In this document: piece by piece, positions 1 to 29,065 of the stretch | Layout of the letters: each line of letters begins with the position of its first letter | Numbering within the stretch: position 1 is the first letter of the stretch | Origin: a virus | Virus record (IMG/VR): IMGVR_UViG_3300027821_000022 | Coordinates: 1-29,065 of that record | Reading direction: 5' to 3' (one strand) | DNA: 29,065 nt | Made by a program: the position numbers and the translations under genes | Notes under the pieces: generated by a model | Seen by the model: the letters and a program-made list of their open reading frames with translations, nothing else | Told to the model about the DNA's origin: nothing | The model's database searches: none

Positions 1-1560
1 TACGCGACCGGCTGCGGCGACTACACCTCCGCCGACATGCTCGGCTGGGCGCGGAACTTCGGCTACGACCTGGACAGCTGGCAGGACTGGTGGCTGGGCG
101 AGCTGTGCGGCACCAAGCCGGACGGCCGCTGGAGCTCGTTCGAGAACTACCTGGTGCTGAGTCGGCAGAACGGCAAGAACACGTGTTTGGAAGTCAGGGA
201 ACTAGCCGGGCTTTTCCTGTTCTCCGAGAAGATGATCATCCATACCGCCCACGAGTTCAAGGCTGCCGCGGAACATTTCCGCCGGGTCCGGGACGTGGTC
301 ACCGAGTATGACGAGCTGCGCCGCCGGGTCCGCGCCGTCACCACCTCGCACGGCGACGAGGCCATCGAGCTCAAGCCGAAGTCGACGCTGATCTTCGGCT
401 CCGGCGGCAAGAAGATCCGCCGCAACGTCGCCGGCCGGCTCCGGTTCCTGGCCCGCTCGAGGGGGTCTGGCCGCGCGTTCACGGCCGACCTGGTGGTCTA
501 TGACGAGGCCATGATCTTGAGCGACGAAGTGGTGGGCGCGTCGCTCCCCACCCTGTCGGCCGTGCCGAACCCGCAGGTCATCTACACCGCCAGCGCCGGC
601 TACAAGGATTCCGTCCAGCTCGCCGCGGTCCGCCGCCGGGTGCTGGCCCGGGACCCGAAGCTGATGGGCGCCGAGTGGAGCATCAACCCGCACCTGGATA
701 CCTGCCCCCGGGACGAGATCCGCGGCAGGAAGACCAACCGGCACATCGTCTGCGCGCTGCACGACGACCGGGACGACCCGCGCAGCTGGGCCAAGGCCAA
801 CCCCGCGCTCGGCGTCCGGATCTCCGTCGACCACGTCGCGCACGAGCTGGCCGCGATGACCATCGGCAGCACCTTCGACAGGGAGCGGCTGGGGGTCGGC
901 GACTGGCCCGCCGGAGACGACGCCTGGGCGGTGATCAGCGAGGACTCCTGGGCCGCCTGCGCCATGCCCGACCCCGGCGGCGCCACCCGGCCGGTCGTGT
1001 TCTCGGTCGACGTCGACCCGGACATGCTGTCGGCCTCGATCTCGGCCTGCTGGTACCGGCCAGGCCAGGCGGACAGCGAGAACGGCATCCTGCGGCCCGG
1101 GAAGGACCGGCCGGTGGTGGAGATCCCCCGCGGCTGCCACCGGGAGGGCGTGAAATGGGCCGTGCCCGAGCTGCTGCGGCTGCGCCGGGCCTGGAAGCCG
1201 GTCGCCGTCGTCGTGCCGAAGAACGGGCCGGCCGCCTCGCTGATTCCTGACCTGGAGAAGGGCGGCATCGAGGTGACCGCGATGAGCTCAGCGGATGAGG
1301 CCGCCGCGTTCGCGCTGATGGTCACCACCGTCCGGCACCCGGACCCGGATCAGCGGCTCATCCACCTCGGCCGCGAGCTGGCCCCGGGGCTGTGGAGCTC
1401 GGTCGCCAACGCCGAGACCCGTGACGTCGGCGACGGCGGCCGGGCCTGGTCCCGCCGTGACTCGGCCGCCGATATCACCCCCATCACCAGCGGGACGAAC
1501 GCGCTGTGGGGGCTGAACCGCAAGCGGTACAACTACGACCCGCTGAAGTCGATCGGGTAA
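1..1560 (+). CDS. terL: Phage terminase large subunit (5' partial)
   Basis: ATPase-nuclease motor that packages DNA into the prohead. The reading frame is open to the first base of the window, so the true start lies upstream; the first in-window ATG is at 37. Counting from that Met, an ATPase motif LSRQNGKNT (residues 41-49) serves as Walker A, and DLVVYDEA (151-158) is Walker B with its catalytic Glu. The WAKANPALG motif (251-259) is typical of actinophage terminases. An acidic strand with SVDVDPD (about 323-329) probably begins the RNase H-like nuclease domain. About 520 residues are visible, close to normal length. No small subunit is in the window. The family call is secure; the assignment of nuclease residues is inference. 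Confidence 0.95.
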   Translation, partial: YATGCGDYTSADMLGWARNFGYDLDSWQDWWLGELCGTKPDGRWSSFENYLVLSRQNGKNTCLEVRELAGLFLFSEKMIIHTAHEFKAAAEHFRRVRDVVTEYDELRRRVRAVTTSHGDEAIELKPKSTLIFGSGGKKIRRNVAGRLRFLARSRGSGRAFTADLVVYDEAMILSDEVVGASLPTLSAVPNPQVIYTASAGYKDSVQLAAVRRRVLARDPKLMGAEWSINPHLDTCPRDEIRGRKTNRHIVCALHDDRDDPRSWAKANPALGVRISVDHVAHELAAMTIGSTFDRERLGVGDWPAGDDAWAVISEDSWAACAMPDPGGATRPVVFSVDVDPDMLSASISACWYRPGQADSENGILRPGKDRPVVEIPRGCHREGVKWAVPELLRLRRAWKPVAVVVPKNGPAASLIPDLEKGGIEVTAMSSADEAAAFALMVTTVRHPDPDQRLIHLGRELAPGLWSSVANAETRDVGDGGRAWSRRDSAADITPITSGTNALWGLNRKRYNYDPLKSIG

Positions 1561-1566
1561 CCGGCC

Positions 1567-1818
1567 ATGACGGGGGAGGCGTCGCGTACCGGCACGGCAG
1601 GCGTGCCAGCCTGGTGGGCCGGTTTTCGCACCATCGCCACCTTCCTCCTGGGCGTCGCCGTGATCGTGGACTCCCTGGTAGAGAAGAACACTGCGACCGT
1701 AGGCAAGCTGGTCGTCGGCCTGCTGCTGATCGGCATCCCCTCGATAGAAGACCTCATCCGGCTGATAGCCCGGAGAAACGGGAAACCGCCACCAGGCCAG
1801 GGCGGGCCGGAGCACTGA
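1567..1818 (+). CDS. Small membrane protein, two predicted helices
   Basis: An 83-residue protein that I cannot assign to a family. It has a short polar start, a hydrophobic stretch around residues 22-36 (IATFLLGVAVIV), a short polar loop, and a second around 47-60 (LVVGLLLIGIPSI). A basic, proline-containing tail follows. Two membrane segments in a protein this size would fit a small phage membrane protein, and a holin is conceivable, but no lysin is nearby. It starts 6 bases after the terminase stop with only a weak ribosome site, so it is probably translated by coupling to the terminase. Confidence 0.7.
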   Translation: MTGEASRTGTAGVPAWWAGFRTIATFLLGVAVIVDSLVEKNTATVGKLVVGLLLIGIPSIEDLIRLIARRNGKPPPGQGGPEH

Positions 1819-1827
1819 GGAGGATCC

Positions 1828-1971
1828 GTGGTCGTTCACATCACGCCGCCGCAGAACGGCGGCAGCAAGGTGAACCGGTGGCTGATGCGCATGATCATGG
1901 CCGGGTTCATCGGCGTGGAGCTGGCCGCTATGGCCTGGATCATCTACAAGATCGTCTCGCCGAAGTACTGA
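1828..1971 (+). CDS. Very small single-helix membrane protein
   Basis: A 47-residue protein starting at GTG, with a strong ribosome binding site (GAGGAGGA) about 3-5 bases upstream. Residues 1-18 are polar with basic residues; residues about 22-43 form one hydrophobic helix (MIMAGFIGVELAAMAWIIYKIV). It follows the two-helix membrane protein by 9 bases, so the two may act together at the membrane. No family recognised. Confidence 0.65.
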   Translation: MVVHITPPQNGGSKVNRWLMRMIMAGFIGVELAAMAWIIYKIVSPKY

Positions 1972-1982
1972 GCGGAGAGGGT

Positions 1983-2005
1983 GACCGCGGCAGCCGCGGG
2001 CGGTC
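1983..2005. terminator. Small GC-rich hairpin in the 1972-2078 gap
   Basis: GACCGC (1983-1988) pairs with GCGGTC (2000-2005), and the loop contains further self-complementary CCGCGG sequence. It sits right after the membrane-protein stop and just before the first copy of the repeated leader element. It may end transcription or shape the leader; there is no T-run, so a role as terminator is uncertain. Confidence 0.35.
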
Positions 2006-2052
2006 TACCCTGGAGGCAGCTCATAGCCTGCGGCCGGAACGGAGCCAGGTTC
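2006..2052 (+). promoter_or_regulatory. Repeated intergenic leader element, copy A
   Basis: TACCCT (2006-2011), 18 bases, then GCGGCCG (2030-2036), then ACGGAGCC and a GGTTC-like end. The same arrangement occurs at 3861, 7409 and 9448, each time just upstream of a late gene. This copy leads the acidic protein gene at 2079. TANCCT could be a -10 box, with GTGACCG at about 1981-1987 as a possible -35, but a -35 is not consistent across copies, so promoter, RNA leader or protein-binding site all remain possible. Confidence 0.45.
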
Positions 2053-2078
2053 ACCCCCGACAACCGCAGGGAGAGATC

Positions 2079-2318
2079 ATGGCTGAGGACACGACCGACG
2101 AGGCCGCCGCGGCCGACGAGATGGCCGCCGAGCCCGGCAAGCCGGCCAGCCAGGTCGAAGCCGAGCACCCGTCCGAGGAGGTGCAGGAGCAGGAGGCCCG
2201 CGAGCTCGCGTCGCGGATGCCCGGCCTGCTGTCCCGGGACGAGGGCGGGGACGAGAGCGAGGCGGAGGAAGCCCCGGCCGACGAGGCGCCCGCGGAGGAA
2301 GCCCCGGCGGAAGGCTGA
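2079..2318 (+). CDS. Acidic, low-complexity phage protein
   Basis: A 79-residue protein made largely of Ala, Glu, Asp and Pro. It begins MAEDTTDEAAAADEMAAE and ends in near-repeats of the type ADEAPAEEAPAE. It has no predicted fold or membrane segment, and its strong negative charge suggests a disordered protein that binds basic partners. It starts at ATG after GGGAGAG. The start is preferred over longer upstream frames because the leader element and ribosome site lie directly before it. Its stop overlaps the next start (TGATG). Function unknown. Confidence 0.7.
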   Translation: MAEDTTDEAAAADEMAAEPGKPASQVEAEHPSEEVQEQEARELASRMPGLLSRDEGGDESEAEEAPADEAPAEEAPAEG

Positions 2319-2569
2319 TGGCCGCCGCGGGCACCCCGCTGGACCAGCGGCACGAGGCCACCCGGCACGCGATGAAGTGGCTGACGCCGAATCCGCGGCT
2401 GGACGGCGTGGCCGCCGACGTGGCTACCGCCGCGTATTACCTGGCGGAGCACCTGCTGGAGATCCTGGGCGACGGGATCGAGCTCACCGCCGGGCTGCGC
2501 AAGCTGCGCGAGGCTAAGGACTGCTTCGTGCTGCAGCCCCTGGACGACACACCGGGAGACGCATCATGA
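2318..2569 (+). CDS. Small helical protein, faintly like the Acb2/Tad1 hairpin family
   Basis: An 83-residue soluble protein. After an N-terminal helix (about residues 9-20) come a predicted helix over AADVATAAYYLAEHLLEIL and another over GLRKLREAKDCFVLQ. The order hydrophobic helix, GIEL turn, then L-rkL-eAk helix recalls the Acb2 family (about 90-residue phage proteins that bind cyclic oligonucleotides and block CBASS defence). This is a pattern match by eye only; the family's usual MWANA motif is not present, with DCFV in its place. It starts by TGATG overlap and stops by ATGA overlap, so it is one gene of a coupled chain. Confidence 0.65.
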   Translation: MAAAGTPLDQRHEATRHAMKWLTPNPRLDGVAADVATAAYYLAEHLLEILGDGIELTAGLRKLREAKDCFVLQPLDDTPGDAS

Positions 2570-2859
2570 CCACGACGACCGAGCTGCCCCGCGCGGGCCG
2601 CCTGCCGGTAGAGGAGCTGGGCGGGCAGGCACGCGCCGCGCCGAGCCCTGGCCGGGTGCTCGCCACCTGTTTCGCCGGGCTGTTCTTCGCCCTCGGCTTC
2701 GCCATCGGCGGGCTCTGGCGCGGGCTGTCGTTCTGCGCCGTGTCCGCCCGGTACGGCTACTGGAAGGGCCTGGGCTGGAGCGACGCGGAGATCGCCAGGG
2801 TGATCGCGGCGAAGATCGCCGCCCGGAATCCTGCCCCGCCCGAGCCCGCCCGCGCATGA
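2566..2859 (+). CDS. Small membrane protein, one predicted helix
   Basis: A 97-residue protein with a polar Pro/Gly-containing N-terminus, a hydrophobic segment around residues 31-48 (VLATCFAGLFFALGFAIGGL), and a cytoplasmic-type C-terminal region with SDAEIARVIAAKIAARN. It starts by ATGA overlap with the previous gene and its own stop overlaps the next small frame. Family unknown; the membrane segment is the only clear feature. Confidence 0.65.
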   Translation: MTTTTELPRAGRLPVEELGGQARAAPSPGRVLATCFAGLFFALGFAIGGLWRGLSFCAVSARYGYWKGLGWSDAEIARVIAAKIAARNPAPPEPARA

Positions 2860-2936
2860 CCGGTACGGGAACCGTCGTGTGGTGGTTCGCTGGCTATGAC
2901 GGGTTCGGCCGCGCCGTGTGGATCCGGAGAGGATGA
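2856..2936 (+). CDS. Possible 26-residue peptide
   Basis: A very short frame (MTGTGTVVWWFAGYDGFG and eight more residues) that is coupled by ATGA overlap on both sides: its ATG overlaps the previous stop, and its TGA overlaps an ATG at 2933. That double coupling is the only support. It may be a real micro-protein or only a ribosome path to the next gene. Confidence 0.35.
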   Translation: MTGTGTVVWWFAGYDGFGRAVWIRRG

Positions 2937-2941
2937 TCGTG

Positions 2942-3118
2942 ATGCCGTACAAGATCGTGAAGGTGGACGGCGGCGAGAAGGTGAAGAACACCGAGACCGG
3001 CGCCTTCGCCAGCACCCGGCCGCTGGATCACAAGACCGCGGTGAAGCAGTTCCGGCTGCTGGAGATGGTGGAGCACGGCAAGAAGCCGACCGGCAAGCCG
3101 TCTAACCTGGACAAGTGA
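2942..3118 (+). CDS. Small phage protein of the MPYKIVKV type
   Basis: A 58-residue basic protein. The opening MPYKIVKVDGGEKVKNTETG and the later AVKQFRLLEMVEHG resemble a widespread class of tiny viral proteins with the plan basic strand, short K-V-NTETG hairpin, then a helix ending in a -RLL-motif; their function is unknown. The start is ambiguous: ATG at 2933 overlaps the previous stop, GTG at 2939 and ATG at 2942 lie at better distance (8-11 bases) from GGAGAGG. I chose 2942 because relatives begin with MPYK. Confidence 0.65.
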   Translation: MPYKIVKVDGGEKVKNTETGAFASTRPLDHKTAVKQFRLLEMVEHGKKPTGKPSNLDK

Positions 3119-3474
3119 CGCAGCGCCCGCCTGACCCGCTGCCTGACCCGGGGCTGGTGCTGAGCGACGGCACCGTCATCCCGGGCGCCGATGCGGTGGA
3201 AGCCTGGCACCGCGCGTACCTGGAGCACCGCCGCCGGCTGGACGCCGAGAACAGGCGGTACAGGGCCGAGTGCGCCCGGCTGCGCGAGCTGTCCGGCCCG
3301 CCCGGCGGCGCCGCGAATCTCCGGACGTCCGGAGGAACGGGCTGGCACCAGGCCGATTTCGACGCGCTGGACCCGCCGGGCAGCGACGACCAGGCCGCGT
3401 TCAGCTCGCCGTCCGGGGAATGGTTCGCGGCGGACGCGGCGGCGTACCTGCCGCCCTGCGAGAGGAGCAGCTGA
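3115..3474 (+). CDS. Hypothetical protein
   Basis: A 119-residue soluble protein starting at GTG in a GTGA overlap with the previous gene. A Pro-rich start leads into a charged helix (EAWHRAYLEHRRRLDAENRRYRAECARLREL, in pieces across residues 29-59) that could form a short coiled coil. The C-terminal half is rich in Asp, Ala and aromatic residues (GWHQADFDALDPP). No family recognised. It contains a perfect 16-base palindrome at 3319-3334 that recurs at 27325. Confidence 0.65.
   Translation: MTQRPPDPLPDPGLVLSDGTVIPGADAVEAWHRAYLEHRRRLDAENRRYRAECARLRELSGPPGGAANLRTSGGTGWHQADFDALDPPGSDDQAAFSSPSGEWFAADAAAYLPPCERSS
3319..3334. repeat. 16-base perfect palindrome, copy 1
   Basis: CTCCGGACGTCCGGAG reads the same on both strands and lies inside a coding gene. 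An identical copy is at 27325-27340, in a different reading frame of an unrelated gene, so protein conservation does not explain it. Confidence 0.6.
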
Positions 3475-3475
3475 C

Positions 3476-3631
3476 GTGCCCGCGCTCAGGATCGCCCTGC
3501 CCGAGTCCACCGCCGGCGACGCGGAGCTGATCGCCGAGGCGATCCGCGACGCGGGCGTGCTGGAGTTCACCGAGATGCCCGGAGGCGAGCCGGTCAGCGT
3601 CCTGGTCGGCGACGTCACCGCTGAGCCGTGA
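3476..3631 (+). CDS. Small hypothetical protein
   Basis: A 51-residue protein starting at GTG, one base after the previous stop, with GAGAGGAG about 8 bases upstream. The sequence reads as a strand (ALRIALPES), a helix (AGDAELIAEAIRDAG) and a strand pair (SVLVGDV), which could be a tiny alpha/beta fold. The stop overlaps the next start by GTGA. Family unknown. Confidence 0.6.
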   Translation: MPALRIALPESTAGDAELIAEAIRDAGVLEFTEMPGGEPVSVLVGDVTAEP

Positions 3632-3882
3632 GAGTCGTCATCCCGGCTGCGGCGCTGGCGGATGAGATCGAGTTCGCCATCGCCTACATCCGGGCCTGCA
3701 ACCCGGGCCGGGACCTGACCGGGGAGGACCGCAAGCTGCTCGCCGGGCAGATCGTCGCGATGATCACCGAGCGGGCGGAACAGGGCCTGTCCGGCATGCG
3801 TATTGTCGCTGGTGAGGAAATTGCCGGTCACTCTCCTGGCACGAATGCTTTAACACGGCGTAACCTGAGTCCTAGTTCTTAA
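3628..3882 (+). CDS. Hypothetical protein, helical
   Basis: An 84-residue protein starting at GTG in a GTGA overlap. It contains DEIEFAIAYIRACNPGRDLTGEDRKLLAGQI, read here in two pieces at about residues 13-44, a helix-rich region. The last 25 residues are of different character (Ser, Asn and Arg rich) and overlap the second copy of the leader element, so the natural C-terminus may have been altered. Family unknown. Confidence 0.6.
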   Translation: MRVVIPAAALADEIEFAIAYIRACNPGRDLTGEDRKLLAGQIVAMITERAEQGLSGMRIVAGEEIAGHSPGTNALTRRNLSPSS

Positions 3883-3907
3883 CCCGCGGCCGAACGGAGC
3901 CGGGTCC
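3861..3907 (+). promoter_or_regulatory. Repeated intergenic leader element, copy B
   Basis: TAACCT (3861-3866), 19 bases, GCGGCCG (3886-3892), then ACGGAGCC and GGGTCC. It is the closest relative of copy A, and the likeness continues into CCGCAGGG before the start codon in both. It leads the short frame at 3939 and the portal gene. Confidence 0.45.
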
Positions 3908-3938
3908 GCCGTCCGTCCGCAGGGGAGTCCCCAGGTCC

Positions 3939-4025
3939 GTGGGGCTGATCGAGCGTATCCGTGCAGTACGGCCGCACGCACGTCAGCGGTCTTCCCTTGT
4001 CACCCCCTTTTACGGGAGGGGGTGA
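3939..4025 (+). CDS. Short upstream frame, a diverged copy of the portal start
   Basis: A 28-residue frame from GTG, reading VGLIERIRA and then an unrelated tail. The portal itself begins MGLIERIRA, and most of the codon differences between the two are synonymous, so this is a decayed or foreign copy of the portal 5' end, not a chance match. Its stop (4023-4025) lies inside the right arm of a hairpin that covers the portal ribosome site, so its translation could control portal expression. Whether it is translated is not shown; AGGGGAG sits rather far (about 12 bases) upstream. Confidence 0.4.
   Translation: MGLIERIRAVRPHARQRSSLVTPFYGRG
4000..4025 (+). promoter_or_regulatory. Hairpin masking the portal ribosome binding site
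   Basis: TCACCCCC (4000-4007) pairs perfectly with GGGGGTGA (4018-4025) around a 10-base loop. The right arm contains most of the purine-rich ribosome site used by the portal start at 4032, so the folded RNA should lower portal translation. Confidence 0.5.
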
Positions 4026-4031
4026 TTGGCC

Positions 4032-5591
4032 ATGGGTCTCATCGAGCGCATCCGAGCTAGCAGGTCTGAACAACGTGTAATCGGCGGAGTGCCGTGGCGA
4101 TTACGCCCCTGGGACTCACCGTTCGTCAAGTTTGACGCAGGCGGTCCTGCGCACCCGACCAGGGCATTCTTCGGCACTGACAAGGCGCTTGCGCTGCCCG
4201 CGCTGTACTCCGGAGTGTCCCTGCTGGCCAACTCCACTGCGGCGCTGCCGCTGAAGCTGTACGTCAAGCCGGGACCGGGCGAGACCCGCACCCAGCGGTA
4301 TAACGGGCCGTCCATTTTCGACCACCCCAGCGTGGACGGCACCGTCTTCGACTGGCTGTTCATGTGCATGAGCTCGCTGCTGCTGCAGGGCAACGCGTGG
4401 GGCCTGATCACCAGCCGGGACGGCTACGGGCTGCCGCAGAGCATCGAGTGGATGCCGCCGGAGGACGTCAACGTCGTCAACGACGAGATGGCCCCGTTCA
4501 ACCCGCTAAGGGCGCGGATCTACTGCTACGGCCGGCTGATGGACCGCAGCGAGCTGTTCCACATCAAGGCGTTCAGCCTGCCCGGCCGGATCGAGGGCCT
4601 GAGCCCGCTGCGCGCGTTCGCGCTGACCATCTTGTCCGGGCTGGAGGCCGAGCGGTACGGGACCGACTGGTACCTCGCCGGGGGATTCCCGCCCGGGACG
4701 TTCGAGAACACCGAGATCGAGATCAGCCGGGAGCAGGCCGAGGAGATCCGCGGCATGCTCACCTCCACCATCCGGAGCCGGCAGCCGCTCGTCTACGGCC
4801 GTGACTGGAAATACTCCCCGGTGGTCGTGCCGCCTTCTGAGGCGCAGTTTATTGAGGCGATCCGCATGAACGCCACGCAGATCGCCTCAATCCTCAATCT
4901 TCCCCCGGACCGCATTGGCGGCACCAGAGGCGACAGCCTCACCTATAACACGGTGGAGCAGAGCACGCTGCAGGTGATCGAGGCGCTGCGGCCGTGGCTG
5001 GTCCGGCTGGAAACCGCGTTTTTCGGGATCCTGCCGCAGAACCGGTACTGCCGTTTCAACAGCGACGCGCTGCTGAAAACGGATTTGAAGACCCGGACCG
5101 AGATCTACCACACGCAGCGGGAGATGGGCCTGCGCAGCGTCGATGAGATCCGTGACCTGGAAGACCTCGAGCCGCTGCCTGGCGGGGCCGGCAACGAGTT
5201 CATCCCGCTGGAGGTCATGGTGGCGATGGCGCGCAGCATCCGCGGGATCCCGAAGTCGATGGAATCCTCGATCGACCTGGAAATGGACCTGGCAGCCGAC
5301 AAGCTGCAGGAGCTGGCCAAGCAGGGCCTGGCGCAGCCGACGCCGGGGGACATGCCCCAGGTGCCGTCTGCCGGACAGGAGCTCGGCCAGATTATCGCGT
5401 CCCAGCGCCACTACGGCGGGACGCGGGAGGAACGCGAGGATGCCCAGCTGATCCTCGATTTCCTCGAGATGCGTCGCCGGGCTAAGGCGGCCGTTAAGGA
5501 AAGCCCGCCCGAGTTCGTGGGAGCGTGGATCCCGTCACGCCAGGACTTGGTGCTCAGCGGGACTAACGGTCACCGCAGGGGTGATGGCTGA
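4032..5591 (+). CDS. Phage portal protein, HK97 type
   Basis: Dodecameric ring at one capsid vertex through which DNA enters and leaves. About 519 residues, slightly longer than the usual 400-500. Family signs include PALYSGVSLLANSTAALPLKLY (read in pieces, near residues 57-80), the conserved LQGNAWGLI, the wing/clip region with EGLSPLRAF, and QIASILNLPPDRIGG with the later Asn/Thr-rich stem sequence. A charged C-terminal extension after about residue 430 is likely flexible. ATG 4032 is preferred over TTG 4026 because GGGAGGGGG lies about 9 bases away. The last 22 bases overlap the stop of the opposing HNH gene. Confidence 0.93.
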   Translation: MGLIERIRASRSEQRVIGGVPWRLRPWDSPFVKFDAGGPAHPTRAFFGTDKALALPALYSGVSLLANSTAALPLKLYVKPGPGETRTQRYNGPSIFDHPSVDGTVFDWLFMCMSSLLLQGNAWGLITSRDGYGLPQSIEWMPPEDVNVVNDEMAPFNPLRARIYCYGRLMDRSELFHIKAFSLPGRIEGLSPLRAFALTILSGLEAERYGTDWYLAGGFPPGTFENTEIEISREQAEEIRGMLTSTIRSRQPLVYGRDWKYSPVVVPPSEAQFIEAIRMNATQIASILNLPPDRIGGTRGDSLTYNTVEQSTLQVIEALRPWLVRLETAFFGILPQNRYCRFNSDALLKTDLKTRTEIYHTQREMGLRSVDEIRDLEDLEPLPGGAGNEFIPLEVMVAMARSIRGIPKSMESSIDLEMDLAADKLQELAKQGLAQPTPGDMPQVPSAGQELGQIIASQRHYGGTREEREDAQLILDFLEMRRRAKAAVKESPPEFVGAWIPSRQDLVLSGTNGHRRGDG

Positions 5592-6271
5592 TGCTTCAGC
5601 ACGTTCTCCCGGCTCGCGCGGATTTCCTCCGCGGGGATCAGCCCGCAGTCGTACATCCGGTGATGGTTCGGGCACAGCATCGTCACGTTCTCGATGCTGT
5701 CATCCCCGCCGTCCTTCCGGCTGATGATGTGCGCGACGTCGCACGGGGCTTCTGCCCAGCCGCACAGGCTGCACTGGTCGCGGAACTCACGGCGGATTAT
5801 GGCGCGAAACGTGTGATGACTTGTGTAGACGCTGTTGGACGGCCGCCGCCCGGTCATGATCGTGCTCAGGCCAGCCGCCCGGCAGTCCGCGTCGCAGTAG
5901 ACGTTCTCGCCGTAAACGGCCTGCCGGATCGCGATGCTCATGCTGGATACGCTGACCCCGAGCTCGGCAGCCATGGCCGTCATGGTCGCTTCCTTCGCCT
6001 CGTAGCGTCTGCGGCATTCCGCGGTGATCTCCGTGGTCAGCTTCTTCGAAGCCCGGGTGTTCTTGCGGGTCGCGCCCTTCTGCGACGGCAGGTACTCAAC
6101 CGGCTCACCGCAGTACGCGCAGGGTGCTGTCAGCCGGGGCAGCCGGGCGCGGGGCGGGTGCGTCTTCTGGTACGCGAACTTGCAGTCGTTACCGCAGAAC
6201 TTAGCCGTCGCTGCCTTACCCGGATACACCGTGTAGGGGGCGCCGCACTCAAGGCACGTTACCTCAACCAT
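5570..6271 (-). CDS. HNH endonuclease with zinc ribbons and an internal HTH-like insert
   Basis: Probable free-standing homing endonuclease, lying on the opposite strand between portal and protease genes. It has 233 residues. A first zinc ribbon uses C6, C9, C26 and C30. A second starts at C51/C54, but its partner pair is only at C126/C130; about 55 residues between them hold a basic segment and an HTH-like helix pair (MAAELGVSVSSMSIAIRQAV). The C-terminal HNH nuclease has C167/C170, CDVAHIISRKDGG with H181, and CPNHH at 200-204. Base composition is less GC-rich than its neighbours, consistent with recent arrival. It could nick a phage lacking it and so spread; its target is unknown. Confidence 0.85.
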   Translation of the reverse strand: MVEVTCLECGAPYTVYPGKAATAKFCGNDCKFAYQKTHPPRARLPRLTAPCAYCGEPVEYLPSQKGATRKNTRASKKLTTEITAECRRRYEAKEATMTAMAAELGVSVSSMSIAIRQAVYGENVYCDADCRAAGLSTIMTGRRPSNSVYTSHHTFRAIIRREFRDQCSLCGWAEAPCDVAHIISRKDGGDDSIENVTMLCPNHHRMYDCGLIPAEEIRASRENVLKHQPSPLR

Positions 6272-6280
6272 GAACTCATT

Positions 6281-6311
6281 CTATGCGAAACCCTGGGCTC
6301 GGATCGCATAG
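6281..6311. promoter_or_regulatory. Inverted repeat in front of the HNH gene
   Basis: CTATGCGA (6281-6288) and TCGCATAG (6304-6311) form a perfect 8-base inverted repeat with a 15-base spacer. It straddles the leftward promoter region, where TAGAAT can be read as a -10 box on the minus strand about 10 bases before the HNH start. It could be an operator or a leader hairpin. Confidence 0.4.
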
Positions 6312-6367
6312 CTGAGTTTACGACGATGCCTGCAAACGAAATGGCTGACTAGAAAGGTGTTCGAATA

Positions 6368-7399
6368 GTGACTGATACCAGGGCAGCCATGTCGGCCGCT
6401 TCAATAAACGACTTGCCGGACTCGGCATTTGCCTACATCGAGCCCGGTGGCACAAAAGACCAGTCGGGAAAGACGATGCCCAGGAGCAAGCGCCACTTTC
6501 CTGTGCATGACGAGGCTCACGCGCGGAATGCGCTGGCCCGTGCCCCGCAGTCACCGTTCGGCAAGCAGGCGATGGGAAAGATCCTCGCCGCGGCCAAGCG
6601 GTACGGCATCACCGTGACCGGCGACAACCGCGCCGCGTTCGGGGTGGTGGAGCCGGACGGCATCCCCGAGCGCCGGTTCACCCGGTTCCCGCCCGAGATC
6701 CGGTCCGCGAACGGCGATGCGAGCGGCCCGCAGTTCATCTACGGCTACGCCGCCGCGTTCGGCAAGCTGAGCAGGAAACTCGGGGGCTTCGTTGAGCAGG
6801 TCGACACGACTGCGTTCAATGAGTGCAAGACCCTCGGCTGGCCTGACGTCGTGTGCAGGTATAACCACCGTGACGATGCGCTCCTGGGCACGACCCACGC
6901 CCGGACGCTGCGGCTGGCTACCGATACCACGGGCCTGGCGTATGAGGTAGAGCCGCCGCACGCCCGGGCCGACGTGCTCGAGTACGTGTCCCGCGGTGAC
7001 GTCCGGCACAGCAGCTTCGCCTTCCGGGTGTTCCCCGGCGGTGACGAGTGGGGCGTGAGTGAGTTCAATTACCCCATGAGGACACTTATGTCCGTCCAGC
7101 TCGTGGACGTGGCGCCAGTGTTGGACCCGGCGTACCCGGATGCGACCGCGGGCGCCCGCGCGCTGAACGGCGCGGTCCAGTCCCTCGCGGACTGGGTGCA
7201 GACCGACGTGGAGGAAGTCCGGAGCCGGCTGAACGAGGGCCGCGCGATGGAGTTCTTCAAGCGCTACCGCGATGTCGACGGCTGGCGTGCCAAGCCCGCC
7301 GAGCGGCTGAAGCCGCCGAAGAAGCCGGTCATGACCGGCGCCCAGGCCCTGCTCGCGTTGCAAGCGAACATGGACGATCCCTGGGCTGACGAGGAGTAG
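6368..7399 (+). CDS. Prohead maturation protease, HK97 family (S78)
   Basis: Serine protease that trims the capsid protein during head maturation. 343 residues, longer than the usual 200 because of an N-terminal domain: DSAFAYIEPGG through RHFPVHDEAHARNALAR and KQAMGKILAAAKRYGI (residues 19-81), a module often attached to actinophage proteases and capsids. The protease core begins near residue 122 (QFIYGYAAAFGKLS). H167 in YNHRDD and S216 in RHSSFAF are the likely catalytic His and Ser. GTG start at 6368 with AAAGGTG about 9 bases upstream. The gene sits directly before the capsid, as usual. Confidence 0.92.
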   Translation: MTDTRAAMSAASINDLPDSAFAYIEPGGTKDQSGKTMPRSKRHFPVHDEAHARNALARAPQSPFGKQAMGKILAAAKRYGITVTGDNRAAFGVVEPDGIPERRFTRFPPEIRSANGDASGPQFIYGYAAAFGKLSRKLGGFVEQVDTTAFNECKTLGWPDVVCRYNHRDDALLGTTHARTLRLATDTTGLAYEVEPPHARADVLEYVSRGDVRHSSFAFRVFPGGDEWGVSEFNYPMRTLMSVQLVDVAPVLDPAYPDATAGARALNGAVQSLADWVQTDVEEVRSRLNEGRAMEFFKRYRDVDGWRAKPAERLKPPKKPVMTGAQALLALQANMDDPWADEE

Positions 7400-7408
7400 T
7401 ACCGCAGT

Positions 7409-7470
7409 TACCCGTAAGTAGCAAGCGCGCTGCAGGCCGTAGCCCCCTCGGGTGCGGACGGAGCCAGTGC
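7409..7470 (+). promoter_or_regulatory. Repeated intergenic leader element, copy C (diverged)
   Basis: TACCCG (7409-7414), 17 bases, GCAGGCCG (7432-7439), then, after a short extra stretch, ACGGAGCC (7458-7465). It leads the capsid gene. It is the least similar copy, but the order and spacing are kept. Confidence 0.35.
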
Positions 7471-7508
7471 TGGTGCAGAAGGCAAACACTCGAAAGGACG
7501 TACAGAAA

Positions 7509-8768
7509 ATGCCTTCTGAAGTGGCAAAGAGGCTTCGCGACCGCCGCCTGAACGTGTGGGAGGAGGCCAAGGGCATCGCCGAGAAGGCCGCGGAGGAAAA
7601 CCGCGCGCTTTCTGAGGAGGAGCAGGGCCGCTGGGACGCGCTGCAAGAGGAGATGCAGAAGCTAGACGTTCGCATTCGTGCGGTTCTTGATACTGAGAAG
7701 CGCGCGAAGGAAGCGGATGACGCCTACGACGCGCTCTCCGGCAAGGCCCCCGCTAAGGGCGCGGCTCCGGTCACCGCCGGCGGGTCGAAGATGCTCCAGG
7801 AGATCCGCAGCTGGGCCAGGGGCGACGAGGGCGCGCAGCGCGTGCTGGAAGTCCGCCGCGACCCGGCCCTCGGTCCCATCAACTACCGGGTTCTCACAAC
7901 CGGTGCACAGGGCACAAACGCCTCAGCAATCGTTCCAATCGACTTCTACGACATGCTCATCGCCCACCTCATTGAGGTCAGTGGTGTCATGCAGTGCGGT
8001 CCTACGGTCCTGAACACCGGGGGTGGCGAAACGCTCCAGGTGCCCAAGACGACGGCTCACTCCACTGCTGCCTCAGCAGCGCAGGCGGGTGCGCTCCCGT
8101 CATCCGATCCTGCGTTCGGTACGCAGGCGTTGTCTGCGTTCAAGTACGGGATCCTGTTGCAGGTGGCACGGGAGCTCATAGATGATACAGCAGTAGACCT
8201 GCTGGGTTATCTGGCCATGCAAGCGGGCCGCGCTCTCGGAAACGCGTTCGGAAACGACCTCGTGAACGGGTCCGGAACCGGTCAGCCGACTGGCATCGTC
8301 ACCTCCAGCACGGTCGGCGTCACCGGATCGGTGACCGGCGTGTCCGGTGCCCCGAGCTACGCGAACCTCGTGGACCTCGAGTACTCCGTTATCGCGCCCT
8401 ATCGGCAGAGTCGTTCCTGCTACTGGCTCGCAGCCGATAAAACAATCGGAGGCTTCCGCAAGATCACGGACACCGTTGGAAGGCCCATTTGGGAACCGTC
8501 CGCTGTACTGGGCGCTCCTGACCTTCTGCTCGGCAAGCCGCTCGTGGCGGACCCGTTCATGCCCGCCATGGCGACCGGCGCCAAGTCGATCGCCTTCGGG
8601 GACTTCAGCCAGTTCTTCGTTCGCCTTGTTGGCGGGGTACGATTCGAACGCAGTGACGACTTCGCCTTCGGGTCTGACCTGGTGACCTTCCGGGCCATCC
8701 TCCGAGGTGACGGCACGCTAGTCGACCGTACGGGCGCCATCAAGATGTACCAGGGCGCTGGTTCGTAA
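7509..8768 (+). CDS. Major capsid protein, HK97 fold
   Basis: Forms the icosahedral shell. 419 residues from ATG 7509, which has GAAAGGAC about 9 bases upstream; an in-frame GTG at 7452 lacks this and lies in the leader. Residues 1-60 form a charged helical scaffold-like (delta) domain (LSEEEQGRWDALQEEMQKLDVRI, in pieces), followed by a flexible Ala/Gly/Lys stretch likely cleaved by the protease. The shell domain shows LQVPKTTAHSTAA, ARELIDDTAVDLL and ALGNAFGNDLVNGSGTGQPTGI, typical of this family. Codons are less GC-rich than in flanking genes, as often seen in highly expressed genes or transferred ones. Confidence 0.93.
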   Translation: MPSEVAKRLRDRRLNVWEEAKGIAEKAAEENRALSEEEQGRWDALQEEMQKLDVRIRAVLDTEKRAKEADDAYDALSGKAPAKGAAPVTAGGSKMLQEIRSWARGDEGAQRVLEVRRDPALGPINYRVLTTGAQGTNASAIVPIDFYDMLIAHLIEVSGVMQCGPTVLNTGGGETLQVPKTTAHSTAASAAQAGALPSSDPAFGTQALSAFKYGILLQVARELIDDTAVDLLGYLAMQAGRALGNAFGNDLVNGSGTGQPTGIVTSSTVGVTGSVTGVSGAPSYANLVDLEYSVIAPYRQSRSCYWLAADKTIGGFRKITDTVGRPIWEPSAVLGAPDLLLGKPLVADPFMPAMATGAKSIAFGDFSQFFVRLVGGVRFERSDDFAFGSDLVTFRAILRGDGTLVDRTGAIKMYQGAGS

Positions 8769-8774
8769 CACTGT

Positions 8775-8799
8775 TCGAGACTTTCGCAAGAAGTTTCGA
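8775..8799 (+). terminator. Hairpin after the capsid gene
   Basis: TCGAGACTT (8775-8783) pairs with AAGTTTCGA (8791-8799), with one G-U pair and a 7-base loop, 7 bases after the capsid stop. No T-run follows, so it may process or stabilise the capsid mRNA and not end it. Confidence 0.4.
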
Positions 8800-8832
8800 G
8801 CGTGATGCGGGCGCACCTGCCGCCGGCAGTGG

Positions 8833-8870
8833 CCCCGCCCGCCAGGCGAGTGGCCGCCGGGCGGGCGGGG
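8833..8870 (+). terminator. Strong GC hairpin between capsid and next gene
   Basis: CCCCGCCCGCC (8833-8843) pairs perfectly with GGCGGGCGGGG (8860-8870), 11 GC pairs around a 16-base loop. Together with the hairpin at 8775 it separates the capsid message from the gene at 8909. It likely ends or attenuates transcription without a T-run, as is common in high-GC genomes. Confidence 0.5.
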
Positions 8871-8908
8871 ATCCAGCCGGCAGCGTACCAGGGACAGGAG
8901 GAGCCCAT

Positions 8909-9436
8909 ATGCCAGTGGTTCGCATGCGGGACCACGTATCCGGGGGGCGGTGGGACGGGCGCGACTGGCCGCTGGCCAATGGCGAGATCGAGGTCCCGGA
9001 GTGGGAGGCCCGGGACCTGATCGCCGGCGGGCTCGCGGTGCCGGCCAGCGGCGGGGCAGGCGATTCCGCCGTGCCTGCCCCGCAGGGGGAGGTCCCGGCT
9101 CACCCCGAGCCCGGGGCCGGGGCCTCCGCCGCCGCCGAGCCGGAGCCTGCGCCGTCCCAGCTGCCCGGGACCCCGCCGGAGCCGGACCCCGTGCTGCCGC
9201 CGGAAGTGTCGCCGGTCGCCGGGGTGTCGCCCGTCGCCGAGGCCGCCGCGATCGCCGAGGCGACCCAGATGCCGGAGCCGGATCCCCCGCCGGAGGAGGT
9301 GCCGGCCAGCCCGCCCGCCCCGAACGACGTCAAGCAGCACTGGATCGACTACGCGGTCACCCAGGGCGAGAACCCCGACACCGCCATGGCGATGACCAAG
9401 GCGGACCTGATGAGCAAGTACGGGGGGCGGTTGTGA
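8909..9436 (+). CDS. Head-associated phage protein with Pro/Glu linker
   Basis: A 175-residue protein with three parts. Residues 1-45 form a compact module (VVRMRDHVSGGRWDGRDWP, then EVPEWEARDLIAGGLAVP) of the kind found in small phage proteins next to the capsid gene. Residues 46-138 are a disordered linker rich in Pro, Glu and Ala. The C-terminal 36 residues (WIDYAVTQGENPDTAMAMTKADLMSKYGG) look like a SAP/HeH-type helical end, which in such phage proteins may bind DNA or a partner. Start supported by ACAGGAGGAG 8 bases upstream. The position suggests a head-completion or decoration role; this is inference. Confidence 0.7.
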   Translation: MPVVRMRDHVSGGRWDGRDWPLANGEIEVPEWEARDLIAGGLAVPASGGAGDSAVPAPQGEVPAHPEPGAGASAAAEPEPAPSQLPGTPPEPDPVLPPEVSPVAGVSPVAEAAAIAEATQMPEPDPPPEEVPASPPAPNDVKQHWIDYAVTQGENPDTAMAMTKADLMSKYGGRL

Positions 9437-9447
9437 GCCCCCTGGCC

Positions 9448-9494
9448 TATCCTTGAGACAGCAGATGCGCCCGCGGCCGTCAGGAGCCGGGCTC
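9448..9494 (+). promoter_or_regulatory. Repeated intergenic leader element, copy D
   Basis: TATCCT (9448-9453), 19 bases, GCGGCCG (9473-9479), then AGGAGCCGGGCTC. It leads the Gly-rich gene at 9517. The spacing matches copies A and B. Confidence 0.45.
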
Positions 9495-9516
9495 ACCGAG
9501 AGTGAGGTAACTCCTG

Positions 9517-10074
9517 ATGGCATCCAGCAGCGACGTTCCCGGCTACGACGGGACCAAGTCGTCCCGCGGCTCCCCTGACCGCTCCGGCGAGGCCGGCGGC
9601 GGCGACGTCACGTCCCAGCCCGGCCAGTACCCGCCGGGATCCGACCACGGCATCTTCGGCGGCCCCCTGCCCACCGGGACCGGCGCGCCGGGCACCGCGG
9701 GCGGCAAGGGCGGCGACGGCGACCCGACCAACCAGGCCGGCCAGAACGTCGACGCGTTCGCCGGCACGTCCCACGACGACATCACCAGCACCAACGCGCC
9801 CGGGACGTCCGGGGCCAACGCCGGCGCCGGCGGGGGGAGCTCGGTCACGTTCACCCGGCCGGGCAGCTACCTGTCCGGCTCCTACGCCCAGGACTCGGTC
9901 AGCGACGAGATCGACGGGACGCGGGACTGGACCCAGGCCAACGACTCCGGCTACGGCTCGGGCGGCCCGCAGCTGCCCGGCATCAAGGGCAACGAGCCCG
10001 AGGCCGGCGGGGGCCGCTTCCAGCCGGGTGGCGGATCAGTCATGCGCGGCGGCCGGATGAAGGGCGGCGGCTGA
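9517..10074 (+). CDS. Gly/Ser-rich disordered phage protein
   Basis: A 185-residue protein dominated by Gly, Ser, Pro, Asp and Thr, with runs such as GAPGTAGGKGGDGD and ANAGAGGGSS, and a basic glycine-rich tail (MRGGRMKGGG). One less repetitive stretch (about residues 108-140, SVTFTRPGSYLSGSYAQDSVSDEIDG) may fold. No family is recognised. Its place after the head genes and its composition suggest a virion-surface or linker protein. Start at ATG with GTGAGGT about 9 bases upstream. Confidence 0.65.
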   Translation: MASSSDVPGYDGTKSSRGSPDRSGEAGGGDVTSQPGQYPPGSDHGIFGGPLPTGTGAPGTAGGKGGDGDPTNQAGQNVDAFAGTSHDDITSTNAPGTSGANAGAGGGSSVTFTRPGSYLSGSYAQDSVSDEIDGTRDWTQANDSGYGSGGPQLPGIKGNEPEAGGGRFQPGGGSVMRGGRMKGGG

Positions 10075-10077
10075 GCC

Positions 10078-10365
10078 GTGAAGGACCTGTCCAGCCTGGC
10101 CGCGGACAGCATGTGGGTGACCAGCCAGGCGGCCGGCAACATGATGTCGGGGCGGCCGGGCGCCATGTCCGCTCCCGGGTCCCCGCCTGTCGACCCGCTG
10201 CCGCCCGCGGCGAAGCAGGACGACCCGCACGTCACGCCGTCAGCCGGGCCGAAGATCGAGCCCGGCCACCACGGCATCCCGCAGCCGCGCGCCGGGCCGC
10301 CCGCGCCCGGGCACCCCGCCTGGGCGAAGACCGGCACCGCAGGCCAGAGCCATCCTGGACGATGA
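10078..10365 (+). CDS. Pro-rich hypothetical protein
   Basis: A 95-residue protein from GTG, 3 bases after the previous stop. Residues 1-32 (DLSSLAADSMWVTSQAAGNMMSG, in pieces) could be a helix; the rest is Pro, Gly, Ala and His rich and probably disordered. Its stop overlaps the PKD protein start by ATGA. Function unknown. Confidence 0.55.
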   Translation: MKDLSSLAADSMWVTSQAAGNMMSGRPGAMSAPGSPPVDPLPPAAKQDDPHVTPSAGPKIEPGHHGIPQPRAGPPAPGHPAWAKTGTAGQSHPGR

Positions 10366-10796
10366 GCATCGACCTGGTGCCGTACCCGCCCGGCCAGGAG
10401 ATCGCCACTATCGACAACGCCGACCTCGCGCACGGCGGCAACGTGGAGGGCGTCGTCGTCAAGGCGCCCGGCGGCGAGATGTCCCGGATCTGGCCGGACG
10501 GGACGCTGCCCGGGATGCCCGGCGACGAGCAGCCGCCGGTCGCGTCGTTCACCTGCACCCCGCCCGTGCCCGGCCGGAACATGACCGTCACGTTCGACGG
10601 GTCCGGCTCCTATCCGGGCAGCGCGTTCCCGATCGTCCGCTACGACTGGGTGACCGACGCCACCAGCCGCCCTGACGCCGGCCCGGTCGTGACCGGGAAG
10701 ACGCCCAACAAGGCCGGCAGCTACACCGTCACGCTGACCGTCACCGACAGCGGCGAGGTGTCCGGCTCGTCCAGCGTGACGTACGCCATCACGTAA
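10362..10796 (+). CDS. PKD-domain phage protein
   Basis: A 144-residue protein. The N-terminal 50 residues carry a motif (MSIDLVPYPPGQE, NADL, then GGEMSRIWPDG) that returns in the protein at 10993. Residues about 57-143 form a PKD/Ig-like beta-sandwich: PPVASFTCTPP, MTVTFDGSGSYPG, VRYDWVTD and the closing AGSYTVTLTVTDSG, all standard PKD landmarks. Such domains in phages decorate capsids or tails and bind surface sugars. No signal peptide is present, which fits a virion part. Coupled by ATGA to the previous gene. Confidence 0.75.
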   Translation: MSIDLVPYPPGQEIATIDNADLAHGGNVEGVVVKAPGGEMSRIWPDGTLPGMPGDEQPPVASFTCTPPVPGRNMTVTFDGSGSYPGSAFPIVRYDWVTDATSRPDAGPVVTGKTPNKAGSYTVTLTVTDSGEVSGSSSVTYAIT

Positions 10797-10821
10797 CCCG
10801 GACCCAGGACAGGAGACCCTG

Positions 10822-10962
10822 ATGGCCAGTCCCCATAACGGCAACGCGAACAAGGCGAACGCCGGCAACCCGAGCCCGGGACCGAAGCCCGCCGGGCAGG
10901 AGCTGGCCACCAACAAGAACGGCGACCTGGCTAACGCCGGCAACGCGAACCTGGCGGTCTGA
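10822..10962 (+). CDS. Asn/Ala/Gly-rich small protein
   Basis: A 46-residue protein with near-repeats NGNANKANAGNP and LANAGNANLAV around a Pro/Gly centre. The ribosome site ACAGGAG, within CCCAGGACAGGAG, is the same as that of the next gene (10993), so the two leaders are related. Composition suggests a flexible or beta-roll-like surface peptide; function unknown. Confidence 0.5.
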   Translation: MASPHNGNANKANAGNPSPGPKPAGQELATNKNGDLANAGNANLAV

Positions 10963-10992
10963 CCGCACCCAACCCAGGACAGGAGCCCTGAG

Positions 10993-11184
10993 ATGAGCAT
11001 CGACCCGGGACCATGGCCGCCAGGCGAGGAGCCGGACGTGCCGAACGCCGATCTCGGCACCGTCAAGCCGGAAGGCGGGGAATGCGCCCGGGAATGGCCG
11101 GACGGGCCGCCCGGCGAGGACTACTACACGCCCCCGCCGCCCGATGACGGCGGCACCCGCCGCGGGGGGAGGCGGTCCCGGTGA
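10993..11184 (+). CDS. Small protein sharing the N-terminal module of the PKD protein
   Basis: A 63-residue protein that begins MSIDPGPWPPGEEPDVPNADL and has EGGECAREWPDGPPG, matching the first 50 residues of the PKD protein at 10362. It lacks a PKD domain and ends in a Pro run and a basic tail. The shared module may be a docking peptide that recruits these proteins to a common site, such as the capsid. Start after CCAGGACAGGAG. Confidence 0.6.
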   Translation: MSIDPGPWPPGEEPDVPNADLGTVKPEGGECAREWPDGPPGEDYYTPPPPDDGGTRRGGRRSR

Positions 11185-11366
11185 CCGGCACGGTGCTGGC
11201 CGCGTCGTTCCACGTGACCGGCGCGCACGGGGTGCTGATCCTCATCGCCGGGATCCTGTTCCTCATCGCCGGGGTGATCGCCTGGGTGATCGCGCCGCGG
11301 GCCGTCTACGCGACCTTCGTCGCGGCCGGGCTGGCCGTCTACATGCTCGCCCTGCTCTGGACCTGA
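11181..11366 (+). CDS. Small membrane protein, two helices
   Basis: A 61-residue, very hydrophobic protein with helices at about residues 16-37 (GVLILIAGILFLIAGVIAWVI) and 41-60 (AVYATFVAAGLAVYMLALLW), joined by APR. GTG start in a GTGA overlap. The size and topology resemble class II holins, but no lysin gene is visible nearby, so this stays unassigned. Confidence 0.65.
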   Translation: MTGTVLAASFHVTGAHGVLILIAGILFLIAGVIAWVIAPRAVYATFVAAGLAVYMLALLWT

Positions 11367-11379
11367 CCGGGAGGACGCC

Positions 11380-11730
11380 GTGCTCACCGTGGTCACCGGG
11401 CTGCCCGGCGCGGGCAAGGCCGCCTACGTGGCCGAGCACAAGGACCCCGGCGACATCGTCATCGACTTCGACCTGATCGCGGAGGCCATCGGCTCGCCGG
11501 TCCCGCACGATCACAGCCCGGAGATCACCCAGGTGGCCCGGTGCATGAGGGGGACCGGAATCCGGGCGGCGCTGCACTGGGCCGCCCGCGGCAAGCAGGT
11601 ATGGATTATCGACTGCGAGCCGCCGCTGATCCGCCAGCTGCAGTACCTCGGCGCGGCATGCCGGGTCGTGCGGCTGAACCCGCCCCCGGGCGGGCGGAGG
11701 CGGCGGCTCGCCGGAAGGCGCGCATCATGA
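11380..11730 (+). CDS. P-loop NTPase-like protein
   Basis: A 116-residue protein from GTG, with GGGAGG 6 bases upstream. Walker A is GLPGAGKAA (residues 7-15): the Lys is present but the following Ser/Thr that normally binds magnesium is Ala, so activity may be changed or lost. IVIDFDLIAEAIG (about 26-38) and VWIIDCEPP (about 74-82) resemble the acidic strands of polynucleotide-kinase-like phage proteins. The tail is very basic (RRRRLAGRR). Its TGA overlaps the peroxidase ATG, so the two are translated together. Role unknown. Confidence 0.65.
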   Translation: MLTVVTGLPGAGKAAYVAEHKDPGDIVIDFDLIAEAIGSPVPHDHSPEITQVARCMRGTGIRAALHWAARGKQVWIIDCEPPLIRQLQYLGAACRVVRLNPPPGGRRRRLAGRRAS

Positions 11731-13544
11731 CCCACGACACCCCTCGTACCCCCAGCCCCCGCGACCCCTCGTACGACCCCGTGCACGCCGCGATGTCCCG
11801 GCGGACCCTGCTGCGCCTCGGCCTGGCCGCGGGCGGCGGGGTGGTGCTGCTCCGCGGCGGCGGCCGGGCACTGGCGGGTCCGGCTTCCGCCGCGGTCGCC
11901 GCGGTGCCCGGGGAAGACGCTCAGGCCGCCACGTTCGGCCGGATGTTCCCGGCGCTGAAGCCGTTCAGCCCGGACGCCGACGTGAGCACGGCCCTGGCCG
12001 ACCTGGCGGAGCTGGCCGACGCCATGCTCGAGCCCGGCGGCGGCGTCGACACCACGCACGGCGCGGCGTACACCTACCTGGCCCAGTTCGTGGACCATGA
12101 CGTGACGCTCGATCTCCAGCCGCAGCCCACCGATTTCTTCAGCTTCAAGGGCACCAGCGCCCGGGACCCGCTGCTGGACCCCGCGGGCAACCCGGTGCCG
12201 GATTTCGAGACCAAGAAGCTGGACCTGAGCCAGCTGTACGGCGGCGGACCCGCAGTCTCACCGCAGCTGTACGCCAGCGACGGCGTGCACTTCCTGGTGC
12301 CGAAGAACGTCAACGGCGTCGTTGACCTGCCGCGCAACGCCGATGGCTCGGCGGTCATCGTGGAGAAGCGGAACGACGAGAACCAGATCCTGTCGCAGAT
12401 GCACGTCGCGCTGCTGCTGTTCCACAACGCCGTCGCCGACGCGACCGGGGTCAAGCAGGCCAGCAACTTCAATCAGCTGCAGACCCTCGTGACGCAGTAC
12501 TACCAGTGGGTGGTGCTGCACGACATGATGCCGCTGTTCTTCACTCAGGCCGTGGTAGACGACCTGCAGCAGGGCAAGCACAAGGTCTATGACCCCGGCG
12601 CCGACGTCGCCCGGCCGGTCATGCCGGTGGAGTTCAGTACCGCGGCGTACCGCTTCGGGCACTCGCTGGTCAGGAACGCTTACTCGATGAACCCGGTGAT
12701 CAGCCCGAACAACAAGAATGCCAGGAATACGCTGTTCGCCGGCGTTGGCGGCGCGGCTGGCCCGGCGGGCGGGACCGGCACCGCGAAGACCCCGGTGGGC
12801 GACCTGCATGGCGGGTACGCCCTGACCCTGGACCACCAGATTGACTGGCGCAATTTCCACGAGGACTTGTTTGATTCCTCGGTGCCCGGAGCCAGCCTGC
12901 AGGTGCTCAAGCAGCCGGGCGGCGGCGACGGCCTGCACTGCATCGGCCAGTCGATGTTCGGCCAGCCGCCTGGCGTCCCGCTCGTCGGGACCGGCGCGGG
13001 CATGCCCATCGGCGGCCCGGCCGGGGTCCAGCCCGAGGGCTCCAACTCCGTCGCCTACCGGGACTTCGTCCGCGGCCACTTCTACCTGCTGCCGTCCGGG
13101 CAGGACATCGCGACCGCGTACGGGCTGACCCCCGTCGACCCGGGCCAGATCGTGCCGGCCTCGATCCCCGGGTTCGCGAACGGCACCCCCCTGTTCCTGT
13201 ACGTGCTCTACGAGGCGTACCTGGCCAACAAGGCCAGCCCCGCCGTCGACAATTTCGACAACACCGGCACGGCCGCCGACTTCACCCAGGTCAGCCTCGG
13301 TCCGGTCGGCAGCCGGATCTGCGCGGACGTGCTGCTGCGGCTGATCGACCTGGACCCGCACGGGATCACGCACGGGAACTTCAGCCCGGCCCCGCCGATC
13401 GCGCCGGCCCCCGGCCGGTTCACGCTCGCCGACCTGCTGAAGTTCGCCGGCGTGGTGCCGTCCGGGTCCAGCCCCGCGCCCGCGCTCGGCCAGAACGCCG
13501 GGCCGCAGCCTGCCGTCACTCCTGGCCCGACAGCGACCGCCTAG
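11727..13544 (+). CDS. Tat-exported haem peroxidase, animal peroxidase superfamily
   Basis: Probable haem enzyme that uses hydrogen peroxide to oxidise halides or organic compounds. 605 residues. A twin-arginine signal, SRRTLLRLGLAAGG (R25-R26), points to export of a folded, cofactor-loaded protein. The distal site is QFVDHD (120-125), with H124 as distal His and D123 as the haem-linking Asp. The catalytic Arg and second haem-linking acid fit KRNDE (R215, E218). The proximal His is H312 in YRFGHSLVRN. These match the myeloperoxidase-type fingerprint in the right order. LDLSQLYGG (165-173) is also typical. The Pro-rich C-terminus is likely flexible. ATGA overlap with the P-loop gene supports ATG 11727. 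Confidence 0.88.
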   Translation: MTHDTPRTPSPRDPSYDPVHAAMSRRTLLRLGLAAGGGVVLLRGGGRALAGPASAAVAAVPGEDAQAATFGRMFPALKPFSPDADVSTALADLAELADAMLEPGGGVDTTHGAAYTYLAQFVDHDVTLDLQPQPTDFFSFKGTSARDPLLDPAGNPVPDFETKKLDLSQLYGGGPAVSPQLYASDGVHFLVPKNVNGVVDLPRNADGSAVIVEKRNDENQILSQMHVALLLFHNAVADATGVKQASNFNQLQTLVTQYYQWVVLHDMMPLFFTQAVVDDLQQGKHKVYDPGADVARPVMPVEFSTAAYRFGHSLVRNAYSMNPVISPNNKNARNTLFAGVGGAAGPAGGTGTAKTPVGDLHGGYALTLDHQIDWRNFHEDLFDSSVPGASLQVLKQPGGGDGLHCIGQSMFGQPPGVPLVGTGAGMPIGGPAGVQPEGSNSVAYRDFVRGHFYLLPSGQDIATAYGLTPVDPGQIVPASIPGFANGTPLFLYVLYEAYLANKASPAVDNFDNTGTAADFTQVSLGPVGSRICADVLLRLIDLDPHGITHGNFSPAPPIAPAPGRFTLADLLKFAGVVPSGSSPAPALGQNAGPQPAVTPGPTATA

Positions 13545-13555
13545 CAGGAGGAACC

Positions 13556-14314
13556 GTGGAGGAGCGTGTCCTGGTCATCACCCCGTCCCGGGGGCGTCCC
13601 GGCCTGCTCGGCGAGATGCTGGAGGAGACGCTGCGGCGCTCCGGCCCGGGCACGCACGTCGCGGTCTGTTACGACGAGGACGACCCCGAGGCCGGCGGCT
13701 ACGCGGAGCTGGCCGGGACGGTCCGGGAGGCGTACCCGGGGCGCACCTGGTGGCACCGCGGCCCGCGCCGGTCCCTGGCCGGGTGGACCAACTACATCGC
13801 CGTCTGGCCGCGCGCCGCCCGGTACGGCTACCTGGCCTCGCTCGGGGATGACCACCGCCCCCGCACGGACGGCTGGGACGAGGCGCTGACCCGCGCGATC
13901 ACCGCGATGGGCGGCACCGGGATCGCCTACGGCGACGACAGGCACCAGCACGAGAACCTGCCGACCGCCCCGGTGATCAGCCGCGACATCGTCCGGGTGC
14001 TCGGCTGGCTGGTGCTGCCCGGGCTGTCCTCGCAGTTCGCGGACAACGTGTGGCGGGACCTGGGCGCGCTGGCCGGCTGCATGGCCTACGTGCCGGGCGT
14101 GGTCATCGAGCACCTGCACCCGGACGCCGGCAAGGCCCCCCGCGACCCCACCTACGACGCCGGGCACGCGCACCGCGCGGATGACGAGGCGGTGTACCTG
14201 GCCTGGGTCCGGTCCGGGCCGGGCCGCGAGCCGTCGATGCGGGACCTGGACGTGCGGGCCGTCACCGACGCGATGAAGCTGCGTGCCCTGGCCTCGCCCC
14301 GGGTTGACGCATGA
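13556..14314 (+). CDS. Family-2-like glycosyltransferase (GT-A fold)
   Basis: Transfers a sugar from a nucleotide donor. 252 residues from GTG, with AGGAGGA 3-5 bases upstream and 11 bases after the peroxidase stop. It opens with the GT-A strand VLVITPSRGRPGLLGEML and has VAVCYDEDDPEAGGY, followed by GYLASLGDDHRPRTDGWDEAL, in which DD at about residues 101-102 is the likely metal- and nucleotide-binding DxD equivalent. Later parts (GLSSQFADNVWRDLG, YVPGVVIEHLHP) match sugar-acceptor regions seen in phage transferases. Acceptor and sugar are unknown; neighbours suggest a modified-sugar cassette. Confidence 0.8.
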   Translation: MEERVLVITPSRGRPGLLGEMLEETLRRSGPGTHVAVCYDEDDPEAGGYAELAGTVREAYPGRTWWHRGPRRSLAGWTNYIAVWPRAARYGYLASLGDDHRPRTDGWDEALTRAITAMGGTGIAYGDDRHQHENLPTAPVISRDIVRVLGWLVLPGLSSQFADNVWRDLGALAGCMAYVPGVVIEHLHPDAGKAPRDPTYDAGHAHRADDEAVYLAWVRSGPGREPSMRDLDVRAVTDAMKLRALASPRVDA

Positions 14315-14333
14315 GCAGGGAGGAGGGCCGGCG

Positions 14334-15308
14334 ATGCGGTCGCTGGTAACCGGGGCAGGCGGGTTCGTCGGCGGGCACCTGGTCAGGGCGCTGCTCGAGC
14401 AGGGCGATCAGGTGCGCGCGGCGGATATCCGGACGCAGGCGGCCTGGAAGCAGGTCCACCCGGCGGCGGAGAACGTCTCCCTGATCGACCTGTCCGAAGC
14501 CGAGAGCGCGGACTGGGCTGCCGCGGGCTGCGACGTCATCTACCACCTGGCCGCCGACTCCGGCGGGATGGGCTACATCAGCTACCACCACGCCGACTGC
14601 ATGGCCAATATCCTGGCCGACGTTCAGATGGCGCGGGCGGCCACCGCATCCGGGGCGCGGATCTACTACGCCAGCTCCTCGTGCGTCTACCCGCTGCACA
14701 TCCAGGACGACCCGTTCACCCGGCCGCTGCGGGAGGAGGACCTGACCGCCAACCGGGCCGATCCCGAGCTGGGCTACGGCTGGGAGAAGCTGTTCGCGGA
14801 GATGACGTACCAGGCGTACGCCGCGGACAAGGGCCTGCAGGCGCGGATCGGCCGGTACTACTCGGTGTACGGCCCGCACGGCTGGTACAAGGGCGGCCGG
14901 GAGAAGGCGCCCACCGCGCTGTGCCGCAAGGTGGCCGTGGCCAAGCTGACGGGCTGCGGCTCCATCGAGATCTGGGGCGACGGGACCGCGCGCCGCACGT
15001 TCACCTACGTGGACGACGCCGTGGCCGCGACCATCGCGATCACCGCCAGCGACTGCACCGCGCCGCTGAACGTCGGGTCCCCGAAGTCGTCCTCGATCCT
15101 GGAGCTGGCAGAGACGATCGCGGACATCGCCGGGCACCAGGTGATGTGCGTGTCCGTGGACGGCCCGGTCGGCGTCGGCGGGCGGCCCAGCGACGACACG
15201 AACATCCGCAACGCGGTCGGCTGGAAGCCGCAGGTGTCCTTCCGCGACGGGATGGAACGCACCTACGCGTGGGTGTACGACCAGGTGAAAGCGGAGCTGA
15301 AGCCATGA
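14334..15308 (+). CDS. NAD-dependent sugar epimerase, GDP-mannose 3,5-epimerase-like
   Basis: Extended short-chain dehydrogenase that remodels a nucleotide sugar. 324 residues from ATG 14334, placed by AGGGAGGAGGG 5-8 bases upstream. The NAD site is VTGAGGFVGGHL (residues 5-16). YASSSCVYP (118-126 region) holds the catalytic Ser, and YGWEKLFAE holds the Tyr-x-x-x-Lys pair. WYKGGREKAPTALCRK and IEIWGDGTARRTFTYVDD closely follow the GDP-mannose 3,5-epimerase pattern, so the likely reaction is GDP-mannose to GDP-L-galactose or GDP-gulose. The substrate is inference. ATGA overlap couples it to the methyltransferase. Confidence 0.88.
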   Translation: MRSLVTGAGGFVGGHLVRALLEQGDQVRAADIRTQAAWKQVHPAAENVSLIDLSEAESADWAAAGCDVIYHLAADSGGMGYISYHHADCMANILADVQMARAATASGARIYYASSSCVYPLHIQDDPFTRPLREEDLTANRADPELGYGWEKLFAEMTYQAYAADKGLQARIGRYYSVYGPHGWYKGGREKAPTALCRKVAVAKLTGCGSIEIWGDGTARRTFTYVDDAVAATIAITASDCTAPLNVGSPKSSSILELAETIADIAGHQVMCVSVDGPVGVGGRPSDDTNIRNAVGWKPQVSFRDGMERTYAWVYDQVKAELKP

Positions 15309-16078
15309 CCGCGCTCGCCGTGAGCACCGGGGCCGCGCTGTACCTGGACCTGCTCAAGCGCACCCTGACCGGCATGGTGTACGAGGACCCGCCGGTCCCG
15401 GTCCCGTGGGATCCCCGGCATGACTTCGATGAGGCGCGCCGCCGGGTCGGCGTCGACTGGCCGTCCCGGGCGCACACCATGATCGGCGTGCGGCGGCTGG
15501 ACAACATCCAGTACTGCGCTGAGCAGGTCCTGGCCGATGACATCCCCGGCGACTTCCTCGAGGCGGGCGTCTGGCGGGGCGGCGCGTGCATCTTCATGCG
15601 CGCCGTGCTGGAGGCGCACGGGGTACGCGACCGGGCCGTCTGGGTGGCGGACTCGTTCCTCGGGCTCCCGCAGAATGAGGTGCGCCAGGATGACCGGAGG
15701 TTCGCCAACGACGTCCAGCCCGACCAGGCGTACCTAGCCGTCTCCCGGCAGCAGGTGGAGCACAATTTCAGCCTGTACGGGCTGCTGGACGATCAGGTCA
15801 GGTTCCTCGAGGGCTGGTTCAGCGACACGCTGCCCGCCGCCCCGGTCAAGCGCCTGGCCGTGCTGCGCATGGACGGTGATCTCTACAGTTCCATCACCGA
15901 CACCCTGGTGAACCTGTACCCGAAGCTGGAGCCCGGCGGCTTCTGCCTGATTGACGACTACCACTCGATACCCAACTGCACGGCCGCCGTCAATGACTAC
16001 CGCGCCGCCGAGGGGATCAGGGAGCCCATCTGCGAAGTCGAAGGGTACGGGGTGTTCTGGCGCAGGGAGATGCCATGA
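15305..16078 (+). CDS. TylF/MycF-like sugar O-methyltransferase
   Basis: S-adenosylmethionine-dependent methyltransferase of the macrocin O-methyltransferase family, which methylates hydroxyls of bound sugars. 257 residues. Family marks: RLDNIQYCAEQVLADDIPGDFLEAGVWRGGACIFMRAVL (read in pieces, residues about 62-100; E-A-G-V-W-R-G-G is the AdoMet loop), WVADSFLGLP, VRFLEGWFSDTLP, LRMDGDLYSSITDTL and the metal-binding FCLIDDYHSI. All key acidic residues are present. Its start and stop both overlap neighbours by ATGA. Likely methylates the sugar made or transferred by this cassette. Confidence 0.88.
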   Translation: MTALAVSTGAALYLDLLKRTLTGMVYEDPPVPVPWDPRHDFDEARRRVGVDWPSRAHTMIGVRRLDNIQYCAEQVLADDIPGDFLEAGVWRGGACIFMRAVLEAHGVRDRAVWVADSFLGLPQNEVRQDDRRFANDVQPDQAYLAVSRQQVEHNFSLYGLLDDQVRFLEGWFSDTLPAAPVKRLAVLRMDGDLYSSITDTLVNLYPKLEPGGFCLIDDYHSIPNCTAAVNDYRAAEGIREPICEVEGYGVFWRREMP

Positions 16079-16353
16079 AGCTGATCATCGGCGACGGCAG
16101 CGAGCAGCGGATCGCCGAGTGGGAGATGAAGCACGCCCGCGACTGCGCCGCGGTCGCCGAGGGCCAGTGCCCGGAGCACCTGACCCGGCTGCACGAGCTC
16201 GAGCTGGACGGGGTGCGCCTCGGCGGGCACTGCTCGCCGTGCGGGAAGTACTGGTATTACGACACCCGCCTGGGCGAGATCGGCTCGGAGCCGGACCACG
16301 ACCCGGCCACCGGCACGTGGCGCCCGCCGCCGCGGGAACGGTACGAGCCGTGA
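16075..16353 (+). CDS. Small Cys/His protein
   Basis: A 92-residue protein with EGQCPEHLTRLHELELDG and GGHCSPCGKYWYYDTR. The CxxH and HCxxC pairs (about residues 32-35 and 51-55) could bind one zinc ion. No known family recognised. It is coupled by ATGA before it and GTGA after it, in the same tight gene run as the methyltransferase. Confidence 0.6.
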   Translation: MKLIIGDGSEQRIAEWEMKHARDCAAVAEGQCPEHLTRLHELELDGVRLGGHCSPCGKYWYYDTRLGEIGSEPDHDPATGTWRPPPRERYEP

Positions 16354-16520
16354 CCGGGCGGATGATCGCCATCCGGTGCGCTGACTGCGGGCAGGAATGC
16401 CGGACGCACCCCGACGTCCGGTGGTGCTCCCGGTGCCTGGAGCGGCGCCACGCCGCGATCTGCGAGCAGCCGTACGGGCACGACGGGCCGTGCGACGCCT
16501 GGCCCTGGGGGCCGCCGTGA
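16350..16520 (+). CDS. Zinc-ribbon micro-protein
   Basis: A 56-residue protein from GTG. CADCGQEC (residues 10-17) and WCSRCLERRHAAIC (27-40) form a likely zinc knuckle; GHDGPCDAW follows. Size and spacing fit small phage zinc-binding proteins of unknown role. GTGA overlaps on both sides. Confidence 0.6.
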   Translation: MTGRMIAIRCADCGQECRTHPDVRWCSRCLERRHAAICEQPYGHDGPCDAWPWGPP

Positions 16521-16714
16521 GCATCGAGACCCTGATCAAGACGCTCCGGGACCTGGCCGACGCGGGCGTCCCGCTGGATTCCACGGTGTACGTCCGGGAG
16601 AGCACCGCGCTGAACGGCGCCGGCTGGGTCTCGCCGCGGTACATCCGGCCCGGCTTCGACCCGCACCCGTGCTCCGCCGCGAACGACGGCACGCTGGTGG
16701 TGTACGTCTCATGA
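16517..16714 (+). CDS. Small hypothetical protein
   Basis: A 65-residue protein from GTG. It begins with a helix (SIETLIKTLRDLADAGVPLD) and continues as strands (TVYVRES, TLVVYVS at the end). The plan, a short helix then a small sheet, recurs in little phage proteins. Not recognised. Overlaps the next gene by ATGA. Confidence 0.55.
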   Translation: MSIETLIKTLRDLADAGVPLDSTVYVRESTALNGAGWVSPRYIRPGFDPHPCSAANDGTLVVYVS

Positions 16715-17025
16715 CCGCGCTGGTAACTCCCGTAGCCACCTGGGACGTGCGCGAGGACCGATGGCGGGACAAGCAGGAACAGCGGGCGGACTGGCTGAAG
16801 GCCGCCGGGCTGACCGGGCTGTCTATCTACCGGATCGAGTTCTTCGGCCGTCCCGGCGACGCGCCGATGGGCCGGATCTTCTGCTACCACACCGACGAGC
16901 AGGGCAAGCGGCACTGGACGGAGAACCACGTTCCCGGGCCGCATGACCACGACCAGTGCGACGTGGCCCGGGTGGCCCCGCAGATCGTCCGGCTGTACGG
17001 CCTGCCCCCCGAGGAGCTGTGGTGA
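16711..17025 (+). CDS. Hypothetical protein
   Basis: A 104-residue protein. Charged N-terminal helix (VREDRWRDKQEQRADWLKAAG, in pieces), then strands GLSIYRIEFFGRPG and GRIFCYHTDEQGKRHW, a His/Asp-rich stretch (PGPHDHDQCD) that may bind metal, and a C-terminal helix with VAPQIVRLYGLPPEEL. No family recognised. Coupled to neighbours by ATGA and GTGA overlaps. Confidence 0.55.
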   Translation: MTALVTPVATWDVREDRWRDKQEQRADWLKAAGLTGLSIYRIEFFGRPGDAPMGRIFCYHTDEQGKRHWTENHVPGPHDHDQCDVARVAPQIVRLYGLPPEELW

Positions 17026-17330
17026 GCGCAACATACTGGGTGCTGGTTCCCGACGAGCTGGCGAAGGACACGGACGGCTCCTGGCTGCCGGAGGGGCTGC
17101 GGTTCACCGGCCGCCCCGCGGTCCCGGCGCTGCCCCCGTACGCGCTGGGCAACCCCGCCGCGGCGGCCTGGCGCCAGGTGGAGGACGACGGCGCCGATGA
17201 GTCCCTGGAAGGCCGGCAGGTAGAGCTGGTCCTGGGCCGCCGGGCGGGCCGCCCTGCCCCCGGCGGCAAGGGCAAGCCGGACGCGCCCGCGCCGCAGCAG
17301 GCCGTCATCATCGAGCGACGGCCGCTGTAG
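17022..17330 (+). CDS. Tandem paralogue 1: YWVLV-type small protein
   Basis: A 102-residue protein from GTG. Its plan is SATYWVLVPDEL, then SWLPEGLR, then W-QVEDDGADESLEGRQVELVLGRR and a closing VIIERR. The next gene (17333) has the same landmarks in the same order, so the pair arose by duplication. This copy carries an extra Pro/Gly/Lys-rich segment before VIIERR. Function unknown. Confidence 0.6.
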   Translation: MSATYWVLVPDELAKDTDGSWLPEGLRFTGRPAVPALPPYALGNPAAAAWRQVEDDGADESLEGRQVELVLGRRAGRPAPGGKGKPDAPAPQQAVIIERRPL

Positions 17331-17332
17331 CC

Positions 17333-17602
17333 GTGAGCGCGGCGTACTGGGTGCTGGTCTCCGACGAGCTGCTGGAGACCATGGATCCCTCCCTGCTGCC
17401 GGACGGGCTGCGGCTGAACGAGCCGGTCAGTCCCGAGCCTGCCGACCCGGGTAACTGGTACTCCGAGACCTCGCACTGGCACCGGTTCACCGACGACGGC
17501 GCGCCGGAGGAGCTGGACGGCAAGCGGGTGGAGCTGATCCTGGGCCGCCGCGGCCGGGAGGGCGCGAAGGCCGTCATTATCGAGCGGCGGGTGGTCGCGT
17601 GA
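17333..17602 (+). CDS. Tandem paralogue 2: YWVLV-type small protein
   Basis: An 89-residue protein from GTG, 2 bases after the previous stop. SAAYWVLVSDELLETMD, SLLPDGLRL, HRFTDDGAPEELDGKRVELILGRR and AVIIERR match paralogue 1. It lacks the Pro/Lys insert but has a different middle (ADPGNWYSETSHWH). Divergence is large, so the duplication is old. Overlaps the next gene by GTGA. Confidence 0.6.
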   Translation: MSAAYWVLVSDELLETMDPSLLPDGLRLNEPVSPEPADPGNWYSETSHWHRFTDDGAPEELDGKRVELILGRRGREGAKAVIIERRVVA

Positions 17603-17802
17603 TCCTCCCGGAGGTCCCCGCCCCCGTCCCGGTCCCGCCGGACCGCGCCGGGCTCGCCCGCCGGATCCGGGCGCAGAAGGTGCCGTGCCGCGAGCCCTAC
17701 CACCAGCCGCTGCCGAAGCCGTCCTGCTGGCAGTGCGCCCGGAACGGCGCGTTCGAGCGGGCCGCGCGGATCGTCCTGGGAGAGTGGGAGGCCCCGCGGT
17801 GA
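17599..17802 (+). CDS. Small hypothetical protein
   Basis: A 67-residue protein from GTG. Pro/Val-rich start, a basic stretch (GLARRIRAQKVPC) and one Cys pair (CWQCARNG, about residues 43-50) that may help bind zinc together with C30. Its stop overlaps the glycosyltransferase start by GTGA. Confidence 0.5.
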   Translation: MILPEVPAPVPVPPDRAGLARRIRAQKVPCREPYHQPLPKPSCWQCARNGAFERAARIVLGEWEAPR

Positions 17803-18413
17803 GCATCCCGAAGGTCACCATCATCACCCCGACCTGGCAGCGGCACGGCATGCTGACCACCCGGTGCATCCCGTCCGTGCAGGCGCAGTCGTACCCGTCC
17901 GTGGAGCACCTGGTGATCAGCGACGGCCCGGACCCGGAGCTGAAGGCGCAGCTGGCCCAGCCCTGGACGGACGGCCTGAAGGACCTGTGGTACCACGAGC
18001 TGCCGGTGCACGACGAGGCCGAGCACTGGGGCGCGCCCGGGCGGCTGGCAGGGCTCGAGCTCGCCAGCGGGGAGCTCATCGGCTACTGCGACGATGACGA
18101 CTCGCTGCGCGAGTTCCACTGCACGCTGCTCGCCGAGGCCCTGGCGCAGCACCCCGAGGCCGGGTTCGCGGTGTCCCGGATGTGCTCGCACGGCCCGTTC
18201 GGGGACACCGTGATCGGCGACGGCCCCCTGGCGGCCGGCAACGTGGGAACCCCGATGGTCATGCACCGCCGGGTCGCGCTGCGGGCGGCGACCTGGGCCA
18301 CCACCGGCCGGTTCGAGGACTGGGACCTGGTCTGGGCCTGGCTGCAGGCAGAGGTCCCCTACGTCCGGGTGCACGCCGAGACCGCCGACGTGTGGCCGTC
18401 AGCCTACCGCTAG
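17799..18413 (+). CDS. Family-2 glycosyltransferase (GT-A fold)
   Basis: Sugar transferase of 204 residues from GTG. Opening strand VTIITPTWQRHGMLTTRCIPSVQAQSYPSVEHLVISDGPDPE (seen in pieces) is the classic GT2 nucleotide-binding start, with DGPD in place of the common DGSTD. ASGELIGYCDDDDSL holds the DxD metal site at about residues 93-96. GRFEDWDLVWAW supplies the ED motif before the acceptor-side Asp. It is shorter than most GT2 enzymes and lacks a membrane domain, so it is soluble. Likely works with the transferase at 13556 and the epimerase/methyltransferase pair. Confidence 0.85.
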   Translation: MSIPKVTIITPTWQRHGMLTTRCIPSVQAQSYPSVEHLVISDGPDPELKAQLAQPWTDGLKDLWYHELPVHDEAEHWGAPGRLAGLELASGELIGYCDDDDSLREFHCTLLAEALAQHPEAGFAVSRMCSHGPFGDTVIGDGPLAAGNVGTPMVMHRRVALRAATWATTGRFEDWDLVWAWLQAEVPYVRVHAETADVWPSAYR

Positions 18414-18426
18414 GAGGGAGCAGGAC

Positions 18427-18666
18427 ATGGAAAGACGCGCGGGCCTGGAACGGAAGGTCACCGTGCCGTCCGGATCGCGCATGCCCGGCACGGGCTACCG
18501 CTACCGGGGGATCCCTGACTGGACGCCCGGAGACCCCCGGTACCGCGGTCTGGGCGAATCCGGGCCGGAGCCGGACCCGGTGAAGCCCCCGGAGGCACAG
18601 CCGGAACCGTGCCCGCGCTGCGGCGGCACCGGGGAGATCAGCCCAGCCGGAGGAGAGACGCCATGA
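18427..18666 (+). CDS. Small protein with C-terminal zinc knuckle
   Basis: A 79-residue protein starting at ATG after AGGAGGGAGCAGG. The N-terminal two thirds is basic then Pro/Gly/Tyr rich (GYRYRGIPDWTPGDPRYRG). The end has CPRCGGTGEI, half of a DnaJ-type zinc ribbon; the second Cys pair is missing, so zinc binding would need dimerisation. Stop overlaps next gene by ATGA. Confidence 0.55.
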   Translation: MERRAGLERKVTVPSGSRMPGTGYRYRGIPDWTPGDPRYRGLGESGPEPDPVKPPEAQPEPCPRCGGTGEISPAGGETP

Positions 18667-18932
18667 TGCCGATGACGCCGGACGCGGGCCTGCCGCCCGT
18701 GGTCGATGAGGCCAACACCCACCTGGCCGCCGGGCCGTCCTCCCTGTATACCGGGATGAACGGCACGATGGGCGTGCTCACCATCCGCACGTCCACCGCG
18801 ACGGTCACCGTGCAGCTGCCGAAGGCCGACGTGCTCGCCTGGGGCCGGATGGTCCTCGAGCTGGGCGAGTCGATGGACAGCGGGTCCGCGCTGCTGGTCG
18901 CCAGCCCGCACAACACCCTGTTCCGGCCGTGA
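18663..18932 (+). CDS. Hypothetical protein
   Basis: An 89-residue protein. Two likely strands (GVLTIRTSTATVTVQL) lead to a helix (ADVLAWGRMVLELGESM), then a short strand (ALLVASP). This strand-strand-helix plan occurs in many small phage proteins of unknown role. ATG start by ATGA overlap, stop by GTGA overlap. Confidence 0.55.
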   Translation: MMPMTPDAGLPPVVDEANTHLAAGPSSLYTGMNGTMGVLTIRTSTATVTVQLPKADVLAWGRMVLELGESMDSGSALLVASPHNTLFRP

Positions 18933-19060
18933 GCGACGCGGCCTGCCTGCGGGACGCCGCCCGGATCCTGCGCGCCCGCGCCCGGCGCCAGACGTTCGCG
19001 CTGCGGGTGATCACCCGGGTCCTGGAGCGCACCGCCGACCGGATAGAGGCCGGGCCGTGA
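18929..19060 (+). CDS. Arg-rich micro-protein
   Basis: A 43-residue protein from GTG. It is nearly one helix with many Arg and Ala residues (RDAARILRARARRQTFALRV, then ITRVLERTADRIE). It could bind nucleic acid, but this is only a charge argument. GTGA overlaps at both ends support it as real. Confidence 0.5.
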   Translation: MSDAACLRDAARILRARARRQTFALRVITRVLERTADRIEAGP

Positions 19061-19347
19061 CCGCCGCGCCGTACGACCGGGGCGGGGCGCTGCAGCCCGG
19101 GGTCTCCCGGTCGGTCAACCTGACCGGCGAGTACGAGCAGGTCGACCACCCGGACCACTACAACCAGCACCCGGCCGGCATCGAGTGCATCGACGTGATC
19201 GAGCACCTGACGTTCAACACGGGCAGCGCGATCAAGTACGCCTGGCGGGCCGGGCTGAAGCCGGGCGCGGATGCGCTGACCGACCTGCGCAAGGCGCGCT
19301 GGTACCTGGACCGGGAGATCGCCCGGCTGAACCGGGACGAGCCGTGA
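19057..19347 (+). CDS. DUF3310 protein with a tape-measure-like N-terminal motif
   Basis: A 96-residue protein from GTG. Residues about 29-92 are a DUF3310 domain: DHPDHYNQHPAGIECIDVIEH, NTGSAIKYAWRAGLKPG and LRKARWYLDREI, found in many phages and sometimes described as nucleotide-kinase-like; the reaction is unproven. The N-terminal YDRGGALQPGVSRSVNLTGE resembles a segment near the C-terminus of actinophage tape-measure proteins (the pattern Y/F-D-x-G-G-x-L-x-P-G, then N-x-T-G), a strange partner that may be a fusion relic. It faces the next gene tail to tail. Confidence 0.8.
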   Translation: MTAAPYDRGGALQPGVSRSVNLTGEYEQVDHPDHYNQHPAGIECIDVIEHLTFNTGSAIKYAWRAGLKPGADALTDLRKARWYLDREIARLNRDEP

Positions 19348-19349
19348 GG

Positions 19350-19688
19350 CTACGGGCTCATCGACGGGACCGCCGAGGCGTACCCGCCGGAATACCCCGC
19401 GGCCGGGTACGGCATGCCGGTGCCGGGAATGCCGGTCACGCCCGCCGCACCGCTGACCCCGCTGGCCCCGCCGCCGTACATCCCGGCGGTCGGGGAGTTC
19501 ATCACCGCGGCAGCCCGGACCGCGGCGGTGCCCGCCGATTCCGTCACGGTCTCCCACGCGGCCTGTTCCTGGCCGGTCAGCCGGTCCCACCGGGGCAGCA
19601 CCCGGCCATCGGCATCCGTGCCGCCCATCGCCGTGCACCAGTCGTCGTAGGCGTCCCTGGCCCTGTCATCACCTGGCATGAAACCCAT
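19350..19688 (-). CDS. Small phage protein of the YDDWCTAMGG type
   Basis: A 112-residue protein. YDDWCTAMGGTDADGRVLPRWDRL and QAAWETV follow a pattern common in small phage proteins (aromatic, GG, then P-W and A-W); function unknown. The C-terminal third is Gly/Pro/Tyr rich and probably disordered. The start is 19688 or the in-frame ATG at 19679; neither has a strong ribosome site. Convergent with the DUF3310 gene, two bases apart. Confidence 0.6.
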   Translation of the reverse strand: MGFMPGDDRARDAYDDWCTAMGGTDADGRVLPRWDRLTGQEQAAWETVTESAGTAAVRAAAVMNSPTAGMYGGGASGVSGAAGVTGIPGTGMPYPAAGYSGGYASAVPSMSP

Positions 19689-19717
19689 CCGCTCAGCCTA
19701 GAGGAAGCGAGCCCCGC

Positions 19718-19774
19718 ATGAACGCCCCTTCGCCGATGCGGATCTTCGCCGGGCATGACGGCGGGTCCGGCTGC
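19718..19774 (+). pseudogene. Stranded 5' end of a glycosyltransferase gene, copy 1
   Basis: AGAGGAAG then ATG 19718, reading MNAPSPMRIFAGHDGGSGC. The 13 residues from M at 19736 match the start of the second copy at 21236 (31 of 39 bases, one residue differs, other changes synonymous). The first base after TGC (19775) is already the stop codon of the leftward cassette gene, so the gene is cut exactly there. Read on, the frame runs through antisense sequence and is meaningless. Confidence 0.7.
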
Positions 19775-20122
19775 TCAGGGTGCACTGATGATGATCCGGA
19801 GTTGCTTGATGCGATGCTCCACCTGAAGAACCAGGTCGGCGATCGCCATGAGACGCGTGGTTTCGCCGGGCGTGTACTTACCGCGGGGCGTGGCCTGCCG
19901 GGTGATCTCGCCTGCCGTCCGCATCGCAGACGCGATCATGTTCTCGAGGTCGCCGATTTGCTCGTGGAGTGCAGTGTCAGGACGGCTAGCCGGAGCGCCC
20001 CCGTTAACTCGAGTGGGAGGAGCGCTAGCGTCAGACCGGGTGGCCGGCGCCCTGGTCGGCCTGCGGCCACCGGGGGCGATGCTACTTGAACGGGGCGTAC
20101 GGGTGCGCGTCTTGCTGGTCAT
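19775..20122 (-). CDS. Cassette gene 3: small protein with basic start and helical end
   Basis: A 115-residue protein starting at 20122, where AGGAGGT lies 4-5 bases upstream on the minus strand. Residues 1-52 are basic, Ser/Thr/Pro rich and disordered (MTSKTRTRTPRSSSIAPGGR). Residues about 55-113 are helical (TALHEQIGDLENMIASAMRTAGEI, then RLMAIADLVLQVEHRIKQLRII). A DNA-binding tail plus coiled coil is possible. It overlaps the HTH gene by 41 bases and ends flush with the broken glycosyltransferase. No family recognised. Confidence 0.65.
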   Translation of the reverse strand: MTSKTRTRTPRSSSIAPGGRRPTRAPATRSDASAPPTRVNGGAPASRPDTALHEQIGDLENMIASAMRTAGEITRQATPRGKYTPGETTRLMAIADLVLQVEHRIKQLRIIISAP

Positions 20123-20609
20123 CGAGACCTCCTCTACTTGAAGGGGGTCCCGCCTCCGGTGCGCGCCGCCGGGCTCGGGTAGGGCCAGCGTACGCGGGTC
20201 CGGCATCTGACGCAACTGCGTCAAACAAGGACGCTAGCTCGGCATCTAGGTTCAGCAAATCTTGCAGGATGTGCAGCATGTGCTCGTCGGTAAGGCGGTG
20301 CGTAGCGTCCTTCGTTGAGCCCGCCGCAGCCCACGTCTGGTTGTCTGCATCCCACCGGTACGCTGTCGTCTGGCCCCACCGACGCAGCACGTGGTTTAGC
20401 CTGTCGATAATCGCTGCTTCCCCTGGGCTCAGTTCGTTGGGGTGGTTTAGCCGAGCTAGGGCTTCAGCTTTGCGGCCTGCTAGCGCTTCATATTTTCTTC
20501 GCTGGAACGTGCGACGGCTTACCCCTAGTCGCTGGGCTGCTTCAGGGTCAGTAAGCCCGGCGTCTACCAGCAGCAGGACGTACCTGGGGTTTATGTACCT
20601 GCTACCCAT
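20082..20609 (-). CDS. Cassette gene 2: helix-turn-helix protein
   Basis: A 175-residue protein starting at 20609, four bases after the HNH stop, with GGGAGAC upstream. Residues about 8-38 form a helix-turn-helix (YVLLLVDAGLTDPEAAQRLGVSRRTFQRRKYEAL), like those of small regulators and terminase small subunits. The middle (PGEAAIIDRLNHVLRRWG and YRWDADNQTWAA) is unfamiliar, and the last 35 residues are Pro/Arg/Gly rich and overlap the next start. It may control the cassette or help its endonuclease. Less GC-rich than phage neighbours. Confidence 0.65.
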   Translation of the reverse strand: MGSRYINPRYVLLLVDAGLTDPEAAQRLGVSRRTFQRRKYEALAGRKAEALARLNHPNELSPGEAAIIDRLNHVLRRWGQTTAYRWDADNQTWAAAGSTKDATHRLTDEHMLHILQDLLNLDAELASLFDAVASDAGPAYAGPTRARRRAPEAGPPSSRGGLDDQQDAHPYAPFK

Positions 20610-20613
20610 AGCC

Positions 20614-21216
20614 TCAGTCTCCCACTGCCGTTGCATCGGCACAGACGCATGGTGCTCCAGGGATGGCGAGCTGATGCTGGCCGCAGATCACGCCGTTGTC
20701 GACTGGGAAGTTCAGCCGGGCGAACGCGCCCCAGGCTTCAGTCGCGGCAGCGTCGTACACCTTTGCTGCCTCGGCTTCGTCGGTGAACCTGCCGAGGTTG
20801 TAGTGCTTCCCGCTGACGCCGATCCAGGCAGCCCAGCGTCCGCGCCCTTTGTCCCAGGTAACGCCTTTGTATTGCGAGGACCGCCGGTTGCGCTGGCCGC
20901 CGCGGTTGGCCTGCTGCTGGCCACGCGAGGCGATGCGCAGGTTGTGCTTCTGATTGTCCAAGCCCCAGCCGTTCCAGTGATCGACCGACTCGTCCGGGCC
21001 GGCGCCTGCGATCAGCCGGTGCATGTAAAGGTGCATCTTGCCGTTCCAGGCGTGCGCGTAGAACAGGCCGCTATTCGCTTTCAGCACGCGCCAGGGGAAC
21101 CCGGCGATGAGCAGCTGGTCAGCGTCATCGAACAGGACCTTGTAGTCCTCCGGGAGTATCAGAGACAGCACGGTATTAGCGTACCGCGTATCCACGGATG
21201 AAAGGAACGGTAACAT
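20614..21216 (-). CDS. Cassette gene 1: HNH homing endonuclease with AP2 DNA-binding domain
   Basis: A 200-residue protein starting at 21216 (an alternative start is 21237). The HNH part is MHLYMHRLIAGAGPDESVDHWNGWGLDNQKHNLRIASRGQQQANR (in pieces, about residues 59-103), with the V-D-H and LDN-NLR signature of phage HNH_3 enzymes; Trp replaces the usual Ile in VDHING. Then comes an AP2 domain (SSQYKGVTWDKGRGRWAAWIGV, GRFTDEAEAAKVYDAAATEAWG). HNH-AP2 fusions are typical homing enzymes and often sit in conserved genes. Here it sits in a glycosyltransferase gene, flanked by copies of that gene's start. Confidence 0.87.
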   Translation of the reverse strand: MLPFLSSVDTRYANTVLSLILPEDYKVLFDDADQLLIAGFPWRVLKANSGLFYAHAWNGKMHLYMHRLIAGAGPDESVDHWNGWGLDNQKHNLRIASRGQQQANRGGQRNRRSSQYKGVTWDKGRGRWAAWIGVSGKHYNLGRFTDEAEAAKVYDAAATEAWGAFARLNFPVDNGVICGQHQLAIPGAPCVCADATAVGD

Positions 21217-21284
21217 GCCGGTGACCCCTGCACCCATGAAGATCTTCGCCGGACACGACGGAGGCTCTGGGTGCGCTTTAAGCC
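21215..21284 (+). pseudogene. Second, frameshifted 5' end of the glycosyltransferase gene
   Basis: ATG 21215 reads MPVTPAPMKIFAGHDGGSGC, but the frame then departs from the enzyme: TAT TAT CGC ATG (21285-21296) continues the expected sequence (YYRM) in another frame. Seven extra bases (21277-21283) relative to a GCx-TAT join explain the shift, and a TAA (21279-21281) blocks the downstream frame. Unless ribosomes shift by +1 here, the enzyme loses its first strand. The ATG overlaps the opposing endonuclease start. Confidence 0.65.
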
Positions 21285-21293
21285 TATTATCGC

Positions 21294-22265
21294 ATGACCA
21301 TGCCGCTGCGCGAGCTGGGCCTGCACGACGGGTTCGAGGTGACCTTCGCAGACGCCAGCGACACGAATCATCCGCCGATCGTCACCCTGGACATGCTGCG
21401 CGGGTTCGACGTGGTGACCGCGCAGCGCTGGAACAAGCACGACGGCCTGGGCACCTGGCGCCGGGCCGCGCAGTGGGCGAAACTCTGCTACGAGCTGGAT
21501 GACGATCTGTGGAATGTCACCCCGGAGAACTTCAACGCCTACATCCTGTATAACCGGCCGGACATCCAGGACGCGACGCAGCACGCCGCCGAGACCGCCG
21601 ACCTGATCACCGTCACCACCGAGCCCCTGGCGCAGGTGATGCGCGAGGTGGCCGGGCACGACCGGGTGGCGGTGCTGCCCAACTGCATCCCGGAGTGGGT
21701 GACCCGGCTGCCGCACACGCTGCACCGCCGCCCCCGGGTCGGCTGGCAGGGCGGCGCGAGCCACGGCGTCGACATCGGCCAGGTGGCCAGCCCGGTCCGC
21801 CGGTTCCTCAAGCGGTTCGGTGACTGGGACCTGCAGCTGAACGGCCAGGACTACCGGGAGACGTTCAAGGCGCCGCGGGACCGGGTGTTCTGGGTGCCGT
21901 GGGTGCCGGTCTACGAGCACGCGCCGAAGTACTACGCCTCGATCAACTTCGACATCGGGCTGGCGCCGCTGTGGCCGACCAGCTTCGCCCGGTCAAAGAG
22001 CGCTATCAAGGCCATCGAGTACGGCGCCCGCGGCATCCCCACCATCGCCAGCGACATCGAGCCGTACCGGAGCGTGATCACCCACGGGGTCGACGGGTTC
22101 CTGGTGAAGCACGATCACGAGTGGCTGCGGTACCTGTCCGAGCTGGCGGGCGATGACGACCTGCGGGAGAAGATGGGCGAGGCGGCGCAGGACATGGCCC
22201 GGCGGCACCTGATCGAGGACCACTGGCAGGACTGGGCGAACGCGTACCGCGGGCTGTTCCGGTAA
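21294..22265 (+). CDS. Family-4-like glycosyltransferase (GT-B), N-terminus displaced
   Basis: A 323-residue frame from ATG 21294. The expected full enzyme begins M-K-I-F-A-G-H-D-G-G-S-G-C-A-Y-Y-R-M, so about 20 residues with the first strand and glycine loop are off frame upstream. The rest is intact: FDVVTAQRWNKHDG, CYELDDDLW, TVTTEPLAQVM, VAVLPNCIP, VGWQGGASHGVD, and the donor-binding AIKAIEYGARGIPTIASDIEPYR with its E residue. Without the first strand the enzyme may be inactive, or a frameshift may restore it. The stop overlaps a small membrane gene. Confidence 0.75.
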   Translation: MTMPLRELGLHDGFEVTFADASDTNHPPIVTLDMLRGFDVVTAQRWNKHDGLGTWRRAAQWAKLCYELDDDLWNVTPENFNAYILYNRPDIQDATQHAAETADLITVTTEPLAQVMREVAGHDRVAVLPNCIPEWVTRLPHTLHRRPRVGWQGGASHGVDIGQVASPVRRFLKRFGDWDLQLNGQDYRETFKAPRDRVFWVPWVPVYEHAPKYYASINFDIGLAPLWPTSFARSKSAIKAIEYGARGIPTIASDIEPYRSVITHGVDGFLVKHDHEWLRYLSELAGDDDLREKMGEAAQDMARRHLIEDHWQDWANAYRGLFR

Positions 22266-22372
22266 TGCCGTGGTGGGCTGTCGCGCTGATCGCTGCCGGG
22301 GCCTGCATGGCCGGGGCGCTGATCGCGTATGTGGCGCTGATGATCTACCTGAGCCGGGGGCTGCGCGGCTGA
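22265..22372 (+). CDS. Single-helix membrane micro-protein
   Basis: A 35-residue hydrophobic protein (MPWWAVALIAAGACMAGALI, then AYVALMIYLSRGLRG). One helix spans most of it and the Arg-rich end sets the inside face. Its ATG overlaps the glycosyltransferase TAA by one base. Role unknown. Confidence 0.45.
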   Translation: MPWWAVALIAAGACMAGALIAYVALMIYLSRGLRG

Positions 22373-22378
22373 TAGGGT
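22373..22378 (+). promoter_or_regulatory. Possible -10 box before the 22412 gene
   Basis: TAGGGT just after the previous stop, 34 bases before ATG 22412, resembles actinobacterial -10 boxes. No convincing -35 is seen. Confidence 0.25.
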
Positions 22379-22411
22379 ACCGGGGTTACTGACAGCACAA
22401 GGGAGGGAACC

Positions 22412-22756
22412 ATGAGCAAGCTGATCACCCTCGAGATCCCCGCCGACACCTCTACGTTCGAGAAGTCCCTGACCGACCGCGCCGCCGAGTTCGAGCGGAT
22501 CTCGGCCCAGGCCCGCGAGAAGGGGGCCATCCACCACCGGTTCGGCATCGGCGAGGGATTCGTCCAGATCGTGGATGAGTGGCTGTCTGCGGAGGCATTC
22601 GGGGAGTTCTTCGCCGACCCGGACCGCGCCCGGGTTATCACCGTGCAGGTCGTCGTGCCCGCCCGGCTGGCCGCCACCGACGACGAGGCGATCGACCTGG
22701 TCGGCGACCGGCTGGACGGGCTCTACTGGACCGGTTCGATGGCCCGTGACGCCTGA
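22412..22756 (+). CDS. Small ferredoxin-like (ABM-type) protein
   Basis: A 114-residue protein with GGGAGGGAACC before ATG. Landmarks KLITLEIPADTSTFEK, AIHHRFGIGEGFVQIVDEW, SAEAFGEFFADPDRARVI and TVQVVVPARL read as the strand-helix-strand plan of dimeric alpha-beta-barrel proteins such as ABM monooxygenase-like ones. No catalytic residue can be named; these often bind small ligands. The last 11 bases overlap the next gene. Confidence 0.65.
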   Translation: MSKLITLEIPADTSTFEKSLTDRAAEFERISAQAREKGAIHHRFGIGEGFVQIVDEWLSAEAFGEFFADPDRARVITVQVVVPARLAATDDEAIDLVGDRLDGLYWTGSMARDA

Positions 22757-22967
22757 GCAGGCCGGGGAGTTCTACGAGGACGACGAGGACCCGACCGAGG
22801 TCTTCGCCTGGTTCGACGCGTCCCCGCCGGATGGCGTGACCGCGGGTCCCTACGTCACGGCCCCGGACGGCCCCGGCTGCTGGATCTGCACCGTGCCCGG
22901 CCGGTTCCAGCGCGGCCCGGCGTACTGGCTGGTGCGCTGGCACCTGCGCCGGATGGCCCGCGACTGA
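22746..22967 (+). CDS. Hypothetical protein
   Basis: A 73-residue protein from GTG, overlapping the previous gene by 11 bases. Acidic start (EFYEDDEDPTEVFAWFDA), then a Cys pair (CWIC), then RGPAYWLVRWHLRRM. No family recognised. Its TGA overlaps the next ATG. Confidence 0.5.
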   Translation: MTPEQAGEFYEDDEDPTEVFAWFDASPPDGVTAGPYVTAPDGPGCWICTVPGRFQRGPAYWLVRWHLRRMARD

Positions 22968-23314
22968 TGAGCAGCGGTCTGGAAGCGCTGATCAAGAGGC
23001 ACTACTGGACCCGCGGGCATAAGGTGCTGCTCTGCGCCCAGGACGTGGCGGACGGACTTGGCGTTCCCCCCGTGCTGACCGCTCAGGGTCCCCCGCGCAG
23101 GCCCTGGGAAGCGGACCTGGACGCGTTCATGGCGGTGACCGTGATCGTGACGCCGGACAGCCCGCCCGGCAGCTGGCGGCTGGTGCGGCACGACCAGTGC
23201 ACGGTCAACCTCGCCACTGATGAGGACGGCCAGGTAGTCCCGGAGAAGACCTATGTCTCGCACGAGCGCTGCGCGATCCTGGGCGAGAACCTTGGCAGTA
23301 ACGATCCGGAGTGA
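22967..23314 (+). CDS. Hypothetical protein
   Basis: A 115-residue protein from ATG in a TGATG overlap. EALIKRHYWTRGHKVLLCAQDVADGLG, DAFMAVTVIVTPDSPPGSW and HERCAILGENLG are visible but unfamiliar. The promoter of the candidate RNA downstream lies in its last codons (23292-23320), and the 3' 110 bases overlap an opposing gene. Confidence 0.6.
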   Translation: MSSGLEALIKRHYWTRGHKVLLCAQDVADGLGVPPVLTAQGPPRRPWEADLDAFMAVTVIVTPDSPPGSWRLVRHDQCTVNLATDEDGQVVPEKTYVSHERCAILGENLGSNDPE

Positions 23315-23582
23315 TATGGTCGCAGACGGTACACCGACTGCCAGGCGGGCGCTCCGGCACCGTAAAGCCCGCCGCACGGCCCCGGGCGCGCGATCCATAC
23401 GAGGCTAACGCGCGACCGGGGCCGTCGTCTTTCCCGAGGTCGCGGAGCCGGGCCAGCACCTGGTCCCGCAGCCAGAGCGGGCACCGGCCGCGGAGCGCCT
23501 TCGCCGCCGGGCTGCCGAGGGAAGACCGCTCGATCAGCTCCTCGATGCTCATCCGGTTGTAGGTCTCGTCGTTGTCGCTCAT
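23205..23582 (-). CDS. Hypothetical protein with helical N-terminus
   Basis: A 125-residue protein starting at 23582 with GAGGT 5-6 bases upstream. The first 55 residues are convincing (MSIEELIERSSLGSPAAKAL, then WLRDQVLARLRDLGKDD), an acidic helical domain. The second half is encoded by the long inverted repeat and by sequence antisense to another gene; it is Arg/Pro/Gly rich with CTVCDH. The true protein may end earlier by frameshift or deletion. No family recognised. Confidence 0.5.
   Translation of the reverse strand: MSDNDETYNRMSIEELIERSSLGSPAAKALRGRCPLWLRDQVLARLRDLGKDDGPGRALASYGSRARGRAAGFTVPERPPGSRCTVCDHITPDRYCQGSRPGSRSARARHRSSPGLPGRPHQWRG
23292..23320 (+). promoter_or_regulatory. Sigma-70-like promoter of a candidate RNA
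   Basis: TTGGCA (23292-23297), 17 bases, TATGGT (23315-23320): each box is close to consensus with ideal spacing, the best promoter seen in this window. No rightward protein gene follows within 700 bases. Confidence 0.6.
23327..23430 (+). ncRNA. Candidate structured small RNA
   Basis: About 100 bases between the promoter at 23292 and a likely end after CGTCTTT. It holds two neighbouring hairpins: GGCGGGC (23344-23350) with GCCCGCC (23367-23373), and a long one of 17 bases per arm (23376-23392 with 23409-23425, one mismatch, 16-base loop). It is antisense to the leftward gene 23205-23582, so it could regulate that gene, or be an independent RNA. The boundaries are estimates. The long hairpin may be only a terminator. 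Confidence 0.4.
23376..23425. terminator. Long GC-rich inverted repeat, probable terminator
   Basis: Left arm 23376-23392 and right arm 23409-23425 pair at 16 of 17 positions, followed by CGTCTTT on the plus strand. It would be a strong rightward terminator. In the leftward direction it lies inside the coding frame of the 23205-23582 gene, which is odd. Confidence 0.55.
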
Positions 23583-23650
23583 GCTGACCTCATAGTCAGC
23601 TATAGGTCGCGAGCCCCCGCGTCCCCCACGCGAATCAGGTAACGATCCGG

Positions 23651-23893
23651 TCACGACGGCCCGGTGTAATGCAGCTTCACGTCGTGCTCCCAGGCGGCCC
23701 GGCGGATCCGGCGGCGCATCACGGCGATCACCGCGACGGCCTCGTCATGGCTCAGCCCGTCGACCTGGCGCAGCCGCCCGCGGACCAGGGGGTGGCCGAT
23801 CATGTGCCAGGCATGCCGGATGTGGTCCGCGGAGTCCAGCGGCATCTCGTCCAGCCAGCCCGGGACGACCGGGGCGCTGCGGGTCCATGGCAC
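23651..23893 (-). CDS. Small hypothetical protein
   Basis: An 80-residue protein. ADHIRHAWHMIGHPLVRGRLRQVDGLSHDEAVAVI, read in pieces, and RRRIRRAAWEHDVKLHY suggest two or three helices rich in His and Arg. ATG 23893 lacks a ribosome site, so a leaderless message or the internal ATG (MPLDSADH) is possible. Convergence and divergence with neighbours make it a separate unit. Confidence 0.55.
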   Translation of the reverse strand: MPWTRSAPVVPGWLDEMPLDSADHIRHAWHMIGHPLVRGRLRQVDGLSHDEAVAVIAVMRRRIRRAAWEHDVKLHYTGPS

Positions 23894-24015
23894 AGGGACA
23901 TGCTAACCCAGCCCGGCTTGCCCATTCCGGTAAATTCATGCTGCTAAAGGCCGGGAAATGGTTTATGGACACCGGGGGAAATGCCGCCGGAAAGGGTTAA
24001 AGCCGTTCTGTCGGG

Positions 24016-24021
24016 TAGTAT
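24016..24021 (+). promoter_or_regulatory. Possible -10 box before the 24049 gene
   Basis: TAGTAT (24016-24021) lies 28 bases before ATG 24049, in an AT-richer gap (23894-24048). GGGTTA at about 23994-23999 could be a weak -35. The divergent gap also carries the leftward start at 23893. Confidence 0.35.
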
Positions 24022-24048
24022 GAAGCCACAGGTCAGAAGGGATTTTTC

Positions 24049-24174
24049 ATGGGTAAAATCGGTGAGACCAGGAAGACTATAATTCTCGAGCCGATACCGG
24101 ACGACATACCGCTTTCCGAGCCGTCGCCGTCCATTCCGGTAACCGAGCCGGACCGGGAGGCCGTGCCCGCATGA
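24049..24174 (+). CDS. Small GKIGETRK-type protein
   Basis: A 41-residue protein (MGKIGETRKTIILEPIPDDI, then a Pro/Glu run with repeats of the SEPSP kind). Short proteins with a basic start followed by IILEPIP and a Pro/Glu tail are common in actinobacterial genomes and phages; no function is known. AGAAGGG lies about 7 bases upstream. Its stop overlaps the next gene by ATGA. Confidence 0.65.
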   Translation: MGKIGETRKTIILEPIPDDIPLSEPSPSIPVTEPDREAVPA

Positions 24175-24842
24175 CAGACGGATGGCTCCGGGAGAGCATG
24201 CGCGCCACCCAGGGGCAGCCGCTGCTGGCCGTGTCGGTGACGCAGATGCCTCCTGAGCTGGAGAAACGCAAGAACGCGAAGCACCTGCCGGGCGCTTTCC
24301 GGGGCGAGCCCGGGTTCGCCGGCGCCCAGCCCGAGCCGGACTTCGCGGTCGGCTCGGTCAGCGGCTACCGGTGGTGGGCGCTGCCCGCGCCGGACCCCCT
24401 GGACCCGCCGGGCCTGTACTGGGATCCTGGCATGCTGCGCGGCATGCACGCCGGCTGGGAGCCCGGGCTGAACGAGGCCCGGTGCCTGTCTAACCTGACC
24501 GGCGGGGCGCCGCCGCACCGCGAGGACGCGGTGCCCGAGGACGAGTGCTCATGCGGGTTCTGGGGGTACTGGGCGCCGCAGCCGCCGTACTCGGTGGGCG
24601 CGGCCCTGCTGCCGGTAACCGGGGTGATCGAGGGCTCCGGCAAGACGCTGATCGGCGAGACCGGGTTCCGCTGCGCCAAGGCGCGGATCACGGCGCTGCA
24701 CCTGCCCGACGCTGGGCTGAGCCCGGACTGGCACGCCGCCGCAGAGGCCCGCCTGCAGCAGCTCTACCCGCAGGCACGGCTGTACCGGGTGCGCGCCGCG
24801 ATGGAACGGGAGTTCCCGGCCGACCCGGTGTACGGGAGCTGA
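24171..24842 (+). CDS. Actinobacterial conserved protein with CGFW and GETGFRC motifs
   Basis: A 223-residue protein. Landmarks: GYRWWALPAPD, GMHAGWEPGLNEARCL, the Cys-rich ECSCGFWGYWAPQ, and VTGVIEGSGKTLIGETGFRCAKARITALHLP. This set recurs in uncharacterised actinobacterial and phage proteins that I recall by sight but whose function I do not know. Three Cys in the central motif and C-x in GFRC could bind zinc. The SGKT resembles a Walker A end but lacks the full loop. Ends 5 bases before a bidirectional terminator. Confidence 0.7.
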   Translation: MTDGWLRESMRATQGQPLLAVSVTQMPPELEKRKNAKHLPGAFRGEPGFAGAQPEPDFAVGSVSGYRWWALPAPDPLDPPGLYWDPGMLRGMHAGWEPGLNEARCLSNLTGGAPPHREDAVPEDECSCGFWGYWAPQPPYSVGAALLPVTGVIEGSGKTLIGETGFRCAKARITALHLPDAGLSPDWHAAAEARLQQLYPQARLYRVRAAMEREFPADPVYGS

Positions 24843-24846
24843 GCGT

Positions 24847-24911
24847 CCCGGGGCTGCCCGCTGACGCCACCCCGGCTGCCGGACCGCGGCCGGGCGGCGG
24901 GCAGCTCCGGG
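24847..24911. terminator. Bidirectional terminator between converging genes
   Basis: The 15-base arms 24847-24861 and 24897-24911 pair fully, with one G-U pair. The 35-base loop folds further (CCCGGC with GCCGGG). It lies exactly between the rightward gene ending at 24842 and the leftward gene ending at 24913. Confidence 0.65.
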
Positions 24912-24912
24912 A

Positions 24913-25164
24913 CTAGCTGCCGGACACCATGCCGGACACCATGCCGGGCGGGCCGATCAGGCCCAGGGCGCGGCCCTTCGCGACCGCGGTCCGCCGGTCC
25001 GGCACGTCCAGCTTGCGGTAGATCGCGTAACAGTGGGTCTTGACCGTATTCAGGCTGACGCCCATCTTGCTCCCGATCTCCGCGCTGGTCAGCCACGTGG
25101 CCAGCCACGCCAGGACCTCCAGCTGCTTCGGCGTCAGGGGCGTCAGGGGCGTGTTCTCAGCCAT
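24913..25164 (-). CDS. LuxR-type helix-turn-helix protein, lone DNA-binding domain
   Basis: An 83-residue protein with the GerE/LuxR four-helix domain and no sensor domain. LTPKQLEVLAWLATWLTSAEIGSKMGVSLNTVKTHCYAIYRKLDVPDRRTAVAKG, in pieces over residues 9-64, shows the recognition helix SLNTVKTHCYAIYRKL; the family's usual R-E-x-E-V becomes K-Q-L-E-V. It probably binds DNA as a dimer and regulates phage or host genes. The Met/Gly/Ser tail contains a GMVSGMVSGS repeat. It overlaps the upstream leftward gene by 8 bases. Confidence 0.82.
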   Translation of the reverse strand: MAENTPLTPLTPKQLEVLAWLATWLTSAEIGSKMGVSLNTVKTHCYAIYRKLDVPDRRTAVAKGRALGLIGPPGMVSGMVSGS

Positions 25165-25393
25165 CTCGCAAGCAGGTTACCGGCGTGGTAACAGCACCCG
25201 AAGCGGCGCGGAGCGGGTGATGCGGGCCGTACAGCCGGGTGACGGTGACATGATCCGCGATCCCCGGCACCTCGGCCGCCAGGCGCAGCGCCTTGAGCAG
25301 GGCCGCGGGCAGGCTGGACGCCCGGATGCCGGCCGTGAGCACCCCGCCGCCCGGGTAGCTGACGGCGGCCTGCCAGTACCGTGCCTTGCTCAT
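25157..25393 (-). CDS. Small hypothetical protein
   Basis: A 78-residue protein. YWQAAVSYPGGGVLTAGIRASSLPAALLKALRLAAEVPGIADHVTVTRLYG, in pieces, reads as two strands, a helix and a strand; such small alpha/beta proteins are common in actinophages. It precedes the LuxR-type gene in a leftward operon. A GTTACC-5-GGTAAC inverted repeat (25176-25192) near its 3' end, just upstream of the LuxR start, could be an operator. Confidence 0.55.
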   Translation of the reverse strand: MSKARYWQAAVSYPGGGVLTAGIRASSLPAALLKALRLAAEVPGIADHVTVTRLYGPHHPLRAASGAVTTPVTCLRDG

Positions 25394-25411
25394 GGCCCCC
25401 CTGACAGCGAA

Positions 25412-25434
25412 CAGGCCCGGACTGGCCGGGCCTG
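25412..25434. terminator. Short-loop hairpin between leftward genes
   Basis: CAGGCCCGG (25412-25420) and CCGGGCCTG (25426-25434) pair perfectly around 5 bases. It separates the basic protein gene from the gene starting at 25393, so it probably ends the upstream leftward message. Confidence 0.55.
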
Positions 25435-25466
25435 CTCCTGGTTGCTGCTGTTGCTATTCATCTAGC

Positions 25467-25652
25467 TCACCTTCCCCGCTGGGAGCGCGGCGCGTTGTTG
25501 ACCTTGCGCTTGCGTCCCGGGGTGCGCTCGGGGTTCCGCTGGGTACGCGCCGGGTTGTTCTTCGTCCGGCGGTGCTGAGCGGCGTACCGGGCACACTTCG
25601 CACGGTTCCTGTTGTGCTTGCGGTTTTTCTTGCCCTCTTTGCGCTTGGGCAT
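25467..25652 (-). CDS. Highly basic small phage protein
   Basis: A 61-residue protein rich in Lys, Arg and Asn (MPKRKEGKKNRKHNRNRAKC, then ARYAAQHRRTKNNPARTQRN). Lys/Arg start, K-H-x-R-N-x-x-x-C and a later R-K-N pattern occur in small phage proteins of unknown role. It should bind nucleic acid or a ribosome-like surface. The start codon is followed upstream by a hairpin (25653-25668) that masks the ribosome site. Confidence 0.65.
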   Translation of the reverse strand: MPKRKEGKKNRKHNRNRAKCARYAAQHRRTKNNPARTQRNPERTPGRKRKVNNAPRSQRGR

Positions 25653-25668
25653 GGGGTGGGTTCACCCC
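25653..25668 (-). promoter_or_regulatory. Hairpin masking the ribosome site of the basic protein
   Basis: GGGGTG (25653-25658) and CACCCC (25663-25668) pair around GGTT, immediately upstream of the leftward start at 25652. The minus strand reads GGGGTG there as the ribosome site. The same design, with CACCCC/GGGGTG arms, precedes the portal gene. Confidence 0.4.
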
Positions 25669-25757
25669 CTCTCCCGACTCGGCGTTACGGCCTCATCGGG
25701 AGATCACGCAGAACACGCATCTGCACCCTTCCTGTGTGCTGGCATGATGACAACGCA

Positions 25758-25817
25758 AGACCCCCGCGGGAATCACGCTGCCAGGCGCCTGACGAGCGGA
25801 GAGCCGGACGGGGGTCT
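25758..25817. repeat. Inverted repeat 1 of the non-coding region
   Basis: AGACCCCCG (25758-25766) pairs with CGGGGGTCT (25809-25817), with a 42-base loop. A CATGAT box at 25743-25748 lies just upstream. Confidence 0.45.
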
Positions 25818-25886
25818 GCACCCGGTCCACCGAGGCGGCCGGGGCGATGAATAAACCATACCAGTCTCACGCGGTATACTCAACCG

Positions 25887-25975
25887 TGTTCCAGCGGCGG
25901 CCGTTTCGCTGCCGGGGAACCTCTGCAGGGAAGTCAAGGCCCCGGAAAGCGCAGCAGCGCGCCGGGGCCTTGGCG
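25887..25975 (+). ncRNA. Candidate small RNA after a TATACT box
   Basis: Downstream of TATACT (25875-25880) lie a hairpin with GTTCC (25888-25892) and GGAAC (25916-25920), then AAGGCCCCGG (25936-25945) with CCGGGGCCTT (25962-25971), whose loop itself contains GCGC-AGCA-GCGC. This two-hairpin plan resembles that of the candidate at 23327. No clear -35 is seen and the ends are estimates. The second hairpin may be a plain terminator. Confidence 0.35.
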
Positions 25976-26091
25976 TATCCGCAACCGAAGTCGTGTCACC
26001 TCCTCGCGGCCCAGCATGCCACGGGCCAGGGGTGAGACGAGGCGGAACAGGTAAGCTGGCGGTGGCCGTCCAGGAGACGCCATGGCATCTC

Positions 26092-26135
26092 TGCCACGAG
26101 GCCCCGGTCAGCGGGATGCGACCGGGGCCTTGGCA
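26092..26135. repeat. Inverted repeat 3 of the non-coding region
   Basis: AGGCCCCGGTC (26099-26109) pairs perfectly with GACCGGGGCCT (26120-26130). TGCCA and TGGCA extend the stem on the outside after a 2-base bulge. Confidence 0.5.
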
Positions 26136-26191
26136 TGTCCGGGATCCAGCCCGCCCGGGGATGTTACTGATAGGTCCCCTTCCGGACCCAG

Positions 26192-26227
26192 AGGCCCCGC
26201 AGCCGGGTCGGAGCGGCAGCGGGGCCT
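26192..26227. repeat. Inverted repeat 4 of the non-coding region
   Basis: AGGCCCCGC (26192-26200) pairs with GCGGGGCCT (26219-26227), with an 18-base loop. It shares the AGGCCCCG/CGGGGCCT core with the preceding two. Confidence 0.5.
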
Positions 26228-26342
26228 TGCCATCTGGCTGCTTAACATCCGGCCCTGCCCCGGGAGCCTAGAGGGGAGGGGTAAACGGAAACGGCCCTTC
26301 CTGCGAATCACTGTGTGAGGCGAGGTCACGGCCCGGCCGTGT

Positions 26343-26368
26343 CAGGCCCCTACATACAGGGGCTCCTG
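26343..26368. terminator. Hairpin before the 26449 gene
   Basis: GCCCCT (26346-26351) pairs with AGGGGC (26358-26363) around ACATAC. CAG/CTG outer pairs extend it after a 2-base bulge. Probably ends transcription from the non-coding region. Confidence 0.4.
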
Positions 26369-26448
26369 ATTAAGGGTCCTGTTACCCCCGCACGACTCTT
26401 TCGGTGAGGACCTTCCGCACGACATAGGTACAGGAGACAGGAGGCATC

Positions 26449-26763
26449 ATGTCACTCAGCTACGACGAGCTCACCCTGGGGCCGGACGCGTACAGCCCGG
26501 GTTGCACGCACGCAACACCCCCGGTCTACACGCGGGTCTACCGGTTCCGGGGCAGGGAGGCGCACCTGCGCGAGCTGACCGCGTTCACCGGCTGCGGCGG
26601 CCGGCGCGCCTTCCCGGGCTGGGACGGCTGGCTCGGCACCGGCAGCCAGGAGGAGTACGAGCACGCCGCGAGGCTGCCGCTGTGCGGTAAGTGCTTCGCG
26701 TACCGGGAGCACCAGCTGGACGACGAGCGGCTGGGCACCGCGCACGGCACCGAGATGACGTAA
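26449..26763 (+). CDS. Hypothetical protein with Cys pairs
   Basis: A 104-residue protein from ATG, with ACAGGAGGC about 5 bases upstream and TAGGTA (about 26425) as a possible -10 box. GCTHATPPVYTRVYRFRGREAHL, then FTGCGGRRAFPGWDGWLG, and LCGKCFAYREH near residues 78-88. The LCGKC pair and the GCTH/CGG sites may hold one or two metals. The opening resembles phage proteins that carry zinc-bound small domains, but no family is certain. Tail to tail with the HNH gene. Confidence 0.6.
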   Translation: MSLSYDELTLGPDAYSPGCTHATPPVYTRVYRFRGREAHLRELTAFTGCGGRRAFPGWDGWLGTGSQEEYEHAARLPLCGKCFAYREHQLDDERLGTAHGTEMT

Positions 26764-26764
26764 C

Positions 26765-27118
26765 CTACGCGCTGGCCCGCCGGTCGCGCTCGGCCTGGCG
26801 GATCCGGTCGTACGGGTCGGTGATGATGCCGCCCTGCGGCCCGCGGCGTACCGGGACTGTGCGGGACCGGACCCCGTGGTGCAGGCCCTGCGCGGCACCC
26901 TGGTTGCACAGGGCATGCGCGGCGCGCAGGTTTTCCCCGCGGTCAGACCCGCCCAGGGACCGGGGCACGACGTGGTCGACGGTCGCGGCCCACGGCGACC
27001 CCCGCTCCAGCTTCGGGTCTATCTTCCGGTCAGGCCCGCCGGAGGCGCCCGGGTGCAGGCACACGGGCATGCGGCAGGTCCACTTGTCCCGCCGCAGTAT
27101 CGCCAGCCGTGAGGCCAT
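26765..27118 (-). CDS. HNH endonuclease
   Basis: A 117-residue protein starting at 27118, with GGAGGTG 8 bases upstream. HNH core: TCRMPVCLHPGAS, TVDHVVPRSLGGSDRGENLRAAHALCN (in pieces, residues about 14-72), with C and DH pairs and the closing NLR-x-x-H-x-x-C-N that binds zinc. Compact form without extra domains, like HNH proteins near phage packaging genes. It could cut DNA in packaging or be a homing enzyme. It lies at the end of a leftward operon below an unknown gene and the TROVE gene. Confidence 0.82.
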   Translation of the reverse strand: MASRLAILRRDKWTCRMPVCLHPGASGGPDRKIDPKLERGSPWAATVDHVVPRSLGGSDRGENLRAAHALCNQGAAQGLHHGVRSRTVPVRRGPQGGIITDPYDRIRQAERDRRASA

Positions 27119-27135
27119 GCGCCGTGCACCTCCGT

Positions 27136-27474
27136 TCAGGGACTCAGGTTGTCCAGCCGGGTGCGCAGCTCGCGGGCGCGCTGCATGACCAGCACCCTGT
27201 TGCCGGGATGGGCGTCCAGCTCGTCCAGCAGGTTCAGCGCCTCCTCGGCGATGCCCACGAAAATCGCGGCGTCGCAGGCTAGCCGCCACACCTCCGGGTA
27301 GTCCCGGTCCGCGCCCCGCAGATTCTCCGGACGTCCGGAGGGTGGCCCGGACGGGATCTCCGGGTCCAGGTGCGCGTAGAGGCCGCGGTGACCCTGTGCA
27401 GGGCCGCCGCGGTCCTCGTACGCCTTGATTCGCTGCTCTCGCTCCCGCCGCGCCTGGCGCTGGCGGGCTCCCAT
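27136..27474 (-). CDS. Hypothetical protein between TROVE and HNH genes
   Basis: A 112-residue protein. Basic start (RQRQARREREQRIKAYEDR), then a Pro/Gly part (PSGPPSGRPENLRG) encoded in part by the second copy of the 16-base palindrome, then helices (VWRLACDAAIFVGIAEEALNLL and MQRARELRTRLDNL). Its start overlaps the TROVE stop by one base, so it is coupled to TROVE and could be a partner protein. No family recognised. Confidence 0.6.
   Translation of the reverse strand: MGARQRQARREREQRIKAYEDRGGPAQGHRGLYAHLDPEIPSGPPSGRPENLRGADRDYPEVWRLACDAAIFVGIAEEALNLLDELDAHPGNRVLVMQRARELRTRLDNLSP
27325..27340. repeat. 16-base perfect palindrome, copy 2
   Basis: Identical to 3319-3334 (CTCCGGACGTCCGGAG), here inside the gene at 27136-27474. 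Confidence 0.6.
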
Positions 27475-29065
27475 CAGATGTCGCCCCGGGCGTGGTTAGC
27501 CAGGAGCTGCGGGACGTCGCTGTCGAAACCGGCGACGTCCAGCTCACGCGGCTCGTCAGGCCGGGCGATGGACGTTCCGGTCGCGGTGACCGAGATCACC
27601 TGCAGCCGGGCGTCGATGCCCATGGCCTGGCGGTAGTTGTCCAGCGCCTGGTGCGGGTGCACCGAGCCGAACCACGTCTCGTTGTCGGTGATCACGCGGA
27701 ACGTGTCCACCTCCACCCGGTTCTTCCGCGCCCACTCCATCGGAGCCGCGCAGTCAGTTCCGCCGTGGCCATGCCGGAGCATGACCCGCATGACGTCGTC
27801 CAGCCGCTGGCCCGGCGAGATCGTCAGCGGGTACAGGCCGCTGCTCGCGAAGCCGTACAGGCCCCAGGCCGGCTCGGTGTTGGCCATGACCAGCGCCAGG
27901 CCGCCCGCGACCTCCACCGCCGTGAACGGGTACATCAGCTCACGGTAGCTGTCCGGCTTCATGATCGGCCAGGTCATCGACGCCGAGGTGTCGCAGGCGA
28001 TCAGCGTCCGCGTGCCCGCCGGCTCCACCGCGCCGTAGGCGAGGTAGAACGCGTCGTTCAGCGCGTCGATGACCTGCGGCACCGCAGACCACGTGGAGTC
28101 GCCCTTGAGGGACGCGCCCCGCGCGTAGGTCTTCAGCGCGATCAGGACCGCGATCGGGTGGATGCGGGCCTTGACCAGCCGCGCCTGGTCGCGCAGCTGC
28201 GCGCAGACGATGCCCAGGTGCGAGCTCATCGGCGCGAGCACGCCGAGCCGGGTCAGCTTCGGCAGCTGCCGCAGCAGCGCGCCCATCGGCAGGCCCGCGT
28301 CGATCAGCGCCCGCCAGACGTCAGCCTGGCCGGTCGCCTCGTCCGGCAGCGCCTCCCACGGCAGGCCCGGGTACTGGCCGATCAGGCCGACGTAGGCAGC
28401 GGCCTTCGCGGCCACCTTGCCGTCACCGCGCTCGATCTCCCGGGCGCGGTTGTACGCCGTGACCCACTTCGGCAGCTCGCTGTCGACCTCGTGGCCGGTC
28501 ACCCAGCCGAACAGGGCGTTGTGCTCCGCCATCAGCGTGCCGTCATCCGTGCGCGGCTTGGCGTGCGCCATCCGCAGCACGTCGGCGTGGTTCCAGCCGA
28601 CCCTGCTCCGGTACTTGACCATCTGGTAGGCCAGCTGCTCCGGGTCCTTCTCCAGGTACCACCGGGCGAACGCACGGCGGGTCACCGGACCCCAGCCGCC
28701 GAACTGCTCGGAGTACTTCGCGCCCGTGAACAGGTGCGTGCCGGTCCGCGCGACCTTGGTGAAGGCACGCTCGGCCGCCCGCCGGCCCTCGACATCGGCG
28801 AGGGACATGGCGGCCAGAACCGCGAGCAGCGCCGGCTGGTTACGCGGCGCCCGGCCCGCGACGGAGATCTCCTCCGCCAGCGCGACCAGCTCGGCACCGT
28901 GGTTCTTCGCCCAGTCGATGATGACGCCGCCGTTCTCCGCGGTCATCTCCCGCTGGGTCGCGTAGTACGTGGACTCCGAGCCCAGGGTGAGGAACCTGCG
29001 GATCCGGTTCTCGGCGGACACCTCGAAGACGTAGCCGCCGGCCCGGTTCTTCACCTGCCGCGGGT
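27474..29065 (-). CDS. rsr: Ro60-like TROVE protein with vWFA domain (5' partial)
   Basis: RNA-binding ring protein of the Ro60/Rsr family, which binds small Y RNAs and misfolded RNA in quality control. The frame stays open past the window end, and relatives have further residues before N-R-A-G-G-Y, so the start lies outside. Counted from GTG 29054: RAGGYVFEV (4-12), RIRRFLTLGSESTYYATQREMT (18-38 in pieces) and QPALLAVLAAMSLAD start the TROVE ring (to about 340). The vWFA domain has its metal site at DTSAS (355-359), GGTD (431-434) and ITDNETW (455-461). Ring and metal motifs look intact. Phage-borne homologues are known but uncommon. Confidence 0.92.
   Translation of the reverse strand, partial: PRQVKNRAGGYVFEVSAENRIRRFLTLGSESTYYATQREMTAENGGVIIDWAKNHGAELVALAEEISVAGRAPRNQPALLAVLAAMSLADVEGRRAAERAFTKVARTGTHLFTGAKYSEQFGGWGPVTRRAFARWYLEKDPEQLAYQMVKYRSRVGWNHADVLRMAHAKPRTDDGTLMAEHNALFGWVTGHEVDSELPKWVTAYNRAREIERGDGKVAAKAAAYVGLIGQYPGLPWEALPDEATGQADVWRALIDAGLPMGALLRQLPKLTRLGVLAPMSSHLGIVCAQLRDQARLVKARIHPIAVLIALKTYARGASLKGDSTWSAVPQVIDALNDAFYLAYGAVEPAGTRTLIACDTSASMTWPIMKPDSYRELMYPFTAVEVAGGLALVMANTEPAWGLYGFASSGLYPLTISPGQRLDDVMRVMLRHGHGGTDCAAPMEWARKNRVEVDTFRVITDNETWFGSVHPHQALDNYRQAMGIDARLQVISVTATGTSIARPDEPRELDVAGFDSDVPQLLANHARGDI

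Follow-up and report, generated by a model that had tools for sequence, protein, structure and literature searches.

Translational bypassing was counted in a 2016 review as well established for gene 60 of bacteriophage T4 and for the mitochondrial genes of one yeast; the same review recognized a link between bypassing and a homing endonuclease in the T4 case alone, and ranked UUA in actinobacterial phages first among the candidates for bypassing with a regulatory role. In T4 gene 60, the 50-nt bypass insert lies beside the HNH endonuclease gene mobA and is thought to give protection from the nuclease (PMC5009743, PMC3014915). The terminase of Streptomyces phage phiHau3 is given as likely bypassing in the Atkins review, and direct reading of its sequence yielded GGC-TTACTCC-GGT. 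Among the fungal mitochondrial mORFs (Allomyces atp6; Glomus atp6, atp9, cox2 and nad3), a gene end of foreign origin travels with a stand-alone homing endonuclease (PMC3630166).

Here we analyzed a glycosyltransferase (GT) gene in the window, that is, the whole stretch of DNA under study, a 29-kb (29,065 nt) IMG/VR phage contig with a GC content of 69.8% and with terminase, portal and capsid genes. Our main reading, to which we assign a probability of roughly 60%, is that a homing-endonuclease-associated module replaces the 5' end of this phage gene and would thereby install a UUA-dependent recoding site in it. The likeness to T4 mobA and gene 60 lies in an HNH homing endonuclease that adjoins a phage gene interrupted by a short out-of-frame insert, over which the ribosome jumps in T4 and would jump here. 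T4 gene 60, however, has a stop codon in the A site and a structured gap of 50 nt, whereas the GT module has the rare codon UUA and a gap of 1-7 nt; its target is a GT gene, and the element appears to supply that gene with an entirely new start. Moreover, bypassing in T4 is experimentally proven, whereas the GT hop is a prediction from sequence. The phiHau3 terminase and prophage Strep C.1 share with the GT site a take-off codon, UUA and a same-tRNA landing codon (GGC-TTACTCC-GGT compared with GCT-TTAA-GCC) but differ in the gene, the gap length and the sequence, and the review's account of phiHau3 describes no homing endonuclease inserted in the terminase and no duplicated start. As at the GT locus, the native gene end in the fungal mORFs is replaced and left as a remnant (PMC3630166); the described fungal cases, however, involve the C-terminus, LAGLIDADG or GIY-YIG endonucleases and an in-phase junction, whereas the GT module involves the 5' end, start signals included, an HNH-AP2 endonuclease and an out-of-phase junction. 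The phrog_99 HNH-AP2 phage endonucleases have the same HNH and AP2 architecture, but the lineage at the GT site is distinct from them and is accompanied by a replacement start.

The duplicated glycosyltransferase start and its cassette

GT homologues in IMG/VR mostly read straight through the start motif M-x-I-F-A-G-H-D-G-G-S-G-C-x-[WY]-Y-R. The AlphaFold model of one intact homologue (L041; pLDDT 91.6) placed residues 2-7 in the first beta-strand and residues 11-26 in the first helix. The modeled fold is that of a GT4-like GT-B enzyme near BshA, MshA and PimA, its fold matches in the PDB, which have the same fold at a sequence identity of only 10-18%. Because the N-terminus comprises beta-1 and the start of alpha-1, the frame break described below falls inside alpha-1, and according to the model a protein begun after the break would be without beta-1 and the Gly-rich loop. 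The nearest GT homologues in cultured phages were those of the Streptomyces phages Zuko and KimJongPhill (37-38%), and isolate genome contigs, scanned once with the GT alignment, contained only four distant Streptomyces relatives.

The features of the window are collected in Table 1. As originally predicted, the GT start is duplicated at a spacing of exactly 1500 bases (ATG 19736 and ATG 21236), with 31 of 39 bases identical and nearly all differences synonymous, R/K being the sole amino-acid change; each copy also has an in-frame ATG upstream, at 19718 and 21215, respectively. Copy 1 ends at TGC (19772-19774), which directly abuts the TCA stop (19775-19777) of the last leftward ORF, and the two copies enclose three minus-strand genes, encoding the HNH-AP2 endonuclease, the HTH protein and the helical protein. 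Counterparts of copy 1 are present in L108 and L004. At the junction after copy 2, the window reads TGC GCT TTAAGCC TAT TAT CGC, whereas the family norm is TGC-GCx-[TGG/TAT]-TAY-CG, without the extra seven bases, and the frame is then open from TAT 21285 to the end of the GT body. The 7-base excess reported at this point is thus real, but it has no unique placement within 21275-21284, where it can be read as GCTTTAA (21275-21281) or as TTAAGCC (21278-21284).

Table 1. Features of the GT locus in the window
Feature	Position	Strand	Remarks
Copy 1, native GT 5' end, vestigial	19718..19774	+	MNAPSP-MRIFAGHDGGSGC; separated from the enzyme body; flush with the cassette
Orphan helical ORF, 149 aa	19775..20224	-	No family match; cargo of the window cassette only
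HTH_23-like protein, 186 aa	20082..20642	-	Pfam PF13384 7.6e-07; cargo of the window cassette only
HNH-AP2 homing-type endonuclease	20614..21171	-	phrog_99 5.8e-32; AP2 2.7e-07; ORF open from 21237
Copy 2 replacement leader	21200..21235	+	AAAGGA, hairpin CGGT (21208-21211)/GCCG (21217-21220), GGTGA...TGCACCC
Copy 2, replacement start with its N-terminal codons	21215..21277	+	MPVTPAP-MKIFAGHDGGSGCA; beta-1 and start of alpha-1 (AlphaFold of intact homologue L041)
Proposed recoding site GCT-TTA-A-GCC	21275..21284	+	GCTTTARGCY conserved in 7 loci; TTA absent from 12,142 GT-body codons
Parts of the proposed recoding site	Take-off GCU 21275-21277; A-site UUA 21278-21280; landing GCC 21282-21284; resume TAT 21285	+	
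GT body, GT4-like GT-B, 326 aa from YYRM	21285..22265	+	phrog_7162 1.3e-43; PF00534; out of frame (+1) relative to copy 2

Within the cassette, the homing-type HNH-AP2 insertion stood up to comparison with other phages, but the HTH protein and the third ORF proved to be extra cargo, being absent from L108 and L165, where the HNH-AP2 gene is present alone. No homologue of the 149-aa ORF was detected in any other GT locus fetched, and no relatives of the HTH protein were detected in searches of viral contigs or phages. The window endonuclease shares 49% identity with its same-site counterpart in L108 and 56% with that in L165. Its alignment with the L108 homologue begins only at Y19 (21183); the start codon in the alignment, probably the true one, is GTG 21171 (VLSLILPED / MLKIPLTET). 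The original prediction had drawn attention to an overlap between the copy 2 ATG and the start of the endonuclease; this overlap is therefore likely accidental.

Filled sites, empty sites and recurrence of the frame break

The phages L108 and L109 are 97-98% identical across their aligned flanks. L109 represents an empty site, with the GT start intact and in frame, whereas L108 represents a filled site and carries, at those same codons, an antisense HNH-AP2 gene followed by the leader, the new start and the junction of GGGTGCGCTTTAAGCC with TGGTACCGC. The insertion in L108 includes HNH-AP2, copy 2 and GCTTTAAGCC, and the stop codon of its endonuclease is flush with the truncated copy 1. In this single pair, 4 third-position mismatches were observed in the 12 bases 5' of the insertion, compared with a density of about 1.1 per 60 bases along the rest of the flank, and such a cluster at the left edge is what co-conversion would be expected to leave. 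The filled and empty pair, together with these left-edge mismatches, lends support to the proposal that homing with co-conversion brought in the diverged 5' end. The suggested search for the same cassette at this motif in other phages was likewise fruitful, with HNH-AP2 found at the GT start in L108 and L165, the latter being a third locus of like layout (HNH-AP2, leader and out-of-frame TTA junction). The L165 endonuclease is 65% identical to that of L108, and the other HNH-AP2 relatives compared reached at most about 46-49% identity, over partial stretches only; judged by these identities, the three GT-site endonucleases are one distinct lineage specific to the GT site. Filled and empty alleles, an endonuclease domain of a homing family and flank co-conversion (in one pair), three marks of a stand-alone homing element, were thus observed. 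Near 10 of the 13 out-of-frame loci described below, no endonuclease was found within the sequence examined. Duplicated gene ends were also sought at other HNH-AP2 loci, but the method missed its positive control (L139) and is uninformative.

In a census of the family, 52 distinct GT starts were classified and two (L165 and L167) were found later, giving about 54 in total; L111 and L116, whose match began one residue late, were counted as in frame. Thirteen starts were out of frame and 41 in frame, so that intact homologues carrying the start motif do exist, as expected if a single gene was the target of the insertion. In 13/13 out-of-frame loci, the break lies in the interval GGSGC-x / [WYF]YR. 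Seven of these have the +7 junction GCTTTARGCY (window, L053, L057, L094, L098, L106 and L108), and its recurrence in seven distinct phages rules out a chance origin; three have an offset of +1 within a stretch of T (L058, L061 and L066) and three have +5 (L097, L107 and L165). Since short modules spread horizontally, the seven +7 junctions do not represent seven independent origins. A search for more GCTTTA junctions returned new matches that were mostly unrelated genes, the sole GT among them being L167, in which GCT-TTA-GCC with an excess of 6 stays in frame; an innocuous in-frame insert could therefore be ancestral. All out-of-frame loci but L107 (12/13) have a zero-frame TTA at the break. 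By comparison, TTA made up 0 of 12,142 codons in 36 GT bodies and 2 of 6,204 codons in the window genes. Take-off and landing codons read by the same tRNA were found in 11/13 loci, comprising all seven +7 loci, L107 (TCC/TCC) and the three +1 loci (TTT/TTT), and in L097 and L165 (both +5) the two codons agree at two of three bases.

The out-of-frame starts also have a common leader, in which AAGG(A/G) is followed by a short hairpin and GGTGA, and TGCACC then leads to the start codon. This leader was detected in 12/13 out-of-frame loci versus 3/41 in-frame loci (Fisher p ~1.6e-8, the loci being not fully independent). Its stem was 100% paired in 12/12 aligned loci, with G-C/A-U exchange on both sides in 5/12. 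L061 has AGGAGGTGA uninterrupted, the hairpin that separates AGG from GGTGA elsewhere being absent, for which reason the hairpin of the other loci may split a Shine-Dalgarno sequence; comparable structures are described for T4 genes 25 and 38 (PMC3014915). Compared with its in-frame relative L087, L094 contains two inserts flanking the N-terminal codons, a 41-nt leader and the 7-nt GCTTTAA, besides scattered substitutions. From these alignments, the out-of-frame start is best described as a module, not a point mutation.

Constraint on both halves of the gene

We next consider the two halves on either side of the break. In the N-terminal codons of the out-of-frame loci, changes were mostly synonymous (5 synonymous and 0 nonsynonymous between the window and L053), and the purifying selection that this reflects could partly predate the frame shift. 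Each out-of-frame N-terminus also fits the subfamily of its own body, with 0/5000 permutations as good; L109-type bodies, for example, go with ILACHDGGTGC and bodies of the L093 type with RVFGMHDASGC. As for the bodies, all 12 that were checked in out-of-frame loci are long intact ORFs, and their codon-position pattern (pos3/pos2 of 1.65, versus 1.63 in in-frame genes) gave no sign of relaxed selection. This codon-position comparison was used in place of body pN/pS, which was not low in absolute terms but is uninformative as a selection test because synonymous sites saturate in 70% GC DNA. The loci thus contain two ORFs that are out of frame with each other and each conserved as protein, one of the features of programmed translational bypassing. 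The description of the GT gene as broken in the original prediction does not agree with the recurrence of the same offset at a single precise position across 13 distinct loci, with N-terminus and body both constrained; this combination points to recoding rather than a dead gene, and we infer translational recoding at the GT junction.

These data bear on the possibility that homing knocked the GT out, leaving the out-of-frame genes as recent pseudogenes and the module as an ordinary parasite with flanking scrap. Such an outcome would be in keeping with the literal reading frame, which is interrupted, and with the close in-frame relatives of several out-of-frame loci. We nevertheless consider it unlikely, since decay would not give 13 breaks at one codon, 12 of them with TTA, the checked bodies (12/12) are intact with the codon-position pattern of in-frame genes, and N-terminal change was biased toward synonymous sites while the shift persisted.

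Alternatively, the GT could be initiated internally, from an ATG or GTG just 3' of [WY]YR and without KIFAGHDGGSGC fused to it, copy 2 then encoding a separate small peptide. An ATG or GTG is indeed present 9 nt into the body in most out-of-frame loci, but no Shine-Dalgarno sequence was found at the internal starts examined, the first start in L108 is 75 nt into the body, and in L098 a GTG at +9 is the only start ahead of +108. The products would also be without beta-1 and the Gly-rich loop, and internal initiation creates no need for the N-terminus to match the subfamily of the body, yet this match was seen, which makes such initiation quite unlikely.

Removal of the cassette as an intron, with copy 1 spliced to the body, would restore GCAYYR if ...GGSGC of copy 1 were joined to GCC-TAT; it is highly improbable, however, given that no Rfam intron match up to E = 1 was obtained in the window region or in L108, that the endonuclease genes are antisense, that the interval in L004 is only 131 nt, that L165 and L094 are essentially without copy 1, and that copy 1 of L108 stops one codon earlier. 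Although the window is a metagenomic contig, the chance of a sequencing or assembly error is close to nil, as contigs of different metagenomic origin, whose flanks also differ, share the same +7 junction.

Proposed mechanism and implications

On the main reading, the HNH-AP2 element inserts among conserved codons that encode the GT start, close to or at GGSGC / x-[WY]YR. It imports a leader containing the hairpin, a start codon with 13 N-terminal codons matched to the GT subfamily, and a short out-of-frame spacer with the very rare UUA, and the native start remains upstream as a remnant. The GT would then be made from the start of the new copy, followed by recoding at UUA. In the simplest course for the +7 loci, peptidyl-tRNA-Ala on GCU would await the scarce UUA-tRNA and then slide 7 nt to a cognate GCC/GCU, after which decoding would resume at UAU/UGG and restore the native GC-A-[WY]YR. 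At the +1 loci, peptidyl-tRNA-Phe would slip on U-UUU ahead of UUA, by which GC-x-F-YR would be restored. The 7-nt hop would yield ...DGGSGCAYYR and a +1 slip after UUA would yield DGGSGCALAYYR; in the +7 loci, these two routes are equally possible. The spacer would probably protect the module from its own endonuclease. We infer the cleavage specificity, the hop, the self-protection and any regulation through the UUA-tRNA from the comparisons above. The locus would join a homing element to a translational bypass, as in T4, but through UUA and with the start of the gene replaced; the cassette reading extends to other phages, and the gene is probably not broken.

A farther-reading version, which we hold only tentatively, is that a mobile homing element spreads a UUA-dependent ribosome hop, replacing the start of any gene in which it lands, and thereby makes expression of the target gene depend on the reading of the rare leucine codon UUA by the host. 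If true, a phage sugar-transferase would come under the influence of the tRNA supply or developmental state of its actinobacterial host. As a second, unrelated endonuclease with many junctions, the GT-site element offers a natural series (+1, +5, +7 and in-frame +6) for the requirements of bypassing. Collectively, the GT loci bear on whether homing elements avoid self-cutting by means of inserts that the ribosome skips, and on a possible regulatory role of UUA as a hop codon in phages of actinobacteria.

Junction variants in other phage loci

One phage locus (L167:3982-4008) carries GCT-TTA-GCC, the junction in an in-frame version, behind the same leader type as the out-of-frame loci, and it is a natural control for the out-of-frame junctions. 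At another locus (L004:5827-6001), the glycosyltransferase start is present twice, with the copies just 131 nt apart, together with the +7 junction (the 7-base out-of-frame excess between gene start and body) and without an endonuclease, an arrangement that may be a remnant of a cassette after deletion. The terminase of Streptomyces phage phiHau3 (L164:2329-3995), whose sole annotation is a misc_feature, has a frame break at GGC-TTACTCC-GGT, with the same grammar as the glycosyltransferase junctions of the window and its relatives.

Other genes of the window

Further genes of the window
Feature	Position	Strand	Remarks
Animal-type haem peroxidase	11541-13544	+	PF03098, 6.6e-10; twin-arginine-like N-terminus; in a phage genome
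Ro60/TROVE and vWA RNA-binding protein	27474-29054	-	PF25045, PF05731; phrog_850
HNH protein, first of two more	5570-6271	-	Overlaps portal gene end on the opposite strand
HNH protein, second of two more	26765-27547	-	

Leaders and lengths of the glycosyltransferase genes

The glycosyltransferase reading frames of L055, L100 and L107 span 506 to about 720 aa, and therefore appear to be fused to a further domain. Several in-frame glycosyltransferases (L051, L055, L015 and L067) share a second, near-identical leader, GGAGGG-NN-TAAAATTAGG, and lack an ATG, GTG or TTG start, ATT being the apparent start codon; is this leader a second mobile 5' end? In the leaders of L094, L098, L106, L108, L107, L097, L083 and L100, we observed a short upstream reading frame ending in ...V-S-L-H-P-TGA (or similar), the stop codon of which overlaps the GTG start of the glycosyltransferase, possibly reflecting a leader peptide or translational coupling.
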